Origin: a virus
Strand: one strand, 5' to 3'
IMG/VR virus record: IMGVR_UViG_3300026457_000013
Coordinates: 18,253 to 82,252 of that record
Length of the DNA: 64,000 bases
Below the pieces are notes generated by a model. That model saw only the letters and a program-made list of their open reading frames with translations, did no database searches and was not told where the DNA came from. Below, one piece after another: positions 1 to 64,000 of this stretch (the first letter of the stretch is position 1; the number at the start of each line of letters is the position of its first letter). The position numbers were made by a program, and so were the translations under genes.

Positions 1-62
1 GGATGATCTGTGAGTATGATGGTATCGAGTGGATAGCAGAAACGCACAGGACTTGGCGATGA
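1..62 (+). CDS. 3' end of a truncated upstream gene
   Basis: An open frame runs in from the window edge and stops at TGA 60-62; its last residues read EYDGIEWIAETHRTWR. The stop overlaps the ATG at 59 of the next gene in an ATGA arrangement, typical of translationally coupled phage genes. That overlap is the main reason to believe the frame and to place the next start at 59. Too little is visible to assign a family. Confidence 0.5.
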   Translation, partial: MICEYDGIEWIAETHRTWR

Positions 63-280
63 CACCTAACATAGTCAAGCAAGTATTAGAATTATATAGC
101 CAAGATATTGCTAAGGTTACTAAACTAACCAACAGTGATATTTTGGCTACAAGTGTTTTTAAGCTGCGAGATTATGAACTTGCCACGCTACTTCAAATGA
201 TATATAATAAAGGTATGACTGACACCTTAGACAGTTTAGAAAGTGACGTAGAAGATATAGGTAGAAGTCAGTACGATTAA
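59..280 (+). CDS. small hypothetical protein (73 aa)
   Basis: The frame is open from a GTG at 29, but I chose ATG 59 because it forms an ATGA overlap with the preceding frame. The product is predicted helical and acidic at its C-terminus (LDSLESDVEDIG), with no motif I recognise. It lies 11 bases before the metallophosphoesterase gene and reads as the same transcription unit. Confidence 0.6.
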   Translation: MTPNIVKQVLELYSQDIAKVTKLTNSDILATSVFKLRDYELATLLQMIYNKGMTDTLDSLESDVEDIGRSQYD

Positions 281-291
281 AGGAGAATAAC

Positions 292-855
292 ATGGCCAAT
301 TGTTGGCTTATCAGTGACATGCATTTTGGTCATGCTAATATTATAAAATTTACCAGGCACGACGGCACTTGGCTGCGTCCCTTTAGTAGTGTTGAAGAGA
401 TGGACGAATACATGATCGACAACTGGAACAGTGTTGTCAATAGTAAAGACCGTGTATACATGCTAGGTGATGTAGTTATCAATCGTAAAAACCTACATGT
501 GTTGGGCAGACTTAGCGGACGTAAGGTGTTGATCAAAGGCAATCACGATATTTTTCCTGCTGAAGAATACCTCAATTACGTAGATGATGTTCGTGGTTAT
601 CATGTACTTGACGGTATGCTGTTGAGTCATATACCAGTACATCCAGATAGCCTACAGCGATTTGGCTGTAATATTCACGGACACCTACACTATCGTGAGG
701 TTGTACTAGCAGGTGATAAAGTTGACCCTAGATATTTTAACGTAAGTGTAGAACGTGTTGACTATACTCCAATCAGCTTTGAAGAATGTAAGCGTATAAT
801 TAAATTTCGTGGTGGTCATGTAGGCTTCCACGAACACGGTGAAAGGGCAATGTAG
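292..855 (+). CDS. calcineurin-like metallophosphoesterase
   Basis: 187 aa. The metal-binding motif series of calcineurin-like phosphoesterases is visible in order: DMHFGH (residues 9-14), GDV (about 59-61), GNHD (about 82-85), SHIP (about 111-114) and GHLH (about 124-127). Such enzymes use a dinuclear metal centre to hydrolyse phosphomono- or phosphodiesters; phage copies are usually of unknown substrate (nucleotides, RNA or DNA ends). The start is fixed by a strong AAAGGAG Shine-Dalgarno 9 bases upstream. The stop overlaps the next GTG start (TAGTG), implying coupling. Family call is firm, substrate is not inferable. Confidence 0.9.
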   Translation: MANCWLISDMHFGHANIIKFTRHDGTWLRPFSSVEEMDEYMIDNWNSVVNSKDRVYMLGDVVINRKNLHVLGRLSGRKVLIKGNHDIFPAEEYLNYVDDVRGYHVLDGMLLSHIPVHPDSLQRFGCNIHGHLHYREVVLAGDKVDPRYFNVSVERVDYTPISFEECKRIIKFRGGHVGFHEHGERAM

Positions 856-1124
856 TGGCATATTATATCAGAGACGGTGAATTAGTACCTGTAGCTATTC
901 CATTAAATCAACGTGTTAAGATTGGCAAGTACTACGAACCACCACAACTAAGCTATCTTAGCAATGACCAGCTGTGGATACAAGATGTTTATGTGTTCAA
1001 GCAAATTCCCTGGTATATGATTAAAAATCGCTATGAACGTTACCTACTATACGCTACCTTATACGGTGCTATAGTAGTAATGCTAACCATGATTGGCCGA
1101 TATTGGCTAGGAGCACCCAATTGA
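855..1124 (+). CDS. single-TM hypothetical protein (89 aa)
   Basis: Starts at GTG 855, overlapping the previous stop (TAGTG). An N-terminal soluble part of about 60 residues is followed by one hydrophobic segment near the C-terminus (YATLYGAIVVMLTMIG), so it is probably a membrane-anchored protein with most of its mass on one side. No family recognised. Its stop overlaps the TTG start of the next gene (TTGA). Confidence 0.7.
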   Translation: MAYYIRDGELVPVAIPLNQRVKIGKYYEPPQLSYLSNDQLWIQDVYVFKQIPWYMIKNRYERYLLYATLYGAIVVMLTMIGRYWLGAPN

Positions 1125-1321
1125 ACAAACAATTAGTAGAAACTTATCGTCGCCGGAGTTTTGCTAGGTTTATGAAGAATGAAACCAACTATGAACTCCT
1201 AGTGCAACTTGTAGTTGAAGATTGCCTGGCAATTATAGAAGCTAATAAGTCACCTAATAAAGTGGCAATGACCAATAAGATTAAACAACACTTTGGAATC
1301 AGTCATGGAACAGAAGTATGA
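1121..1321 (+). CDS. small hypothetical protein (66 aa)
   Basis: The frame is open from 1103, but I place the start at TTG 1121: an AGGAG at 1109-1113 lies 7 bases upstream and the TTG overlaps the previous TGA. The product is basic and helical near its N-terminus (ETYRRRSFARFMKNE), with no motif I can name. It overlaps the following ribbon-helix-helix gene by 17 bases. Confidence 0.6.
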   Translation: MNKQLVETYRRRSFARFMKNETNYELLVQLVVEDCLAIIEANKSPNKVAMTNKIKQHFGISHGTEV

Positions 1322-1469
1322 AACTATCGAGGTTGAGTTAACTGACGAAGAATTTTTACAAATAGCAAAACTTGCACACGATCTAGACGTTACCTTTAAC
1401 AAAATGGTAGAGCGTATTCTGTGGGATGAAATTAATAAACAAGGCGATCTTTTTAGTGGAGATGCGTAG
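1305..1469 (+). CDS. ribbon-helix-helix-like DNA-binding protein (54 aa)
   Basis: ATG 1305 to TAG 1467-1469. The sequence has the Arc/MetJ-type layout: a short beta strand (TIEVELTDEEF) followed by two helices (LQIAKLAHDLDVTFNKMVER, then ILWDEINKQ). Ribbon-helix-helix proteins bind operators as dimers through the N-terminal strand, and small phage copies often act as local repressors. It overlaps both neighbours (17 bases upstream, TAGTG downstream), so it is embedded in the operon. Fold assignment is by pattern only; the target is unknown. Confidence 0.65.
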   Translation: MEQKYETIEVELTDEEFLQIAKLAHDLDVTFNKMVERILWDEINKQGDLFSGDA

Positions 1470-1777
1470 TGGATCAAGAGATTATTGACGCAATTAACAG
1501 TGCTCTTAAACCAAATCAACAACCACAAACACCCACAAAATTGTCGCCAAGATTTAAGGCACTGGCTAGGGAATGTGGCTTTGTATTTTGGAATAGTGAA
1601 CCACACGGCCCTGGGCCTGGACATATTGACTGGAGCTGTGATTATACTAGTGAGTTTGAACACTATAGCCGTGAACTTGTAATCTGGACTTGTGAACTAA
1701 TGCGGCAGGAGATTGTACGCGACTACTTGTTTAGATCAAGTGAAAATACATATAAGCACCTAGTAGTTCAAGATTAA
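1469..1777 (+). CDS. hypothetical protein (102 aa)
   Basis: GTG start at 1469 overlapping the preceding TAG. The product has a proline/glutamine-rich N-terminus, a central segment with aromatic residues and a GPGPGHIDW motif, and a helical C-terminus (RELVIWTCELMRQEIVRDYL). I do not recognise the family. It is the last gene before the first non-coding transcript, whose promoter begins about 10 bases after its stop. Confidence 0.65.
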   Translation: MDQEIIDAINSALKPNQQPQTPTKLSPRFKALARECGFVFWNSEPHGPGPGHIDWSCDYTSEFEHYSRELVIWTCELMRQEIVRDYLFRSSENTYKHLVVQD

Positions 1778-1787
1778 AAATTTTATC

Positions 1788-1817
1788 TTGAACTTGTAGC
1801 CCAAACCTTGCTATAAT
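1788..1817 (+). promoter_or_regulatory. promoter of ncRNA 1 (class 1 type)
   Basis: TTGAAC at 1788-1793, 18-base spacer, TATAAT at 1812-1817, followed by ATTATTATAG. The AT-rich run upstream and the ATATTATT after the -10 are shared with promoters at 3410, 3674, 4129 and 5499. Confidence 0.7.
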
Positions 1818-1822
1818 ATTAT

Positions 1823-2515
1823 TATAGTCAGTGAGGAAAGTAAAGCCTGACAAGGCCCACAGCTTTAAATGACATTTTGCCACGCTTAGTAAATATTTTA
1901 TCTTATACAAAATGTGCATTGTAGCGACCACTGACTGTACTTGGCAGTATCCTAATGGCTAATAATCTACAGGAGAAATCAACGATAAAAAATCTTAGTT
2001 GCTTCCAACAACTAAGCGCGATATAGCCAGCGTTAGGGGCTTTAGGTTAGTTGCCAAACCTCCCACTGGGCAGACATCCAGGTTTAGGGTAAAACGGTAA
2101 CGGAGTCTACCTTACTCCGACTAAGGTATGGACAGAGTAACAGCTCAAGCTAGGGCCATGTGGAAGTGGTGGCTAGCCAAATCCTCTGATGATTCATTGC
2201 GATATGATGAAACCCTAAACCCACAAGGTTGACGCTGTGGCCTTCAATTGCCGCACCTGCCGCGGTTTAGGGTAAGGATAATAAGGCCCGATAAGCTTGC
2301 TGTCACATTCCCTAGTGGCTAGCGGCCAATGTCGAGGCGGGTGAGAGTCCCGTCAACTAAAATATGTGAGTGATGGTGGACTACGCATAAGGTTATTTGA
2401 GACCTGCGGACTGTCGTCCAATAGTAACAAGACAATATGATCCAGTTTAGGGACTGGTATCATATTCAAGCACACTGGTCGCCTCGTCAAGTGTGTTTGA
2501 ATATGATTTTTCTTT
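1823..2515 (+). ncRNA. candidate large structured non-coding RNA 1 (~0.69 kb)
   Basis: The interval from the promoter at 1788 to the long terminator hairpin ending near 2515 holds no convincing ORF and many local helices: CTTAGTTG 1994-2001 with CAACTAAG 2009-2016, CGGAGT 2101-2106 with ACTCCG 2114-2119, a CGGG-TGAGAGT-CCCG stem near 2338-2353, and CCAGT/ACTGG 2442-2457 closing a TTAGGG loop. It carries TTTAGGGT at 2083 and 2266 and ACCCTAAA at 2212. Promoter, structure and terminator together support a stand-alone RNA. Size and phage setting recall the ornate large RNA classes GOLLD and ROOL, but membership is a guess without a covariance search. Confidence 0.6.
2459..2515 (+). terminator. 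long-stem terminator of ncRNA 1
   Basis: An 18-base arm at 2459-2476 pairs with 2490-2507 (one G-T wobble), loop GGTCGCCTCGTCA, followed by TTTTCTTT. The length and perfection of the stem mark the 3' end of the upstream RNA. Confidence 0.8.
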
Positions 2516-2539
2516 GGCAGCCACTTGGCTGCCGTTTTT
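2516..2539 (+). terminator. second intrinsic terminator (GGCAGCC hairpin)
   Basis: GGCAGCC-ACTT-GGCTGCC followed by GTTTTTG, directly after the first terminator. Two terminators in series insulate the RNA from the gene starting at 2553. It also explains why an upstream GTG in frame with that gene is not its start. Confidence 0.75.
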
Positions 2540-2552
2540 GTCTGGAGAACAA

Positions 2553-2795
2553 ATGTATACATGTAAAGTTGTTAACAGCTTAACTAGTGCCGTTGTTGAT
2601 GAGTTTGAGGTTGACTATCTTTACGAAGCTAGACTAAAGTTTAGCAGGTGGCATGCAGATGCAGACCCAACACAATACGATTGTCACGTCTACGACGAGT
2701 TTGGCGATGCCATAGACTTTACCAGCGATATTGATAGTAGTGTGTACGAGCCTAGTGAGTACGATGAGTGGATGAGTTATGACCCAGATTGTTAA
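2553..2795 (+). CDS. acidic hypothetical protein (80 aa)
   Basis: The frame opens inside the terminator at 2493, but ATG 2553 with GGAG at 2543-2546 is the plausible start. The product is strongly acidic, especially the second half (DEFGDAIDFTSDIDSS), with many Asp/Glu/Tyr and no recognised fold. Acidic small early phage proteins are sometimes DNA mimics or enzyme inhibitors, but nothing here shows that directly. It overlaps the next gene by 17 bases. Confidence 0.65.
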   Translation: MYTCKVVNSLTSAVVDEFEVDYLYEARLKFSRWHADADPTQYDCHVYDEFGDAIDFTSDIDSSVYEPSEYDEWMSYDPDC

Positions 2796-3033
2796 ACTTG
2801 CCAAAGAGCACGGTGCTACACACAAGGCAAACCTAGGTGTTTATCAGTTCTATGAATATGAATGGGTCAACTATAATAATGCCCTAGTTGAAGTAGCGCT
2901 AGAGGCATTACAAGACTTACGCGGATATTCGGGCGTTGGCGCCGACGGCAATCCACTGTGCACCCACAGTTGGAACAGTGCACTGCTTGCAGCTGAACAG
3001 CTTATCAAGGAGCGCATCCTTGGCACTGTATAA
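2779..3033 (+). CDS. hypothetical protein (84 aa)
   Basis: ATG 2779 lies inside the preceding gene in another frame; the remaining sequence is an open helical protein (ALVEVALEALQDLRG, ALLAAEQLIKERI) with no named motif. Overlaps on both sides indicate translational coupling within one operon. Confidence 0.6.
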   Translation: MTQIVKLAKEHGATHKANLGVYQFYEYEWVNYNNALVEVALEALQDLRGYSGVGADGNPLCTHSWNSALLAAEQLIKERILGTV

Positions 3034-3304
3034 ACACTTATGCCCAGACTGGGACTTCCTAGAAATAGACGATGAGTGTGAGGAGTTTAATACTTGTACA
3101 TGCAAGATAGATAGTAGTGGTCAAACAGCTAAATTTACCGCTGGCACTAAAGTACTAGTACTGCCAAATCAAATGCAGGCTACTGTTATCAAACAGCACC
3201 TAAGCTATGACGGGCCTGAGAGTTTTTGGGGCAATGTACTAGTAGAGTATAACGATGGTATTCGTGGTACTTGCAATAATTGGCAACTAAAATACATAGA
3301 GTAA
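3020..3304 (+). CDS. hypothetical protein (94 aa), TTG start
   Basis: The frame is open from 2936, but AAGGAG at 3008-3013 sits 6 bases before TTG 3020, which also overlaps the previous stop, so I use 3020. The product starts MALYKHLCPDWDFLEID and has an acidic, cysteine-containing N-terminal stretch (DDECEEFNTCTC) before a beta-rich C-terminal half (GTKVLVLP, GNVLVEYNDG) resembling a small SH3-like barrel. Function unknown. Confidence 0.6.
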   Translation: MALYKHLCPDWDFLEIDDECEEFNTCTCKIDSSGQTAKFTAGTKVLVLPNQMQATVIKQHLSYDGPESFWGNVLVEYNDGIRGTCNNWQLKYIE

Positions 3305-3307
3305 AAC

Positions 3308-3394
3308 ATGGATCATGACAACCACGGCTACAAGCGCACTATAATTTTTGTGTTACTGTTACTCTCACTCGTATTAGCCATGTTATTCGGCTAA
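3308..3394 (+). CDS. 28-aa single-TM micropeptide
   Basis: ATG 3308 to TAA 3392-3394. A charged N-terminus (DHDNHGYKR) is followed by one hydrophobic helix (TIIFVLLLLSLVLAMLFG). No strong Shine-Dalgarno is visible and the start is 3 bases after the previous stop, so translation would rely on coupling. Small one-TM peptides are frequent in phage early regions, but this is supported only by its sequence character and position. Confidence 0.4.
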   Translation: MDHDNHGYKRTIIFVLLLLSLVLAMLFG

Positions 3395-3409
3395 ACGGAA
3401 AATATTCTC

Positions 3410-3438
3410 TTGAAGTGCCGGCCTAACCAGTGTATAAT
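3410..3438 (+). promoter_or_regulatory. promoter (class 1 type) for the gene at 3463
   Basis: TTGAAG 3410-3415, 17-base spacer, TATAAT 3433-3438 within GTATAATATTTAT; the upstream AATATTC matches the other class 1 promoters. It drives 3463-3663 after a short leader containing GAGGAG. Confidence 0.75.
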
Positions 3439-3462
3439 ATTTATATAATGTGAGGAGCGACA

Positions 3463-3663
3463 ATGACTATTGAAGTGTATACACGTAAGGCTAAATTTGC
3501 CGAACTTAGTGCATATTGCCTTCACGCTAGTGATGGTGATTTTATGGAGGTATGTGAGTGGAGTAATGGTGAAGGGTTTGATGTTACCATCAACAACCGT
3601 ACCCTGCAGTTCACATATGGCCAGTGGGACTGTTTACGAGTTTTGGTAAATTATAAAGACTAG
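3463..3663 (+). CDS. small hypothetical protein (66 aa)
   Basis: ATG 3463 with GAGGAG at 3452-3457. The product is a compact mixed alpha/beta protein (KAKFAELSAYCLHA, GEGFDVTINNRTLQFTYGQ) with its own promoter and a class 1 promoter again just downstream, so it is probably expressed monocistronically and abundantly. Family not recognised. Confidence 0.65.
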   Translation: MTIEVYTRKAKFAELSAYCLHASDGDFMEVCEWSNGEGFDVTINNRTLQFTYGQWDCLRVLVNYKD

Positions 3664-3673
3664 AAATATTCAC

Positions 3674-3702
3674 TTGATTTGTTGGTCAGAAGTCTGTATA
3701 AT
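3674..3702 (+). promoter_or_regulatory. promoter (class 1 type) for the gene at 3825
   Basis: TTGATT 3674-3679, 17-base spacer, TATAAT 3697-3702 followed by ATTATTTAT, preceded by AAATATTCAC as in the promoter at 4129. Confidence 0.75.
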
Positions 3703-3709
3703 ATTATTT

Positions 3710-3795
3710 ATCGGTTAGAGAACAATCGCCAGAGAGTACAACCAACTAATATTCGGGCTAAGCTATGACTTAGCAGCGGTACTCCCTCTAACCCT
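3710..3795 (+). promoter_or_regulatory. structured 5' leader of the gene at 3825
   Basis: Nested helices: GGTTAGAG 3713-3720 with CTCTAACC 3786-3793, GAGTAC 3734-3739 with GTACTC 3779-3784, and GCTAAG 3757-3762 with CTTAGC 3769-3774 closing a CTATGA loop. The fold sits between the promoter and the Shine-Dalgarno AAGGAG (about 3815). It could be a cis-regulatory element or just mRNA protection; it does not match a riboswitch class I recognise. Confidence 0.55.
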
Positions 3796-3824
3796 AGACA
3801 AATAGCAAATTACAAGGAGCACCT

Positions 3825-4118
3825 ATGCGATTCAAGTATACTGCAAAGAAGCCTAGCCGAGATCAGCTTGCTGGCATGAGTGCTAGCCAATTTAAGACCA
3901 TGTTAAAGCGTAAGGGTTTTAAGGTTGATCGTGACTTCTTTAAGATAGGTGCAATGGCTAAGCGTGGTAACAGACTGTATCGCTTTCGTTACTGGGCATA
4001 CCCTGATTTCTTTGTAGACATTAGCTGCCCTCTCGATGAATTTGATCGTTGGGCTAATAGTGTGGACAGTACCATTAACTTCTACAACTTCATCGAAACA
4101 CAAACACTAAAGCAGTAA
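3825..4118 (+). CDS. hypothetical basic protein (97 aa)
   Basis: ATG 3825 after an AAGGAG Shine-Dalgarno. The N-terminal half is rich in Lys/Arg (MRFKYTAKKPSRDQ, KTMLKRKGFKVDRDFF, AKRGNRLYRFRYW), the C-terminal half is acidic and aromatic. It may bind nucleic acid, but there is no named motif. It is expressed from its own class 1 promoter through a folded leader and is followed by the promoter of the longest non-coding RNA. Confidence 0.65.
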   Translation: MRFKYTAKKPSRDQLAGMSASQFKTMLKRKGFKVDRDFFKIGAMAKRGNRLYRFRYWAYPDFFVDISCPLDEFDRWANSVDSTINFYNFIETQTLKQ

Positions 4119-4128
4119 AAATATTCAC

Positions 4129-4157
4129 TTGAAGTTTATGTTCCCACAGTGTATAAT
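4129..4157 (+). promoter_or_regulatory. promoter of ncRNA 2 (class 1 type)
   Basis: TTGAAG 4129-4134, 17-base spacer, TATAAT 4152-4157 within GTATAATATTATTATT; AAAATATTCAC directly upstream. This is the most complete copy of the class 1 consensus. Confidence 0.8.
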
Positions 4158-4163
4158 ATTATT

Positions 4164-5230
4164 ATTGAGTGACAAGTTTAGGGCGAACCAGGGCCAACAT
4201 TAATCTGTTGGATAAGTTCTTAATCTGTGTTGAAAACACCCTTAACACAGACCCCACGAATGGCAGATGGTCGTTGTTAAATGTGGATACTAAAAATATC
4301 CGCTCCTGAAAGGTGCAAATCCTAAAAGTATAGTCGGGCGAGAAGGCCGGGCAATCCAAGGAGATCAACCAAGGGCTATATGCAGAGTGCCAGGTAAAAA
4401 CAACATTGACCAACCAACCTATTTGTATAATCACCGGCTTGATCCCATGCAACTGGTGGTTATACAAATGTGTTGAAATCTGTGGCCAACGTGCTTGCGT
4501 AGCTAACCTGCTGCGGAACGGACGCACATGGTGGAAGCTGCAACCACCCTAAAGGAACCAGCCCCCTAGTTTGTCAATAGTTATAGGGGTTAACCAAAAG
4601 ACCTGTTACCGTAGCATATACGTAGTTATGCGTTATCTAACACGAGAGTTAGAAACCAGTGGAGCCGATTCTGCGAAAGCATGGCGGCCACCCACTACAT
4701 GCCAGTAGCTCAAACGTGCTCAGAGCAAAGGTGTGCTAGAAATAAGCCCTCTAGCCTGGCCAACAATTCAAACACAGTGCAGAGTGAACATTAGCCTATA
4801 GCTAGCTGCCAGCAACTAAAAACAGTGCGTTGCTAAGGTTTGAAACCGATCCAGTTTAGGGTCGGGGTTTAGCAGTAACCTAAAACTGCTTGTGCCCTAA
4901 GGGGCCAATGCGCCAACAATAAATGGCAAGGCTATAACCACAGTGCCTGGTTAGTCGCGTTCTTATAATTGTTAATAGCCCTCAACGCAGGGTAATCTAG
5001 GTGCAAATCCTAGACGCGCTAGTTGCCCATCTTGGCTGGAACCCAAGACCTAAAGCAACTAAGAACAGCAAATGTTCGTGGCATCAACTACACCGACTTA
5101 CGACGACTCGCAATCGTCTAGAGTGTAGACAAAGATGAATGGTGGTCGTAGTAGCACTACATAAAAGTAATCCACCCCATTAAACCAAAAACAGCGCAGT
5201 TCAAAAGCCCGCCTTGTGCGGGCTTTTGTT
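4164..5230 (+). ncRNA. candidate giant structured non-coding RNA 2 (~1.07 kb)
   Basis: Bounded by a strong promoter (4129-4157) and an intrinsic terminator (5203-5230), with no plausible plus-strand ORF between. Local helices include a 17-bp stem 4421-4437/4453-4469 with wobble pairs, TCTAAC 4636-4641/GTTAGA 4648-4653, a TGC-GAAA-GCA tetraloop hairpin 4672-4681, and a T-arm-like hairpin at 4997-5013 inside a three-way-junction-like arrangement. The 14-mer AGGTGCAAATCCTA occurs twice (4311, 4999). It shares GATCCAGTTTAGGG (4848-4861) with ncRNA 1 (2439-2452). Length and ornate folding recall GOLLD/ROOL-type phage RNAs; that assignment is inference and unproven. Confidence 0.65.
5203..5230 (+). 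terminator. intrinsic terminator of ncRNA 2
   Basis: AAAAGCCCGC 5203-5212 pairs with GCGGGCTTTT 5218-5227 around a CTTGT loop, then GTTTAT. The same CTTGT-type loop recurs in the terminators at 6941 and 8514. Confidence 0.9.
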
Positions 5231-5250
5231 TATCTAAAAGGCTATAAAAC

Positions 5251-5463
5251 ATGTCTCAAGAATTAACCAACCAGCAACTAAAAGACCTTAACGACGATGT
5301 CCAAGAATTCATCGACAAGCTAAGGATACACTACAACGACGATACCCTAGCCATTGCAGCAGCACTAACGCAGTGGGGGCTAAGGCTTTACAAGAGTGAG
5401 CTGAGCACACCAGAATTCTACCAACTATTAGTCTACACAATTGAAACTAACCGCTTCCTCTGA
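5251..5463 (+). CDS. small hypothetical protein (70 aa)
   Basis: ATG 5251 lies 20 bases after the ncRNA 2 terminator; the upstream AAAAGG is a modest Shine-Dalgarno. The product is all-helical (DVQEFIDKLRIHYNDDTLAI, LRLYKSELSTPEFYQLL). The stop is part of a TTTAGGGTC-family 9-mer (GACCCTAAA at 5462). No separate promoter is evident, so it may depend on read-through of the terminator. Function unknown. Confidence 0.6.
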   Translation: MSQELTNQQLKDLNDDVQEFIDKLRIHYNDDTLAIAAALTQWGLRLYKSELSTPEFYQLLVYTIETNRFL

Positions 5464-5498
5464 CCCTAAACCTCAACAACCCTCACTAAAAAATTCAC

Positions 5499-5528
5499 TT
5501 GTTTTTGCTTATGCAAATGTGATATAAT
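5499..5528 (+). promoter_or_regulatory. promoter (class 1 type) of the leader RNA at 5535
   Basis: TTGTTT 5499-5504, 18-base spacer, TATAAT 5523-5528 followed by TTATTATAA; AAATTCAC directly upstream matches the class. The -35 box is weaker than in the other copies. Confidence 0.65.
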
Positions 5529-5534
5529 TTATTA

Positions 5535-5787
5535 TAAATTGAAAAAATTTAGAATTAGCAGCTGTACAGTGCAACTAGTACAAAACTCTGGGGGGTGTCC
5601 TGGCAAGGGGGGATCCAGGGGGCTTTGTGCTAGGTAGCTCGCAACCGGTACAAGGCTAGCTAATTCTAGAGATTTAGGGTCAAATCTCGAACCTTAAAAA
5701 GAGCAAATATAAAAATTAAAGCAAATTTTCCCACCCCCCAAAAGTGCTCCAGCCCTAGCAAAACCACAACTAACCAAACAAGCTAAA
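5535..5787 (+). ncRNA. structured leader / candidate ncRNA 3 upstream of 5788
   Basis: About 250 nt with no ORF. Clear pairings: AGAATTAGC 5551-5559 with GCTAATTCT 5659-5667; CTAGTACAAA 5575-5584 with TTTGTGCTAG 5624-5633; GAGATTT/AAATCTC 5669-5688 with the TTTAGGGTC motif in the loop region; and a 9-bp long-range match TGGGGGGTG 5589-5597 with CACCCCCCA 5732-5740. GAGCA 5701-5705 can pair with TGCTC 5745-5749. No T-run terminator lies before the ATG at 5788, and that gene lacks a good Shine-Dalgarno, so this reads as a cis-acting leader, though a processed RNA is possible. Confidence 0.55.
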
Positions 5788-6537
5788 ATGTATATTAGAC
5801 AGCAAGATATAAAAACCTTAGAACTGGATCACCTAGCCAATCAAGCTACTGAATCAATTGAAACCTGGGTAAAAGACAACAATCTTTGCAACCATGCTAG
5901 CTGGCTACTACCACAGCTGGTAAATTGGTTTGGCAGCTGGCAACTCTACAATGACGGTAAAACTACTGTAGCCAAAAATTGCACCAATAATTGGGCTCGT
6001 GCCATTTATAGGATTAGTCGTGTAAAGCGTAGCTTGCTCATTAGAACACAAACTAAACTGCCACAGTATGGGCAGCTAACTCCACTCCTTATGTTAGGAT
6101 TTAAGCGCTATCAAGGTTATAGCTATGAACAATTTCGTGAAATCGAGGGCTTAGAGTGGTTGCTGGAACCTGATTTATATGAATCACTAGTAAATATAGA
6201 GCCTATAGACCTTAGCCAAAACAGACTACTAGCTATACGCACTCAAGGGTTAATTACAAAAAGCGGATCAAAAACTGGTGAGCTTAAAAATCCAGAGAGT
6301 ACTTGGTCACTAACAGGTATCAAGGACACTGAATTAGGCAACTACCCTAAACTTGTGCAAACTATGGTTTGTCAAATTTGGCTAGCACATCCCAAGCATC
6401 GTAACAGTGACATGATCTTAGACCCTAATAATTGGGATGCAATGCCTAAACCATTAATAGATGATACAAGCGGCATTGTTAGTGTATCCAAGGAATCGAC
6501 CAAGGTGCTAACACGCGAGATATTGCCATGGGACTAA
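5788..6537 (+). CDS. hypothetical protein (249 aa)
   Basis: ATG 5788 is preceded by an A/C-rich stretch with no Shine-Dalgarno, so initiation may be controlled by the folded leader. The protein is rich in Trp and Tyr (NWFGSWQLYN, NNWARAIYRISRVKR) and ends DTSGIVSVSKESTKV...LPWD. The middle contains a basic patch (ISRVKRSLLIRTQTKL). I do not recognise a family. It is followed after about 60 bases by the first HTH gene. Confidence 0.7.
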   Translation: MYIRQQDIKTLELDHLANQATESIETWVKDNNLCNHASWLLPQLVNWFGSWQLYNDGKTTVAKNCTNNWARAIYRISRVKRSLLIRTQTKLPQYGQLTPLLMLGFKRYQGYSYEQFREIEGLEWLLEPDLYESLVNIEPIDLSQNRLLAIRTQGLITKSGSKTGELKNPESTWSLTGIKDTELGNYPKLVQTMVCQIWLAHPKHRNSDMILDPNNWDAMPKPLIDDTSGIVSVSKESTKVLTREILPWD

Positions 6538-6597
6538 TTATAGTTGATAGTTTAGTTACTAACAATTTTAATAATATAACGATTTAGGGTCAAAATT

Positions 6598-6909
6598 ATG
6601 AAATACAACAAGGAACTAACTGACAAGATTGTGGAGCAGTATAAAAGTGGTCAAACCGCTAAACAAATAGCAGAAGGTCTTGGCGTCGCTGACCGTAGCA
6701 TAATTGCCAAGCTGAGCAGTTTGGGTGTCTACCAAAAAAAGACGTATGTCAACAAACGTGGTGAGGTGCCCATCAAGAAGTACGAGATGATCGAACGATT
6801 GGCCGAATTGTTGGAGGTGCCAAGCGATCAGCTGGAGAGTTTGGAAAAAGTCAACAAAAACGTACTTAAATTGCTTGAAAACCGCTTATCTGACCCTAAA
6901 CCGCAATAA
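6598..6909 (+). CDS. HTH DNA-binding protein, paralogue 1 (103 aa)
   Basis: Homologous to the proteins at 7917-8243 and 11412-11738. The shared layout is an N-terminal helix-turn-helix (KIVEQYKSGQTAKQIAEGLG, then VADRSIIAKLSSLGVY), a basic linker (KKTYVNKRGEVPIKKYE) and a C-terminal helical part ending in SLEKVNKNVLKLLENRL, probably for oligomerisation. HTH proteins of this size act as repressors or activators. It is the only one of the three on the plus strand and the most diverged. A TTTAGGGTC copy lies immediately upstream (6583-6591) and another overlaps its C-terminal codons (6892-6900). The targets are not shown by the sequence; the repeated operators at 7.2-11.9 kb are candidates. Confidence 0.8.
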   Translation: MKYNKELTDKIVEQYKSGQTAKQIAEGLGVADRSIIAKLSSLGVYQKKTYVNKRGEVPIKKYEMIERLAELLEVPSDQLESLEKVNKNVLKLLENRLSDPKPQ

Positions 6910-6940
6910 TCGTCGATAATCCAGCTAAATTCTAGCCAAT

Positions 6941-6967
6941 AAGCCCTGCCTTGTGCAGGGCTTTTTT
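6941..6967 (+). terminator. intrinsic terminator after the HTH gene
   Basis: AAGCCCTGC 6941-6949 pairs with GCAGGGCTT 6955-6963, loop CTTGT, followed by TTTTTT. It closes the left plus-strand block. Confidence 0.9.
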
Positions 6968-7015
6968 ATTGTGTGACATAGTGGGTTTCTGCGGTTTAGG
7001 GTCAGAATTATTTAC

Positions 7016-7045
7016 TTGACTTGGGTCAGGGATTTGCACTATAAT
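7016..7045 (+). promoter_or_regulatory. sigma70-like promoter upstream of the module array
   Basis: TTGACT 7016-7021, 18-base spacer, TATAAT 7040-7045, then GTTGGCGCAGAC. The GGCGC just after the -10 is a hallmark of the class 2 modules (A-E), but the paired 11-mer operators are absent. A TTTAGGGTC copy (6995-7003) lies just upstream. Confidence 0.6.
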
Positions 7046-7140
7046 GTTGGCGCAGACCCCCAAGATTTTGCACTTGTGGAGTTTTGGCACTGGCGCAAGC
7101 TCAAAGTTTAGCACTTGAGTTTTTGCACTGGCGCAGCACC
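7031..7140 (+). repeat. imperfect direct repeats (GCACT...GGCGCA)
   Basis: The strings TTTGCACT (7033), TTTTGCACTTG (7066), TTTTGGCACTGGCGCAAGC (7082), TTTAGCACTTG (7108) and TTTTTGCACTGGCGCAGC (7120) form two roughly 40-bp imperfect tandem units plus a related copy over the promoter at 7040. No gene lies here. Iteron-like repeats next to a control region can be replication origin or repressor sites; neither is demonstrated. Confidence 0.55.
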
Positions 7141-7246
7141 ACTGGTGGTGTGCTAAGTTCTAGAACGTATAATGTTATGGACCCTAAACCGTTATGGTTT
7201 ATATAATTTAGCATGGTTACAGAAATTGGTACGTTATAGAAACTAA
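7133..7246. other. gene-free spacer with hairpin and shared 24-bp element
   Basis: Contains AGCACCAC-TG-GTGGTG (about 7135-7148), then GTGCTAAGTTCTAGAAC at 7149, nearly repeated at 11879 (GTGCTAAGTTATAGAAC), a TATAAT at about 7168 and a GACCCTAAA 9-mer at 7180-7188. No gene. Confidence 0.4.
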
Positions 7247-7322
7247 CCGACCAGCGGCGGCTTAGGGTCGACAAACGGTGGCATTTTCGCTTGACACCCA
7301 CGCAAATTTTATGGTAAAATTT
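7247..7322 (+). promoter_or_regulatory. control module A (paired operators + promoter + inverted repeat)
   Basis: Operator half-repeats CCGACCAGCGG 7247-7257 and TCGACAAACGG 7268-7278 (21 bp apart), 12 bases, TTGACA 7291-7296, 18-base spacer, TAAAAT 7315-7320, then GGCGCC. AAATTTTA-TGG-TAAAATTT (7304-7322) overlaps the -10. A weak hairpin GTTAT/ATAAC (7334-7357) follows. No terminator of its own; transcription would continue into module B. Confidence 0.75.
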
Positions 7323-7370
7323 GGCGCCATATCGTTATAAATTATATAAATCATAACCTGGCCAATCGAC

Positions 7371-7445
7371 CCGACCAGTGGCAGTTAGCGGCTGATGAAC
7401 GGCAGGAAAAACGCTTGACACCCGCGCAATTATACTAGTATAATT
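7371..7445 (+). promoter_or_regulatory. control module B
   Basis: CCGACCAGTGG 7371-7381 and CTGATGAACGG 7392-7402 (21 bp apart), 12 bases, TTGACA 7415-7420, 18-base spacer, TATAAT 7439-7444, then GGCGCC. An 18-bp perfect palindrome (7428-7445) covers the -10. Confidence 0.8.
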
Positions 7446-7540
7446 GGCGCCACCGCTATAAAAAATATAGCGGTGCAAATTCTATATTTTATAACCGTTA
7501 TGTGAAAAATAACGGCCCGCTCGGGGCCGTTATGGTTTTT
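7446..7540 (+). ncRNA. candidate short RNA B (~95 nt)
   Basis: From the GGCGCC after module B: hairpin CACCGCTATA 7451-7460 with TATAGCGGTG 7466-7475, a second hairpin CCGTTAT/ATAACGG (about 7496-7515), and a terminator AACGGCCC 7511-7518 with GGGCCGTT 7524-7531 followed by ATGGTTTTT. No start codon or ORF fits. The terminator is also suitably placed for the convergent minus-strand gene ending at 7547. Confidence 0.6.
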
Positions 7541-7546
7541 AGAATC

Positions 7547-7861
7547 CTAGTCTACCAAATCCATTTCCAGCATGTTATCAATTATATAACCTGGAAGCTT
7601 GGTAGTTTCGCAATTCATATAACGCTCTAGGGCTAAGAACTCGCCAATCTTGCGATCAAACTTGTCATTATCAGCGCACCAAGCAAAGCTAACGTCATAA
7701 AATTTAGCATGACGCGCATTGTGCGCACAAGGCATGGCCACAAGAGCGAATCCGTTTTCATCACCCATAGGTGCGCGAGTGTGGACAATTCCGCCAGATT
7801 CTAGAACGTAGGCAAGCAAGTCCTTACGAATGATTTTTTGGTTTTTGGTCATTTTTTCCAT
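7547..7861 (-). CDS. hypothetical protein (104 aa)
   Basis: Minus-strand gene starting at ATG 7859-7861 with AAAGGAA upstream. It begins MEKMTKNQKIIRKDLLAYVL, then a Cys/His-containing central segment (MPCAHNARHAKFYDV) and an acidic C-terminus (DNMLEMDLVD). No recognised family. A hairpin with a plus-side T-run (7890-7918) lies between it and the HTH gene upstream, so it may be co-transcribed or separately controlled. Confidence 0.65.
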   Translation of the reverse strand: MEKMTKNQKIIRKDLLAYVLESGGIVHTRAPMGDENGFALVAMPCAHNARHAKFYDVSFAWCADNDKFDRKIGEFLALERYMNCETTKLPGYIIDNMLEMDLVD

Positions 7862-7889
7862 AACAGTAGTTCCTTTTAGAGTTTAGAAC

Positions 7890-7918
7890 GGAACGGGTTT
7901 TGGCCCGTTCCAGTTTTT
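7890..7918 (+). terminator. hairpin with T-run on the plus strand
   Basis: GGAACGGG 7890-7897 pairs with CCCGTTCC 7904-7911, followed by AGTTTTT. The T-run suits plus-strand transcription although the flanking genes are on the minus strand, which is consistent with antisense transcription being terminated here. Confidence 0.6.
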
Positions 7919-8243
7919 ACAGCGGTTTGCTGTTAGCTAAAGCATCGAAAATCGCTTTAAGAGCCGACTTGTTAGCCTTAGTTAGCGATTCTATATCGTT
8001 TTCCGATAGGCGAAGAATCGCGCCGATTGCATCGGCCGTTACATCTTTTTTAACGGGCTTTTCGCCAGTTTTTGTAACGTACTGTTTTGCAACATAAACT
8101 TTCTCGCGCGAAAGTTTCGCTACAATCGAACGAACGGTTTTACCCATAGCCGAAGCAATATCTTCGACCTTGACGCCCGCCTGATAGTCCGCTATAATTT
8201 TAGCGGTTTGCTCGGCGGTATAGTTAACGGCTTTTTCTGCCAT
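7917..8243 (-). CDS. HTH DNA-binding protein, paralogue 2 (108 aa)
   Basis: The frame is open to 8309, but the minus-strand start at 8243 has AGGAGCT 9 bases upstream and aligns with paralogue 3, so I use it. Helix-turn-helix: QTAKIIADYQAGVKVEDIAS followed by AMGKTVRSIVAKLSREKVYV; then a basic linker (KTGEKPVKKDV) and a C-terminal SLTKANKSALKAIFDAL helix. It is the same length as paralogue 3 (11412-11738) and about two thirds identical by eye. Its own leader folds into a short stem (8261-8295), and control module C lies immediately behind it. Likely a transcription regulator of the local promoters; direct evidence is absent. Confidence 0.85.
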   Translation of the reverse strand: MAEKAVNYTAEQTAKIIADYQAGVKVEDIASAMGKTVRSIVAKLSREKVYVAKQYVTKTGEKPVKKDVTADAIGAILRLSENDIESLTKANKSALKAIFDALANSKPL

Positions 8244-8260
8244 TGCTATAGCTCCTAGAA

Positions 8261-8331
8261 CTGTTGCAGTTTCGACCCCATGTCCCCTGCAACAGAACCC
8301 ATTATACACCTATCTGCCTGGCAGATTGTCG
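8261..8331 (-). promoter_or_regulatory. minus-strand promoter and hairpin leader of HTH paralogue 2
   Basis: On the minus strand, TATAAT lies at 8306-8301 with a weak -35 (CGACAA, 19-base spacing). The leader then reads GGGTTCTGTTGCA; CTGTTGCA (8295-8288) pairs with TGCAACAG (8268-8261), closing a loop just before the AGGAG. Overlapping palindromes ATCTGCC-T-GGCAGAT and TTGTCGC-CCTA-GCGACAA (8311-8342) sit over the -35 region. Confidence 0.6.
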
Positions 8332-8383
8332 CCCTAGCGACAATTGGCCTACCATTCATCAGGTGGATCAGCGGCAACCCCAC

Positions 8384-8472
8384 CCGACCAGCGGCAGACT
8401 GCATCCGACGAACGGCACCCCGCAGGGCTTGACACGCAGGCAAAAATTATGATATAATTATATCATAATTTT
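8384..8472 (+). promoter_or_regulatory. control module C
   Basis: CCGACCAGCGG 8384-8394 and CCGACGAACGG 8405-8415 (21 bp apart), 13 bases, TTGACA 8429-8434, 18-base spacer, TATAAT 8453-8458, then GGCGCC. A perfect 30-bp palindrome (8443-8472) is centred on the -10 region. Confidence 0.85.
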
Positions 8473-8547
8473 GGCGCCATCGCTCTAAATTCTATAACTT
8501 AGAGCGATATAATAAAAAATATAGCGGCTTGTGCCGCTATATTTTTT
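8473..8547 (+). ncRNA. candidate short RNA C (~75 nt)
   Basis: Starts at GGCGCC 8473; hairpin ATCGCTCTAA 8479-8488 with TTAGAGCGAT 8499-8508, then a bidirectional terminator (AATATAGCGGC-TTGT-GCCGCTATATT, T-run to 8547). It has no ORF and is convergent with the minus-strand gene ending at 8546. Confidence 0.65.
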
Positions 8548-8935
8548 ATAACGTCCTCACAATTGGTTCGTTTTTATTTATATAATATTCATGGGTTGCG
8601 CTTGGTGGCAAGCCATACTCTAGCATCATGCGCCGCCAATCAGGGCCATGCCAAAAGTCTGTGGGGTCTTCGCCATTAATTATATAATCTGCAACATGGA
8701 TTAGCTCATGCGGTACAATAACGCAAAGCATCTCGGCTTTATAACGGTTAAAAAACTTGCTAGCAAATTCTACCTCATGCACCTCGCAGTGTGCGAGGCC
8801 CGCAGTGCGATACATGCGATTGCTAATTCTAACTTTTGGAACGCTATGCGTTTTTAGTTCTGGCCACAATTCTTGCATAGCAGTCCAGTGTAGGGTAACA
8901 GCGGCTGTTACAACTTTTATCAACGAATCGGCCAT
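8546..8935 (-). CDS. SprT-like zinc metalloprotease
   Basis: 129 aa. The zinc-binding HExxH motif is present as VPHELIHVADYI (about residues 74-85) and is followed by a downstream WHGPDWRRMM segment whose His can be the third ligand, as in SprT/Spartan-like metallopeptidases. Cellular Spartan proteins digest DNA-crosslinked proteins; phage SprT-like proteins are common but little studied. Its end meets the terminator of candidate RNA C, and its start overlaps the PQ-loop gene end by 16 bases, indicating one minus-strand operon with the exonuclease. Confidence 0.85.
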   Translation of the reverse strand: MADSLIKVVTAAVTLHWTAMQELWPELKTHSVPKVRISNRMYRTAGLAHCEVHEVEFASKFFNRYKAEMLCVIVPHELIHVADYIINGEDPTDFWHGPDWRRMMLEYGLPPSATHEYYINKNEPIVRTL

Positions 8936-9171
8936 AATTTATACCTCGCAATAATTGTTACAAGAAATAGATTGACGATATAGTTTGCTATAAGAATCAT
9001 ATCGCCTTTGGGCACGATATAGACTGTCATGGAAACCATACCAGTCCACCACATTGTTATAAAACCTAGTGTAAGCCCGTCTGAGTTTTTAGAACGATAG
9101 GATTCAATGGCTTGGGGCAGGGCCGAAGCCCCAAGCAGTATAGAACCTAGAACGCCGAATGTATCAAACAT
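8920..9171 (-). CDS. PQ-loop (SemiSWEET-like) membrane protein (83 aa)
   Basis: The frame is open to 9288, but ATG at 9171 (minus) follows AAGGAT and overlaps the exonuclease stop, giving an 83-residue protein. Three hydrophobic segments are visible: FGVLGSILLGASALPQAI, LGFITMWWTGMVSMTVYIV and MILIANYIVNLFLVTIIA. The PQ motif lies in the first (ASALPQAIE) and is followed by SKNSDGLTLGF, matching the PQ-loop pattern. Length and three-helix layout fit SemiSWEET sugar transporters, which function as dimers. A phage-encoded transporter of this type is unusual; substrate is not inferable. Confidence 0.7.
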   Translation of the reverse strand: MFDTFGVLGSILLGASALPQAIESYRSKNSDGLTLGFITMWWTGMVSMTVYIVPKGDMILIANYIVNLFLVTIIARYKLWPIR

Positions 9172-9856
9172 TGTAATGATCCTTGACCTGAAATTTTTTC
9201 CAATCATAGGGCTCGATCTTATCGCGCCAACCTTTAGAACGTACAATTTTTTGTAGGATTGGAATCTCAAAATCGCGGGCATCCTCAAGGGCAGTGTGGG
9301 GTTCAGTAGTAAGATTACCAGTTACAAAACCTGCAACAGTCTCGGCATCAGTCTTGAACGTCATATTACCTTTATCGGTCGCATTATTAAAACGATGATT
9401 GTCGAGCACAAAACGCTTATACTTTTTGGAACGGCAGATGTTACCTACAGCGGCTTGCCAAAGGCAAAAGCGGCTAGTGAAAGAATCTAGAACGATACCA
9501 GAGTTAGCACATTTGCTAGCGTCGAAGGCGAGATTGTATGCGGTTAGAATAGGGTCATAAGTACCGATACATTTATTAATCCAATTATTTATAGCGGTTA
9601 CCGACGCAAGCATACGTGTACCAGAATCTAGCATGTTCTGATAATTAGCACGACGACGCTCAAGGTTAGCAGAGGCCCAGAAACCGTTATTGTTTTTGTC
9701 ATGGAATAAGGTTGCAGGGTCATAGAACTCACGAACTAGAACGCTACAACTATTGTAAATCTTGCCGTGACGGTCACAAACCACAATGGCAAAATCCATA
9801 ACGGTATCGTTGATAGTCGTTTCAGTATCTAGAACAGCGAAGTATTGTCGTTTCAT
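9164..9856 (-). CDS. DEDD-family 3'-5' exonuclease
   Basis: 230 aa. Motifs of the DnaQ/RNase T superfamily appear in order: FAVLDTETT (ExoI, residues about 6-14), AYNLAFDASK (ExoII, about 105-114) and HTALEDARDFEIPIL (ExoIII with His, about 185-199). These residues coordinate two metals for 3'-5' hydrolysis of DNA or RNA. No polymerase domain is attached, so it is a free-standing nuclease. The start is at 9856, just after ATAATTT with no clear Shine-Dalgarno. First gene of the minus operon exonuclease / PQ-loop / SprT. Confidence 0.85.
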   Translation of the reverse strand: MKRQYFAVLDTETTINDTVMDFAIVVCDRHGKIYNSCSVLVREFYDPATLFHDKNNNGFWASANLERRRANYQNMLDSGTRMLASVTAINNWINKCIGTYDPILTAYNLAFDASKCANSGIVLDSFTSRFCLWQAAVGNICRSKKYKRFVLDNHRFNNATDKGNMTFKTDAETVAGFVTGNLTTEPHTALEDARDFEIPILQKIVRSKGWRDKIEPYDWKKFQVKDHYNV

Positions 9857-9961
9857 AATTTATAACCTAGTAAATGTGACAGAACCCCTAGTATACCACA
9901 AAATCCGCGCAAGTGCCAGTTTTGGCTGCCGCCCATCGGCTGTGGGCCGCCGCACATCCGA
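9857..9961 (-). promoter_or_regulatory. minus-strand promoter region of the exonuclease operon
   Basis: On the minus strand, TATACT at 9895-9890 is followed by AGGGGTTCTGTCACA, resembling the leader after the minus-strand -10 boxes at 8301 and 11091 (GGTTCTGTTGCA-like). The -35 is poor. The stretch has no gene and runs into module D. Confidence 0.45.
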
Positions 9962-10039
9962 CCGACCAGCGGTCGCCAGGAGCCGACGAACGGTCGGCCC
10001 GGGCCTTGACACGCCTGCAAAAATTATGGTATAATTTTT
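9962..10039 (+). promoter_or_regulatory. control module D
   Basis: CCGACCAGCGG 9962-9972 and CCGACGAACGG 9983-9993 (21 bp apart), 12 bases, TTGACA 10006-10011, 18-base spacer, TATAAT 10030-10035. Inverted repeat AAAAATTAT-GGT-ATAATTTTT (10019-10039) covers the -10; GGCGCC follows at 10040. Confidence 0.85.
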
Positions 10040-10103
10040 GGCGCCATGGCTATAAATTTTATAATTTATAGCCATAACGTGGAACAGTGTTCCACGTGAA
10101 ACC
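10040..10103 (+). ncRNA. candidate short RNA D with parS-like end
   Basis: Begins GGCGCC; a hairpin 10046-10075 has a 13-bp stem (ATGGCTATAAATT pairs with its complement) and a short loop. A second hairpin ACGTGGAAC-AGT-GTTCCACGT (about 10077-10097) follows. There is no T-run, so the 3' end is unclear. It converges on the minus-strand gene ending at 10103. Confidence 0.55.
10088..10103. other. parS-like ParB-binding site 1
   Basis: TGTTCCACGTGAAACC matches the bacterial chromosomal parS consensus TGTTNCACGTGAAACA at every defined position except the last. The preceding CAG is shared with the second site at 11286. Part of the palindrome could instead be explained by the RNA hairpin in candidate RNA D. 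Confidence 0.6.
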
Positions 10104-10306
10104 TAAACTTTGTGCAAACTATCCCAAATTGCAAGATTACGCTGTGCCATTTTTTGGTACAATTCAGCGCCTACCAAGTGGCCGCGACTAATATCGTTTC
10201 TAGAATATTGTAAATATCGTTCTGCATTTTCTAACAACATGCGACTAGCAAGTTTGTGCCAAAACGTAGAACGATTGGCTAGGTCTTTCCAATATTGCTC
10301 GCTCAT
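10103..10306 (-). CDS. small helical hypothetical protein (67 aa)
   Basis: Minus strand, start 10306 overlapping the previous stop by 4 bases (ATGA type). It is all-helical with many Arg/Tyr/Gln (LLENAERYLQYSRND, GAELYQKMAQRNLAIWDSL). Third gene of the HAD-phosphatase operon. Family unknown. Confidence 0.65.
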   Translation of the reverse strand: MSEQYWKDLANRSTFWHKLASRMLLENAERYLQYSRNDISRGHLVGAELYQKMAQRNLAIWDSLHKV

Positions 10307-10488
10307 ACTAATTCCTCAGGTAAACTGTTATATTCTTTATAAAGGCTATCGTACATTCTAATAACCCAACCTATATCGTTCCAATCGCTAACCGTTCCAA
10401 AATCTGGACGATAGCCGTATATATCAAAATACAGATCGCAAAATTTGTCCTGCATTGCCCAAAGTTCTATAGCCTTTACATTTTTCAT
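10303..10488 (-). CDS. small hypothetical protein (61 aa)
   Basis: The frame is open to 10542 but the start at 10488 follows AAGGACATTGAT and sits directly after the HAD stop, so I use it. Sequence begins MKNVKAIELWAMQDKFCDLY and is rich in Asp/Tyr/Trp. No motif recognised. Coupled to its neighbours on both sides. Confidence 0.65.
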   Translation of the reverse strand: MKNVKAIELWAMQDKFCDLYFDIYGYRPDFGTVSDWNDIGWVIRMYDSLYKEYNSLPEELV

Positions 10489-10489
10489 A

Positions 10490-10966
10490 TCAATGTCCTT
10501 GTTTGCTTGGAACATAAACGCCCCTAATGTTAAAGTAATCACAAACCGCTTTAAGATATGCTACATTATCCTCATAAAATACAGCGTCATTAAAATGATA
10601 ACCTAAATTGCTATACAATTTGAAAATCCGTTTTAGTCCTTCAATCTTGAGAGTAGCACCAGAACGGTTATCATTTTCATTACGGCTAACTATATGGTCA
10701 GGTGTACCTAGTCTGCTATAAATAAATGCACGATCAGGGTTCCGCAAAATGCGGGCAGTAGCAATAACAACAATACAGTAGGGATCATCGAGATCGTTTT
10801 TATATTGTTCTGCAAGTGGTAACAGTGAATCCTCCAGTGCGCGATATTCATTAGCACGCCAGTAGTCGAGGTCAATGCGCTCAATACCGTTATCAACAAT
10901 GGTACGATACCTGTGCATACTGCAAACGATTGTGCCATCCATGTCATAGATTGCTATCCTTTTCAT
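10490..10966 (-). CDS. HAD-superfamily phosphatase
   Basis: 158 aa. Motif I YDMDGT (residues about 7-12) contains the nucleophile Asp and the acid/base Asp; motif II is VVIATAR (Thr), and a downstream FYEDN provides the acidic motif IV. A basic residue for motif III may be in TLKIEGLKR. Such small HADs in phages act on nucleotides or polynucleotide ends (Pnk-like 3'-phosphatase or 5'-nucleotidase). It leads a minus-strand operon and is preceded by a folded leader of over 100 nt. Confidence 0.8.
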   Translation of the reverse strand: MKRIAIYDMDGTIVCSMHRYRTIVDNGIERIDLDYWRANEYRALEDSLLPLAEQYKNDLDDPYCIVVIATARILRNPDRAFIYSRLGTPDHIVSRNENDNRSGATLKIEGLKRIFKLYSNLGYHFNDAVFYEDNVAYLKAVCDYFNIRGVYVPSKQGH

Positions 10967-11096
10967 AACCTATATCCTTATAAAGTCTAGAATGTTGTAA
11001 GGTTTAACTTGTCTGCCCTTGCCCTATCGGCCCTATCCGAGGGTAGGCGGGGTTACTAGCCGCCTAGAGTCATGCCCTACAACAGAAACAAGTATA
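10967..11096 (-). promoter_or_regulatory. minus promoter and structured leader of the HAD operon
   Basis: On the minus strand, TATACT (11096-11091) is followed by TGTTTCTGTTGTAGGG. TGTTGTA (11084-11078) can pair with TACAACA (10999-10993), enclosing a GGCGG/CCGCC hairpin (about 11046-11064) and G-rich strings. The pair equals the CTGTTGCA/TGCAACAG stem of the leader at 8261-8295 with a C-G to U-A exchange. A function as riboregulator is inference. Confidence 0.5.
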
Positions 11097-11117
11097 CCTG
11101 AATTTTTGAGGTCAAAT

Positions 11118-11150
11118 GTCGTCCAAGCGACAATTGCCTACCATCCATAC
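11118..11150. promoter_or_regulatory. conserved inverted repeat element (second copy)
   Basis: TGTCGTCCAAGCGACAATTG followed by CCTACCATCCAT resembles TTGTCGCCCTAGCGACAATTG plus CCTACCATTCAT at 8325. In both places it lies between the minus promoter and the plus-oriented module, so it may couple the two. Confidence 0.5.
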
Positions 11151-11172
11151 CTTACAGCCTGCCACACATCAG

Positions 11173-11248
11173 CCGACCAGTGGTCGACCCTACCCGATGA
11201 ACGGCGGCCCTGGGGCTTGACACGGCTGCAAATTATATGCTATAATTT
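11173..11248 (+). promoter_or_regulatory. control module E
   Basis: CCGACCAGTGG 11173-11183 and CCGATGAACGG 11194-11204 (21 bp apart), 12 bases, TTGACA 11217-11222, 18-base spacer, TATAAT 11241-11246, then GGCGCG. Inverted repeat AAATTATA-TGC-TATAATTT (11230-11248) covers the -10. Confidence 0.85.
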
Positions 11249-11405
11249 GGCGCGTCAGCGCTCTAAGTTCTATAACCTAGAGCAGTGTTTCACGTGAAAC
11301 TGTATCGTGCTAAAAACCATAGCATGCCCATAACGTACAACCACAGCATCATCATAATAATGTTTCTATAATTCATATCGTTATAGTAGGGGCTTGCGCC
11401 CCTAC
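11249..11405 (+). ncRNA. candidate short RNA E with parS-like site (~155 nt)
   Basis: Starts at GGCGCG; hairpin GCTCTA 11260-11265 with TAGAGC 11278-11283, the parS-like palindrome 11286-11301, an unstructured A/T-rich part, and hairpin GTAGGGGC 11386-11393 with GCCCCTAC 11398-11405 at the end. That last hairpin lacks a long T-run and may serve the convergent HTH gene. No ORF fits the promoter. Confidence 0.5.
11286..11301. other. parS-like ParB-binding site 2
   Basis: TGTTTCACGTGAAACT matches parS TGTTNCACGTGAAACA at all but the last base and contains the perfect 14-bp palindrome GTTTCACGTGAAAC. It lies at the same place relative to the module hairpin as site 1. Confidence 0.7.
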
Positions 11406-11411
11406 CCCTTG

Positions 11412-11738
11412 CTAGTCGGCAGATTGCCTGATAAAATCGCTGATTGCACGCAGTGCGCTCTTGTTAGCTTTCGTTAACGATTCTATATCGTTCTCTGAGA
11501 GCTTGAGAGCTGCGCCGATAAAATCAGCGTGAACGTCTTTTTTGATGGGGCTTTCGCCGTTCTTGGTTCTATATTCTTTAGCGACGTAAACCTTTTCACG
11601 GCTGAGCTTTGCTACAATTGAGCGAACAGTCTTGCCCATTGCTTGTGCAATTTGCTCAACGCTAACACCGGCCTGATAGTCGGCCACAATCTGAGCAGTT
11701 TGCTCAGGGCTATAATTAGGGGCTTTGGCTGTTGCCAT
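11412..11738 (-). CDS. HTH DNA-binding protein, paralogue 3 (108 aa)
   Basis: Close paralogue of 7917-8243: QTAQIVADYQAGVSVEQIAQ, AMGKTVRSIVAKLSREKVYV, a basic linker (KNGESPIKKDV) and SLTKANKSALRAISDFI. Start 11738 with AGGAG upstream. Its promoter is the only minus-strand gene promoter here that itself carries the paired 11-mer operators (module F), which would suit autoregulation. The residues differing from paralogue 2 are mostly in the N-terminus and C-terminal helix, the HTH being nearly the same, so both may bind the same site. Confidence 0.85.
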   Translation of the reverse strand: MATAKAPNYSPEQTAQIVADYQAGVSVEQIAQAMGKTVRSIVAKLSREKVYVAKEYRTKNGESPIKKDVHADFIGAALKLSENDIESLTKANKSALRAISDFIRQSAD

Positions 11739-11771
11739 TTCAGCTACTCCTGTTGTGTTGAAAGAAACTCT

Positions 11772-11845
11772 AGTATAGGCTAGTTGTAGTGCTAAGTCAA
11801 GTAAAAAATCTTACCGCTCGTCGGCCAGTAACTACCATTGGTCGG
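11772..11845 (-). promoter_or_regulatory. control module F (minus strand), promoter of HTH paralogue 3
   Basis: On the minus strand: CCGACCAATGG (11845-11835) and CCGACGAGCGG (11824-11814), 21 bp apart, 13 bases, TTGACT (11800-11795), 17-base spacer, TATACT (11777-11772). The operator spacing matches modules A-E exactly although the -10 inverted repeat and GGCGCC are absent. Confidence 0.8.
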
Positions 11846-12084
11846 CTTAACACAGTTATAAACTTTACTACAAGTTTTGTGCTAAGTTATAGAACTTATA
11901 CCGACCAGGGGCGGTTGTTAGACTTTATATAACTTATAGCGGTGGGGCCCTCGCTTACGGCCTATCATTAAAAATTTTTCGAAAAGACCAAGGTGCCAAA
12001 TCCGACCCTAAACCGTACCAACAGCCACAACAGCCACAACAGCCACAACAGCCACAACAGCCCACTGCCCAAAAAATTTTCAAC
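11846..12084. other. gene-free spacer before terminase
   Basis: Holds GTGCTAAGTTATAGAAC (11879, near copy of 7149), a lone CCGACCAGGGG (about 11904), an AAAAATTTTTCG palindrome near 11970, a GACCCTAAA 9-mer (12004-12012) and the 9-bp tandem repeat below. No gene seen. Confidence 0.5.
12019..12063 (+). repeat. 9-bp tandem repeat, 5 units
   Basis: Five consecutive copies of CAACAGCCA (last unit CAACAGCCC), non-coding, ending about 20 bp before the terminase promoter. Repeats just upstream of terminase can be packaging or terminase-binding sites, or simple slippage products. Confidence 0.8.
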
Positions 12085-12114
12085 TTGCCTAACAACTACC
12101 ACCCATGATATACT
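12085..12114 (+). promoter_or_regulatory. promoter of the terminase genes
   Basis: TTGCCT 12085-12090, 18-base spacer, TATACT 12109-12114. The predicted transcript start lies after the ATG at 12105, which supports ATG 12135 as the true start of the small terminase. Confidence 0.6.
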
Positions 12115-12134
12115 CCAATAAACTGGAGAAACCA

Positions 12135-12605
12135 ATGACTACACACCTACCAGCCGAAACCCTACAAATCTCACCAGAAGCACTGGAAGTAGCCAACTGC
12201 TATCTTCAGCTTAATGATGCTAAAAGGGTAGCCCATGAACTAAGCCTACATCCAGACCAAGTCACACAAATCTTAGGTCGCCGCGAGGTCAAGCAGTATA
12301 TTGACCAAGTATTCTTTGACATGGGCTACAACAACCGATTTTTAATGCGTCAGGCAATGGATGCACTAATCAAGCAAAAGTTTTCTGAGTTGGAGGAAGC
12401 TGGTGTTGGATCTAGCAAAGATATTGCAGACTTATTACACCTGTCGCATAAAATGTCAATGGATCTCCTAGACAAGCAATTGCAGCTGGAAAAGCTGCGC
12501 ACACAAGCTCCAGGCCCACAAAAGCAGGTGAACGTGCAAATCAATGATGATGGCAGCAAGTATTCGCAGCTTATACATAAACTTGTGAGTGGAGACGGCA
12601 TATGA
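12135..12605 (+). CDS. terminase small subunit (putative)
   Basis: 156 aa. The frame is open from 12105, but ATG 12135 has GGAGA at 12125-12129 and follows the predicted transcription start. The N-terminal part contains a helix-turn-helix (DAKRVAHELSLHPDQVTQIL), followed by a long coiled/oligomerisation region (DLLHLSHKMSMDLLDKQLQL). Small terminases recognise the packaging site on concatemeric DNA and regulate the large subunit. The call rests on HTH, size and its position directly before the large terminase. Confidence 0.75.
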   Translation: MTTHLPAETLQISPEALEVANCYLQLNDAKRVAHELSLHPDQVTQILGRREVKQYIDQVFFDMGYNNRFLMRQAMDALIKQKFSELEEAGVGSSKDIADLLHLSHKMSMDLLDKQLQLEKLRTQAPGPQKQVNVQINDDGSKYSQLIHKLVSGDGI

Positions 12606-12700
12606 GTGCCCTATGGTTCACCCTAAACTGTATCGGCCTTAGCATCTTAATAACAATAGCACTAGCGGAACTCATCCATGCTCGTAGTAAGCAGAAATAA
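12602..12700 (+). CDS. 32-aa single-TM micropeptide between terminase genes
   Basis: ATG 12602 overlaps the small terminase stop (ATGA) and ends at TAA 12698-12700, overlapping the start of the large subunit. One hydrophobic helix (LNCIGLSILITIALAELI) with a basic C-terminus (HARSKQK). A role is unknown; it could simply couple translation of the two terminase genes. Confidence 0.45.
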   Translation: MSALWFTLNCIGLSILITIALAELIHARSKQK

Positions 12701-13967
12701 CGTAGAAACAGAGTACATTAAGGAGTTTGATCCTACCAAGCGATTTATCAAACTGCCTATCGACAACTACTTACGACTCTTAAATCTATACGATACCATC
12801 AACAGGCCCCAAATCGCACTAATCAATAGTGTTAATGATCCACAGTATAGGTTTATCTGTGCTGCACTTGCCAGACGATTGGGCAAAACATACATAGCCA
12901 ATGTTATAGGTCAGCTGGTTACACTAGTACCCAACAGTAATGTACTTATCATTAGCCCTAACTATAATTTGAGTGCAATCAGTTTTGAGCTGCAGCGTAG
13001 GTTAATCAAGCATTTTGACCTGGAAGTAACCCGTGATAACCTCAAGGACAAGATTATTGAGCTCAGCAATGGATCAACTATCAGAATGGGATCTATTAGC
13101 ACAGTGGATTCAACAGTTGGTCGTAGTTATGACCTTATAATATTCGACGAGGCTGCACTTAGTGAGCATGGCGAGGACGCATTTAACATTGCCTTACGCC
13201 CTACACTAGACAAACCATCGGCAAAAGCCATATTTATTAGCACACCACGTGGTAAAAACAACTGGTTTTCAAAGTTCTGGTCGCGTGGATTTGACCCTAA
13301 CTTTCCAGAGTGGGTTAGTTTGCAGGCAGATTATTCGGAGAATAGCCGCATGGCACAGTCGGATGTTGATGAAGCACGTAGATCCATGTCGAAGTCGGAG
13401 TTTGAGCAGGAATATATGGCAAGTTTTACTAGTTACTTAGGCCAAATTTATGAAGGGTTTAAGCCTGAGTATATCCTAGACCAACTACCAGACCTGCGCG
13501 GTGAAGCTATTGCTGGTGTAGATGTAGGATACAAGGATGCCACTGCCTGGGTTAACATAATATACGACTATAATACCGACTGTTTTTATGCTGTAGAAGA
13601 TTATTTGGAGCCAGAGCGTACTACTAGAGAACATGCCGAACATTTTCATAGAATGATAGATAGTTGGAGTATACAAACTGTATTTATTGATAGTGCAGCA
13701 GCACAATTTGCTGCTGACCTAGCTTACAACTACGATATTGCTACTACTAAAGCTAAAAAAGACGTACTTGCAGGCATTGCATACGTGCAAACACTAGTCC
13801 AGCAAGGCAGATTTAGGGTACACAGAAATTGTCACCACGTTATAGCTATGCTAGATGCTTATCAGTGGGATAACCGCGAAAATTTAGCGCGTGAACGTCC
13901 TAAACACAACGAGTACAGTCACATGGCTGATGCTGTTCGTTATGCACTATACAGTTATGTAGTATAG
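12678..13967 (+). CDS. terL: terminase large subunit
   Basis: 429 aa, the two-domain packaging motor. ATPase: a Walker A-like ARRLGKT (about residues 65-71) and Walker B LIIFDEAA (about 152-159) with the catalytic Glu. RNase H-fold nuclease: GVDVGYKDA (first Asp), FIDSAAAQF (second) and HMADAVRYA (third acidic residue) near the C-terminus. It uses ATP to drive DNA into the procapsid and cuts the concatemer. Start at ATG 12678 is weakly supported by upstream GCGGAA. A minus-strand GIY-YIG gene overlaps its 3' end by 13 bases. Confidence 0.95.
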   Translation: MLVVSRNNVETEYIKEFDPTKRFIKLPIDNYLRLLNLYDTINRPQIALINSVNDPQYRFICAALARRLGKTYIANVIGQLVTLVPNSNVLIISPNYNLSAISFELQRRLIKHFDLEVTRDNLKDKIIELSNGSTIRMGSISTVDSTVGRSYDLIIFDEAALSEHGEDAFNIALRPTLDKPSAKAIFISTPRGKNNWFSKFWSRGFDPNFPEWVSLQADYSENSRMAQSDVDEARRSMSKSEFEQEYMASFTSYLGQIYEGFKPEYILDQLPDLRGEAIAGVDVGYKDATAWVNIIYDYNTDCFYAVEDYLEPERTTREHAEHFHRMIDSWSIQTVFIDSAAAQFAADLAYNYDIATTKAKKDVLAGIAYVQTLVQQGRFRVHRNCHHVIAMLDAYQWDNRENLARERPKHNEYSHMADAVRYALYSYVV

Positions 13968-14656
13968 GGTACTTTCCAGCCTTTGTATTGTTTTTTATGT
14001 CCACGCAATACTTCGCCTAATGAGCCGTGGTTTAAATTATGCTCTCTACAAAAACCCCTAAGACTGGGCTTAATGTCATAAATAATATTATCAGGACTTA
14101 TTATTTGAGGATAACCTGTAGTTTTAATATTTTTCGCAACCTTTCTCTTAGTACCCTTTAACTCTAAAAGTAATTTATATTCTGCTGGATACAAATTTTT
14201 TAACCAACTATGTGATGCGCCACTAGAAACATCTGCTAATGCTCCGCGGCTAATACCTGTTATTTCTATAATTTCTCTATGAGTTAATTTATTATCTACA
14301 AGATAGTGAAAAACTTCTATAATTAAGTCATTACTATATTTTGCGTTGCCGGCATTTTCACCATATAAATCCTGTCTATTTGTAAAACTTTTAAAAGCAT
14401 TAAACCCATTATTTACAGAATCATATATTGCAATAGCTTCTTCTTCTATAGAATCTAATTCATCAACAGTACATTCAACCAAAATTTCTAAGTTTGGCAT
14501 ACCAAATTCATTGTAAGCTTGCTGTAATTTTTTTCTGCTTTTTTGATTTTTTAGCGAAGTTTTATGGCTAATATATCTGCGCTCAATATCTATAGATTGC
14601 CCTATGTATACTTTATTAGTTCCACAAAAATTTAATTTATAAATGCCAACTGTCAT
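13955..14656 (-). CDS. GIY-YIG homing endonuclease (Seg-like)
   Basis: 233 aa on the opposite strand to its neighbours. The GIY-YIG signature is VGIYKLNFCG...VYIGQS (residues about 3-21) with the conserved Arg/Glu region downstream (ERRYISHKTSLK; EEEAIAIYDS). The C-terminal half has DNA-binding modules of the NUMOD/helix-turn-helix type (THREIIEITGISRGALADVS; SLRGFCREHNLNHGSLGEVL). Start 14656 follows AGAGGAC. The gene is visibly more AT-rich than the surroundings, as expected of a mobile free-standing nuclease inserted between terminase and HNH genes. Confidence 0.9.
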   Translation of the reverse strand: MTVGIYKLNFCGTNKVYIGQSIDIERRYISHKTSLKNQKSRKKLQQAYNEFGMPNLEILVECTVDELDSIEEEAIAIYDSVNNGFNAFKSFTNRQDLYGENAGNAKYSNDLIIEVFHYLVDNKLTHREIIEITGISRGALADVSSGASHSWLKNLYPAEYKLLLELKGTKRKVAKNIKTTGYPQIISPDNIIYDIKPSLRGFCREHNLNHGSLGEVLRGHKKQYKGWKVPYTT

Positions 14657-14714
14657 TGTACTAGTCCTCTAAAAAGTTTATATAATCCATTTTACAGGAA
14701 TGATTAAAAATTTT

Positions 14715-14758
14715 CAAGTAGTAAATTTTATTAGTAGCAAAGTAAAATTTACTACTTG
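14715..14758. repeat. 16-bp perfect inverted repeat over the HNH promoter
   Basis: CAAGTAGTAAATTTTA (14715-14730) is the exact reverse complement of TAAAATTTACTACTTG (14743-14758), 12-base loop. The right arm includes the first bases of the -35 box TTGACA, so it could be an operator; it could also be a transcript-end hairpin. Confidence 0.75.
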
Positions 14759-14785
14759 ACATTTTTGTATCTTTTAAGTTATAAT
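14756..14785 (+). promoter_or_regulatory. promoter of the HNH gene
   Basis: TTGACA 14756-14761, 18-base spacer, TATAAT 14780-14785; ATG follows at 14811. Confidence 0.75.
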
Positions 14786-14810
14786 AGCTAAAATCGTGGA
14801 ATAATATTTT

Positions 14811-15272
14811 ATGGCAGTAAATACTAATAAACGTATACCAATAAAGCATATACGAGACAAAGCTAAAAGCGCATATGAAAAGCAATCTCACTGCTATATT
14901 TGTGAAAGCCAAAAAGAACTTGAATTACATCATCTACACAGCCTTACATATTTATTAGAAGCGTGGGTAAATAAAAAAGGTTATGATATTAGTACTGATG
15001 AAAAAGTTCTAGCAATTCGTGATGAGTTTATTGCAGAGCACCGTGTGGAAATATATGATCTAGTTTTTACCTTGTGTAACAAACATCATGTACAACTGCA
15101 TGGAATTTATGGTAAATCACCAATACCTAGCTCTGTACCTAAACAACAGCAATGGATAGAATTGCAGCGTAATAAATATTTAAGTGGTCAGCAAGATTTT
15201 CGTGGTAGTAGCTATGGCTCCTATTTTGCACAGTTCACAGGGGACTTAGATGGTACTAGAAAGATTACGTGA
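14811..15272 (+). CDS. HNH endonuclease
   Basis: 153 aa. Zinc/HNH features: CYIC (residues about 27-30), the His pair in ELELHHLHSLT (about 36-46) and LCNKHHVQLHG (about 96-106), fitting a His-Cys-Cys HNH nuclease. HNH proteins next to terminase are known in HK97-type phages to cooperate in cos cleavage; free-standing homing HNH genes also occur. Here it has its own promoter, is adjacent to a GIY-YIG gene and overlaps the portal start by 23 bases. Both roles remain possible. Confidence 0.8.
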   Translation: MAVNTNKRIPIKHIRDKAKSAYEKQSHCYICESQKELELHHLHSLTYLLEAWVNKKGYDISTDEKVLAIRDEFIAEHRVEIYDLVFTLCNKHHVQLHGIYGKSPIPSSVPKQQQWIELQRNKYLSGQQDFRGSSYGSYFAQFTGDLDGTRKIT

Positions 15273-16422
15273 GTGGGTAGTTGAAAAACTAAATCCTGCT
15301 CAAATACGCATTAGTGAAGGGGAGGGTAGTAGTGTAGGTAGTACACAGCCTATAAGCTATAGATTCTACTTTCGTGATATAGACTGTGTAAACACTAGTG
15401 TTAACAAGGTAGTTGCCGCTTGCGCTAGCCTTGATTACGATATAAAAGACAAACAACATGAAGGTGTAATAGCTGGATTACGTCAAAAGACCCTAAACAC
15501 ACTACTTAACTTTAGACCAAATCCCTATCAGAGTGCACAGGAGTTTCGCCGCAGTTTATTCACAGATTTCTTATTAGACGGCAATGCCTTTGTGCATTTT
15601 GATGGTACATTTATGTATCACCTGCCAGCAGAAAATGTGGAAATATTAACTGACAGCAAAACGTTTATTAGTGGCTATAAGTATAATGGCGAAATTTTGT
15701 TCCGCGAGAGTGAAGTATTCTACTTTCGTGATGTAAATTCGGAGAGTATCTATCGCGGGCAGAGCAGGTTATCGGCTGCGCGTCAAAGTATAGATACACT
15801 ATGGAACATGCACGAGTTTCAGCAAAACTTCTTTAAAAATGGTGCTATATTTGGCATGGCACTAACCACAGAAAATACACTGTCACAAGCTGCTAAAGAA
15901 AAAACCTATCAGTACTGGGCACAGCGATATAATCCGCGCAGTGGTGGACGTCGCCCAATTATTCTAGATAGTGGATTGAAGCCTGTTAAATTGCAGGACA
16001 ATGACTTTCAAGACCTAGACTTTGATAAAGCTATTGCACGCCACAGCGAGCGCGTAATGACAACCATAGGTGTACCGCCTATATTATTGCAGGGTGGTAA
16101 CAATGCTAACATTGCCCCTAATCTTAAACTATTTTACCTGGAAACTGTACTGCCAATCGTTAGGTTATATGTTTCCGCAGTGGAAAGATATTTTGGATAT
16201 GACGTGGCAGAAGTAACCAATAATGTTAGTGCACTACAGCCAGAATTAAAAGACGTAGCAGCTTATCATAGCACACTAGTTAATGGCGGCGTTATAACTC
16301 CTAACGAAGCCCGTATAGAATTACGGTATCCAACCATAGCTGGAAATGATACCCTAAGAATACCTGCTAACATTGCAGGTTCAGCAGCCAATCCATCAGA
16401 GGGTGGTAGGCCTAGCAACTAA
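15250..16422 (+). CDS. portal protein (HK97 family)
   Basis: 390 aa, typical length. Recognisable HK97-portal features are KTLNTLLNFRPNPYQSAQEF, the LLDGNAFVHF segment, a YRGQSRLSAARQSID region and the GVPPILLQGG motif (about residues 277-286) near the helical stem. It forms the dodecameric ring at the unique vertex, docks terminase during packaging and later the connector. Start ATG 15250 is inside the HNH gene, so the two are coupled. The next gene's Shine-Dalgarno AGAGGAG follows its stop. Confidence 0.9.
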   Translation: MVLERLREWVVEKLNPAQIRISEGEGSSVGSTQPISYRFYFRDIDCVNTSVNKVVAACASLDYDIKDKQHEGVIAGLRQKTLNTLLNFRPNPYQSAQEFRRSLFTDFLLDGNAFVHFDGTFMYHLPAENVEILTDSKTFISGYKYNGEILFRESEVFYFRDVNSESIYRGQSRLSAARQSIDTLWNMHEFQQNFFKNGAIFGMALTTENTLSQAAKEKTYQYWAQRYNPRSGGRRPIILDSGLKPVKLQDNDFQDLDFDKAIARHSERVMTTIGVPPILLQGGNNANIAPNLKLFYLETVLPIVRLYVSAVERYFGYDVAEVTNNVSALQPELKDVAAYHSTLVNGGVITPNEARIELRYPTIAGNDTLRIPANIAGSAANPSEGGRPSN

Positions 16423-16432
16423 GAGGAGTAAG

Positions 16433-18433
16433 ATGGATATAAAAAACAAAGTACTCTATTTTGACAGCAAGTTTACTGCCAAGGCTGCCGGCGAGGACGA
16501 TGACAGTATCATGATTGAAGGTTATGCTTCTACTAATGATCGGGATCGTCAAGGCGATGTAGTGCCAGCAGGAGTTTGGAAGTCAGGTATGGTAAACTAC
16601 CTGAAGAATCCAATCATCTTAGCATATCATAATCACACAATGCCAATTGGCAAAATGGTTGATTATAAAGCTGATGAGCATGGACTGTGGATTAAAGCAC
16701 AGATTCCCAGTGAAGTTGGCGATATTTACAAGTTGATCAAAAAGGGTATATTAAGCGCATTTAGTATTGGGTTTAGGGTCAAAGATGCTGAGTATGAGCA
16801 GGCCAGTGAAACCTTTATGATTAAAGATCTAGAACTACACGAAATCAGTGTAGTTAGTGTACCTGCAAATCAAAACACACTATTTAGTTTAGCCAAGGCA
16901 TTTGATAGTGCCCAAGAGTTCGAGTTATTTAAACAGCAATTTGCCGATGTTAGCGAATCAGCTAAAGGGCTAGAGTCCTCTACAAACGCAAATAGCGAAA
17001 CCAAAAAGGAATGGAACATGGATCCAAAAGAGTTAGAAAAATTATTGGCCGACGCTGCTGCTAAGGCTGCTGCTGAAACAGCACGTGCTGTTGTAGAGGC
17101 TCAAACTAAAGCTGCTGAAGAAGCGCAGCGTAAAGCTGATGAAGAAGCACAGCTACAAGCTAAAATTAAGGCTGCTGTTAGCGCAGTTCAAACAGTTGAC
17201 ACAGGTGCAGAAAAGCTATTAGCTGAAGTTGAAAAGCGCTTAGCCGAGCAAGCTGACAGCCACAAGAGCGCCCTAGAAGGTCTAGAGAGTGCACTACGTG
17301 AAAAAGCTGCTGAGCTAGAAGCTATTCAAAAGAGCCGTATGCAGTTTAGTGATGTTAAGAGCAGCGACGGTGGTGCTACATACGCAGAAAAAGAAGCAGC
17401 TGTATTTATCAGCAAGATCACTAAAAAGCCTATCGAAGAAACCAAGTATGCCAAGAGCCTAGTACAAAAGTACGCTAGTGGCGGTACAGCTGGTGCTGCT
17501 GGATCGGGTGGTGGAGCAGGTGGTGCAGTTCGCCTACCAGGTCAAGTTTGGGAACTAGAAGTTAGCACCAACATGGAAAACGAGATTCGTCGTCAGCTAG
17601 TTGTTGCTGGTACAATCCGTCAGATCAACATGCCACAGCCTTTCATGAAGCTGCCTATCAATCCAGATGCTGGTGCAGATGCAACCTGGGTAGCAAACAG
17701 TGATTTTGGTGCTGCAGCTAGCAGTGGTACAGCTCGCACACATGCGCTCAAAGACATTGAGATCAGCAGCGCTAAGCTAGCTACCAAAGAGTACATCGCC
17801 TTTGAAGAAGAGGAAGATGGTCTTATTGCCCTAGTACCTATCATCCGCGATGCAATCACACGTCGTATGGCTAAGACACTAGACAAGTCTATGCTCCTAG
17901 GTAATGACGTTGGTGCTACAACATATGCGGCTGGTATCAATGGTCTAGCATTTTATGATGGTAGCGCTACAAGCAGCCCAACAGTTGCAGTTGGTGGTAC
18001 TGGAGCAACAGGATTTACATTTGCTAAATTCCAGGCTGCTCGTCGTGCATTAGGTGTTTGGGGCTTAGAGCCTAGCGAATTAATCTGCTTTGTTAGCCAA
18101 GCAGCATATTATGATCTACTAGAAGATGCTACTTTCCAAAGCACAGACAAGATTAGTGAGTCACGTAACACACTAATTACTGGTCAAGTTGGACTAATCG
18201 CCCAAACTCCAGTTGTTGTTAGTGCACAAATGACAGGTGCAGCTGCTAACGATGCACTAGCCGTTATAGTTAACCCACGCAACTTTGTTGTTGGTAATCA
18301 TCGTGCAATGCGTATTGACACAGATGACGAAGTTATCAATCAGCGTCGTGTTATCGTTGCTAGTATGCGTATCGCTATGAGCCGCTTAACAAGCAATGAA
18401 GGTAGTGGTGTTGTAACAGTTCGTTACGTTTAA
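16433..18433 (+). CDS. prohead protease-scaffold-major capsid fusion
   Basis: 666 aa. ATG 16433 follows AGAGGAGTAAG; the open frame upstream to 16373 lies inside the portal gene. Residues 1-165: HK97-type (U35) prohead protease, with the catalytic His in LAYHNHTMP and Ser in LSAFSIGFRV. About 195-300: Ala/Glu/Lys coiled-coil scaffold (AAAKAAAETARAVVEAQTKA). About 360-666: HK97-fold capsid (GQVWELEVSTNMENEIRRQL, LGNDVGATTYAAGINGLAF). A normally two- or three-gene set is one reading frame. An internal AAGGA plus ATG at 17018 (in frame, residue 196) could give a scaffold-capsid product lacking the protease. Confidence 0.92.
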   Translation: MDIKNKVLYFDSKFTAKAAGEDDDSIMIEGYASTNDRDRQGDVVPAGVWKSGMVNYLKNPIILAYHNHTMPIGKMVDYKADEHGLWIKAQIPSEVGDIYKLIKKGILSAFSIGFRVKDAEYEQASETFMIKDLELHEISVVSVPANQNTLFSLAKAFDSAQEFELFKQQFADVSESAKGLESSTNANSETKKEWNMDPKELEKLLADAAAKAAAETARAVVEAQTKAAEEAQRKADEEAQLQAKIKAAVSAVQTVDTGAEKLLAEVEKRLAEQADSHKSALEGLESALREKAAELEAIQKSRMQFSDVKSSDGGATYAEKEAAVFISKITKKPIEETKYAKSLVQKYASGGTAGAAGSGGGAGGAVRLPGQVWELEVSTNMENEIRRQLVVAGTIRQINMPQPFMKLPINPDAGADATWVANSDFGAAASSGTARTHALKDIEISSAKLATKEYIAFEEEEDGLIALVPIIRDAITRRMAKTLDKSMLLGNDVGATTYAAGINGLAFYDGSATSSPTVAVGGTGATGFTFAKFQAARRALGVWGLEPSELICFVSQAAYYDLLEDATFQSTDKISESRNTLITGQVGLIAQTPVVVSAQMTGAAANDALAVIVNPRNFVVGNHRAMRIDTDDEVINQRRVIVASMRIAMSRLTSNEGSGVVTVRYV

Positions 18434-18509
18434 TTAAACTTAGGCAGGGTTCATACGAGCCCTGTCTCTAAAGCCTGATCTAGCAGGTTTTAGAGACACA
18501 GGAGGATTT
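18434..18509 (+). promoter_or_regulatory. intergenic hairpins after the capsid gene
   Basis: CAGGG/CCCTG (about 18443-18464) followed by TGTCTCTAAA/TTTAGAGACA (about 18463-18500) around a 15-base loop, then AGGAGG before the next ATG. No T-run, so these are more likely mRNA-stabilising or processing hairpins than terminators. Confidence 0.5.
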
Positions 18510-19073
18510 ATGGCTGACCTAATTACTAGAACAGATTATAAAAAATATCTTGGTATTACTACTAATAATAGGGACGCTGAAATTGACCTGCTAATTCCAA
18601 AAATTAGCCAGCTTATTAAAACCTATTGTCGCAGAACTTTTGTTGATTATTATAACGATTTAAAAACAGAGGTTTATAATGGTGGATTCAATAAAATCCT
18701 ATTACAAGAAACCCCTGTAGTAACTATAGATAGTTTTAGCATAAGCACAGACTATGGTCAGACTTATACTGCCCTAACAGAGTTTACCGATTATGTACTA
18801 GACGGTGATATATTAGTTTCATTAAATTCATATGGTTTTCGCGAGTATTTACGTGGTTATCAAATTGTATATTATGGTGGTTATGATACTGTACCAGAAG
18901 ATTTACAATTAGCTGCATTTGATCTGCTAGAATATTATACAAAAAATAACAGCGCTGTGCATGTAAATCGTGACGTAACTCCAAACGTAACGCAAATACA
19001 GTATGTTGCTAGTACAAATTTTCCAGCACATATTAAGCGGGTATTGGATCAGTATATTGCGGATTATGCGTAA
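18510..19073 (+). CDS. head-tail connector protein (putative)
   Basis: 187 aa. The N-terminus (LITRTDYKKYLGI...AEIDLLIPKISQLIKTYCRR) matches HK97 gp6-like connector proteins, which begin with helical DNA-gating segments, and the central beta part (TEVYNGGFNKILLQETPVV) is also typical. It would dock under the portal. A strong AGGAGG precedes the ATG. Its stop overlaps the next start by 1 base. Confidence 0.75.
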   Translation: MADLITRTDYKKYLGITTNNRDAEIDLLIPKISQLIKTYCRRTFVDYYNDLKTEVYNGGFNKILLQETPVVTIDSFSISTDYGQTYTALTEFTDYVLDGDILVSLNSYGFREYLRGYQIVYYGGYDTVPEDLQLAAFDLLEYYTKNNSAVHVNRDVTPNVTQIQYVASTNFPAHIKRVLDQYIADYA

Positions 19074-20653
19074 TGAGTATAGCTCAGTTTTCACCAATAC
19101 TGCGAGCGCGTATAATTGACATTTATGGTGATAAGAATAATAAAGTAGACCTAGCTAGTTTTAAGAAATTAACTAGAAAAGAATTGTTTAAGGCAGTAAT
19201 AGATACTAAGGATATTAGAAAGCGATTCCAAAGTAAAGATTACCATACTTCTAGTTTAACGCTAGAAGGCATTACAGCACTAAATAGAAAATTAGTAGAT
19301 AAACTAGAAGATGAAAAAACTAAAGAAATAGTTGCTAGTCTACTAAATAACGATAATTTTTTTACTACATTTGTAGGTTATATAGAACAAACAGAAACAG
19401 TTAAAGAATATGGTGCTGGAGATTTTAGAATAGAAAAAGTACCTGAAAAGAAATTACGAGATTATTTTATACAGTTTATAAGTGATAAAATACCTGGACT
19501 ACCTGCTGCAACATTACAATTACTCAAAGATAATGTTGAGAGTGGTCACTTAGCTGGAATATTCTTTTTAAAAGCTAAAGTTGCGCTTGGTATACAAGCC
19601 AAGTTTAGTCAAGAAGTTAGTGCTACATATAGAGATTTTACTATTTCTATGCCAGGTCTCGAAGATCAAACAGCTATAAATGCACTAGAAAGTGTACTAA
19701 AAGCTATTTTAGATGCGGATTTTTTAACCAGTAATTTAATTACAGAATCCCAAGTATTTATAGATGCAGTAAAAAATGTTCTTGGTGATAATCCTAGTTT
19801 AATTACGGAGTTACAGTTTCAAGAAGATAATAAAAAAGCTGGAGATTTATTACAACAAGCAGGGCGTCAATTAAATAATTTAATTAAAGCAGCTAGTGCT
19901 AGAGAGGAATCGGCCGCTGAAGCGGCAATCAGCAACTTAATAGCAACCTTAAAACCTGTAGTTCAAGAAATTTTAGCTAAAGCAGAAGAACTAAAATCTC
20001 CGCTAAGTGAGCAAGGTTTGTACGATCCAATTGTTAAAAATGCAAAATTTTTAAGCGAGCAGTTAATTAATACGCCTGGCTCAATAACTATTAAAGATGG
20101 TATAGCTAAGCAAATAGGTGAAGTAATAAAAACAGGCAAATCTACTAAAACACAGTCTGTTAAAATAAAACCAAGACCTATTAAACAAAAACATAAAGAA
20201 GTGTTAGATATTAGTCAACCTGTTAAAGAGTTTAAGCAAGCAGCAGATAAGCTAAAGCAAGCTATAAAAAAGACAAAAATGTCTGCTAATACTAGAGTTG
20301 TAGCCTCTAAAATTGCGGCTAAAGAAACTTCTTTAAAAACTTTACAAGAGTTATTATCAGCCCACCTTATCAAAACTGTAAAACAAAACATGGGTAACGG
20401 CAGTAGACGTGATGTACTAAACTTACGTAGCGGTAGATTTGCTGAAAGTGTAGTAGTAGAAAGACTAACTCAAAGTCGTGAGGGAATGATAACCGCATAC
20501 TATAATTATATGCGTAATCCATATGCAACTTTTAGCGGTGGCGGCAAGCAGCAGTATCCTAGAAGCAGAGACCCTAAACTGCTAATAAGCAAAAGTATAC
20601 GCCAACTAGCCACACAAGCTAAAATAACTAAGTTAAGGGCCGTATTAGTATGA
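19073..20653 (+). CDS. putative head closure / tail-completion-like protein (526 aa)
   Basis: ATG 19073 (TAATG overlap). The long N-terminal part is helical and Lys/Glu-rich with a basic low-complexity tract (KTQSVKIKPRPIKQKHKEV). The C-terminal 110 residues (LNLRSGRFAESVVVERLTQS, NYMRNPYATFSGGGKQQYPR) resemble HK97 gp10-type neck proteins, which are usually only about 100-200 residues. Its place between connector and tail terminator fits. The extra N-terminal 400 residues are unexplained and may be a fused domain. Confidence 0.55.
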   Translation: MSIAQFSPILRARIIDIYGDKNNKVDLASFKKLTRKELFKAVIDTKDIRKRFQSKDYHTSSLTLEGITALNRKLVDKLEDEKTKEIVASLLNNDNFFTTFVGYIEQTETVKEYGAGDFRIEKVPEKKLRDYFIQFISDKIPGLPAATLQLLKDNVESGHLAGIFFLKAKVALGIQAKFSQEVSATYRDFTISMPGLEDQTAINALESVLKAILDADFLTSNLITESQVFIDAVKNVLGDNPSLITELQFQEDNKKAGDLLQQAGRQLNNLIKAASAREESAAEAAISNLIATLKPVVQEILAKAEELKSPLSEQGLYDPIVKNAKFLSEQLINTPGSITIKDGIAKQIGEVIKTGKSTKTQSVKIKPRPIKQKHKEVLDISQPVKEFKQAADKLKQAIKKTKMSANTRVVASKIAAKETSLKTLQELLSAHLIKTVKQNMGNGSRRDVLNLRSGRFAESVVVERLTQSREGMITAYYNYMRNPYATFSGGGKQQYPRSRDPKLLISKSIRQLATQAKITKLRAVLV

Positions 20654-21090
20654 CAAAACGAACACAAATAGTAAGCGCCCTAGCTGAAAAATTTAAGATT
20701 ATAGACGGTACAGCTCCTTATATAACAGACTTAAAAAATCAAAGCTTTGCCAAACTAAAATTCTGGGATGAGATTAATGACTTTCCTGGAGTATATTTAA
20801 CACCAGGAACTGAATTGCGTGAATATCATCCTGCAGATTTTGCCTGGGGCATGCTTGGAGTATGTGTAAAAGTTTACTGTAAAAGTGAGGATAGTTCTCA
20901 AGAACAACTAGAGCAACTATTAGCTGATCTAGAAACTTGCATAGATGCAAATCGTCAATTAGTATATGATTCAACAAATGCTTATACAACAACAGAAATA
21001 TTAATAGACTCAATAACTACGGACGAGGGCCTATTAGCTCCCTATGCAGTTGGCGAGATTAACTTACAGGTCAGATACCAGATTATGTAA
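20650..21090 (+). CDS. tail terminator protein (putative)
   Basis: 146 aa, start overlapping the previous stop by 4 bases. The alpha/beta layout with PGVYLTPGTELREYHPADFA in the middle and VKVYCKSEDSSQEQLEQLLA matches lambda gpU / HK97 tail terminator proteins, which stop tail polymerisation and join tail to head. Position before the tail tube is the expected one. Confidence 0.7.
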   Translation: MTKRTQIVSALAEKFKIIDGTAPYITDLKNQSFAKLKFWDEINDFPGVYLTPGTELREYHPADFAWGMLGVCVKVYCKSEDSSQEQLEQLLADLETCIDANRQLVYDSTNAYTTTEILIDSITTDEGLLAPYAVGEINLQVRYQIM

Positions 21091-21168
21091 GCAACCGTAT
21101 TCATAAAGCCTGGTACAGATAAACGTCTAGTCAAGGCTAGCTGAATACCCATAAAAAGGGATAAAAAC
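21091..21168 (+). promoter_or_regulatory. folded leader before the tail tube gene
   Basis: GTATTCA (about 21098) pairs with TGAATAC (about 21142), enclosing AGCCT/AGGCT. Non-coding; it may protect the highly expressed tail-tube message. Confidence 0.45.
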
Positions 21169-22416
21169 ATGAGTTTTAATTTACTTCGTAATAGTAGAGT
21201 GTTTTTTACTACTGCAGTAGGTGATACAGGTTCTGCTCTAGGAGTTATTGGTGGAGCTCTAGCAGTTGGCGGTAATGCTGTAATTAGTAATACTAATACC
21301 CGTGAAATTCAAGTATTAGACGGTTTTGGGTTTAGTCAAAATACTACGTCGGAAACAGTTACACTAAATGAAACAGGTGCTGTACCTGTACGTGGACAGC
21401 GTACTTTCAACACACAGCTAGATCCTGTTGATTTTAACATGACTACTTACATTCGTCCATATGACGACAACACTATTCTTACAGCTGAAGAAAGTGTATT
21501 GTGGAACGCAATGTTTGCTGTTGATCCAATTGGTGGAACTAATCCAGCTTGGACAAACGGTGATAGTACAGTTACTCCAGAAACTCCTGCCACTGTAGTA
21601 GCTACAAATAGTAACAAGCACCAGCTACAACGCTTTGGTTTAATTGTTATTATGGACACAGCATGCTTTTTAATTGATGATTGTGTGTTAAACACAGCAA
21701 CTATTGATTTCGGTATTGACGCTATTGCCAGCATTGCTTGGGCAGGACAAGCTAAAGCAATTAGACCAGTTACCGGCCCAACAGCAATTGGTAGTGGCAC
21801 ATTTACTGGTAGTGGCATATTTAATGCTAGTACATTTACACAAAAGATTACTACAGCTGCGTTTATTGCCAACAAGCTTAGCACCTTTACACTACAGGCA
21901 GGCCTGGGCAGTCCAGGAACACCCCCTGCTACAACTACCTATTACAACCTACCCATTACTGGTGGTAACCTAACAATTAGCAACAACGTTAGTTACTTAA
22001 CACCTGCTAACCTGGGTATTGTTAACAATCCAGTTACATATTTTGCTGGTACACGTGCAATTAGTGGTAGTGTTACAGCATATCTACGTAGTGGTAGTGC
22101 TACTGGTGCCAATAATACTAGCGACCCAAGCACTGGACGTAAACAAACTATACAATTGCTACAAGATTTGCTAGCAGGTAGCAGTACCACAGTAGATCCT
22201 AGATTTTACATGAAACTTGTAATTGGTGGTTCTACCGCTAATGATCGTGTAGAAATCGAAATGCCTGGTGTAGTGCTTACTATTCCAACAGTTGCTACTG
22301 AGCAAGTTATTAGTACAACTATTAACTTTACGGCTCAAGGTACTGATACAATTGGTGGCGTTCGCAACTTTGATCTTGAAGAAGCTAACGAAATTAACGT
22401 CAAATATTACGCATAA
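21169..22416 (+). CDS. major tail tube protein
   Basis: 415 aa, Ser/Thr/Gly/Ala-rich beta protein with one structural repeat of segments such as QVLDGFGFSQNTTSETVTLN and VPVRGQRTFNTQLDPVDFNM, typical of tail tube proteins that polymerise into the conduit. It lies between tail terminator and tail chaperone, as in lambda-like phages. A perfect hairpin GAGACCGG/CCGGTCTC (about 22427-22449) follows the stop. Larger than lambda gpV (246 aa), probably with an added Ig-like or decorative domain. Confidence 0.8.
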   Translation: MSFNLLRNSRVFFTTAVGDTGSALGVIGGALAVGGNAVISNTNTREIQVLDGFGFSQNTTSETVTLNETGAVPVRGQRTFNTQLDPVDFNMTTYIRPYDDNTILTAEESVLWNAMFAVDPIGGTNPAWTNGDSTVTPETPATVVATNSNKHQLQRFGLIVIMDTACFLIDDCVLNTATIDFGIDAIASIAWAGQAKAIRPVTGPTAIGSGTFTGSGIFNASTFTQKITTAAFIANKLSTFTLQAGLGSPGTPPATTTYYNLPITGGNLTISNNVSYLTPANLGIVNNPVTYFAGTRAISGSVTAYLRSGSATGANNTSDPSTGRKQTIQLLQDLLAGSSTTVDPRFYMKLVIGGSTANDRVEIEMPGVVLTIPTVATEQVISTTINFTAQGTDTIGGVRNFDLEEANEINVKYYA

Positions 22417-22426
22417 GTTTTATCAA

Positions 22427-22450
22427 CCGAGACCGGTATAATGCCGGTCT
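22427..22450 (+). terminator. hairpin after the tail tube gene, no T-run
   Basis: GAGACCGG-TATAATG-CCGGTCTC, 8 perfect pairs, followed by ACTAACC. Lack of a T-run suggests attenuation or 3'-end protection, not full termination. Confidence 0.5.
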
Positions 22451-22468
22451 CACTAACCTTAAAAACAA

Positions 22469-22885
22469 ATGGCAGATCTTAGTTTAAAATCTTTATTAGT
22501 ACCCTCTAAAAGTGTTGAGGTAGAATATCCTGGTATGCCAGGTTTTATTATTGATGTGGCTTTTTTAAGTCGTGAAACACTTATTAATATTCGCAAAAAA
22601 GCTACAAAAACTACGTTTAAAAATCGTCAACCTCAAGAAGAATTAAATGACGATCTTTTCCTACAACTATATGTAGAAAATGCTGTAAAAGGCTGGCGTG
22701 GTTTAAAAATTAAATACTTAGAACAATTAGCACCTGTAGAAGTTGCACATCTTGACCAAGAAGATGAGCTAAACTTTACTAGTGAAAACGCACTATATTT
22801 AATGAAAAATAGTGGTAATTTTGATAGCTTTATTAGTGAGCAGGTTACAGACCTGGGAAACTTTTCCAAGAACAGCTCCAAGTAG
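22469..22885 (+). CDS. tail assembly chaperone, short form (gpG-like)
   Basis: 138 aa. It begins MADLSLKSLLVPSKSVEVEY and lies exactly between tail tube and tape measure, the position of lambda gpG. The stop at 22885 is reached only if the ribosome passes the slippery heptamer GGGAAAC (22855-22861) in frame. Chaperones of this type bind the tape measure and recruit tube subunits. Confidence 0.85.
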   Translation: MADLSLKSLLVPSKSVEVEYPGMPGFIIDVAFLSRETLINIRKKATKTTFKNRQPQEELNDDLFLQLYVENAVKGWRGLKIKYLEQLAPVEVAHLDQEDELNFTSENALYLMKNSGNFDSFISEQVTDLGNFSKNSSK

Positions 22886-23256
22886 TCGAATCTCAGCTAG
22901 CCAATTATTTTGAAAATTTAATGGTTGGTGGCGTTACAAAAGAAATGTATCTTGAGATGTGCTCTATGATGGGTTCAGAGCCTGTTGAAAGCGAAATTCC
23001 AGTTGAACTAGATGATATGCCACTAGAAGTGCAGCAAGCAATGTTAGTTTATCGTATGCTGCGTGATGAGTGGGAAGGTTTTAGTGGATCGTACCTAGGC
23101 AAAAGCTATATTGGACTAACAGAAATATTGCAGTATACAGAAATAGAGCCTAGTGATCACAAATTAATAGTTATGCTTATTAAAACGATTGATAGCATAC
23201 GAAGCCAACAAATAGCTAAATATAGAGAACAAAAGAAGCCTGCTAGCAGTAGTTAG
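22469..23256 (+). CDS. tail assembly chaperone, -1 frameshift fusion (gpGT-like)
   Basis: A classic slippery site GGGAAAC occurs in phase (CT-G GGA AAC, 22855-22861). After a -1 shift the frame reads NLFQEQLQVVESQLANYFEN and stays open to 23256, giving a fusion of about 262 aa. The apparent separate ORF start at 22921 (MVGGVTKEM) is inside this extension and has no good Shine-Dalgarno. This is the conserved lambda G/GT arrangement. A terminator follows the stop. Confidence 0.85.
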
Positions 23257-23267
23257 TAGGCTTTTTT
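23237..23267 (+). terminator. intrinsic terminator after the chaperone pair
   Basis: AGCCTGCTA (23237-23245) pairs with TAGTAGGCT (23254-23262, one G-T), followed by TTTTTATT. The stem overlaps the end of the frameshift product. Confidence 0.8.
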
Positions 23268-23287
23268 ATTACTAGAAATTTTTGCTA

Positions 23288-23316
23288 TTGACATTTATTT
23301 ACCCTTGTGCTATAAT
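23288..23316 (+). promoter_or_regulatory. promoter of the tape measure operon
   Basis: TTGACA 23288-23293, 17-base spacer, TATAAT 23311-23316 with extended TG. The 15-mer CCCTTGTGCTATAAT is identical at 37903-37917. Confidence 0.8.
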
Positions 23317-23357
23317 TGGTGTAAATCTGTGCAAATCTTACTAAGCCTGGAGTAAAT

Positions 23358-26300
23358 ATGGCAGGTAATAAAATAAATATTGACTTAAGCGTTCAAGATC
23401 AGTCTAGTACTATAAAACAACGTACTAACGATGCCAAACAGCTTAATAACGAGCTAGAAAAAGCTCAAAGATTGATGACCGGAACTAAATCTGGCAGTAG
23501 AGCTATGCGCGCAAGTTATGGTGGCGTGGCAGGTGGGGAGGTTGAGGAGTATAATCGTGCACGTGGTGCTGCTGGAGTAGGCGGTGCTAGCGCACGTGAT
23601 TTTGCAGACCAAGCTCGTGGCCTTGGTGGGTTAGTAAGATTATATGCTACCTATGCTGCTAATATATTTGCTGTTACCGCTGCATTTAGTGCACTGCGTG
23701 AAGCAATGCAAACAGATATTATGGTTAAGGGCTTGCAACAACTAAGTGCTGCTAGCGGCACTTCCATGGGCAGCTTAGCCAAACAGTTTAGTGACGTAAC
23801 AGACGGGGCTATTAGTTTTCGCGAATCTATGCAAGCAACTGCTAAAGCAGTAAGCAGCGGATTATCTAGCTCACAGTTTATTGAATTAGGCAAAGTAGCT
23901 AAAGGTGCTAGTCAGGCATTGGGCTTAGATATGAGCGATGCTGTTAGCAGACTTACTCGCGGTATTACTAAGCTAGAACCTGAATTATTAGACGAACTTG
24001 GATTGTTTACAAAAACAGGTAAAGCTGCAGAAGAGTATGCTCGCAAAGTAGGTAAAACTGAAGCCCAGCTAACAGATTTTGAGCGTCGTCAAGCTTTTGC
24101 AAATGCTGTACTAGAAGAAGGACGTCAAAAATTTGGCGAAATAGCGCAAGCCGGTAATCCATATGATAAACTACTAGCACAATTAAAAGATGTTGCACAA
24201 AGTATACTAAGCACAGTTAATAGTATTATTACTCCTATAGCTAAATTATTAGCAGACAATACTGGGCTTATAGGTGCAGCTATTGCACTAGCCGCTATAA
24301 AGATTACCAAGCAAGCTATACCAGCATTAACTAGCTGGCAAGCTGGATTAAAGGACGCTGCAAAAGCTGCTAAAGATCGCATGGGCGATGTTAATGAAGC
24401 GTTTCAAGGGGTATTCTATAGTAAAACAGCTGCAGCTGCTGGAATACCTGAGTTAGAAAAACAGCTAAAAGCCGCACAGCAAAGCCTTACCAAATCTGTA
24501 ACAGATAAGCGTACACTAGAAAGTAGTAGCTTTAAACAAGTAACTACTGCTAAAGAATTAAGCGATAAAGACCGATTAAAACTAGCAAAAGATATTGATA
24601 AATATGAAACTAGTACAGTAAAGCACAGACAAGATCAAGTTGCAGCTGCTAAAGAAGTATTGCGAATTGATAGTGAAATTAAAAATATTAGAAATCAACT
24701 TAATGCTGCCTATGATAAAACCAACGATCAAATGGATAAGCAAGCTAAGTTTGGTAGTGCTATTTGGCAACGTGAACAGCTGACCCGAGCTGCACGTCAA
24801 CGTTATGCTGAGCTAGAAATACGTAGTCGTGTAGCAGAAAATGTTGATACAATGGGCGTACGCGGAGCTGTGCAGGAACTATACAAAGAAACCGCAGCTA
24901 GTAAAGATCTTAGCAAAATGGGTAAGTTTAAAACAGTTACGCTAGGTACATTAGCCGCCGTAACTCGTGGTATAGAAATAGCTGCCAGTGCATTTAGCAG
25001 ATTCTTTTTTGTAATTGGTGCAGCAGTTGCAGTATTTCAGGTGCTTGATAGTATATTTAGTAAAAACAACGAGCAAACACAAGCACTAAATAAAAGCTTG
25101 GATATACTCAATGATACCACCCAAACAGCCAAAGATACTGCTGATAAGTATAAAGACAGTATTAGTGGCGATGCTATAATAGCTTTTAGTAATAGTCTAG
25201 ACGAGTTAACACAATCACTAAAAAATGTTACTAAAGGATTCATAGAAGCACAAGAAGCTGCAGGATATTGGGATTTTATTTGGGATCGTATAAAAGATGT
25301 AACGCCATTTGTTGACAGTTTGCAAGAATCAACCTCAAAAAGCATTGGTAAAAGTTTAGTAGCAGCTATAAAAAGTGTACCTGAAGGCCCAATGCGAGAC
25401 GAGCTTAGTCAAAAGTTCTTTAAAACACTAAAGCTGGGCGATACTGCACTAGTTAATACAGAAACATTTACAAATGCACTAAAAGGCTTAGATGCAGAAA
25501 CATATGGCAAAGTTATACAACAGCTTGGTGTGGATCAGGCCGGTGTTAACGAAAAATTTAAAGAAAGCACTATTTATTTAAGAGACTTAGAATCTAGTAC
25601 TGAAGCTGCTACAAAAGCTCAACAAGCTTTTAATAATAGTTTAAAGGATACTAGTCCCGTAGCACAATTTTTTAGAACTAGTATTAGTCTTGCAGACACA
25701 CTATCTAAAGCACTAAAACAAGTAGACTTTAATGCTCAATTAGGTGCATTAGACAAACTGTCTAAAGTAGATCTAACAATTTTTGATCCTAGTGTAGCAC
25801 TGGAAATAGCCAAGCAAGTAAATGCTTATAAAGATGCCGCGCCTAGATATAAAGAACTAACTAGTATCGCTGCTGATGCAGAAAAAGAAGTAGCTAGACT
25901 AAATCAAATGATAATTGATTCACAGATAATAGACCCGTTTACTGGTTTAGTTTATGTGGACCCTAAACTGCAAAAAAGTGTAAGTGAAGTTGAAGACACA
26001 CTGAATAAGGCCAAAAAAGCCGCCGAAGATTTAAAAGAAAAAACTAAACAAATAGCGAATGAAACACAGCTACTAATAGAAAAGAGTGTTGGAGCCACTA
26101 TTGCTAGAAGTTTAGATGCGTTTAGTACAAAATTAAGACAAGCAGTTGTAGAACAGCAAAAATACATATTAAGTAAATTTCCAGTTAGTACTGAAGCAGG
26201 CATTCAGCTAAGCAATAAGTTAGCCAAAGAACAAATTGATCTAGACTTTAAATTGATAAACAGCCAAGAAATGCTTAGTGCTTCTCAAGATTTACTACGC

Positions 26301-28538
26301 ATACAAATTCAGCGTCTAGCAGATATTGAAGAACTAAAAAATCTACCCAAAACCGCAGAAAATATACCGCGCGCAGTAAAATTAGCAGGCAGAATTGGTG
26401 AAGCTGGCAGAGCAGAAGAGCTATTTTCTGGCGGAACATTAGCAGAACTAAGATCAGCAGCTATTTATAATCCAGCACTTTATGCGTTAGTAGAGCGCAG
26501 ACAAAAGCTAGCACTAGCTCAACAACAAAAAGGTATTAAAAGTTCTATAGAAGATTTTAATACTGCACTTGCTGATATTGCACTAGCAGCCGATGATAAA
26601 ATAAAAGTATTAAATACTTTTATAAAAGGATTAGAAAATAGTATTAATTCTGTTGTTACCGATACTGAGTATGGTATAGGAACAAAGTCCGTCATGTTGT
26701 TACAATTGGCAGAGATCCAGCGCAAAAAGTTAGTGGAAGAAGGCCAAAAACAAGTAGATATTGCCATTAGAACTGGCAGAGAACTAGTTTCTACTGCTAA
26801 AGGTGATACCAATAAGACATTGGCACAAGAAGCTGCCAATGAATTAGAACGTAGAGCTCGATTAGAAAGCCAGATTAATTTAGAACTATTTGATCAGTCT
26901 GAAAACATAAGACAAGTAAATCAAAATAATCAAGACTACCTATCAATCTTAGATATAAAATATCAAAAATTAGACAAAGAGCTAGCTTTACAGCGCGAGT
27001 TAAGAAATTTAGAAACACTAAGACTAGATAATAGATTAAAATTAGAAGAAGAACTATTAGGTCAAGCAGATAGATTTAAAATATTAACTGATGACCAAAT
27101 CAGAAATCAACGTAAACGTATACAAGAACAAAGAATAGAACGAGAATTAGCAAATAATTTATTTCAATTACAAGAAAGCAGAGCACAAGCAGCTAGAGAT
27201 GCTGTAAAATCTGGCGGAATTGGGGACGACTCAGGAGCAGCTACTCCACAACAAATAAGAGCAAGCGAAGCATATGCACTAGAACTAGACCGACTAAGCG
27301 CACTAGAAAAACAATATAAACTAACAGCCGAAGGCCAACGACAGCTACTAGAAGCACAAAATCAATTTACACTACGCGAAGAGGCATATGCAGATGCATT
27401 TGTTCGTAGCTTTGATCGCATGACTGATGCCGTAGTAGAGTTTACAAAAACAGGCAAACTTAACTTTAAAAATCTAATAAATAGTTTCTTAGAGGACTTA
27501 TTGCGATTTGAGGTTAAAACTGCTATGCAGCAAACTCTTAGTAGTTTAGGCGGCGGAATGGGCCTAGCCAAAACCGTACTAGGTCGTGTTGGCCTAGCCA
27601 GTGGCAAGCAAACACCAGAAACTATGCTGCAGCCTAAGGGCACTGAAGGCGATCCACTATATGTTTCAATAGTCGGACCAAGCATATCAAGCTATACTGG
27701 CTTAGGTAGACAGCCAGGAAAACCTGCGCCTATAGTTAGTAGAGATTCTCCAGATTTTTATACTGGCAGGCAGTTTGAGGCAGATTTACCAACACCAAAT
27801 ACTAGTGAACTATTAGCTGCTAATCGCATACCTTTTATAGTTAGTGGAGCCGAAGGCCCGTTTATTTATACAGATGTTAGACCAGAACAAAAAACGTTTG
27901 AAGAAAAAAAGTTTGAGGTATTAGGCAGTAAAGTAACACGCGAAAGTTTAGTTTTTGGCGAGCGCTGGGCGGAGGCAGTAACTCCTTCAATAGAAAGAGT
28001 TAGTGAAAATCTTAAACGTAGTTTTACTGTAAATCCTCAAGCTCTTGCTGATAGCATGATTGAGGGTTTCGAAGGCGGCTTCCAAGGCTTAGCTAGTATA
28101 GTGCAAAGAACCGCATTACAAGCTGGTGGAAGTTTGCTTGGTGGTTTATTTAAGAGTTTACTTGGTGGTGGAGGAGGTTATGGCTCAGCATATGATGCAC
28201 TATTAAATCCAGGACTATTTGGTGGTGTATTTGCTAAAGGCGGATCACTATCAAGTGGAGAATGGGGTATTGCAGGAGAAGCAGGACCCGAAATCGTAAC
28301 AGGTCCAGCAACTGTGTATCCTATGCAAAATACTAGCCAAGGTAAAGTTGAAGTTGTTGTAAACAACTACAGCAATGCTAGTGCAGAAACTCGTGAAACT
28401 ACCGACAGTCGCGGTAATCGTCGCATTGAGGTAATCGTTGGTGAAATGGTAGCTGGTGAAATGTCTAGATCAAACAGCGCTGTACAGCAGTCACTAACAA
28501 ATAATTTTGGTGCTAGACCAATGGTAGCAAGGAGATAA
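23358..28538 (+). CDS. tail tape measure protein
   Basis: 1726 aa, by far the longest helical protein of the tail block. Long amphipathic coiled coils fill the centre, a hydrophobic segment occurs near FFFVIGAAVAVFQVLDSIF (about residues 550-570), and the C-terminal part has the lambda-family signature (FDRMTDAVVEFTKTGKLNFK) and the Gly-rich FAKGGSLSSGEWGIAGEAGP end. It sets tail length and may form a channel for DNA entry. At lambda's ratio the length implies a tail of roughly 250 nm. Start follows a GGAG-type site. Confidence 0.9.
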   Translation: MAGNKINIDLSVQDQSSTIKQRTNDAKQLNNELEKAQRLMTGTKSGSRAMRASYGGVAGGEVEEYNRARGAAGVGGASARDFADQARGLGGLVRLYATYAANIFAVTAAFSALREAMQTDIMVKGLQQLSAASGTSMGSLAKQFSDVTDGAISFRESMQATAKAVSSGLSSSQFIELGKVAKGASQALGLDMSDAVSRLTRGITKLEPELLDELGLFTKTGKAAEEYARKVGKTEAQLTDFERRQAFANAVLEEGRQKFGEIAQAGNPYDKLLAQLKDVAQSILSTVNSIITPIAKLLADNTGLIGAAIALAAIKITKQAIPALTSWQAGLKDAAKAAKDRMGDVNEAFQGVFYSKTAAAAGIPELEKQLKAAQQSLTKSVTDKRTLESSSFKQVTTAKELSDKDRLKLAKDIDKYETSTVKHRQDQVAAAKEVLRIDSEIKNIRNQLNAAYDKTNDQMDKQAKFGSAIWQREQLTRAARQRYAELEIRSRVAENVDTMGVRGAVQELYKETAASKDLSKMGKFKTVTLGTLAAVTRGIEIAASAFSRFFFVIGAAVAVFQVLDSIFSKNNEQTQALNKSLDILNDTTQTAKDTADKYKDSISGDAIIAFSNSLDELTQSLKNVTKGFIEAQEAAGYWDFIWDRIKDVTPFVDSLQESTSKSIGKSLVAAIKSVPEGPMRDELSQKFFKTLKLGDTALVNTETFTNALKGLDAETYGKVIQQLGVDQAGVNEKFKESTIYLRDLESSTEAATKAQQAFNNSLKDTSPVAQFFRTSISLADTLSKALKQVDFNAQLGALDKLSKVDLTIFDPSVALEIAKQVNAYKDAAPRYKELTSIAADAEKEVARLNQMIIDSQIIDPFTGLVYVDPKLQKSVSEVEDTLNKAKKAAEDLKEKTKQIANETQLLIEKSVGATIARSLDAFSTKLRQAVVEQQKYILSKFPVSTEAGIQLSNKLAKEQIDLDFKLINSQEMLSASQDLLRIQIQRLADIEELKNLPKTAENIPRAVKLAGRIGEAGRAEELFSGGTLAELRSAAIYNPALYALVERRQKLALAQQQKGIKSSIEDFNTALADIALAADDKIKVLNTFIKGLENSINSVVTDTEYGIGTKSVMLLQLAEIQRKKLVEEGQKQVDIAIRTGRELVSTAKGDTNKTLAQEAANELERRARLESQINLELFDQSENIRQVNQNNQDYLSILDIKYQKLDKELALQRELRNLETLRLDNRLKLEEELLGQADRFKILTDDQIRNQRKRIQEQRIERELANNLFQLQESRAQAARDAVKSGGIGDDSGAATPQQIRASEAYALELDRLSALEKQYKLTAEGQRQLLEAQNQFTLREEAYADAFVRSFDRMTDAVVEFTKTGKLNFKNLINSFLEDLLRFEVKTAMQQTLSSLGGGMGLAKTVLGRVGLASGKQTPETMLQPKGTEGDPLYVSIVGPSISSYTGLGRQPGKPAPIVSRDSPDFYTGRQFEADLPTPNTSELLAANRIPFIVSGAEGPFIYTDVRPEQKTFEEKKFEVLGSKVTRESLVFGERWAEAVTPSIERVSENLKRSFTVNPQALADSMIEGFEGGFQGLASIVQRTALQAGGSLLGGLFKSLLGGGGGYGSAYDALLNPGLFGGVFAKGGSLSSGEWGIAGEAGPEIVTGPATVYPMQNTSQGKVEVVVNNYSNASAETRETTDSRGNRRIEVIVGEMVAGEMSRSNSAVQQSLTNNFGARPMVARR

Positions 28539-28539
28539 T

Positions 28540-28902
28540 ATGCCTATTCCTGTATGGCCAGTAACATTGCCACAAAGTCCTCAAAAAGACTTTCAAGAAA
28601 CTATTGGCATAAATATTGTTCGTTCTAGTATGGATGCAGGTCCGGCCAAGCAGCGATTGCGTGGCCGTAGACCTAGTATGCTAAGTTTAAGTTTTATAAT
28701 GACTACCAGCCAAACACAAACACTAGAAACTTTTGTAAACACCGACCTGCTAGGCGTAAAGCGATTTACATTTACACATCCTAGAACTGGTGCTAGCGTT
28801 GAGTGTAGGCTAGTGCCGCAAGGCGATGGACAATTTTTTACGCTTCAATATCGTGCGCCAGGATACTGGCAAACTAACTTACAATTTGAAGTATTACCAT
28901 GA
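28540..28902 (+). CDS. minor tail protein (gpM-like)
   Basis: 120 aa beta-rich protein (PVTLPQSPQKDFQETIGINI; RFTFTHPRTGASVECRLVPQ) directly after the tape measure, where lambda gpM and related distal-tail proteins are encoded. Such proteins join the tube to the tip complex. Its stop overlaps the following start by 4 bases. Confidence 0.65.
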   Translation: MPIPVWPVTLPQSPQKDFQETIGINIVRSSMDAGPAKQRLRGRRPSMLSLSFIMTTSQTQTLETFVNTDLLGVKRFTFTHPRTGASVECRLVPQGDGQFFTLQYRAPGYWQTNLQFEVLP

Positions 28903-29456
28903 GTAGACTGAGTACACTATCCGCAGACGCTATACGCGCTATGTTTTCGTCTGAAACAGACGAGCAATTAATTATGCTTGTAACTATTACAGATCCAGAA
29001 GATCTAGCAAATCCTATACGTTTAGCAGATGGATTTACTCAACGACTTACTGGAGCTACAGCTACAACAAACACTATTACAGGCGATACTACTGATAGTG
29101 AAGTAATTTATGGCGTTATAAGTAACAGCCTTAGATATGTATTTTTACCAATGCAAATTACCCTACCCACAGAGCAAGAAACTGGGGTAGGAAATTGCTC
29201 AATTGTATTTAATTATGTTACACAAGAAGCAATCTATTTAATTAGACAACACCTTACAAAACCAGCTGAAGTAAATATACAATTAATACTAGCTAGTGAT
29301 CCTAACTACATAGAAGCTAGTTTTCCTAAATTTTATATTACCAACGCCATTTATAACGCTGAAAGTATACAACTACAACTAGAAATGATTAGCTTTAGTC
29401 GTGAGCCTTTTCCTAACTTTAACTTTACACCATTATATTTTCCAGGATTGTTCTAA
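28899..29456 (+). CDS. DUF1833-type minor tail protein (gpL-like)
   Basis: 185 aa. The pattern MSRLSTLSADAIRAMFSSET followed by DEQLIMLVTITDPEDLANPI and a beta-rich core (RYVFLPMQITLP) fits the DUF1833 phage family, found in the gpL position. It overlaps the next gene by 1 base (TAATG). Confidence 0.7.
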   Translation: MSRLSTLSADAIRAMFSSETDEQLIMLVTITDPEDLANPIRLADGFTQRLTGATATTNTITGDTTDSEVIYGVISNSLRYVFLPMQITLPTEQETGVGNCSIVFNYVTQEAIYLIRQHLTKPAEVNIQLILASDPNYIEASFPKFYITNAIYNAESIQLQLEMISFSREPFPNFNFTPLYFPGLF

Positions 29457-32400
29457 TGAATTATAATAAATATATTGGCTTACCATATAAAGAAAATGGT
29501 AGAAGCACACAAGGTGTAGACTGCTGGGGATTAGCCAGACTATTTTACAAGCACGAGCTAGGCATAGAATTGCCTAGCTATACAGAATTATACGCTGGCA
29601 GCTATGACCCTAAGGTTGTAGCTGCTATTGACTATTATAAGGATGGTTGGGAGCCAGTTGCTAACCCACATCCAGGTGACCTATGTTTGTTCAATATCCT
29701 AGGCGAACCAGCTCATATTGGCATATACATAGGCGATCAACGATTTATACACAGCAGAGATGGTTTAGATAGCGTAATTGAACGCCTAGATAACTTTAGC
29801 TGGAAACGCAGACTACTAGGATTTTACAGATATAAACCTACTAGCATTATAGCTACTGGCAAACCGCATCCACTGCAGTGGTCTAATACTGTACTAGAAG
29901 GTGTGCGTGTAGGTACTACATGCAGCGAATTCGCTAGCTATATTATTGATAAGTATAAGCTAGGCAAACGACTAGCTAATAAGCTGCTGTTAACTATAGA
30001 CGGTGTAATAGTACCACAAGAACAGTGGAATACTACAATTATTAATGCTGGACAAAATATCAACTATAGAGTAGTTGCTCAAGGACGTCAAGGATTACGC
30101 CTAGTATTAATGATTGCAGTATTTGTAATCTCTCAAGATCCAGTAATAGCTGCAAAAGTAGGTGCTGCAGTTGGCGGCACTGCCGCAGTTGGCAGCGCAA
30201 TTATACAAATTGCTGGTACTGTACTCATCAACGCAGCATTTCCTATTAGACCCCCTGAGGTAAAAGATCCAGGACAAACAATTGGTGCTAGCCTATTTAC
30301 TGGCAGTCAAAATCAAGCCAACCCATTTGGTGCAATTCCAGTAGTACTTGGACGCAATCGTGTTACTGGTGTACTAGGTGCAACACCATATATAGAAACA
30401 CTAACCAATACCAACCTACTACACTTATTAATCATCTGGGGATTTGGCCCACTGCAAGTTGATGAAAATACTATTAGTGTTGGTGCTACACCGCTTAGTG
30501 AATTACATAGTGACAAACTATTATATAATAACACAGAGGTAGCTTATACACTAGGTGGATTAACTACTGAAACTCAAGCACAAGCAGATACCTTTAACAG
30601 CTATTATCCTAGCGATGTACAACAACTACCAGCTAGTCCAGTTGAACTTGTAAATAATAACAATGACGGAAATCCTTGGACACTAGTAACATTTACACAA
30701 CCAGCTACTAGCATTGATGTTGCCTTTAATTTTCCTGAAGGTTTGCGGGCTATTTATACCAAAGATGGTAAAACAGACAAGTTTAATGTTAGCCTAGGAA
30801 TTGAAATTGTACCTGCTAATCAAGTACAAACTAATCCTAACCTAGATAGTACCGCTAGTAGTAATATTGATTATTATAATTTAAGCAGCAGTAAAACTGA
30901 GCAGGTAGATGTACCGCAACTATGGGTTATTAATGAAACTACTTCAGCTACTATTTATCAACGATTTACTGCTTGTTTGCGACCAAATGCAGACAGCTTA
31001 ACTATATTTGCCGGAGCTGCTAGCGATACTAATAGTAGTAATCCTAGTGCAGCTTATAAGTCCTATTTAAATAGCACTGCATATACTCAACTATTAGGCA
31101 CACAGCGTGACTTTATTTTTGAACCACAAATTCCCAGCGGGTATTTACGACTGTACAGCTTTACACTAGACAGCGGTAATAACATATCTAATCAAACAGA
31201 TCATACTAGTGGTTATACCACGCTGGTCAAAAGCGGCCTTAACTTTTCACTAACACAATCTACTAAGCAAGACTATAGTAGTGGTGGTGCAGAAACACTT
31301 TTCTTACCAGCATTTAATATTACGGTTAGCGCTGGTAGTTTAACTAGCACAACACTTAGCAGTGCTAATGCTGTAACACAACTAACTGTATTTAACAGTA
31401 GAACTAATTTTGCCAACATAACAAACGTTACTAGAACTGATGATATTTGGCATAATTTTTTAAAGCAATACGGCGTTTGGGGCACTGCAGATATATCTAC
31501 TAGCGTTAGCTTTGATCAACAAACAACATTTACTGCTCCATATGATGGTACCTACCTATTAGATTTTTCAGCTGATGATTATGGCCAGGTATACATTGAT
31601 AATGTTACAGTTGGTACTAGTACACCAGTAGTTAGTGTAAGCAAAAACTTTAGAAGCTTTACTACCAAAGAAGTCTACTTAGGTGCTGGTACGCATACTA
31701 TTAGAGTTACTGCTACTAGCGCTCAAGCAGTTGGAAATACGGGACAATCATCAGCAGGTATAGCTTGTGTAATTAGATTTGTTTATGATGGTGTACAAAA
31801 TGTACTACCAACACGCGGTTATAAAATAATTACAATTAGCAGAAATTACAAAGATGCATTTAACTATGTATATAAACTAGAAAATATACCTAGAAATACT
31901 TATGCTGTACGTGTTAAACGTATTACCAATGATGACCCAGAACAAATAGCAGACTGGCGTGTAGCTTCTAGAGTATCGCTGCAGGTAGTTAGTGCATATG
32001 ACAGTATAGATAATCCACCACTTAAACCACTGCCTAAACGAAAACTGCGAAATAATAGCGGTACAGTAATTGCAGAAGAGCCGCGTAATTTAGCTAGAAC
32101 TGCTATTAAGGTACAAAGTACTAATAAAGTAAATGGTACGCTGCAAGGCGTAAATGCTATGGTACAAACTATAGCAAAAATAAATATTGCTAGTAACGGC
32201 ACTTATACGTATGGTGCAACAAATAATCCAGCAAGTTTATTTGTGCATGTACTACAACATACTGCTAATAGTTATAGTGTTAATGACAGCGAAATAGATT
32301 GGCCTACTATAGCCAGCTGGTATAATTTTTGCAATGCTAATTCAGCTGCTGAGTACAAGGTAAACTACAACCAACCTATATTAGCCTATAATAACGTTAT

Positions 32401-34195
32401 ATCTAGTACGCAAAATTTAATGGAATTGCTACGCGATATTTGTGCTGCAGGTATGGCTAGTCCTACTTATGTTAATGGTAAGTGGAGTGTTGTAATAGAT
32501 AGACTTAGATCACATACTATTCAACATTTTACTCCACATAACAGCTGGGGATTCGAAAGTACAAAAACATTAGTTAGAATACCAGATGCATTTAGAATAG
32601 CATTTGCAAACGAAACTAAAGCTTATCAAGCTGACGAAATCATTGTTTACAACTATGGTTACGGCGAAACAGATGGTTATATAGTTACTAGCGGCAGTTT
32701 TGTTACCGGCAGAACGTATAAGATTACTAAACTGGGAACTACTACGCAACAGCAGTGGAATACTGCGGCAGGTACTAGTGGTGTAGTTTATGTAGTAGGC
32801 GATACCTTTGTAGCAGCAGCTAGTGGCAGTGGAAATGGTCAAGCATTTACTACACAAGGTACTAGTGGCAGAGCTGTTAAAGGTGCGGAAATATTTGAAC
32901 AACTAACACTACCTGGTGTAACTAATCCAGATCAAATTAGATATTTTGCAAGCTGGCACCTAGCACAATTAAAACTGCGACCCGAAACTTACTCACTAAA
33001 TAGTGATTTTGAGTACCTAGTATGTACACGCGGTGATTTAGTAAAAGTAACACACGACGTTCCGCTCTGGGGCGTTGGATCTGCTAGAATTAAAAGTATT
33101 AGTGGAAATACTATAACGCTTACTGAAGCAGTGCTGTTGGATAGTACCAAATCTTATAGTATAACTATTAGAACTAATGCACTTACAACTACTGAAGGTT
33201 CTGGATCAGTTACTAGAGCTATTCAAAATGTAGGTACTAGTAACTATTATACTACAGTTACTACTACAACTAGTTTTACTGGTGTAGAAGCCGATAATCT
33301 AGTAATGATTGGCGAAAACAATAGTGTTAGCCAAGATCTTATAGTACTTAGTGTTGAACCTACTTCAAACGTAAGCGCCAGATTGGTGTTAGCTGATTAT
33401 AGTCCTGATATTTATACTAAAGACTTAGATAACGAATATATACACTTTAATTCTAATATCACGCTACAAAATACAGATATAGTAAAAAATACTATTATTA
33501 AAGCACCCAAAGTAACAAATGTTTCTAGTAACACCTATTACAGCACAGAAATATCTAATGGCAACTATGCTAATACAACCATTATTAGCTTTAGTAATCC
33601 TACGGATTTAACAGCTAATACAACGCATGTTCAGCTACAAGTAATTGAATCGAACAGTGTATTCAACGACCTAGATCCACAAAATACATATTTGGTTAAT
33701 AAGGATACTGGCAGTTTAACAGTTGTTGGACTCAAAACCGGTTATACTTATAAAACTCGTGCTAGGTATTCTAATAGTACTGCTAGTGTGTTTGGTCCCT
33801 GGAGCGATGAACAGATATTTTATGTAGATGGTAAAAGTGATAATCCGTTTGCTGTTACTGATGTGGCTATTACGTTACAAGGTACTAATATTATAGTTAA
33901 ACCTATAATTACTGGTACTGAACCAGCAAACCATAAAACATATGTATTTAGACTATATAGAACAACTAGTAGCGGTAGTGCAGATTTTTGGACAACTAGC
34001 TGGGATAGTACAAATATGCTAGAAATACAAAGTAGAACACAAGCAGTATTTAATCTACTAAACTTGCCTAGAGATACTGGCAGAATAAGTAGTAGTGGAG
34101 TTAATTATAGAATAGCTTGCAGAGCACTAGATAACACTGATGTTTATAGTACTACTAGTGCTGTAGGTAGTATAAAGATTCAGACCTTACAGTAA
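29456..34195 (+). CDS. NlpC/P60-tip attachment (gpK-gpJ-like) fusion
   Basis: 1579 aa. Residues 1-130 are NlpC/P60: the nucleophile Cys in QGVDCWGLARLF and the His in EPAHIGIYIGDQRF. Residues about 145-280 (ATTCSEFASYIID..., membrane-like GAAVGGTAAVGSAIIQIAG) resemble the gpI-type segment, and the remaining 1300 residues resemble the tip attachment protein gpJ with fibronectin-type domains toward the C-terminus (VQLQVIESNSVFNDLD; TGYTYKTRARYSNSTA). In lambda K, I and J are separate genes. The fused enzyme could cut peptidoglycan at the tip during infection. Confidence 0.85.
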   Translation: MNYNKYIGLPYKENGRSTQGVDCWGLARLFYKHELGIELPSYTELYAGSYDPKVVAAIDYYKDGWEPVANPHPGDLCLFNILGEPAHIGIYIGDQRFIHSRDGLDSVIERLDNFSWKRRLLGFYRYKPTSIIATGKPHPLQWSNTVLEGVRVGTTCSEFASYIIDKYKLGKRLANKLLLTIDGVIVPQEQWNTTIINAGQNINYRVVAQGRQGLRLVLMIAVFVISQDPVIAAKVGAAVGGTAAVGSAIIQIAGTVLINAAFPIRPPEVKDPGQTIGASLFTGSQNQANPFGAIPVVLGRNRVTGVLGATPYIETLTNTNLLHLLIIWGFGPLQVDENTISVGATPLSELHSDKLLYNNTEVAYTLGGLTTETQAQADTFNSYYPSDVQQLPASPVELVNNNNDGNPWTLVTFTQPATSIDVAFNFPEGLRAIYTKDGKTDKFNVSLGIEIVPANQVQTNPNLDSTASSNIDYYNLSSSKTEQVDVPQLWVINETTSATIYQRFTACLRPNADSLTIFAGAASDTNSSNPSAAYKSYLNSTAYTQLLGTQRDFIFEPQIPSGYLRLYSFTLDSGNNISNQTDHTSGYTTLVKSGLNFSLTQSTKQDYSSGGAETLFLPAFNITVSAGSLTSTTLSSANAVTQLTVFNSRTNFANITNVTRTDDIWHNFLKQYGVWGTADISTSVSFDQQTTFTAPYDGTYLLDFSADDYGQVYIDNVTVGTSTPVVSVSKNFRSFTTKEVYLGAGTHTIRVTATSAQAVGNTGQSSAGIACVIRFVYDGVQNVLPTRGYKIITISRNYKDAFNYVYKLENIPRNTYAVRVKRITNDDPEQIADWRVASRVSLQVVSAYDSIDNPPLKPLPKRKLRNNSGTVIAEEPRNLARTAIKVQSTNKVNGTLQGVNAMVQTIAKINIASNGTYTYGATNNPASLFVHVLQHTANSYSVNDSEIDWPTIASWYNFCNANSAAEYKVNYNQPILAYNNVISSTQNLMELLRDICAAGMASPTYVNGKWSVVIDRLRSHTIQHFTPHNSWGFESTKTLVRIPDAFRIAFANETKAYQADEIIVYNYGYGETDGYIVTSGSFVTGRTYKITKLGTTTQQQWNTAAGTSGVVYVVGDTFVAAASGSGNGQAFTTQGTSGRAVKGAEIFEQLTLPGVTNPDQIRYFASWHLAQLKLRPETYSLNSDFEYLVCTRGDLVKVTHDVPLWGVGSARIKSISGNTITLTEAVLLDSTKSYSITIRTNALTTTEGSGSVTRAIQNVGTSNYYTTVTTTTSFTGVEADNLVMIGENNSVSQDLIVLSVEPTSNVSARLVLADYSPDIYTKDLDNEYIHFNSNITLQNTDIVKNTIIKAPKVTNVSSNTYYSTEISNGNYANTTIISFSNPTDLTANTTHVQLQVIESNSVFNDLDPQNTYLVNKDTGSLTVVGLKTGYTYKTRARYSNSTASVFGPWSDEQIFYVDGKSDNPFAVTDVAITLQGTNIIVKPIITGTEPANHKTYVFRLYRTTSSGSADFWTTSWDSTNMLEIQSRTQAVFNLLNLPRDTGRISSSGVNYRIACRALDNTDVYSTTSAVGSIKIQTLQ

Positions 34196-34204
34196 GGAAA
34201 GTAT

Positions 34205-37200
34205 ATGGCATTAACAATTACACCAGGTCCAAAATCTTTAGAATTATATTTTACTGTACCCACAGGCAAGATATATATTGATGATGATACTAACAGTCCT
34301 CTATCTACTCAGGTAGAGGAATTAGTACAGCGCGATGACCTAGTTAACTTAAAAGTTTGGGCTAGTACAACTAGTGGTTTTACACCAGATGCTAGTACAC
34401 TAAAATATGACGCTACTTTTCAAAGCAAGCTAACACTAACAGATTTATTAGCTAATACAACCTATTATGTAAAGTACGCCTATATTAGTAAAATAGATCC
34501 TGATAGTTATACTATATCAGCTCAATCAAGTGCTACTACAGAAAGCGGAGTAGCACTACTAACACTTGACCCTACTGATTGGGCTTTTATTTTTGATAAT
34601 AATTTGGCTACCACAGCCAATTATCCCGCTAGTATTACGTTTACCGCAAATAAACAAAATATAACAGGTGCAGTAACATTTACAGCTACTGCATATAATA
34701 GTAGTAATACTAGTTTAGGCAGTATTACACTAACTGGCACCGGCGATATTAGAACACTTACTGCAGCTAACTTTAATAGCTTAGGCACAACTACAGTTAG
34801 ATATGTAAAAGTAGTTGCTACGCTAGGAACACTTAGTGATACTGTGACTATTTGGCGTGGTGATAATGGTAGTGATGCACTAACATTTTTATTAACTAAT
34901 GAATCACATACAGTACCAGCAGATAGTAGTGGTAGTGTAACTAGTTATACTGGTGCAGTTACATATGCTGCAATATTTCGTGGCATTACTAATGAAACAA
35001 GTTTATGGACTATTACTAAAAGTGATGGGACCGGTTTAACGACCACATTAACTGGCACAGGCACTAGTAATATAACGCTTACTGTCAACACATTAGCTAG
35101 TGGAACAGATAGTGCAATTAGCACAATTACTGCTACTAGAACAGGTTACCCTACATTAACAAAAGACTTTTCTATTAGTAAAAGTAAGGCGGGTACTAAT
35201 GGAACCAATGGTTTACCAGGAGCCACAGGTCCAACCGGCCCACAAGGTAATCCAGGCAGTGCCGGTACAACTGGACTAGAGGGTATACGTACTATAACAG
35301 CCTATAGATTACGTAGTCAAAGTGATGCACTACTAACAACAGCACCCAGCAATACTAGTGGTGCAACCGCTCCTGTAGATTATAGTCTAACAGCACCTAG
35401 TGCTACAGTTGGTCAAGTAGTTTGGTATAGTTTTGGCAGATATAATCCTAATGCTACTACCTTAGAAAGCATACCAGCAAATACTACAATATGGAGTGTA
35501 CCAATTGCTGCTAGTGTATTTCAAGATATACGCAGTGATAACTGGACTGGAGGCACACCTAGTGGCGGTACATTTACTAGCAATACAGGATATTATTTAA
35601 ACAGAACTGAAGGAAGCTTATACGCTACTAATGCATATTTACGTGGTCAATTAGTAACAGGTGTAAGTGGTGCTCAGCGCATTGAAATAAATAAAACTGA
35701 TGCTAATAAAGTAGCTATTTATAATAATTCCGATGAATTACTAGGTTATTTTGGTGGTCTTGGAACAAGCGCTTCACCATTACTAAATCTTACTCCAGTA
35801 TTAGGACTTTTTAATGTTGTATATGGAGCTATAACCGTACTTCCAAATCCTGCTGGTACAATAGGCGAATCCGCCGCTTATTTTGCTAGAACTATAGACT
35901 CAACAATTACTAGCGAACTAGGCAGTTGGACTACCAATTATGGCGTAACAGTAAAAAAAGGTGCCTATGGTTCCGTTAATTATGGATACCTAGCACAAGG
36001 ATATTTAGGATACTCTGACTCATCTAGTTATAGTGCGGCCGGTAGATTTTATAATGCTCAAGGTGGTACAGAAGTTTCAATTGGTGATTCAGCCGGATAT
36101 GCATTAAATATTCGTAGCGGAACTTTTAGATATGGTAGTGTAACTATTAGTGCGCCACCTAATAATACTACAACATATTTACGTGCTGATGGTACTTGGA
36201 GTAGTGTTTCTGGTTTACCTAGTGGTGGCACAGCTACACAAGTATTAATTGGTAACGGTACTTGGACTGATAGTCCACAACTTGTAAATCCTGCTGCAAG
36301 TGGTGGTTATTATGGTATTAGTGCTGGAGTTAGTAAGAAAATCTTAGACTATGACAATAGTGCTATGGCAACTATTGTTGGCAGAGAGATAACTAATGGT
36401 GGCTTTGTAATAACCAGTAATGCCGTTAGACCATTACAATTACGCAGCACAGCAGTAACAGATCTAGGAACTACCAGTGGTGGCGACTACACTTTTAGAA
36501 ACTTTGGTTGGGGCGGGTACCTAATACCTCCACCACCAGGCGGCACTGGCTCATTTTTACGAAGTGATGGTACCTGGGGCACAGCCAGCGGGCCACAAGG
36601 ACCTACAGGTCCAACAGGGCCGCAGGGCATAGCCGGTCCAACAGGCCCACAAGGTACGCAAGGTACGCAAGGAGTAGCAGGTCCTACAGGTCCACAAGGT
36701 ACGCAAGGAGTAGCAGGTCCTACAGGTCCACAAGGTACGCAAGGTACGCAGGGCACTCAAGGTACACAGGGAGTAGCAGGTCCTACAGGTCCTACAGGTG
36801 CAACTGGTACGGTTAGTGCCGGTACACTTACTTCTAACCTTACATTTCAAAAAGATGTACCCCAAATACTATTAAGATCAGCAGGTGCTGCAACACAGTG
36901 GTATATAGGTGCTAATATCAGTGATGGTGTAAATGACGGAATTCATATTGGTCAAGGTACAGGCATTGGCGGAACGCTAAGAGTAAATATAGATTATTTA
37001 GGTCGTATTAAAGTTCCAGAAGTATATAATACTACAGTAACAGGTCGCGATGTTTATGTAGATAGTTCAGGTATGCTTGGTTACTTAAGTTCAACACGTG
37101 CTAGTAAGACTAACATTAGCCCATTACCTAATACTAATTGGATATATAATCTGCAGCCAATAACTTTTAATTTTAAAAAGAAAGATAAGCTTGGTAGATA

Positions 37201-37402
37201 TACTAGTGATATAGAAACAGATATACAATATGGTTTAATTGCTGAGGATGTAGAGTTGGTAAATGACGAATTATGTATTTATGATATAATCGACGGTAAA
37301 AAAATTCTACAAGGTATTAGTTATTCAAAACTTATAGTTCCACTAGTAAAAGCAATTCAAGAGCTCAAATTAGAAATTGAATTGCTAAAAACACAAGTAT
37401 AA
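34205..37402 (+). CDS. tail fibre with collagen-like repeats and S74 chaperone
   Basis: 1065 aa. The N-terminus is beta/Ig-like, followed by a short collagen-like tract ([16 protein letters not shown]), a long beta region, a second Gly-X-Y tract (about residues 800-865, [13 protein letters not shown]), and the C-terminal intramolecular chaperone: [26 protein letters not shown] and a final coiled coil ([19 protein letters not shown]). S74 chaperones trimerise the fibre and are autocleaved. Collagen-like tracts act as flexible triple helices. Likely side or central fibre that contacts the host. Confidence 0.88.
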
Positions 37403-37416
37403 ATATTGGAGTTAAA

Positions 37417-37719
37417 ATGAATTGGTCAATTATTAGATTAGAGGTTAAACCAAGTTACAATAATTTGCAAGATGTTGTAGTTTTAGTAAATTGGATGCTT
37501 ACAGCATCTAACAATGGTGTTACAGAAACTATAGAAGGTATTACACTAGTTGATCCACCAGGTGAAGTGTTTGTAGCCTATGAAAACTTAACACAAAATG
37601 AAATTTTTGATTGGGTATGGAACAAAATAAGTAAAACTGGAACAGAGGAATTATTAACTCAAAGAATACAAGATAAAATTACACCACCAACCGTTAATAA
37701 ACCACTACCGTGGAACTAA
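37417..37719 (+). CDS. hypothetical protein (100 aa)
   Basis: ATG 37417 after GGAG. A beta-rich N-terminal half (IIRLEVKPSYNNLQDVVVLV) and helical middle (NEIFDWVWNKIS). Similar proteins are frequent beside fibre genes in environmental phages, but the role is unknown. Followed by a terminator. Confidence 0.6.
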   Translation: MNWSIIRLEVKPSYNNLQDVVVLVNWMLTASNNGVTETIEGITLVDPPGEVFVAYENLTQNEIFDWVWNKISKTGTEELLTQRIQDKITPPTVNKPLPWN

Positions 37720-37847
37720 ACAAATAAATTATATTAGATAATTAAAAAATTTTACATAACAAAACTACTATGACCTGGCGACTGAGCTGACTAAACCAAC
37801 TTGGATACCGCAAAAGGGTCTATAAAGAACTGAAAAAGTTCACGGTA
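37720..37847 (+). other. gene-free stretch with local stems
   Basis: Contains a GAACTGAAAAAGTTC hairpin and a G/A/C-rich segment (37770-37846) ahead of the terminator at 37848. I could not fold it convincingly into a known RNA class and see no ORF. Confidence 0.3.
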
Positions 37848-37884
37848 ATGCCCTGCTTAATATTGATTAAGCAGGGCATTTTTT
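37848..37884 (+). terminator. intrinsic terminator after the fibre operon
   Basis: A 14-bp perfect stem (37848-37861 with 37866-37879, ATGCCCTGCTTAAT) with loop ATTG, then TTTTTT. Confidence 0.92.
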
Positions 37885-37888
37885 ATAG

Positions 37889-37917
37889 TTGACAACCTCT
37901 TGCCCTTGTGCTATAAT
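37889..37917 (+). promoter_or_regulatory. promoter of the receptor-binding module
   Basis: TTGACA 37889-37894, 17-base spacer, TATAAT 37912-37917 with the 15-mer CCCTTGTGCTATAAT shared with the tape measure promoter. CTCTTG/CAAGAG inverted arms flank the -10. The leader to 38041 is AT-rich and holds no gene. Confidence 0.8.
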
Positions 37918-38041
37918 ATACAAGAGTCAAAAAAGGTTTAAATATTTTTACTTGACAATAAGCAGTGCCACTAAAACACAGTTGGCAGCCTAGCTACAAC
38001 TAAACTTGTATCTTAATCACTGCTAACAAATAGGAGCTGCA

Positions 38042-38386
38042 ATGGAAGTCGTAGAAAATCACAGCCTGGTACAAACAATTAGCGTAGCAGCTATGGCTAT
38101 AATTGCACTATCAGTAGGAGTGCAAAAATTATTAAAAGACTGGCGTAGTACTGATGCAGAAACAAGTGTAATCAAGATGATGCATGAAGAGTTGGAGCGC
38201 ATGGGCCAGCATAATAGTAAGCTTACTGAAGAATTAACTAAGCTACAATTAGATATAGTTGAATTAAACAGTCAACTAACTAAACTTAGCATTGAAAATA
38301 ATAAGTTGCAGGAAGAAATTGCTGCGCTTACTACGGAGTTAAATAGTTTTAAGAAACTGGCAGCTCTTAGAAAGGTAAAGGTCTAG
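38042..38386 (+). CDS. single-TM coiled-coil protein (114 aa)
   Basis: ATG 38042 after AGGAGCTGC. One hydrophobic helix (ISVAAMAIIALSVGV) is followed by a long heptad coiled coil (EELTKLQLDIVELNSQLTKL, NKLQEEIAALTTELNSF). It resembles membrane-anchored phage proteins placed near fibre genes; it could be an adaptor or an accessory spanin. No family is recognised. Confidence 0.65.
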   Translation: MEVVENHSLVQTISVAAMAIIALSVGVQKLLKDWRSTDAETSVIKMMHEELERMGQHNSKLTEELTKLQLDIVELNSQLTKLSIENNKLQEEIAALTTELNSFKKLAALRKVKV

Positions 38387-38387
38387 T

Positions 38388-38987
38388 ATGGTTCCTGCAA
38401 AAGTTAATTATAAAATTTATCAGGGTACTACCTTTAAACAAGTATATCGCTGGGAAACCGATACCAAGTATTATGCTAATGTACAGTCTATAAGTAAGAG
38501 CGGACCTTGTATAATTACTACTAGTGCCGCACACAGTATACCACCTGGATGGCGTATTAGAATTACCAATGTTGGTGGTATGAAAGAAATTAATAGTACT
38601 GGTGATGATGATTATCATTTTGTTAATAATGTTACAGCCAGCACATTAACTGTTAATAGTATTAATAGTAGTGGCTATACTAATTATACTACTGGCGGAA
38701 CAGTAGAGTATTATGCTCCTTATCCGCTGCAATACTATAGTGCTGTATTACAAATTAGAGCAAATGTTAATAGTGATACAGTTATACTAGCACTAAATAG
38801 TGGAGCTGGTGGAGGCATTGTACTAGATACAAATAATAGTACAATAACAGTTACATTAACTGCTCAACAAACAGCGCAATTTAACTTTACTACTGCCGTT
38901 TACGGCATGGAATTAACAGATACTAGTGGCAATGTAACTCCGTTTATTGCTGGCAATATAACTGTGGTAAAGGATGTAATACGATGA
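38388..38987 (+). CDS. beta-rich tail-associated protein (199 aa)
   Basis: ATG 38388. Starts [20 protein letters not shown]; rich in Asn/Thr/Ser/Gly, almost all beta strand. Two halves may be jelly-roll or baseplate-like domains. Encoded just before the collagen-like proteins, so probably attaches to or decorates the tail tip. Function not visible. Confidence 0.6.
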
Positions 38988-41533
38988 GTATTGTACAAAC
39001 TAATACCAGCACTATTGTAATTGATAATACACAAACCAGAGTTATTGCCGGCGGCATGATGGGCCCAACTGGGCCAGCCAGTACCGTAGTCGGTCCCACA
39101 GGGCCAACAGGTGCTCAAGGTATTGCAGGTCAGGGTATTAGTGTTAAAGGTACTGCAGCTACAGTAGCTGGTCTACCTAGCAGTAATAATCAAGATGCTG
39201 ACGCCTATATAGTAACACAAAATAATCACCTATATGTTTGGCAGGCTAGTACTAGTACTTGGATTGATGCTGGTGCTATTGTAGGACCACAAGGTGCTAC
39301 AGGTGCTATAGGCCCAACAGGTGCCACAGGCGTTATGGGTCCCACAGGTGCAGCTAGTAACATAGTAGGACCTACAGGTGCTACAGGACCCACAGGACCA
39401 ACAGGAGCAGCTAGCACTATAGCAGGTCCTACAGGACCTACAGGTGCTCAAGGTAACACAGGACCTACAGGTGCTCAAGGTGCAGCTAGTACTATAGCAG
39501 GACCTACAGGTCCACAAGGTCAAGGTGTACAATTAAAAGGCAGTGTTGCTACTGTTGTGCAATTACCTGCTAGTAATAATACAGTAGGTGACAGTTATGT
39601 TGTTACTCAAGATGGTCACCTATATGTATGGACAGGTAGTACCTGGGCAGACAGCGGTCAAATACAAGGTGCCACAGGCCCTACAGGTGCACAAGGTCAA
39701 CAAGGTGCTACAGGTCCTACAGGTCCTACAGGGCCAGTAGGTATACAAGGGGTACAAGGCCCAGCTAGCACAGTGCCTGGCCCTACAGGTAGCACAGGAC
39801 CTACAGGTGCACAGGGTATACAAGGGGTACAAGGCCCTGCCAGCACTGTGGCAGGCCCAACAGGACCTACAGGTGCACAAGGTATACAAGGTGTTCAAGG
39901 CCCAGCTAGTACAGTAGCAGGACCAACAGGGCCTACAGGCAGCACTGGACCTACAGGAGCTCAAGGTGCAGCTAGTACAGTAGCAGGACCTACAGGACCT
40001 ACAGGTGCTCAAGGTAACACAGGTCCACAAGGTGCAGCTAGTACAGTAGCCGGACCAACAGGGCCTACAGGCCAACAAGGTCAACAAGGTCCAGCAGGCC
40101 CAACAGGTAGTGCTAGCACTGTAGCAGGTCCTACAGGTCCCACAGGTGCAGCAGGTGCTCAAGGTATAGCAGGCACAGCAGGTGCAGCAGGTCCCACAGG
40201 CCCTACAGGAGCCAGCGGCGCTAGTGGCAGTCAAGGTGTGCAAGGGCCTACTGGTGCACTTGGACCACAAGGTCCTACAGGACCCACAGGTGCCAAAGGC
40301 AATGATGGTACCAGTGTACAAATTATTGGTAGTGTGGCTAGTGCAAGTAATATACCAGGATACCCTAATACGCATACAGGTGCTATAGGCGATGCTTACT
40401 TAGTAACCGCTGACAGTCATCTTTGGGTATGGACAGGTACTACGTGGCAAGATGTAGGAGTAATTAGTGGACCAACAGGTAGTACAGGTCCTACAGGTGC
40501 CACAGGTGCAGCTAGTACAGTAGCAGGTCCTACAGGTCCTACAGGTAATACTGGTCCACAAGGTATTAATATTACACTGCGTGGCGAAGTTGCACAAGTA
40601 GCTAACCTACCAGCCAGTAATAACACAGTTAATGATGCCTACATTGTTACTAGCACTGGACACTTATGGGTGTGGAATGGCAGTAACTGGTTTGATGCTG
40701 GCACAATTGTTGGACCACAAGGTCCTACAGGACCAGCTAGTACTGCACTAGGTCCTACAGGTGCTCAAGGTCTGCAAGGTCCAGCAGGACCTACAGGTCC
40801 CACAGGTGCTATAGGTCCACAAGGTGTTGTTGGTCCTACAGGTCCTACAGGTCCACAAGGTGCGGCTAGCACAGTAGCTGGTCCTACAGGTGCTCAAGGT
40901 GCACTTGGTCCCACAGGACCCACAGGTGCACAAGGTGCAGCTAGCACAGTAGCAGGTCCTACAGGTCCTACAGGTAGTATAGGTAATACAGGCAACACTG
41001 GTCCAACAGGACCAACAGGCCAACAAGGTACAGTAGCATTTACTTTTAGCGATACTGCACCAGTTAGTCCACAACTAGGTGATAGATGGATTGAAAGCAG
41101 TACTGGTATTGAGTATACTTATATAAATGATGGTAACTCACTACAGTGGGTAGAAACTAGAAACGGTTCACTAATTGGACCACAAGGTCCTACTGGCCCT
41201 AGTCAAAATCTTACACCCTATACTAGCGCAAATACTGGTGCGTTCAATCTTAGTAACAGCAATTATCAAATTTGGGCAGTTACTGGCGGTAATTACACTG
41301 TAAGTTTTACTAATTGGTTGGCTAGTGGTCAACTAACAGAATTGTTAATAGAAGCTCAAAATGTACAATCTAGTGGTGCAGTGATTACTTGGCCTACAAT
41401 AAACTGGATTAAGAGTGATGGCTCACTAACTACAACTTTTAGTCAATCTGGCATAGTTTTAACTAACTTAGACTTTATATTAATTTGGTCCAGAGATGGC
41501 GGAACCACTATTTATGGAAAGGTTATTAGATAA
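38984..41533 (+). CDS. collagen-like adhesin with repeated WxW modules
   Basis: 849 aa. Long Gly-X-Y tracts ([20 protein letters not shown]) alternate with four copies of a 45-50-residue module: [60 protein letters not shown] and [20 protein letters not shown]. The modules look like small beta sandwiches or carbohydrate-binding units between triple-helical rods. The C-terminus is beta-rich ([12 protein letters not shown]). It may be a fibre with several binding heads. Confidence 0.75.
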
Positions 41534-41578
41534 TGAATAATACGCTTTCTATAAGAGTTATTAAGCATTGGAAAAATT

Positions 41579-43339
41579 ATGCCAGATATTAATTTTCCAT
41601 CAAATCCTAGTGTTAATGATACCTATAGCTTTAATGGACGTACTTGGAAATGGAACGGCAAAGGCTGGGAATCATTAAACACAGGTCAAGGAGTTCAAGG
41701 ACCAACTGGGCCAACTGGTCCGGCTAGTACAGTAGCAGGCCCTACAGGTGCACAAGGTATAGCAGGTCCTACAGGTCCTCAAGGTGCAGCTAGTACAGTA
41801 GCTGGTCCCACAGGGCCACAAGGTAGTGCAGGAGCAGCAGGACCTACAGGTCCTCAAGGTGCAGCTAGTACTGTAGCAGGTCCAACAGGACCACAAGGTA
41901 GTGCAGGTCCTACAGGTGCTAGTGGAGCAGCAGGACCCACAGGACCACAAGGTACAGCAGGCAGTGCAGGACCCACAGGACCACAAGGTACAGCAGGCAG
42001 TGCAGGACCCACAGGACCACAAGGTACAGCAGGTACAGCAGGTCCTACAGGTGCACAAGGTACAGCAGGCCCTACAGGTGCAGCAGGTCCAACAGGTGCC
42101 ATAGGACCAACCGGTGCACAAGGTGCAGGCAGCGCAGTTAGTGTTAGTGATGAAGGCACACTGTTAACTAGCAACGTAACTAGCTTTAATTTTGTTGGCA
42201 GCGGAGTAACCGCAACTAATACTAGTGGAGCAGTTACAGTTACAGTTAGTGGTGGCGGTGGTAGTGGAGCTACTTATGCTATTAGTGCTGAAACAGCCAC
42301 AGGCGGTGCTAACTTACGATTAACTGGCAGCGATGCTAGCACAGACGACGTTAAATTACAGGCTGGCGATAATGTAACCATTACTAGAAACGACGCAAAT
42401 ACTATTACTATTGCTAGTACTGGTGGTGGGGGTGGTAGCAGTGGACCAGTCTTAGAAACTAGCCAAACTATTACTACACCATATATAATTACTAATGGTA
42501 AAAACGCGCTAAGTGTTGGACCAGTAACTATTGGTGCAGGTGCTAGTATTACTATACTACCAGGTCAACGTTGGTTAGTAGCTGGCGATACTGGCATGTC
42601 TAGCAGTGTTACTGGTGTAGGAGGTGCTAGCGGCACTGTGCAAAGTGTAAATATATCTGGTGGAACCACAGGTCTTACAGCGACTGGCGGACCTATAACC
42701 ACTACAGGAACTATTACGCTTGCTGGTACTTTAATTCCTGCAAATGGTGGTACAGGACAAACAACTTTTACTAATGGTCAATTATTAATTGGTAACTCTA
42801 CCGGCAATACACTTACTAAAGCAACCCTAACCGCTGGTTCAGGCATAGATATTACTAATGGTAATGGTTCTATTACAATTGCTTTATCGGCTGGTGGTGG
42901 GGTAGCATATTCAACTTATACGTATACCGGAGACGGTAGTACAACCACATTTGCCGCCGTTAGCGGAATTACTGTAAATAATATTCTAGTATTAGAAAAC
43001 GGTGTTACACAAGTACCAACTACTGATTATACTGTTTCAGGTAGTAATGTAGTATTTACCACTGCTCCTGCAACCGGTGTGAACATTCAGATTCGTGTAA
43101 TGGGTGGAGGCGGTGGCGGTAGTGTACAGCAAATATCAACTGGTGCTGGATTAACTGGCGGACCAATTACTACTACAGGAACTGTTAGCCTTGCCACCAG
43201 CGGCGTTACCGCAGGCAGTTATACAAATGCTAATATTACAGTAGATACTTATGGTAGAATTACTTTAGCAGCTAACGGTAGCGGTGGTGGAATAACAACA
43301 GGAAAGGCTATTGCCATGGCAATGGTATTTGGAGGATAA
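41579..43339 (+). CDS. collagen-like fibre protein (586 aa)
   Basis: ATG 41579. N-terminal [20 protein letters not shown] (also containing a WKWNGKGWE element), then a collagen-like tract (about residues 40-185) and a beta-rich fibre body with pyocin-like repeats ([40 protein letters not shown]). C-terminal [20 protein letters not shown] is repeated in the gene at 46948. Overlaps the next gene's Shine-Dalgarno. Confidence 0.75.
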
Positions 43340-43340
43340 T

Positions 43341-43712
43341 ATGGCAGCACCAAATATAGTCAATGTTACAACCATTATTGGTAAAACCGTTGGTAAGGCC
43401 CTTACTGCAAGTTTATTAGATATAGTAACTAATAGTGCAGCCAGTAATAAAGTATTTAAGATAAATAGTATTATTGTGTCTAACGTACACGGAACTAATA
43501 ACGCCGAAGTTAATGTAGTATTTTATGATAGCAGTGAAGGTGCTGGAACAAATTTTTATCTAGCTAAAACAATAATTGTACCTGCCGATTCCAGCCTTGT
43601 AGTTATTAGCAAAGATGCTAATATTTATCTAGAAGAAGGTGATATAGTTCGTGCACAAACTACAGCTACTAGCCTACTAGAAATAGTAGTAAGTTATGAG
43701 GAGATTAGCTAA
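43341..43712 (+). CDS. small beta-rich structural protein (123 aa)
   Basis: The frame opens at 43311, but ATG 43341 follows TTGGAGGATAAT (strong Shine-Dalgarno). Sequence: [20 protein letters not shown] and [20 protein letters not shown]. Such one-domain proteins occur beside fibre genes in many marine and freshwater phages; role unknown. Confidence 0.65.
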
Positions 43713-45733
43713 TGCGCGGTAATGGCGGCATTATTGGAGCTGCTAATCAACCAACCGTTAGCTCTGCTAAAGGCATTTGGTCTTTAATGGAGCAACTAGT
43801 AGCTAAGCAAAGCGGCACTTGGCCAGTATTTGGCTACACCGTCATCCAAACCTTTACAGCTACCAGTACGTGGACTTGCCCTGCTGGGGTGACAGAGGTT
43901 GAGTATTTGGTTGTCGCTGGTGGGGGTGGGGGTGGAACGGGGATAGGCGGTGGCGGCGGTGCGGGTGGATTTAGGACGGGAACAGGTTTATCTGTCACTG
44001 CGGGAACTGATTACACTATTACTGTTGGTGGAGGCGGCGCTAGATCAACAGGCTCGCCTGGAACTATTGGCAATAATGGTACGGATAGTTCTATTGCTGG
44101 ATCGCCGATTACGGAAAACCCCTCTGGAGCCGGTACAAATACTTTCAAGGCTTATGGCGGTGGCGGTGGCGGTGGTTTTCTTGTTCCGGGAAGTCCTGCT
44201 CCTTACGGAACCGTAACGGGTGCTAATGGTGGTTCTGGGGGTGGAAGTTCGCATACAGGAAATTCATCTTCTGGAAATGGAAATACACCATCAACATCTC
44301 CTTCGCAAGGGTCAAACGGCGGTGTTGGTTCTGGCCCTGGCACTTCCTATGCAGCAGGAGGTGGCGGGGGTGGTGCTAGTGGCGCAGGAAGTGCAGCGGC
44401 AGCGGCCACGAGTTCGGCTGGCGGGAATGGTGGCGCAGGAACAGCATCAACTATTTCTGGAAGTAGTGTTACTTATGCTGGTGGCGGCGGTGGAGGAACG
44501 AATACGGTTTCTCCAAAAACTGGCGGCACTGGCGGCACTGGCGGAGGTGGAAATGGTTCAGCTACTGCTAGTGTTGCTGGAGGCGACGGCACAGCAAACA
44601 CAGGTGGTGGGGGTGGTGGTGGTTATGGTGATACTCCTGCTAACAAAACAAACGGCGGCACAGGCGGCTCCGGTATCGTCATCCTAAAGTACACCGTACC
44701 TAGCCAAACCGTCTTTGTATTCAAAGGCACGACTACGTGGAAATGCCCGACAGGTGTAACCAGCGTTGACTATCTTGTGGTTGCGGGTGGCGGTGGTGGT
44801 AATGGATATTATGCCGGAGGAGGGGGCGCTGGTGGCCTTCGTACTGGAACAGGATTAAGTGTTACAGCAGGAACCGACTACACAATCACTGTCGGCGGTG
44901 GCGGGGGTTATAACACAAACGGTTCCAATTCAGCCTTTGGCCCTATTACTTCACTCGGAGGTGGTTTTGGGGCTCGTGGCGGTGGAAATTTTGGTGGTAA
45001 CGCAGCCAGTTCTGGGGGTTCTGGTGGTGGTGGTGGGTCAACAAGTGCATTTACAGCAGCTGGAACAGGGAACCCATCTGCATCCGGTACGGCATCGTCT
45101 ATTTCTGGAACTACGCTTACTGTTGGTGGGACAGTAACAAATACATTTTTAGTTGGAATGATTCTTAGCGGAACTGGTGTAACTGCTGGAACCACAATAA
45201 CAGCTCTAGGAACAGGAACAGGCGGAGCGGGAACATATACTGTTAGCGCAAGCCAAACTGTTTCAAGCACAACAATTACAGGCGCTTTAAGCGGAACAGG
45301 TATTAGCGCAAGACAGGGCTATGATGGAGGATCTTCTGCTGGCCCTAGCGGTAATTATGGTTCGGGCGGCGGCGGCGGATCTGGTGGGGCCGGAGCAAAT
45401 GGTGGGACGGTTGGTGGTAATGGTGGGGCGGCAACGGCATCTAGTATAACCGGCTCTTCCATATATTATGCTGGCGGTGGTGGTGGAGCTGTTGCTAATG
45501 GTTCTGGGTATTCAATGGGTTTAGGTGGAGGAACATCAACTACTTCACAAAAAGGTGGCGGCGGGGATGGAAGTATTAGTGGAGTTAGTTCCGGATTTAC
45601 ATTAACCGCCGCTACGCCAGGAACTACAAATACCGGAGGCGGGGCTGGTGGCGGCAGTGGGCAGCTAAACCCAAATAATGATGTAGCAACAAACGGCGGC
45701 TCCGGTATCGTCATCATAAAAATAAATCAATAA
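43712..45733 (+). CDS. glycine-rich adhesin with two tandem domains
   Basis: 673 aa. The N-terminus ([20 protein letters not shown]) is shared in style with neighbours; two glycine-rich domains follow. Each begins with [20 protein letters not shown] or [20 protein letters not shown] and ends in GSGIVI(L/I)K. Poly-Gly motifs ([16 protein letters not shown]) suggest a polyglycine-II helix lattice as in T4-like gp38 adhesins. Codon and base use (GGG, GCG, TCG codons) differ from flanking genes. Probably the receptor-binding tip, an often exchanged module. Confidence 0.75.
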
Positions 45734-45741
45734 GAGGGTCT

Positions 45742-45996
45742 ATGACAACAAAGGTATTTAGGTTTCTGGGGATTGACACAGCCATGCACTTGCTTCGTCC
45801 GGGTGCTAAGTGGGAAATCTCTAACAACGTCTTTACACGCTGGGATGATCCTAGACCTTGTCCGAGTATTGAAGAAGTCTATTGGGTGATAGACAAGATC
45901 AGAGAGTTTGAAGATTCAATCCCTACGATCTGGCTACCTGAACAGTTAGAAGAAATGGGCATCAAGCAAAAGGAAATTGAAGATGCAATTGCATAA
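45742..45996 (+). CDS. hypothetical protein (84 aa)
   Basis: ATG 45742 following AGAGGGTC. The product is mixed alpha/beta with KWEISNNVFTRWDDPRPCPS and a helical C-terminus. Frequent beside adhesin genes in phages; no function known to me. Its end overlaps the next start by 14 bases. Confidence 0.6.
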   Translation: MTTKVFRFLGIDTAMHLLRPGAKWEISNNVFTRWDDPRPCPSIEEVYWVIDKIREFEDSIPTIWLPEQLEEMGIKQKEIEDAIA

Positions 45997-46585
45997 TCTG
46001 TTTCCGACACCTGTAGGCTTTGCTGAGCTAGGTCGTTCATTAAGCGATGAGGAGTTGTTCTTCATCCGTGAGTTACAGACAAGACCGAATCAGGGAAATA
46101 CGACAAGCACTGATAACTTCGTACTTCGTAACCCTGTGCTGACGAATCTACGTTCGTTCATCGAGGATGCTGTTTCGGAATACTTCAAGTCCACAGTCAA
46201 TCCTAAGCACAATGTAAGTCTGAGAGTGACGCAAAGCTGGTGCAACTATAGCGAGCAAGGTCAGTACCACCACAAACACGCACATCCCAACAGCTATATC
46301 AGTGGCGTGTTTTATGTGCAAACAAACCCTGATGATCGGATTTACTTCTACAAAGATGGCTGGCAGCAAATTAAGTTTCCACCACAAGAGTGGAACGCAT
46401 ATAATAGCGAAAGCTGGTGGTTTGAGGTTACTGCTGGCAAGCTAATATTATTTCCATCGTCACTAACCCACATGGTTCCTGAAATTAAAGGTGAAGATAC
46501 TCGCATCTCACTATCGTTTAACACTTTTCCAGTTGGTGTAGTCGGAGAAGAAATGGACTTAACTGGACTTAAATTGGAAATTTAA
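45983..46585 (+). CDS. putative Fe(II)/2-oxoglutarate-dependent oxygenase
   Basis: 200 aa. Start ATG 45983 (AAAGGAAAT upstream) chosen over a TTG at 45977. The YHHKHAHPNSYISGVFYVQ segment carries candidate His ligands and ILFPSSLTHMVPEIKGEDTR the distal His and Arg expected of 2OG oxygenases (prolyl-hydroxylase-like phage group). These enzymes hydroxylate proteins or nucleic acids. Lying among collagen-like fibre genes, prolyl hydroxylation of their GPT repeats is an attractive idea but wholly inferred. Confidence 0.7.
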   Translation: MQLHNLFPTPVGFAELGRSLSDEELFFIRELQTRPNQGNTTSTDNFVLRNPVLTNLRSFIEDAVSEYFKSTVNPKHNVSLRVTQSWCNYSEQGQYHHKHAHPNSYISGVFYVQTNPDDRIYFYKDGWQQIKFPPQEWNAYNSESWWFEVTAGKLILFPSSLTHMVPEIKGEDTRISLSFNTFPVGVVGEEMDLTGLKLEI

Positions 46586-46588
46586 CCT

Positions 46589-46951
46589 ATGGCACATTTT
46601 GCAAAAATTGACGAAAATAACCTAGTTACTCAAGTAGTTGTTGTAGACAATCGTGATACTAGTGATAGTAGTGGTGTTGAGCGTGAGCATATTGGTGCTG
46701 CTCACTTAGAAAAAATTCTTGGTGGAACTTGGCGGCAAACTAGTTATAACGGCAATTTTCGCAAAAACTATGCTGGCATAGGTTATACTTACGATAGCGT
46801 AAGAAATGCATTTATTCCACCTAAACCGTTTAACAGCTGGCAATTAGACGAACAAACGTGTCAGTGGACAGCACCTCAACCATATCCACAAGATGGACAA
46901 ATGTATAGTTGGAACGAAAATACCACAAGTTGGCAAAGGACTGAACTATGA
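46589..46951 (+). CDS. small fibre-associated protein, copy 1 (120 aa)
   Basis: ATG 46589. Sequence [39 protein letters not shown] and [21 protein letters not shown] paralogue is at 60104-60445. This family is common near fibre genes of environmental phages; it may be an adaptor or assembly factor. Confidence 0.7.
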
Positions 46952-47154
46952 CAACCAAAATCAATGATAAAAATATTGCTACAACTGGTGTTACAGCAGG
47001 CAGTTATACTAATGCTAATATCACAGTAAACAGTCAAGGGCAAGTTACACTAGCAGCTAATGGTACTGCTGGAGGTGGTAACACAGTAATTGATGGCGGA
47101 TTTCCAGATTCTAGCTATCTATCTATACTGGCTATTGATGGAGGTACTATCTAA
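46948..47154 (+). CDS. short fibre fragment-like protein (68 aa)
   Basis: ATG 46948 overlapping the previous stop. [20 protein letters not shown] is nearly the C-terminal repeat of the fibre at 41579-43339 ([20 protein letters not shown]). Probably a small structural module or remnant of recombination. Coupled by 1-base overlap with the next gene. Confidence 0.55.
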
Positions 47155-47699
47155 TGCCACAACAAATTCAACTTAGACGAGGTACGGCAGCAGCTTGGAC
47201 TAGTGCAAATCCTACACTAGCTGCTGGTGAATTAGGTGTTGAAACCGACACCAATAAATTTAAGGTAGGCAATGGCAGTACTAGTTGGACTAGTTTGCCG
47301 TATGCTACCAAAGGTGATACAGGGCCAACAGGCCCAACTGGGCCACAAGGTACCACAGGCACCACAGGTGCCACAGGACCAACCGGGCCACAAGGTGCTG
47401 CTGGTAATGTTAGCACTAGTGTGGCAAATACCTTTACAGCAGCTCAAACCTTTAATAGTGGCAACCTAAAACTAGCTGGTAGTACCAGTGGCAGTGCAAC
47501 ACTTAATGCGCCTGCTGTAGCTGCTACAAATACATATACTCTACCAGTAGATACTAGCACCCTAGGCTATGTAAATACTCCTACCAATAGTCAAAGTGCT
47601 AACTATACCACTGTACTAGGTGATAGTGGAAAAACGCTTATACATCCTAGCACTGATGCTAGTGCTAGAATATTTACCATTGATGACACTAGCCTATGA
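47154..47699 (+). CDS. fibre protein N-terminal part (frame interrupted)
   Basis: 181 aa. [20 protein letters not shown] with a short collagen-like tract ([16 protein letters not shown]) and the beginning of a C-terminal domain (GKTLIHPSTDASARIFTIDD). The rest of that domain is in another frame, 47683-47889, reading YDAGTVITFINQTSQQLTIT to the end. Thus the normal gene is split by a 1-base shift near 47690. It may be a real frameshift mutation, programmed shift or assembly error. Confidence 0.7.
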   Translation: MPQQIQLRRGTAAAWTSANPTLAAGELGVETDTNKFKVGNGSTSWTSLPYATKGDTGPTGPTGPQGTTGTTGATGPTGPQGAAGNVSTSVANTFTAAQTFNSGNLKLAGSTSGSATLNAPAVAATNTYTLPVDTSTLGYVNTPTNSQSANYTTVLGDSGKTLIHPSTDASARIFTIDDTSL

Positions 47700-47889
47700 T
47701 GCAGGCACAGTAATTACATTTATTAATCAAACTTCACAGCAACTAACTATTACTTGCTCAACAGCAAATAACTTATATCTAGCAGGCACAGGTACTCAGG
47801 GAAGTCGTGTACTAGCACAGTATGGTCTAGCAACTTGTGTTAAAGTAGCTACAAACTACTGGTTAATTAATGGAAACGGACTAACATGA
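47683..47889 (+). CDS. fibre protein C-terminal part (frame +1 of the preceding gene)
   Basis: Continuation of the previous domain: MTLAYDAGTVITFINQTSQQ, LAGTGTQGSRVLAQYGLATC and the end VKVATNYWLINGNGLT. ATG 47683 has no Shine-Dalgarno, so independent initiation is doubtful. It overlaps the next gene's start by 4 bases. Best treated as part of one gene with a frame shift. Confidence 0.6.
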   Translation: MTLAYDAGTVITFINQTSQQLTITCSTANNLYLAGTGTQGSRVLAQYGLATCVKVATNYWLINGNGLT

Positions 47890-50800
47890 CAGGCATACTT
47901 AATTTATTAGCCAGTGGTAAGCCACCTGCAGCAGCTGTTACAGCTTATCAAATTGAGCGTAGTTTAAGATTTAACAGCAGCGATAGCGCATATTTAAGCT
48001 GGACACCTCCAGTAGCTGGCAATCGCAAAACCTGGACTTGGAGTGGTTGGATTAAACGCACTAATTTTGCGACTACAAACATACTGTTTTCGGCGTTAAA
48101 CACTGGACAAAGTACCTTTCGATGCGAGTTTGACGCTACATCAAACAAGCTCTATTTCAGAAACTTCATCTCTGATACTCCAAATCTAAACCTTATTACA
48201 ACACAAGTATTTCGCGATTCGTCTGCGTGGTATCACCTTGTGTGTGCAGTTGATACCACGCAAGCTACAGCGTCCGATCGCGTCAAGCTGTATATTAACG
48301 GTGTTCAGATAACATCCTTTGACACAGCCACATATCCCTCGCAAAACTATGACACTTGGGTTAACGCGACTACAGTCCATAACATAGGTTCTGAGATTGG
48401 TGCCTATGGTTGGTTTAACGGCTATATAGCCGACGTTCACTTTATCGACGGCCAACAGCTAACACCAGCAGCTTTTGGTGCAACCAGTGCAACCACAGGC
48501 GTTTGGACACCTAGTGCCTATACAGGTACCTATGGTACTAATGGCTTTCGCTTGCCATTTAGCGATAATAGTAGTGCGCTAAACTTAGGTTGCAACACTG
48601 CACAAACTGGTGATGAACTGTGGCCATATACGACACTACACCTTAGCGGCAATCCTGCTAATACCAGCGGCTATAACTGCTTTAGTGATAAAAGCGGTCA
48701 AAATAATGGCAATGGTTTTCCTATTACAGTTAACGGCGACACACGCAGCAGCAGTTTTAGTCCGTATGGGACTAGTTGGAGTGCATATTTCGATGGTGCA
48801 AGCGACTACATTCAATACACAAATTCAGATTTTTCTGTTTCTACTGGAGACTTTACGGCAGAATGGTGGATGTATGTTACATCCGATAAATCTCAAGTTG
48901 GGATAATGACCGCAGCATCCAATCCTAATTTGACTATTGGCTATGGAAGTGGGTCAGCAAATGCCAGACAGGTGTATGTTGAATGGGGTGGGTCAGGCGC
49001 TTATATAGGCTCCATGTCTAATTACGCAAACGTTTGGGTTCATATTTGCGTCATGAGAAGCTCTGGAACTGTTTACACGTTCCAAAACGGAACTCTTTTA
49101 AGCTCCGTTTCTAAATCTGCCGCTTTAGGTTCTACAGCCAATATGGTAATTGGCACTAACTCAGGCGATATAGCGGCTCAAAGTTTTCCTGGTTATTTAA
49201 GTAACGTAAGATTTTCTAAAGTTGCCGTTTATAGTACTTCTGGGTTTACGCCTAGCACTTCGCCATTGACCAGAACAAGTCAAGGCGCAACAAACGTCCA
49301 ATTTTTAACGCTTCAGTCTAACAGATTTTTGGATAGTAATGGTGTTAATACGCCAGCATCAAGCCCGTTAACAATAACTAAGAACGGTGATGTAACCGTA
49401 GCCAGCTTCTCCCCATTTCTAGAAACTGACACTACTAGTGGGTCAGGCTACTTTGATGGTAATGGGGATTTTCTAGCTACGCCTACTACTGGGCAGTTTG
49501 CAACTACTGGCAACTTTACAGTGAGCTTTTGGTTTTACACATTATCTAGTAATCAACAAGTTATCTTAGGCAATCACGCCAACACCAGTACCACATCAGG
49601 TAATTGGATGGTCACAGTTGAGAATGGTACGTTTGGTTACTATATTAACGGTGGCGGTGGTGCAGCACAGATTTATTCTGCTGCAAATACGTTTGTACCA
49701 GGGCAGTGGTATTTTGTGTCATTCTCGAGAAGTGGCAACACTGTAACTGCTTACTTAAACGGTGCCACCGTAGGCTCTATAACTAAGACAGATACTTTTG
49801 GTAATGCCAGTCAAACCGTGCATATTGGCCAAAGGCCTTATGCAGGTAGCCCTGTTTCTGTAGTTGGTTACATTGCAGATGTAAGATTTGTAGATGGAAC
49901 TGCTATTGCTGGAACTACAGTACCAACCACTCCTGTTACCGCCATTTCAGGAACTCAACTTCTTACCCTACAAGACCGTGCTAACTACAACAACAGCGGC
50001 TTTCAGGATAGTTCTCAGTTTAATCATGTTATTACTAGAAACGGCAATGCCACACAAGGTACGTTTAGCCCGTTCTCACAGACTGGGTGGGGGAATTATT
50101 TTGATGGGAGTGTCGATTCTTTAAGTTTGGCAAGCAACGCTGCTTTTGCTTATGGAACTAGCGATTTTACGTGGGAAGTATGGGTGTTTCCTACTGCTTC
50201 AACGTGGACATCTGGCTCTGGTAATTTTTACATCATTGAACACGCCACAAACGGCGGTACGCTTTTTTATTATCAAAATAGAATTGCTTATTACAATCCA
50301 ACAACTGGAACTGGTAGCGCACTTTACACAAGCGGAGGAACGGTTGCCCCTAACCAGTGGAGTCATATTGCAGTATCGAGGGAATCTGGAACCACAAGAA
50401 TTTATGTAAATGGGCAATTAAGTACCAGTGGTAGTGATGCAAATAATTACGCAGCACAAGCGGTAACTATTGGCAGGTCTGGAGTCGGGACTCAAGAGTA
50501 TTTTGGCTACATGTCAAATGTTCGCATCGTCAAAGGCCGTGCTGTCTACACATCAGCGTTTACACCTCCAACCACCCCACTAACCCGCACCACAGGCGGC
50601 ACAAACCCACCACAGGGTACAGAATGTTCGCTGCTTACCTGCCAAAGCAACCGCTTCCTAGACAGTAACGGTGTCAATATACCGGCATCTAGCCCACTCA
50701 CCATCACAGTAAACGGAAACACCTCCGTACAAGCCTTCTCTCCATTCACCCCCAGTGCTAGCTGGAGTGCTGCCGCTTATGGCGGTTCGGGCTACTTTGA

Positions 50801-53800
50801 GGGTAGTGGAGATTATTTAACAGTTGCAAATAACGATGCACTGAATTTAGGTAACTCTGACTTTACTATTGAAGGCTGGTTTTTTTCCGGCGCAAGTTTT
50901 GGAGGGCTGTTTGCGAAAAGAGGGTCTAATACAATAGCAGGAATCGCCGCATATACAGACGGCACAAAGATTCAATATTTGTGTGCTATTGGTGGTAGCT
51001 GGGCCGTCAATATGCTAGGTACGGCTAACTGGGTATTTAATCAATGGAACCACTTTGCGTTTGTTAGAAGCGGTAGTACGTTTACCAGTTACATCAATGG
51101 AGTTGTAAGCGCCACGGCTACAAATAGCGGAACGATTGATACAAATACAGGTGGGTTTGCAATTGGAGCGACTGCCGCAGACGGTGCTGGTTTGGCGACA
51201 TCTCCTTTTTATCTTGGCAGCATGCGAGTAGTCAAAGGCACCGCTGTATACACCGCAGCCTTTACCCCACCCAGTGGTCCACTTACAGCAATACCAGGCA
51301 CTAGCCTCTTACTGAACTTTACCAACGCTGGCATAGTTGACTATACCGGCAAAAATGTTCTAGAAACCCTAGGCAATGCCAGTAACGTTACCGCGCTGAA
51401 AAAATCACTTATATCTGCTAAAGGCAGTTTATATTTTGATGGTACGGGTGATTCTGTTAATGTGCCAAGTAGCAATTCTATTAATTTTGGTTCAGGCAAT
51501 TGGACAATAGAATTTTGGATGTATACTGCAAATGTAAGCACTCGACAAGACATTCTAGACAGACGAGCAACAGCAACAGTTACTGGTTGGATGCTTTGGA
51601 TGAATGGTACAGCAGCTAGACTGGCATTTTATACTTCTTTTGGTTGGCCTTTCATAACATCTAATACAGACATTATAGCTAATACTTGGACTCATGTTGC
51701 TGTTGTAAGAAATGGTAATTCTTTCAAAATGTATCAAAACGGAGTTGAAGTTGCATCAGGCACTAACGCATCTGCAATGCCTGATGACAATACTTATCTC
51801 CGAATTGGCACCAGTGTTGAAAATGCTAATTATTATAACGGCTACATACAGGACCTTAGAATAACCAAGTATGCACGCTATACAGGTACATTTACACCGC
51901 CTGTACGCACCTTTGCACACAATGTCCTAGACATTGGCCACAAGCAGTGGACGCCTGTAAACTTTAGTGTGGCTAGTGGTGCTGGTAATGATAGCCTAGT
52001 AGATACACCTACACCATATGGTATTGATGCGCCAGTAGCAGGTAGTTATGCAACTTTTGATGCTACATCAAGCTCAGTTACCCTAAGCAACGGCAACTTA
52101 ACTCTTACCGGCGTAGCCGGAGCCGGTTACAATAAAGCCAATACTACAACAGCCGTTTCTTCAGGCAAGTGGTACTTTGAAGCAACTTTAGTTAGTGCAG
52201 GCACTGATACCAGCATAGGTATTAGCCAGGGCAATAGCTCATCGACTTATCCGGGGCAGGAAGCAACTTCATATGCCTATGTGCTGGAAAAAGGTCAAAA
52301 GTTCAATGGCAACTCGCCGGCTGCATATGCAGCGTCGTTGGCTGCTGGTGATGTCTTCATGTGCGCTTTTGATTTAGATAACAACAAGCTGTTCTTTGGA
52401 AAAAACGGCACTTGGTTTGCAAGTAGTAATCCGGCTACTGGAGCAAATCCAGCTTTCACGCTTACTGCTGGAACATACAGAGCAGTTGGTCGCCCATACG
52501 GCACTAACACGGCTACCTTCAACTTTGGTGCTAGCACATTTGCCTATACACCGCCAACTGGCTTTGCAGGGCTGCAAGATTTTGTATCTGGCGGCGTAGT
52601 GCGCGGCAATTATGCAACACTAAATCCCATTAACAATTCAGGTGGAACTTTTACAAACGGTAATTTAGATTGGACTACCCCAGCCACAGATCAACGAATG
52701 GCATTATCTTCAATGTCAGTGTCTGGAATATCAAAATGGTATTGCGAATTTACTATGGGATCTAAAACAGGGTCATATTGGTCAGTAGGAATATTTGGAA
52801 ACTCAACTGCATGGAATCCAAGATTACAGTATCGTAGTGATGGAGCAAGATGGGTTGATTCTACCCAGCAGGCAGGTAATTGGTCCAGCTTTACTCAAAA
52901 TGATATCATTGGGATTGCTTTCGATGGTCCCACAGGAACAGCTACATTTTATAAAAATGGTGTCTCCCAAGGAACTATGACAGTGACTGATCTCACCGTG
53001 CTACAATATTTTGCATGCACTTCTGATGGTTCTGGCGGAACAATGAATTATACTGTTAATTTTGGTCAACGCCCATTCAACTACACTGCACCTAGTGGGT
53101 TCAAGGCACTGTGCACACAAAACCTATCAACACCTAGTATAGTTAAATCTAACACGGCGTTTGATGCACTTGTTTGGTCCGGCGACGGCGTCAATAACAG
53201 AAAGCTCACAACAAACTTTAGTCCAGATTTGTTTTGGGTTAAGGCTAGAAATAGCGCCGCCTACCATTCAATAAACGATTCGGTGCGCGGAGCAAACGCA
53301 ATCCTGCAGACCAACACAACCTCCGCTGAACAAGTCAATTCAAACGGCTACGTTACTACGTTTGCCGCAGATGGCGTAAATATAACAAACGGCTCTGACA
53401 TAAACGCATCGGGAACGAATTACGTTGGCTGGGCTTGGGACGCTGGTACTACTACCGTTACAAACACGGCAGGAACTATTAGTGCTCAGGTTCGCGCAAA
53501 TCCAACTACAGGATTTTCTATAGTTTCCTATACAGGAGTTGTCGGTGGAAATAGTGTTGGTCATGGTCTTGGCGTTGCTCCAAAATTTATAATTGTCAAA
53601 GGACGTACAACAAGCGCTTGGATAGTATATACACAAATGACTGGTGTAAATGCATATTTATATCTTCATACTAGTGGTGCAAGCGTTAGTGATGCTGGTA
53701 TTTGGTCAGGTACAGGCAGCGGAGTTACTAGCAGCACTTTTGGTGTTCGAGGTGCATCAGACAATGGACTTACTGGAGTAAATCTAATTGCTTATTGTTT

Positions 53801-54143
53801 TGCTGAAGTTCCTGGTTTCTCAGCTTTTGGTAGTTATACAGGCAACGGCAGCACAGATGGACCGTTTGTCTACACAGGATTTAGACCGGCTTGGATTATG
53901 ATAAAACGGTCCGACAATACGGAAAATTGGAATTTGTATGATACTAAACGCAACAGCTACAATGTTGCAGATTCAGAACTATATCCGAATCTTAGTAATA
54001 GTGAAGGAACTTATGCTGATAGAGATTTTTTATCAAATGGGTTTAAAATTAGAAACACTAACATAGGCAGAAACGCCAGTGGTAGTACTTATATCTACGC
54101 AGCCTTTGCTGAAAACCCCTTTAAATATAGCCTAGCGAGGTAA
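47886..54143 (+). CDS. giant LamG/SPRY multi-domain adhesin (2085 aa)
   Basis: ATG 47886 (4-base overlap). Six LamG/ConA-like jelly rolls recognised by the YFDG-GD-L...FT-E-WVY pattern: about residues 25-198, 298-481, 518-691, 735-895, 965-1125 and 1178-1341. Two SPRY-like domains follow (about 1388-1558, SGKWYFEATLVSAG; 1575-1738, SKWYCEFTMGSKTG), then a C-terminal domain with PKFIIVKGRT and PAWIMIKRSD. Such domains bind carbohydrate or protein, so this is probably a cell-surface-recognition fibre. Modules differ in codon use. Confidence 0.85.
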   Translation: MTGILNLLASGKPPAAAVTAYQIERSLRFNSSDSAYLSWTPPVAGNRKTWTWSGWIKRTNFATTNILFSALNTGQSTFRCEFDATSNKLYFRNFISDTPNLNLITTQVFRDSSAWYHLVCAVDTTQATASDRVKLYINGVQITSFDTATYPSQNYDTWVNATTVHNIGSEIGAYGWFNGYIADVHFIDGQQLTPAAFGATSATTGVWTPSAYTGTYGTNGFRLPFSDNSSALNLGCNTAQTGDELWPYTTLHLSGNPANTSGYNCFSDKSGQNNGNGFPITVNGDTRSSSFSPYGTSWSAYFDGASDYIQYTNSDFSVSTGDFTAEWWMYVTSDKSQVGIMTAASNPNLTIGYGSGSANARQVYVEWGGSGAYIGSMSNYANVWVHICVMRSSGTVYTFQNGTLLSSVSKSAALGSTANMVIGTNSGDIAAQSFPGYLSNVRFSKVAVYSTSGFTPSTSPLTRTSQGATNVQFLTLQSNRFLDSNGVNTPASSPLTITKNGDVTVASFSPFLETDTTSGSGYFDGNGDFLATPTTGQFATTGNFTVSFWFYTLSSNQQVILGNHANTSTTSGNWMVTVENGTFGYYINGGGGAAQIYSAANTFVPGQWYFVSFSRSGNTVTAYLNGATVGSITKTDTFGNASQTVHIGQRPYAGSPVSVVGYIADVRFVDGTAIAGTTVPTTPVTAISGTQLLTLQDRANYNNSGFQDSSQFNHVITRNGNATQGTFSPFSQTGWGNYFDGSVDSLSLASNAAFAYGTSDFTWEVWVFPTASTWTSGSGNFYIIEHATNGGTLFYYQNRIAYYNPTTGTGSALYTSGGTVAPNQWSHIAVSRESGTTRIYVNGQLSTSGSDANNYAAQAVTIGRSGVGTQEYFGYMSNVRIVKGRAVYTSAFTPPTTPLTRTTGGTNPPQGTECSLLTCQSNRFLDSNGVNIPASSPLTITVNGNTSVQAFSPFTPSASWSAAAYGGSGYFEGSGDYLTVANNDALNLGNSDFTIEGWFFSGASFGGLFAKRGSNTIAGIAAYTDGTKIQYLCAIGGSWAVNMLGTANWVFNQWNHFAFVRSGSTFTSYINGVVSATATNSGTIDTNTGGFAIGATAADGAGLATSPFYLGSMRVVKGTAVYTAAFTPPSGPLTAIPGTSLLLNFTNAGIVDYTGKNVLETLGNASNVTALKKSLISAKGSLYFDGTGDSVNVPSSNSINFGSGNWTIEFWMYTANVSTRQDILDRRATATVTGWMLWMNGTAARLAFYTSFGWPFITSNTDIIANTWTHVAVVRNGNSFKMYQNGVEVASGTNASAMPDDNTYLRIGTSVENANYYNGYIQDLRITKYARYTGTFTPPVRTFAHNVLDIGHKQWTPVNFSVASGAGNDSLVDTPTPYGIDAPVAGSYATFDATSSSVTLSNGNLTLTGVAGAGYNKANTTTAVSSGKWYFEATLVSAGTDTSIGISQGNSSSTYPGQEATSYAYVLEKGQKFNGNSPAAYAASLAAGDVFMCAFDLDNNKLFFGKNGTWFASSNPATGANPAFTLTAGTYRAVGRPYGTNTATFNFGASTFAYTPPTGFAGLQDFVSGGVVRGNYATLNPINNSGGTFTNGNLDWTTPATDQRMALSSMSVSGISKWYCEFTMGSKTGSYWSVGIFGNSTAWNPRLQYRSDGARWVDSTQQAGNWSSFTQNDIIGIAFDGPTGTATFYKNGVSQGTMTVTDLTVLQYFACTSDGSGGTMNYTVNFGQRPFNYTAPSGFKALCTQNLSTPSIVKSNTAFDALVWSGDGVNNRKLTTNFSPDLFWVKARNSAAYHSINDSVRGANAILQTNTTSAEQVNSNGYVTTFAADGVNITNGSDINASGTNYVGWAWDAGTTTVTNTAGTISAQVRANPTTGFSIVSYTGVVGGNSVGHGLGVAPKFIIVKGRTTSAWIVYTQMTGVNAYLYLHTSGASVSDAGIWSGTGSGVTSSTFGVRGASDNGLTGVNLIAYCFAEVPGFSAFGSYTGNGSTDGPFVYTGFRPAWIMIKRSDNTENWNLYDTKRNSYNVADSELYPNLSNSEGTYADRDFLSNGFKIRNTNIGRNASGSTYIYAAFAENPFKYSLAR

Positions 54144-54147
54144 AAAT

Positions 54148-54789
54148 ATGTTTGTAATAGTTAAAAGTGGTGAAATTACAGGCACTATTGAGCCTGGCCG
54201 CAGCTTAGTAATTGATAGTATTGACTATGGTCCTGACTGGCGAAATTTAGTTGATTTATCCAGCTTAGGTATTTTAGAGGTAGTAGAAAGTCAAGAACCT
54301 GATCAGCGCTTCTATTGGACTAATAGTAGTATACAACTATTTAATGGTATACCACATAGAGTATACACTGCTACAGCCAAAGACTTGGATAGTTTAAAAC
54401 AGCAGTATATTGCAGCTAACAAACAAAACTGCAATCAACAGCTGCAAGAAACAGACTGGATGCTGATTAGAAAACTAGAGCGCAATATAGCTGTTCCACC
54501 TGTGGTGGAACAAGCGCGCACAGAGATTGTTGCAAACTGTAATCAGCTAGAAGCTAGTATACTAGCTGCAACTACTGTAGAGGAGTTAATAGATTTAGTT
54601 AGTCCAGGCAGTCAAAAGTACGTGCCAAGCAGTGTTCAACCAGATCTACCTGTACCACAACTACAACCAACACCTGTTCAGCAGGTGTTAGTTGAGCAAC
54701 AAACACCCGTTGAACAGGTATTAGCAGCACCACCTGAACAACTAAGTGTTGATACACTAACTACTAGCCAAATAGCTACACTAGTATAA
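54148..54789 (+). CDS. tail fibre assembly-like protein (213 aa)
   Basis: ATG 54148. The segment LQETDWMLIRKLERNIAVPP is typical of fibre-assembly/chaperone proteins, and the C-terminus is a Pro/Gln-rich tract (QQVLVEQQTPVEQVLAAPPE). It follows the giant adhesin and probably helps its folding or attachment. Similarity is only in that short motif, so moderate confidence. Confidence 0.55.
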   Translation: MFVIVKSGEITGTIEPGRSLVIDSIDYGPDWRNLVDLSSLGILEVVESQEPDQRFYWTNSSIQLFNGIPHRVYTATAKDLDSLKQQYIAANKQNCNQQLQETDWMLIRKLERNIAVPPVVEQARTEIVANCNQLEASILAATTVEELIDLVSPGSQKYVPSSVQPDLPVPQLQPTPVQQVLVEQQTPVEQVLAAPPEQLSVDTLTTSQIATLV

Positions 54790-54798
54790 GGAACTAAA

Positions 54799-55248
54799 AT
54801 GTTATATGCACGAGTAATTAATGGCCAAATCTATGATCAAGCTGCACTAGCAGACCTATTTCCCAATACTAGTTTTCCACAGGCCGGACCCACACAGGAA
54901 TTTTTAGCCGGTGAAAATTTGGTACCTATTCAAGAGCGCAAGCAGTATGATGCACAAACACAGGTCCTAGAGCGTGTGCCTGCTTATATTGAAGATGGAG
55001 TTGTATATGTAGTGAAGGCACGTGCCAAAACTAGTGAAGAACTACAAGCTGAGCAATTGGCCCTAGCAGCACAAAATGAGCGGCAAGCCAAGCAGCTACT
55101 AGCCAGCACAGATTGGACGCAGTTGGCTGATGTAACACTGGTTAATAAGCAGGAGTTTGCCACCTATCGCGCACAACTTCGCCAAATAGCAACAAACCCA
55201 CAAGCTGTGGTAACATGGCCAGCACCTCCCGCTAATGTTTGGCAATAA
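54799..55248 (+). CDS. Phage_tail_APC-like tail assembly chaperone (149 aa)
   Basis: ATG 54799 after AAGGAAC. C-terminal LLASTDWTQLADV and FATYRAQLRQIATNPQAVVT are characteristic of the fibre assembly chaperone family (WTQLxDV ... YR..LR.I ... WP). The N-terminal half is beta-rich. It would assist fibres encoded on either side. Confidence 0.7.
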   Translation: MLYARVINGQIYDQAALADLFPNTSFPQAGPTQEFLAGENLVPIQERKQYDAQTQVLERVPAYIEDGVVYVVKARAKTSEELQAEQLALAAQNERQAKQLLASTDWTQLADVTLVNKQEFATYRAQLRQIATNPQAVVTWPAPPANVWQ

Positions 55249-55263
55249 ATAGGAATATAACAA

Positions 55264-55791
55264 ATGGCTAATGTAATCAATGCACAAAATGGTATAGCTA
55301 GCACTGCTGATGCTACCAATGACCTTAATATTCAAGCAGGCGGCAGTACCTTTGTAGAGATTGCTAGCGGTGCACTTAACTTAAAAACCGCTGGCACAAA
55401 TGCACTGCAAGTGGATACTAGCCAGCAAATCACACTGCCCAAACGTCTTACACTGCCAGCGCAAAAGATCAAAGTTAATGATATTGGCACGCAAAGTACT
55501 GCTAGCGCCACAGTTACCATTAACCTAGCTACACATACCATACATACTATAACACTAGCAGCTGCTACAACTTTTGCATTTTCAAATGCACCTAGCAGTG
55601 GCGAATCGCAGGTAGTTTACCTGCGCATAACAAACGGTGGCAGTACTACTATAACCTGGCCTGCCAACACCAAATATGCTGGTGGCACACCGCCTACACT
55701 AACCACCACTGGTGTAGACCTACTAGGTGTTGTCTACGACTTGGCTACTACCACCTATATGGTATTTGTTATTGGACTAGATGTAAAATGA
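55264..55791 (+). CDS. beta-structured fibre connector-like protein (175 aa)
   Basis: ATG 55264. VINAQNGIASTADATNDLNI and ITLPKRLTLPAQKIKVNDIG lead into a domain also found at the ends of fibre genes (TTITWPANTKYAGG; DLLGVVYDLATTTYMVFVIG). Its stop overlaps the start of the second LamG adhesin by 4 bases. Likely structural. Confidence 0.65.
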   Translation: MANVINAQNGIASTADATNDLNIQAGGSTFVEIASGALNLKTAGTNALQVDTSQQITLPKRLTLPAQKIKVNDIGTQSTASATVTINLATHTIHTITLAAATTFAFSNAPSSGESQVVYLRITNGGSTTITWPANTKYAGGTPPTLTTTGVDLLGVVYDLATTTYMVFVIGLDVK

Positions 55792-58700
55792 ATGAGCTAT
55801 TAATAGCAACTCAAAAAACCAGTGCTGTACAAGTTGATCCTTACTATAACCTAGTAAGCCTACACCTTAAAGGCGATGTAAATACTGGTCGCGACTACAA
55901 TGCCTTTTCCGATGCTAGTTCAAATAACTTTAGGCTTACTAATAGTGGTGATGTGCGTGGTACTAGTTTTAGTCCGTATAACACTAGTTGGAGTGCGTAT
56001 TTCGATGGTACTGGGGACTTTGTAACCACGTCGTCTTCAGCCGCACTTGCTCTTTCAACGGGTGACTTCACTGCTGAATGCTGGGTATATCCAGTTTCTA
56101 TACCAAATTGGGGTGGGATCTACAGTTCTGATCCCACTACGGGAAATGCGGGATTAGCTTTTGGATTTAGGAACACAGGTGACGGTCAGCTTCAAGTAAA
56201 GCTAGGAAACGATGCAAGTCAAGATGCATTTTACTCAACGTCAAACGTCAGGCTTCAAACCTGGTCGCATTTGGCCGTGGTACGCAGCGGGTCTGGCACA
56301 AACAACGTAACTTTATATATCAATGGTGTAGCCGCTGGTTCAATGACAAGCAATCGTGATGTAACGCACACAATTGCGGTACTTGGACGCTGGTACACAA
56401 CATCGGATAACTACTACTTCAACGGCCATCTTTCTAATTTTCGGCTTATCAAAGGTCAAGCCTTATTTACCGGAAACTTTACGCCGACCACATCGACCCT
56501 TACCTCGTCATCGGTTGGGCATACAGGAACTGGTGTAGCAGCGTCCTTAACGGGCACCGTTAGCCTACTTACCTGTCAATCCAATCGATTCATCGATAGC
56601 ACCACACCCAACGCTGCCAAGTCTGGTGGCTTGACTCTTACACCAAGTGGCGAAACTCGCATCTCCAGCTTTAGCTCATTTCTTGATAGTGATACCACTA
56701 GTGGGTCGGGGTACTTTGATGGTAGTGGGGATTATTTGAGTGCGGCAAGTAATGCTGCTTTTACACTTGGAAGTTCATCAGATTTTTGTATTGAGGGTTG
56801 GGTTTATTCAACAGGCACACCAGGGACAGACGCGGTTATTGCAGGAACTTGGCAGAATGGTTCATCAGCTTTTGCTAATCGGTGGCTTCTTTCTTTAAGG
56901 ACTAGTGGAACTGCTATTTACTGGTGGGATTCAACGGGTAGCCCAGGAATCACTTATACAGGAATAACAACAAATCAATGGGTGCATATTGCAGTTGTAA
57001 GAAATTCTGGAACTATAACGCTCTATGTAAATGGTGTATCTAGAGGAACTCAAACCACAAACCAAGCGTATACAACCCAAGATTCTTTGAAAGTTGGCGG
57101 TGGAATAACAGGAACCTCGGATTTTCCTGGATATATTTCAAGTTTAAGAGTTGTACTAGGTTCTCCCGTATACACCACAGCTTTTACCCCACCCACCGCA
57201 CCCCTAGCCGCAACTCAATCTGCTGGAACAAATATACAGGCAATCACGGGAACGCAGACAGCCCTACTCACCTTACAAGAACGCGGTGCCTACAACACCA
57301 TTGGGTTCCAGGACGAAAGCGAATATCAACATGTGATTACTCGTCCCAGTGGAGCAAACGTAGCGCAGGGTACGTTCAGTCCTTTTAGCAATAGTGGTTG
57401 GTCGAATTCATTCAACGGGTCTACTGATTGTTTATCTGTTGCTAGTCACGCAGATTTTAATTTTGGCAGCGGAAATTTTACAGCAGAGTGTTGGGTAAAT
57501 TGGAACACAGCTTCTGGAAACGCGGATCAAGTTATTTTTGCATTTGGCTCTAGTGGTCAAACTGAAGCTGGATTTAGGCTGGTTAGCAATAACACGATTG
57601 TTTTAGATGTTGATGAATCTGTAAGAGTATCTTATTCCTTTGTTCCAACTGCTGGAACTTGGTACCATTTTGCTGTTGTTAGAGATGCAGCCAACACCTA
57701 CAAAATCTATCAAGACGGAGTACTAAAAGCCACAGGAACCTATACATATACACAAGCTCAAATTGGTCTTTTTATTGGTGGTATTAACTGGGCTAACAAC
57801 TACGGTGTCAATGGGTTTATCTCTAATTTTCGGGCTGTAAAAGGCATTGCGGTATACACAGGAGCCTTCACTCCGCCCACCGCGCCGCTAACAGCAACTC
57901 AGTCTGCCGGAACTAATATCTCAGCAATCACAGGATCAGCAACTTCAATCCTAACGCTGCAAAGCAACCGTTTTGTTGATAACAGCGTTAGCCCCAAAAC
58001 CCTCACGGTTGGCGGCTCCCCCCGTGTCACCCCCTTCTCACCCTTTGCACCGTTTGCCTATGATGCTGCTGTGCATGGTGGGTCGGCGTATTTTGATGGG
58101 AGTGGGGATTATCTAAATCTGGCTTCTAGTGACGCCTTCAATATTTCATCCGGCGACTTCACGATAGAAACCTGGGTATACAGATCGTCCACGCAAGCAT
58201 CTACATATCCACGCATACTGACGATTGGAAACGCCAACTACAGTGCGCTGATTTTGTGGACCTCAGGAAACACGATTACCGTTGACGTATCTACAAACGG
58301 AGCTTCTTGGACTAATTGGACGTTTGGCGGAGCAACAATCACTAACGACACTTGGACCCATCTAGCCTTAGTCAGAAACGCCGGAACGATCAGTTTGTAC
58401 AAAGATGGTGTATCTCAAGGAACTCCGGTTTCAAATTCATCTTTCCAGCTTGCAACTCCTGCGATATATGTCGGAACCTTATTTAGCCCTGCAAGCAATT
58501 ATTGGACGGGCTACATTGGCTCAACCAGAATTGTCAAAGGCACTGCCGTATACACCAGCAACTTTACCCCACCCAGTGGCCCACTTCCCCTCCTTGACAA
58601 CACCAGTCTACTACTTAATTTCACCAATGCCGGAATCATTGATAGCACTGGTAAAAATATCATCGAGACCGTAGGTAACGCTGGTGTGGTCACAACCAGC

Positions 58701-60098
58701 ATTAAGAAGTATGGAAGCGGCAGCATGTACTTTGATGGGACGGCTGACTATTTGGTAGGAAGATCAACGGACTTGTTGTCGTTCAACACAGGCGACTTTA
58801 CGGTTGAGATGTGGGTTTATCCTACTTCGGTAGCCGGTGCTATTGTGTTAATTGACACTAGGGCATCAGGAACAGATTCTGGGTGGGCGTTTTATATTAA
58901 CTCTTCTAGCAGGCTGGCTCTTTTTACAAGCAATGCTGACCGAATAACAGCAGCATCTGCATTAAGCGCAAGCACTTGGACGCATATTGTTTTAGCCAGA
59001 TCAGGTAGTACCCTTGCTGTTTATATGAATGGTGTGCAGTCTGCAACGGCTACCTACTCAACAACAATGACTTGCCCTGGAAGGATTTCTATTGCATCAG
59101 GTTTTGATAATCTAGCCCCATTAAACGGCTACATCGATGACCTCCGCATCACCAAAGGTTTCGCACGCTACACAACTAACTTCACAGCCCCAACCAAAGC
59201 CCACCCAGACAGTGGTGTGCTGAGCACCTTAACCACTAGCATGGTTGCACCTAGTACGGTTGACTATCTTGTGGTTGGTGGGGGTGGTGGTGGCGGTAGA
59301 GAAAACTTTTCTTCTGGCCTTGGTGGTGGTGGCGGTGCCGGAGGGTTTATCACAGGTGCAACTACTGTTTCGGCTGCAACGAACTATGTAATTACAGTAG
59401 GCGGTGGTGGTCCAGGATTAACCGCCGCTGGAACTTCAAATGATGGATTCCCATCGTCTATTGTTGGTGGAACAAGTCCAAGCGCATTTACCATTCCAGG
59501 TGTTGTTGCTGCTGGCGGTGGCGGAGGTGGTGGAGGAACTTCCCCTGGAATTGCCGGAAGAGCTGGTGGGTCAGGCGGTGGCGGGGGTACACCTTCTCCT
59601 AGTAATGGCGGCGCTGCTTCTCCGGCTGGGCAAGGAAATGCTGGTGGATCGTATTCTGCAACTTCACCAAATTCTGGAGGCGGTGGCGGTGGAGCTGGAG
59701 AGGCGGGAAATACTGATGGGCAAGGTGAGGGAGGTGACGGAACAGCTTCTTCTATTTCCGGTTCTTTAGTAACTTATGCTGGTGGTGGTGGTGGAAGCGC
59801 ATCTTTTCTTACGAAAAGTGGTGGATTGGGCGGCGGAGGTGATGGAGGTAATGCACCTTCTGGCCCGTCAGCACAACCAGGTGGCACAAACACTGGCGGT
59901 GGCGGTGGCGGTGGATTTAACAGCACTCCTGGCGGGACTTCAGGAGCAGGTGGCTCCGGTATCGTCATTATTGCTTATCCAAGCACGTTTAAACCACTAA
60001 AAGCCAGCCTAGGCTTAGTCTATACAATCGATACGGTTACCCGAGCTGGGTACCGAGTTTATAAATTTACTGCCGGTACCGGCACTATTAGTTGGTGA
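55788..60098 (+). CDS. second LamG adhesin with glycine-rich tail (1436 aa)
   Basis: ATG 55788. Five LamG-like modules at about residues 64-234, 304-467, 537-697, 764-927 and 977-1127 (WSAYFDGTGDF, GSGYFDGSGDYL, NSFNGSTDCL, GSAYFDGSGDYL, SMYFDGTADYL), then a glycine-rich domain (about 1157-1404) ending GSGIVIIAYPSTF. It combines the module types of the two other adhesins. Blocks of native codon use (CTAG, AGT, ACT) alternate with more GC-rich blocks, indicating module exchange. Confidence 0.85.
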   Translation: MNELLIATQKTSAVQVDPYYNLVSLHLKGDVNTGRDYNAFSDASSNNFRLTNSGDVRGTSFSPYNTSWSAYFDGTGDFVTTSSSAALALSTGDFTAECWVYPVSIPNWGGIYSSDPTTGNAGLAFGFRNTGDGQLQVKLGNDASQDAFYSTSNVRLQTWSHLAVVRSGSGTNNVTLYINGVAAGSMTSNRDVTHTIAVLGRWYTTSDNYYFNGHLSNFRLIKGQALFTGNFTPTTSTLTSSSVGHTGTGVAASLTGTVSLLTCQSNRFIDSTTPNAAKSGGLTLTPSGETRISSFSSFLDSDTTSGSGYFDGSGDYLSAASNAAFTLGSSSDFCIEGWVYSTGTPGTDAVIAGTWQNGSSAFANRWLLSLRTSGTAIYWWDSTGSPGITYTGITTNQWVHIAVVRNSGTITLYVNGVSRGTQTTNQAYTTQDSLKVGGGITGTSDFPGYISSLRVVLGSPVYTTAFTPPTAPLAATQSAGTNIQAITGTQTALLTLQERGAYNTIGFQDESEYQHVITRPSGANVAQGTFSPFSNSGWSNSFNGSTDCLSVASHADFNFGSGNFTAECWVNWNTASGNADQVIFAFGSSGQTEAGFRLVSNNTIVLDVDESVRVSYSFVPTAGTWYHFAVVRDAANTYKIYQDGVLKATGTYTYTQAQIGLFIGGINWANNYGVNGFISNFRAVKGIAVYTGAFTPPTAPLTATQSAGTNISAITGSATSILTLQSNRFVDNSVSPKTLTVGGSPRVTPFSPFAPFAYDAAVHGGSAYFDGSGDYLNLASSDAFNISSGDFTIETWVYRSSTQASTYPRILTIGNANYSALILWTSGNTITVDVSTNGASWTNWTFGGATITNDTWTHLALVRNAGTISLYKDGVSQGTPVSNSSFQLATPAIYVGTLFSPASNYWTGYIGSTRIVKGTAVYTSNFTPPSGPLPLLDNTSLLLNFTNAGIIDSTGKNIIETVGNAGVVTTSIKKYGSGSMYFDGTADYLVGRSTDLLSFNTGDFTVEMWVYPTSVAGAIVLIDTRASGTDSGWAFYINSSSRLALFTSNADRITAASALSASTWTHIVLARSGSTLAVYMNGVQSATATYSTTMTCPGRISIASGFDNLAPLNGYIDDLRITKGFARYTTNFTAPTKAHPDSGVLSTLTTSMVAPSTVDYLVVGGGGGGGRENFSSGLGGGGGAGGFITGATTVSAATNYVITVGGGGPGLTAAGTSNDGFPSSIVGGTSPSAFTIPGVVAAGGGGGGGGTSPGIAGRAGGSGGGGGTPSPSNGGAASPAGQGNAGGSYSATSPNSGGGGGGAGEAGNTDGQGEGGDGTASSISGSLVTYAGGGGGSASFLTKSGGLGGGGDGGNAPSGPSAQPGGTNTGGGGGGGFNSTPGGTSGAGGSGIVIIAYPSTFKPLKASLGLVYTIDTVTRAGYRVYKFTAGTGTISW

Positions 60099-60103
60099 TT
60101 AAC

Positions 60104-60445
60104 ATGGCACACTATGCATTTTTAGATAGTAATAATATTGTAACTGAGGTTATTGTGGGACGCGATGAAGGCACACTAGGCATAGACTGGGAACAGTTCT
60201 ATGCCAGTGAGCGTGGTCAACCTTGTGTACGTACTAGTTATAATGCCAACATACGCAAAAACTATGCTGGCATTGGTTATAGTTATAATCCAACATTAGA
60301 CGCATTTATACCATTACAACCTTATCCAAGCTGGCAACTAGATACAACAACTTGCCAGTGGACGGCACCACAGCCATATCCTAGTGATGGTGCCATTTAC
60401 ACCTGGAATGAGTCTAGCAGTAGCTGGCAAGTATTAGCAACATGA
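60104..60445 (+). CDS. small fibre-associated protein, copy 2 (113 aa)
   Basis: The frame starts at 60092 but ATG 60104 aligns with copy 1 (46589): [39 protein letters not shown] and [20 protein letters not shown]. Each copy lies immediately after or near a glycine-rich adhesin, suggesting they function with that module. Confidence 0.7.
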   Translation: MAHYAFLDSNNIVTEVIVGRDEGTLGIDWEQFYASERGQPCVRTSYNANIRKNYAGIGYSYNPTLDAFIPLQPYPSWQLDTTTCQWTAPQPYPSDGAIYTWNESSSSWQVLAT

Positions 60446-61305
60446 GTAGTCCACTACTAAGATTTGGCAAACTACCGCGCGTAGTTCCACTAAGCGTTAG
60501 CTACCTAGTAGTAGGTGGTGGTGGAGGTGGCGGCAGTGGAGCAGGTGGCGGTGGCGGAGGTGGTGGTGTAGTTGAAAGCTTAAACATTATAGGCTATAGC
60601 TTAAACAGCGCGTATACACTAACTGTGGGCTTAGGTGGTGTTGGCCAATATTATAACTCTACTCCTACTATACCAGCTACTCAAGGCGGTCTTTCACAGT
60701 TTGCTGGTATAGTTGCCTATGGTGGTGGTCGTGGTGCTGGTTGGGGCAGCAGTAATCCCACCTATACTACTGGCGGCGACGGTGCTAGTGGCGGCGGTGG
60801 CTGGGGCCAAGGCGGCATGGGTGGCAATGCCAGCCAAGGCTACCCAGGCGGCGAAGGTGGCGGTTTAACCGGCAGTCGTCGCGGTGGGGGTGGTGGCGGT
60901 GCAGGTGGACCTGGCGGTGTTAGTGTAGCTGCTGGTGGCAGCGGTGGTGCTGGCGTGCAAAGTGCAATTACTGGTAGTTATTATGGTGGCGGTGGTGGCG
61001 GTGCAGGATTTGCTACTACTGGCACTGGCGGCACAGCTGGTATTGGCGGTGGTGGCTTAGGTCAAGGTGCTAATCAAAGTGGCACACCAGGCGGTGCAAA
61101 CACTGGTGGTGGAGGCGGTGGAGAACACGGCACTGCTCAAAATGGTCAAGCTGGTGGCAGTGGCGTTGTAGTTTTGCGTATACCAGATAGTTTTTCAGCT
61201 AACTTTAGTGCTGGAGTTGTTTACCAATTAAACAACTCCAGCGGATATAAAACCTATACTGTTACTAGTGCCGCTAGCGGCCAAACAGTTACTTTTTCTA
61301 GTTAA
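60442..61305 (+). CDS. glycine-rich adhesin (287 aa)
   Basis: ATG 60442 overlapping the previous gene by 4 bases. After a short N-terminus (MSSPLLRFGKLPRVVPLSVS) the body is a polyglycine-rich fold ([32 protein letters not shown]) ending with GSGVVVLRIPDSFS and a beta C-terminus. Unlike the domains at 43.7 and 59.3 kb its codon use is native (GGTGGC, AGT, CTA). Probably an additional receptor-binding tip or spare. Confidence 0.7.
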   Translation: MSSPLLRFGKLPRVVPLSVSYLVVGGGGGGGSGAGGGGGGGGVVESLNIIGYSLNSAYTLTVGLGGVGQYYNSTPTIPATQGGLSQFAGIVAYGGGRGAGWGSSNPTYTTGGDGASGGGGWGQGGMGGNASQGYPGGEGGGLTGSRRGGGGGGAGGPGGVSVAAGGSGGAGVQSAITGSYYGGGGGGAGFATTGTGGTAGIGGGGLGQGANQSGTPGGANTGGGGGGEHGTAQNGQAGGSGVVVLRIPDSFSANFSAGVVYQLNNSSGYKTYTVTSAASGQTVTFSS

Positions 61306-61314
61306 AATAATTTT

Positions 61315-62385
61315 ATGCGTTCAAGCAAGTTAAAAATATGTGTTTATGCTATTAGTAAAAATGAGCAACAATTTGTACAACGATTTTGTAATAGTGCTAG
61401 CCTTGCCGATTTAATACTAGTTTGTGATACAGGCAGTACTGATGGTACAGCAGAGTTGTTAAAAGAGTGTGGTGCACAAGTTTACAACATAGCAGTAAAA
61501 CCCTGGCGATTTGATACTGCACGTGATACTGCTCTTAATCTAATACCTGGTGACTATGACGTATGCATTAGCCTAGATCTTGATGAAGTCCTAGAACCTG
61601 GCTGGCGTGAAGAAATCGAGCGTGTGTGGACTGAAGGCACTACTAGATTGCGCTATAAATTTGATTGGGGGCATAATATACTATTTTACTATGAAAAAAT
61701 ACATCATCGCTACGGCTATCACTGGCATCATCCAGTGCATGAGTATCCGCGTGCTGATGGACGTATTCAAGAAGTTTATGCACACACAGATAAACTACTA
61801 GTATCACACCATCCAGATCCAACAAAAAGCCGCAGCCAATACTTAGACCTATTACGACTAGCCGTTAGCGAAGACCCACACTGTTCACGCAATGCTTTTT
61901 ACTTTGCACGTGAACTAACCTTTTATAACCTGTGGAGTGAGGCCATAGGTGCGCTAAACAACTACCTAGAATTACCAGGCAGTACTTGGCCTAATGAACG
62001 TTGCTATGCTATGCGGCTACTAGGCAAGTGCTATGAAAATTTAGGTGATCTGGTAACTGCACAGCGTTGGCATAGACTAGCTTGTATTGAAGCGCCTAAT
62101 ACTCGTGAACCTTGGGTTGACCTAGCACTAAATTGTTATAGTCAACAACAGTGGCTAGAGTGTTACTATGCTAGTAAACAAGCAGTTAGTATAGTGGACA
62201 AACAACTAGTATATACCTGTGATCCTGAAGTATGGACAGGTAAGCCGCATGACTTACTAGCTCTTAGCAGTTATAATCTAGGTTATTTTAGTGAAGCTAT
62301 ACACCACGGCAAATTAGCCGTAGAACTATCACCACATGATAGTAGAATGAGGGATAATCTAGCACATTATTTACTTAAGGAGTAG
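61315..62385 (+). CDS. glycosyltransferase (GT-A) with TPR-like C-terminus
   Basis: 356 aa. N-terminal KICVYAISKNEQQFVQRFCN, VCDTGSTDGTAELLKE (nucleotide-sugar binding) and the DxD-type motif SLDLDEVLEPGW (about residues 86-97) identify a family 2-like GT-A fold. A His-rich loop follows (HRYGYHWHHPVHEY). The C-terminal 150 residues have helix-turn-helix pairs like TPRs (EAIGALNNYLELPGSTWPNE; LGYFSEAIHHGKLAVELSP). It could modify virion fibres, host surface or DNA. Confidence 0.85.
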   Translation: MRSSKLKICVYAISKNEQQFVQRFCNSASLADLILVCDTGSTDGTAELLKECGAQVYNIAVKPWRFDTARDTALNLIPGDYDVCISLDLDEVLEPGWREEIERVWTEGTTRLRYKFDWGHNILFYYEKIHHRYGYHWHHPVHEYPRADGRIQEVYAHTDKLLVSHHPDPTKSRSQYLDLLRLAVSEDPHCSRNAFYFARELTFYNLWSEAIGALNNYLELPGSTWPNERCYAMRLLGKCYENLGDLVTAQRWHRLACIEAPNTREPWVDLALNCYSQQQWLECYYASKQAVSIVDKQLVYTCDPEVWTGKPHDLLALSSYNLGYFSEAIHHGKLAVELSPHDSRMRDNLAHYLLKE

Positions 62386-62387
62386 TA

Positions 62388-62942
62388 GTGTTCTTATTAA
62401 ATTTTATACCTGATTGGTTTTTTCCACTGTTGGCTACCGCTTGTGTACTACTATTTTTTATAACCAGATTTTTTGCACACCTAATACCACAAGCTAAAGT
62501 TGTACACTACAGTTGTATTCCACTATTTGCACTTACAGTATTTTTCATGGGTGCAAATTGGAATAACAACTACTGGCAAGCTAAATTGGCTGAAGAAACT
62601 GCTAAAGCAGAAGCTGCAGCCAAACAGCAAGAGCTAGCTAATAACGAACTTAAATTGGAACGAGAAGCTAAACTGAAAGAACTTAAGCTTTCAGCAGAAC
62701 GTGAACGTCAGCAAAACAAGCGTTTTATTGAGGTGTTAAAGTCCAAGGACGCTACAGTGCAAAATGTATTGGCAACACTTAGTAAGGCTGAACAGGACAA
62801 ATATGCTGCTCTAGGCGAAAAGGATAAACAAGCTGCTAATAAAAAATTGGAAGATGTATTAGCAAATGCTAAAAATTGTCCTACTGTACCTGAGTTATAT
62901 GTAGAACGATTAAATAATACAGCCAGAGGTATAAAACAATGA
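62388..62942 (+). CDS. two-TM coiled-coil protein, i-spanin-like
   Basis: 184 aa from GTG 62388 (after AAGGAG). Two hydrophobic helices (WFFPLLATACVLLFFITRFF; YSCIPLFALTVFFMG) are followed by a periplasmic coiled coil (AEETAKAEAAAKQQELANNE, LKLSAERERQQNKRFIEVLK). Directly followed by a lipoprotein and the endolysin. Rz-like inner spanins normally have one TM, so this is an atypical form or a fused holin-spanin. Confidence 0.65.
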   Translation: MFLLNFIPDWFFPLLATACVLLFFITRFFAHLIPQAKVVHYSCIPLFALTVFFMGANWNNNYWQAKLAEETAKAEAAAKQQELANNELKLEREAKLKELKLSAERERQQNKRFIEVLKSKDATVQNVLATLSKAEQDKYAALGEKDKQAANKKLEDVLANAKNCPTVPELYVERLNNTARGIKQ

Positions 62943-63199
62943 AATGGATAGTATTCATACTAGCATTACCACTAGCTGGGTGTTTACAAACTTTTAAGGT
63001 AAATCCGCCCTGGCCAAATGTACCTGATCCAACAATGCTTACGCAATGCGAAGTATTAAAAACCATAGACGCACAAGCTGTAAGCATGGCAGAACTTGTA
63101 GACCTAGTACAACAAAACTACCAGCTATATCACCTTTGTAAACTAAATAACGATAGCTGGGTTAAGTGGTATAACACTCACTGGAAAAAGGACAAGTAA
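62939..63199 (+). CDS. o-spanin-like lipoprotein
   Basis: 86 aa, start overlapping the previous gene by 4 bases. The N-terminal signal ends in a lipobox (LALPLAGC, Cys at residue 16), after which the mature chain (LQTFKVNPPWPNVPDPT) starts; this is Rz1-like placement. Outer-membrane lipoproteins bridge to the i-spanin in Gram-negative lysis. Its stop overlaps the endolysin start by 1 base. Confidence 0.75.
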   Translation: MKWIVFILALPLAGCLQTFKVNPPWPNVPDPTMLTQCEVLKTIDAQAVSMAELVDLVQQNYQLYHLCKLNNDSWVKWYNTHWKKDK

Positions 63200-63813
63200 T
63201 GGAATTAACACTAGATCAACTTAAGCAGGTTATACCAAAAAATCAATATGTTAGCTACTGGCATCATGCACTAGAACAATTACTACCACAATATGAGATA
63301 AACACACCAGATCGTATAGCTGCCTTTTTAGCACAGTGTGCACATGAGTCGGGTGGTTTTGTGTTTATTAAGGAAAACCTAAACTACCGCTGGCAAAGCC
63401 TACGTAAAGTATTTCCCAAGTATTTTCCCACAGATGCATTGGCGCAGCAATACGAAAAGCAACCACAAAAGATTGCTAATCGTGTATATGCAAGTCGCAT
63501 GGGCAATGGTCCTGAGGAGTCGGGAGATGGCTGGCGATTCTGTGGGCGTGGATTAATACAGGTAACTGGCCGAGATAACTACAGCTGGTTTGCAGCTAGC
63601 CTACAGATTAGCCCTGAAGAGGCGTCAGAGTACATGGAAACCTTTGAAGGTGCTGCACAAAGTGCTTGCTGGTTTTGGGAATCAAACAATCTCAATCAGT
63701 GGGCAGATAAGCAGGATATTTTAACATTAACAAAACGTATCAATGGTGGTACAATTGGCTTAGAAGATAGAAAAAAACACTATGAGCATTGTTTACACGT
63801 ACTAGCTCATTAA
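63199..63813 (+). CDS. GH19 chitinase-like endolysin
   Basis: 204 aa. Catalytic pattern of glycoside hydrolase family 19: AQCAHESGGFVFIKEN with the general-acid Glu, and WRFCGRGLIQVTGRDNYSWF corresponding to the YRGRGLIQLTGR motif. In phages this fold cleaves peptidoglycan. No signal peptide is visible, so export depends on a holin. Forms a cassette with the spanin-like genes. Confidence 0.88.
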   Translation: MELTLDQLKQVIPKNQYVSYWHHALEQLLPQYEINTPDRIAAFLAQCAHESGGFVFIKENLNYRWQSLRKVFPKYFPTDALAQQYEKQPQKIANRVYASRMGNGPEESGDGWRFCGRGLIQVTGRDNYSWFAASLQISPEEASEYMETFEGAAQSACWFWESNNLNQWADKQDILTLTKRINGGTIGLEDRKKHYEHCLHVLAH

Positions 63814-63833
63814 ACTTAGTCTAGGAGACTAAT

Positions 63834-64000
63834 ATGAAACGAGTATTAGCCTTTCTTTTAATAGCACTAACAACATCAGTATTAGCCCAAACTAATACTA
63901 GTACACAAAATACTACTGCTGGCACTACAACTAGCACAACCGGATTAATTGATCAAGGTAACTATGACGGTGGCAGAAGCTTAGTAGATACTAACAGTAC
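63834..64000 (+). CDS. secreted protein, truncated by the window end
   Basis: ATG 63834 after AGGAG. A signal peptide is clear (MKRVLAFLLIALTTSVLA, cleavage before QTN) followed by a Thr/Ser/Asn-rich chain. The gene continues beyond the window. No function assigned; possibly a lysis or exported virion-related protein. Confidence 0.7.
   Translation, partial: MKRVLAFLLIALTTSVLAQTNTSTQNTTAGTTTSTTGLIDQGNYDGGRSLVDTNS

Follow-up and report, generated by a model that had tools for sequence, protein, structure and literature searches.

The tRNA arrays of T4- and T5-type phages carry extra stable RNAs. GOLLD and ROOL are non-coding RNAs of phages and prophages that occur in tRNA islands and contain kissing loops, and whose function is not known (PMC12286853). 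Hammerhead ribozymes are also known in phages, PaP3 and Bcep176 among them (PMC3088659). The locus described here resembles GOLLD (RF02032) in being a phage-encoded non-coding RNA, often beside tRNA islands, whose 3' region is conserved and whose 5' region varies (PMC12286853), but the GOLLD model has 416 positions compared to 192 in the conserved core of this locus, which also has a hammerhead motif and linker hairpins. The GOLLD covariance model finds no match in the genome of the window's phage and reaches 5.1 bits in that of the relative L004. ROOL, likewise a phage or prophage RNA found near tRNA islands, has a complex fold too (PMC12286853), whereas the core is compact, about 190 nt, and no ROOL match was obtained at the locus in Rfam searches with E values up to 10. 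The hammerhead shares its catalytic-core sequence and three stems with those of PaP3 and Bcep176 but, unlike them, is embedded in a conserved non-coding RNA at a site where cutting would free the 5' end of that RNA, and its Rfam scores are weak. As in T4- and T5-type arrays, non-coding RNAs are encoded together with tRNAs; the core model, however, has no match in T5, Vibrio phage X1 or Curvibacter phage P26059A. A literature search, with most subscription journals outside its scope, found no paper describing the core, the linker hairpin or a hammerhead in an end-forming role.

The window, the 64,000-nt stretch of DNA that was analyzed, comprises positions 18253-82252 of an 82,252-nt virus record. 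The phage's terminase and those of T5-like Vibrio phages share about 48% identity. In the first 18 kb of the record, outside the window, there are a tRNA array and a tmRNA call; the latter (L099, 180-577 of the record) is of the permuted type, has the tag ANDEVFALAA and lies beside a tRNA-Thr. In locus L058 a permuted tmRNA is also found 3' of the core, at 899-1278. The phage, which is of 'freshwater-type', is predicted to make an RNA of about 0.7 kb that encodes no protein. The 5' part of its locus contains the following features.

1788-1817, + strand: predicted promoter, TTGAAC-18-TATAAT with a TG ahead of it
1823-1940, + strand: 5' domain with an 11-bp closing helix, UAUAGUCAGUG/CACUGACUGUA, limited to a clade of four phages
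1994-2016, + strand: hairpin, covarying
2101-2119, + strand: second hairpin, altered on both sides in relatives

The promoter is kept in three full-length relatives, L004, L063 and L054. With a predicted start near 1824 and an end near 2512 or 2539, the RNA would be 0.69-0.72 kb long. No open reading frame wholly inside the locus is longer than 48 aa, and the insertions and deletions that separate the relatives across the locus have lengths that are not multiples of three. The sequence-only reading was right to propose a promoter and no open reading frame, and the two hairpins that it had called stable are borne out by comparison: the one at 1994-2016 is rebuilt from CTTAGTTG/CAACTAAG to CTCGGCCAT/ATGGCCGAG, and the one at 2101-2119 has two-sided changes as well. 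Two IMG/VR contigs, reached via a neighboring gene, contain the locus at 83% identity with the gene order preserved, and the further full-length relatives L063 and L054 are 76% and 72% identical over the 5' part. A blastn search with 1700-5800 of the window found no match among known phages, and ARAGORN and Rfam gave no tRNA or tmRNA match at the locus. In the four-phage alignment of the 5' part, 25 of 109 predicted pairs have changed on both sides, which argues for a non-coding structure under selection. The fold predicted for the segment 1823-2540 is unusually stable, at -237.9 kcal/mol (z of -4.6, relative to 20 shuffles only). There is strong support for a structured non-coding RNA with its own predicted promoter.

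The conserved 3' core of this RNA was first exposed by a match in a phage in which many tRNA genes surround it.

2282-2458, + strand: conserved RNA core; covariance model R1 matches 2282-2469 with 189 bits
2310-2314, + strand: invariant CCCUA, present in 36 of 36 homologues, the proposed kissing partner of UAGGG
2448-2452, + strand: invariant UAGGG, part of the hairpin A loop

More than 40 IMG/VR contigs contain the core, as does the isolate Limnohabitans phage DC31. A 17-base motif occurs in 39 contig stretches, 3 of which are false positives in coding sequence. A second, different motif led to another 13 loci, which score 73-149 bits against the whole model, several of them with a different P5 hairpin, and the linker pattern described below added 8 more core loci, three of them remote. 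L067, L071 and L073, as well as second-motif loci without a full model match, were discarded as chance matches. The alignment of 25 non-redundant members has a common fold: a closing helix, P2, in some members a T-loop-like hairpin, a long P5, the GGAYYGUCGUCC hairpin and, with its UUUAGGG loop, hairpin A. Pairing holds in 96.7% of the alignment cells and collapses when the alignment is slid. Two-sided changes are found at 23 of the 36 base pairs and in 126 pair cells, compared to 36 cells in shuffles; by every measure, 0 of 500 shuffles did as well. The proposed kissing contact between CCCUA and UAGGG draws no support from covariation because both motifs are invariant. Every record that has the core contains exactly one copy according to model R1. 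That of DC31 lies in an unannotated gap and was found only when relatives' cores were used as queries. A pattern scan of one genome per species, covering 84,980 prokaryote species, returned short chance matches and no core, and Rfam, at gathering thresholds and with E up to 10, gave nothing convincing for the locus apart from a hammerhead in L054. The core is a well-supported RNA family without an Rfam entry.

In most cases the core is located within a cluster of tRNA genes. A tRNA is located within 5 kb of 32 of the 36 cores, and a CCA precedes 19 of the 36 by no more than 14 nt, following a tRNA T-arm in about a dozen cases. About a dozen of the 36 start 4-12 nt after the CCA of a tRNA. Cores with neither a tRNA nor a hammerhead next to them include L048, L060 and L066. 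In the window's phage and three relatives, a hammerhead motif takes the place of the upstream tRNA; this motif first came to light as an Rfam Hammerhead_3 match in L054.

2181-2279, + strand: hammerhead ribozyme motif in the type I arrangement, identified from its strands, its conservation in four phages and Rfam
2181-2185 and 2275-2279, + strand: stem I, 5 bp
2186-2192, + strand: CUGAUGA strand
2193-2208, + strand: stem II, 4-5 bp across the phages, covarying
2209-2211, + strand: GAA
2212-2221 and 2264-2273, + strand: stem III, 10 bp

CUGAUGA, GAA and the GUA cleavage site are kept in all four phages, so that the catalytic strands are complete, and all three helices can be drawn. Stem I is kept as AUCCU/AGGAU. 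Stem II has been rebuilt between the phages (UUCAU/AUGAU, GCUGG/CCAGC, GCCAC/GUGGC); it pairs fully in three of them, and in the window has 4 bp beyond a U-U. Stem III has 9-10 bp in the window and L054; a single mismatch interrupts it in L004, and a bulge does so in L063. Hammerhead_3 (RF00008) matches the same place in the four phages with 28.0, 23.2, 16.3 and 12.6 bits, the last being the window's, and none of these reaches the gathering score of 48.5; the RF00163 model does not match there. The long loop of stem III may be responsible for the low scores. A scan of 60 shuffled windows gave a single match to the strict motif. A type III hammerhead using an earlier GGUUUAGGGUA strand near 2081 was rejected, since its stem I is unpaired and the strand is lost in L063 and L054. 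Elsewhere, the record behind L066 (G015) contains a second hammerhead-like match (38684-38735, 23.5 bits with RF00008) about 12 kb upstream of its core. The predicted cut, 2274|2275, is 7 nt before the first position of the core model. The built-in hammerhead appears to cut the RNA right at the 5' edge of the core and free a conserved RNA of about 240 bases.

The 3' side of the core is arranged around three short strands, followed by the terminators and the next gene.

2434-2441, + strand: strand s1, AAUAUGAU, which makes up hairpin A together with s2
2459-2507, + strand: linker hairpin B, the 18-bp stem; s2 is 2459-2466, and s3, identical to s1, is 2500-2507
2508-2512, + strand: U-tract that turns hairpin B into a predicted terminator in the window's phage
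2515-2539, + strand: second predicted intrinsic terminator, conserved in four phages
2553-2795, + strand: downstream gene, 80 aa, no family match, synteny conserved

Strands s1 and s3 consist of the same eight bases and both are complementary to s2. Both hairpins use s2, and a closed hairpin A keeps the 18-bp stem of B from forming in full. In 29 of 35 members, as scored automatically, the 5' strand of B and the 3' strand of A share at least 4 nt. The pairing of s1 with s2 covaries at six of six pairs, and the three strands change together: ACUAUG/CAUAGU/ACUAUG in L048 and AAUAUAG/CUAUAUU/AAUAUAG in L060. L079 has no linker after the core; there hairpin A is kept with unrelated bases, and a tRNA follows 8 nt downstream. 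According to nearest-neighbor energies, B is favored over A by 2.6 kcal/mol in the window and by 1.2 to 10.8 kcal/mol in six of seven other members, the difference in L063 being 0.2 kcal/mol the other way. Hairpin A would thus need processing or tertiary help, although a nascent RNA ending before s3 is predicted to fold it. The three-strand layout may therefore represent a refolding coupled to processing. A CCA as the universal mature 3' end was considered and dropped, as the window's clade has UCA and other members also deviate.

The tandem terminators of the sequence-only reading are confirmed as sequences, its interpretation of them in part. The 18-bp stem (2459-2507) followed by TTTTTC, and then a second stem (2515-2534) followed by TTTTT, are present, and the TTTTTC with the second terminator (TTTTTCTTTGGCAGCC...GGCTGCC-TTTT) is kept in four of four full-length homologues. 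It is this conservation that supports them, as the count of terminator-like matches by itself is near chance (6 found, 4.3 expected). The 18-bp stem, however, is one copy of a hairpin that is dispersed among phages. Its loop is longer in L004, L063 and L054, where a different RNA module comes next in place of a U-tract, and in tRNA arrays hairpins of this type separate RNAs. The further claim, that transcription has to be kept out of the gene at 2553, is open to doubt: a mere 13 nt lie between the second U-tract and the ATG, leaving no space for a promoter, so the gene probably relies on read-through or on a promoter within the RNA.

The dispersed hairpin, CCATATTGAAGCACATT...AGTGTGTTTCAATATGG, is found in more than 80 phage-contig stretches, nearly all with tRNAs. 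The exact-arm pattern gives 89 stretches in viral contigs, in a search whose design imposes loops of 30-60 nt and the exact arm sequence, of which variants exist. Eighty-three of the 85 copies that were parsed are in loci with tRNAs on the same strand, 23 begin with the tRNA's own CCA, and their loops are unrelated. Sixty-two such hairpins are listed for the core loci, 15 of them after a core and 11 at a tRNA 3' end; some entries are one element read again from its reverse strand, and a few hairpins probably do not belong to the type. In the window's copy, which has a short apex and the U-tract, C-G replaces G-C as a compensated variant. In large-phage contigs (up to 353 kb; L157, L165, L174, L184 and others) the linker repeatedly follows an unrecognized element that ends in CCGCCGGGGGATGCAGAG.

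Other modules appear around the core as well.

4262-4412, + strand: module Z, about 150 nt, within a 1.1-kb RNA

This neighboring 1.1-kb non-coding RNA (4129-5235) is conserved in L004 and L063, and its 150-nt module is present or absent as a block, missing from the version in L004. In the comparison of the two RNAs that was suggested earlier, the core model gives no convincing match in the 1.1-kb RNA (6.3 bits, E of 0.029, filters off), but module Z adjoins the core directly upstream in L062, L079, L129 and L193. Module Y, about 110 nt, follows the core in L004 and L063 and precedes it in L053. RNA modules are shuffled between phages in this way. UUUAGGG motifs recur in both RNAs, and 14 of the 21 copies in the window (both strands) are in its first 7.2 kb. 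Two more apparently non-coding stretches, 3664-3820 and 5489-5790, have a promoter of the same type (AAATATTCACTTGA...TATAAT).

Overall, the locus is probably a transcription unit for a processed, structured RNA that acts in trans. Judging by the promoter and terminator sequences, transcription would start near 1824 and mostly end at the tandem terminators. The nascent RNA would fold the hammerhead and be cut at 2274|2275 into a 5' piece of about 450 nt and a 3' RNA of about 240 nt, the latter being the putative conserved product. In relatives in which the core is placed just after a tRNA, the same 5' edge would be produced by tRNA 3' processing, as their arrangement suggests. In the precursor s2 would pair with s3 as hairpin B, a linker and, in the window's phage, also a terminator. 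Trimming of duplex B by a nuclease, e.g. RNase III, might then allow s2 to pair again with s1 and close hairpin A, whereupon the mature RNA would act in trans. As there is one copy per record, kept among phage tRNAs, a role related to translation, tRNA or host defense seems most likely. The sequence-only reading of a single, anonymous RNA of about 0.69 kb holds for a structured non-coding RNA with its own promoter, but is too coarse: the RNA is made up of modules and probably cleaves itself at 2274|2275, and its functional unit is likely the 3' core of about 240 nt rather than the whole.

The same three strands are laid out like an antiterminator and a terminator, and it is conceivable, although unlikely, that the core is a cis-acting attenuator or riboswitch, which senses a ligand and sets termination at B before the next gene by the choice between A and B. 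B with a U-tract precedes a ribosome-binding site in L048, L051, L065, L069 and L135; in the window B and the U-tract are followed by the second terminator and then a ribosome-binding site, and, as described, no promoter fits before the gene at 2553. Although the two helices are mutually exclusive, a U-tract follows B in a minority of members and is missing from most B copies, and B-type hairpins also follow tRNAs. Nor is the kind of downstream gene constant across members: tRNAs (Leu, Thr, Ala, Glu, Met), a DUF7275 gene and unrelated small open reading frames are found there. In the DC31 group (L087, 6260-7072; L049, L052, L075, L077) a gene for a protein of about 270 aa, DUF7275/DUF7277 in DC31, comes right after the core, and in most members its Shine-Dalgarno sequence abuts the linker hairpin.

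That one large ornate RNA acts whole, as a GOLLD- or ROOL-like molecule and perhaps as a kissing-loop multimer, is quite improbable. The size, the tRNA-island context, the T-loop-like hairpin and the invariant CCCUA and UAGGG loops are of the GOLLD and ROOL kind, but no large-RNA family in Rfam matches, the GOLLD model included. The 5' 450 nt exist in four phages only, the core standing alone elsewhere at about 190-240 nt, and the hammerhead motif separates the two. It is very unlikely that the linker hairpins are attC-like mobile or recombination elements and the modules their cassettes, with B having no role at the RNA level. The near-identical arms with unrelated loops in so many contig stretches, as well as the shifts of modules Y and Z relative to the core, would suit such elements. 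However, the recurrent mismatches are G-U on the RNA sense strand, as RNA pairing allows, the linkers share their strand with the tRNAs, none of the listed loci having a tRNA on the other strand, and s1, within the core, covaries with the linker arm.

Beyond the trans-acting RNA proposed for this locus, a wider picture can be offered tentatively, with the balance somewhat against it. Diverse phages, with contigs up to about 400 kb, might carry arrays of RNA cassettes in which tRNAs and unrelated structured RNAs, each with its end at or near a CCA, are followed by a common hairpin that marks RNA ends for processing and provides the shuffling of cassettes with a shared sequence; ends would be freed by tRNA maturation or by an embedded hammerhead, and refolding would follow cleavage of the hairpin. 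The locus points to such modular arrays of phage non-coding RNAs built with a common hairpin, and it is a candidate for a naturally occurring hammerhead that takes over from tRNA processing in making one end of an RNA. Phage DC31, as an isolate, is a testable source of an RNA family that is new to Rfam. The core family may help to explain the role of the non-tRNA RNAs in phage tRNA islands.

Follow-up and report, generated by a model that had tools for sequence, protein, structure and literature searches.

Few RNAs as large and complex as the one considered here have been found in nature. Among those of phages, GOLLD and ROOL have been studied best, and the cages that they form have no known purpose. 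The GOLLD cage is a 14-mer. Both are long phage RNAs, often found near tRNA islands, and both form RNA-only cages through kissing loops; GOLLD has separate 5' and 3' domains and a variable linker that is able to hold tRNAs (PMC12286853). Two long non-coding RNAs of the staphylococcal phage K were likened to GOLLD and ROOL by the authors who reported them (PMC9241854).

The locus described here lies in a 64-kb window (the whole stretch of DNA analysed) of an 82-kb IMG/VR phage record (G000:C1:18253-82252). Positions are those of the window, and features are on its plus strand unless stated otherwise. The terminase shares 48% identity with its counterpart in Vibrio phages of 112-121 kb, which we take to be T5-like. 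The same record encodes tRNAs along with a tmRNA of the permuted, betaproteobacterial type, from which we infer that a betaproteobacterial host is likely. The tmRNA (L060:180-577, minus strand, upstream of the window) has the tag ANDEVFALAA and adjoins a tRNA-Thr gene. Just past the terminase gene, translations read by eye resemble a GIY-YIG endonuclease (13955-14656, minus strand) and an HNH endonuclease (14811-15272, plus strand).

An initial annotation had proposed a giant non-coding RNA at this locus, belonging either to GOLLD or ROOL or to a new class. The existence and the novelty of an RNA family are well supported, since homologues have conserved, covarying structure, lack a conserved ORF and match no Rfam family; the new-class part of the proposal therefore stands, while membership of GOLLD or ROOL does not. 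Transcription and function remain inferences. None of 4,227 Rfam families reached its gathering score anywhere in the window, and matches at E ≤ 5 were at chance level and included no relevant family. No model for group I or group II introns, HEARO or OLE matched in the window; applied to related loci, the same tool did recognise a group I intron, a permuted tmRNA and tRNAs. Directed searches with the GOLLD model (RF02032, gathering score 150 bits) returned 0 matches in the window's record at E ≤ 10, with no positive control run; the best score, 11 bits, fell elsewhere in the record of one homologue (L038), outside the giant RNA. The ROOL model (RF03087, gathering score 99.1 bits) gave 0 matches in five records at E ≤ 10, but control genomes gave no match either, so the sensitivity of that search is undemonstrated. 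Comparison with the Rfam models was a check that the initial annotation had proposed, and together with the structure conserved in homologues it supports the new-class branch. In length, phage origin and variable linker this RNA is like GOLLD and ROOL (PMC12286853), as a divergent member of an already known family (one of these two, or an intron) might be. With neither RF02032 nor RF03087 matching the giant RNA at E ≤ 10, however, and no relevant Rfam family at E ≤ 5, we find this reading scarcely credible.

The likeness to these systems is one of kind. Like GOLLD, the RNA is of phage origin, exceeds 800 nt and has a conserved 3' region and domains that vary independently (PMC12286853). The GOLLD linker is variable and can hold tRNA-related elements (PMC12286853), whereas the linker here holds not a tRNA but a module that we call R1. 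In GOLLD the 3' part is conserved and the 5' part variable; here conservation extends to both halves, and insertions are found along the whole RNA. GOLLD is often in or near a tRNA island, while the nearest tRNA found here ends ~8.6 kb upstream, and the association with tRNA arrays belongs to the R1 module only and not to the giant RNA locus. The RNA also has helices and loops of its own and no match to the GOLLD covariance model. ROOL, too, is a long and ornate phage RNA; its function is unknown and its linker variable (PMC12286853). The RNA described here is longer, distinct in structure and without a match to the ROOL covariance model. The phage K RNAs adjoin tRNA genes in another phage group, whereas this RNA is not beside tRNA genes. 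This RNA fits best as a separate, new class among the giant ornate RNAs of phages, and any GOLLD- or ROOL-like mode of working may be proposed by analogy only.

The predicted transcription unit has a promoter and a terminator of its own. A sigma-70-like promoter (TTCACTTG-N-TATAAT, 4124-4157) begins with TTCACTTG at 4124, and a spacer of 17 nt precedes the -10 element TATAAT at 4152-4157; transcription is predicted to start at about 4164. The exact motif has just 3 copies in the 82-kb record, all on the plus strand. In the 4 homologues whose contig covers the promoter, the -35 and -10 elements are retained while the spacer has diverged. At the other end, an intrinsic terminator (5202-5228) with an 11-bp stem and a T-tail is kept in 6 of 6 lineages. 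The best-fit promoter and textbook terminator of the initial annotation were thus both recovered, and between them lies ~1.07 kb with no conserved ORF. The longest plus-strand ORF in this interval has 48 aa, and none is preserved in both frame and length among the six lineages, in agreement with the earlier statement that no plausible plus-strand ORF is present; homologues with a conserved ORF, which had been named as refuting evidence, were looked for in the six lineages and not encountered. One frame in the central domain (LLTVIGVNQKTCYRSIYVVMRYL...) starts with TTG and is open in 6 of 6 lineages. We rejected it as a protein because its length (45-74 aa) and its ends shift between lineages and its changes follow a covarying hairpin. 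The minus strand was likewise considered as the RNA; its fold energy is slightly worse (-384 versus -392), and the promoter and terminator indicate the plus strand.

Homologues were collected via neighbouring proteins and conserved DNA patterns, and the giant RNA was found in 5 more independent viral lineages (L003, to which L004 is identical, L038, L068, L074 and L085), making six with the window. Pairwise identity is 80-90% over aligned bases and length ranges from 851 to 1152 nt; the L038 contig ends inside the RNA and lacks its 5' part. A covariance model of the 3' domain (R2) matched only these six in ~0.7 Mb of related loci plus 13 further records, so the core family looks narrow as far as we have seen, its known members forming one narrow phage group. 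Apart from similarity to the promoter or terminator, no match to the giant RNA was found in 50,697 phage records; no relatives were found in GTDB genomes by exact patterns, nor in plasmids. Two patterns tried as family finders (GGCGGCCACCCACTAC and CCGTAGCATATACGTAG) matched mostly unrelated contigs. In L006, L007, L009 and L017, long stretches lacking a closed ORF were also considered as further giant RNAs. They are nearly identical to one another, unrelated to the query and, when read by eye, appear as DNA-polymerase-like coding sequence with an ORF that runs off the contig.

The initial annotation had pointed to many helices, and these were borne out by the alignment. Over 797 shared columns, the consensus fold has an energy of -392, compared with -291 ± 8.5 for column shuffles that preserve gaps and conservation (z = -12). 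Applied to a short coding alignment, that of the neighbouring 70-aa gene, a test of the same kind gave z = +2.4, and for single sequences z was -4.3 against -0.9 for a coding control of the same length. The 5' domain (4158-4258) contains hairpins 4194-4199/4206-4211 and 4224-4233/4242-4251 in the consensus fold of the lineages covering this region. The long stem-loop at 4421-4469, previously described as a 17-bp stem, is real and has at least 17 bp: the consensus contains 21 nested pairs, the outer 10 of which are invariant, and six pairs have changed on both sides. In the central domain (4470-4699), the helix 4636-4641/4648-4653 covaries fully, appearing as UCUAAC/GUUAGA, CUUACU/AGUAAG or CUAUAA/UUAUAG around a loop that is always ACGAGA. 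The same domain holds an invariant hairpin (4614-4631) with the palindromic loop TACGTA (4619-4624), which is the same in six lineages and, being invariant, gives no covariation signal; we infer that it is a candidate for a symmetric kissing loop suited to contact between two copies. The GAAA tetraloop singled out earlier is present at 4675-4678 but is not conserved, since L038 alone has another GNRA loop (GCAA) and the other four lineages differ.

Covariation is extensive in the 3' domain (4915-5194), which is found only in the six lineages and comprises 77 pairs, including a second T-loop hairpin (4997-5013). Standard pairs occupy 97.0% of its base-pair cells, and both-side changes occur in 16 of the 77 pairs. 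None of 500 shuffles scored as high, and slid structures dropped to 34-39%, although the slide control is biased in the structure's favour because the structure was derived from these same sequences. The helix 5063-5067/5073-5077, for example, differs in sequence in L068, L074 and L085 with its pairing always intact. We also noted a near-exact 15-nt direct repeat (AGCAACTAARAACAG) at 4811-4825 and 5054-5068, the first copy of which is inside an optional block.

Whole blocks are present or absent between close relatives. The R1 block (4260-4417) lies at a variable site, with the 5' domain before it and the long stem after it; it is found in the window and in the surviving part of L038 and is absent from L003, L068, L074 and L085. 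A block of ~105 nt after 4469 occurs in L038 and L085, and another at 4699 in L003, L038 and L085. The variable region that follows (4700-4850) consists of a conserved hairpin block (4700-4760) and an optional block (4761-4850) that the window shares with L068 and L085 alone. All lineages that cover the 5', central and 3' domains have them in the same order.

The R1 module is a self-contained domain whose own covariance model (98.5 bits for the window copy; E-values for both R1 and R2 are rough) found one copy per locus. It consists of a closing stem, a hairpin of 5 bp with a 7-nt loop, a T-loop hairpin (AGG-UGCAAAU-CCU) and an optional extension hairpin; 99.5% of cells in this fold are paired and 7 of 30 pairs have both-side changes. 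A pattern taken from 4297-4322 matched 20 other viral contigs (L105-L124, including near-duplicates; ~13 distinct sequences), every one in a tRNA array, and R1 was on the tRNA strand in 11 of the 11 contigs examined closely. The window's R1 is 92% identical to the copy in L119 even though the flanks are unrelated, which indicates that a cassette was exchanged. In the searches made, R1 had no matches in isolated phages, plasmids or GTDB genomes, nor in Rfam for the loci scanned. The YrlA bacterial Y RNAs (RF02553) have a tRNA-like module beside a long helix, an arrangement that invites comparison with R1. Because of a slight resemblance in the closing helix, R1 was considered as a Y RNA and rejected: the Rfam YrlA model matches neither R1 nor the giant RNA, and in R1 loci it gave only weak matches, below the gathering score and in the tRNA region away from R1.

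Since R1 has hairpins resembling an anticodon arm and a T-loop, it could be read as a tRNA mimic whose hairpins lure host enzymes that cleave or modify tRNA and thereby shield the phage's own tRNAs. In the 7-nt loop (YUMARAR) the place of tRNA U33 is always taken by U, the T-loop UGCAAAU is one letter off the tRNA pattern, and R1 sits on the tRNA strand within tRNA arrays. Its helices, however, are ordered and connected unlike those of tRNA, neither ARAGORN nor the Rfam tRNA models give it any score as a tRNA or tmRNA (the giant RNA does not match either), and it is missing from 4 of the 6 giant RNAs. We therefore regard such a decoy or sponge as improbable.

One R1-containing tRNA array has a longer composite structure. 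In L119 (9866-10965, with similar arrangements in L114 and L123), a promoter with 12/12 matches is followed by a chain of differing, structured and apparently non-coding domains, with four repeated hairpins (CCATATTGAAGCACATT...AGTGTGTTTCAATATGG) between them and R1 as the last. Rfam had 0 matches to these domains in L114 and L123 (L119 was not scanned). The chain may represent another, second class of such giant RNAs in phages. In another such array, we observed a group I intron (L106:13185-13378, minus strand) with a score of 53.4 bits, above the cut-off.

The same arrays bear on whether the giant RNA is a precursor that is cut into smaller functional RNAs in the manner of a tRNA array; processing at the long stem and the linkers would release R1 and the other domains individually. 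In other phages a lone R1 unit is flanked by tRNA genes, the L119 chain has differing structured domains split by repeated hairpins, and domains of the giant RNA come and go independently. Against this, the order of the 5', central and 3' domains is constant and R1 can be lost while the remainder is kept, and the loss of R1 alone from a body of constant order suggests one functional body with optional cargo. We consider processing unlikely, though not to be dismissed.

A 70-aa ORF of unknown function (5251-5463), a neighbour outside the RNA, begins ~20-30 nt past the terminator in five lineages, as would be expected if the RNA were a long cis-acting leader or attenuator of the gene beyond it. 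In L085, however, the RNA directly precedes a different gene (L085:1844-3337), encoding a 497-aa glycine-rich protein that in our own reading looks like part of a tail fibre, and the terminator is strong in all lineages. To our knowledge, known leaders are all far smaller than this RNA. We consider a leader very unlikely, and the change of downstream gene in L085 argues for a stand-alone RNA rather than the leader of one gene.

On sequence evidence, then, the locus has its own promoter and terminator, conserved helices, domains gained and lost as units, and a module that is shared with phage tRNA arrays. The reading we prefer, with a probability of roughly 55%, is that of a stand-alone, untranslated phage RNA of ~1.07 kb that folds into a trans-acting scaffold or particle, possibly self-assembling, with R1 as an exchangeable payload. 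A conserved body with an optional tRNA-array element follows GOLLD/ROOL-like logic and, together with the TACGTA loop, makes a trans-acting scaffold or particle probable. We infer, without transcript data, that host RNA polymerase would transcribe the RNA early or mid infection. The RNA may then act through its three-dimensional fold, as a GOLLD/ROOL-like scaffold or particle would, and could self-assemble by loop-loop contacts for which the TACGTA loop is a candidate, an idea that rests on analogy. R1, in the variable linker, might serve as the payload that engages tRNA or the translation machinery.

A further, unrelated class in T5-like phages offers an independent system for asking what giant RNAs do. 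Close relatives that have or lack R1 amount to a deletion experiment made by nature, and through R1 giant phage RNAs can be connected, in a way open to test, with the biology of tRNA arrays. More tentatively, large structured RNAs in phages might form a modular system in which folded cassettes, R1 among others, are interchangeable, some of the RNAs lying in tRNA arrays and others being free-standing giant RNAs like the one described here; if this possibility were true, it would be a mosaic type of RNA gene not described before.

Two other regions near the locus have related promoter sequences. At 3669-3824, a further copy of the promoter motif and a short, hairpin-rich leader lie ahead of a 97-aa gene that occurs in 33 viral contigs and 0 isolated phages. 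At 5490-5787, a similar promoter (TTCACTTG...GATATAAT) is followed by ~200 nt that are free of ORFs and have many inverted repeats, before a gene for a 249-aa protein; L038 has a different sequence at the equivalent place. This region is possibly a second, smaller structured RNA or a leader.
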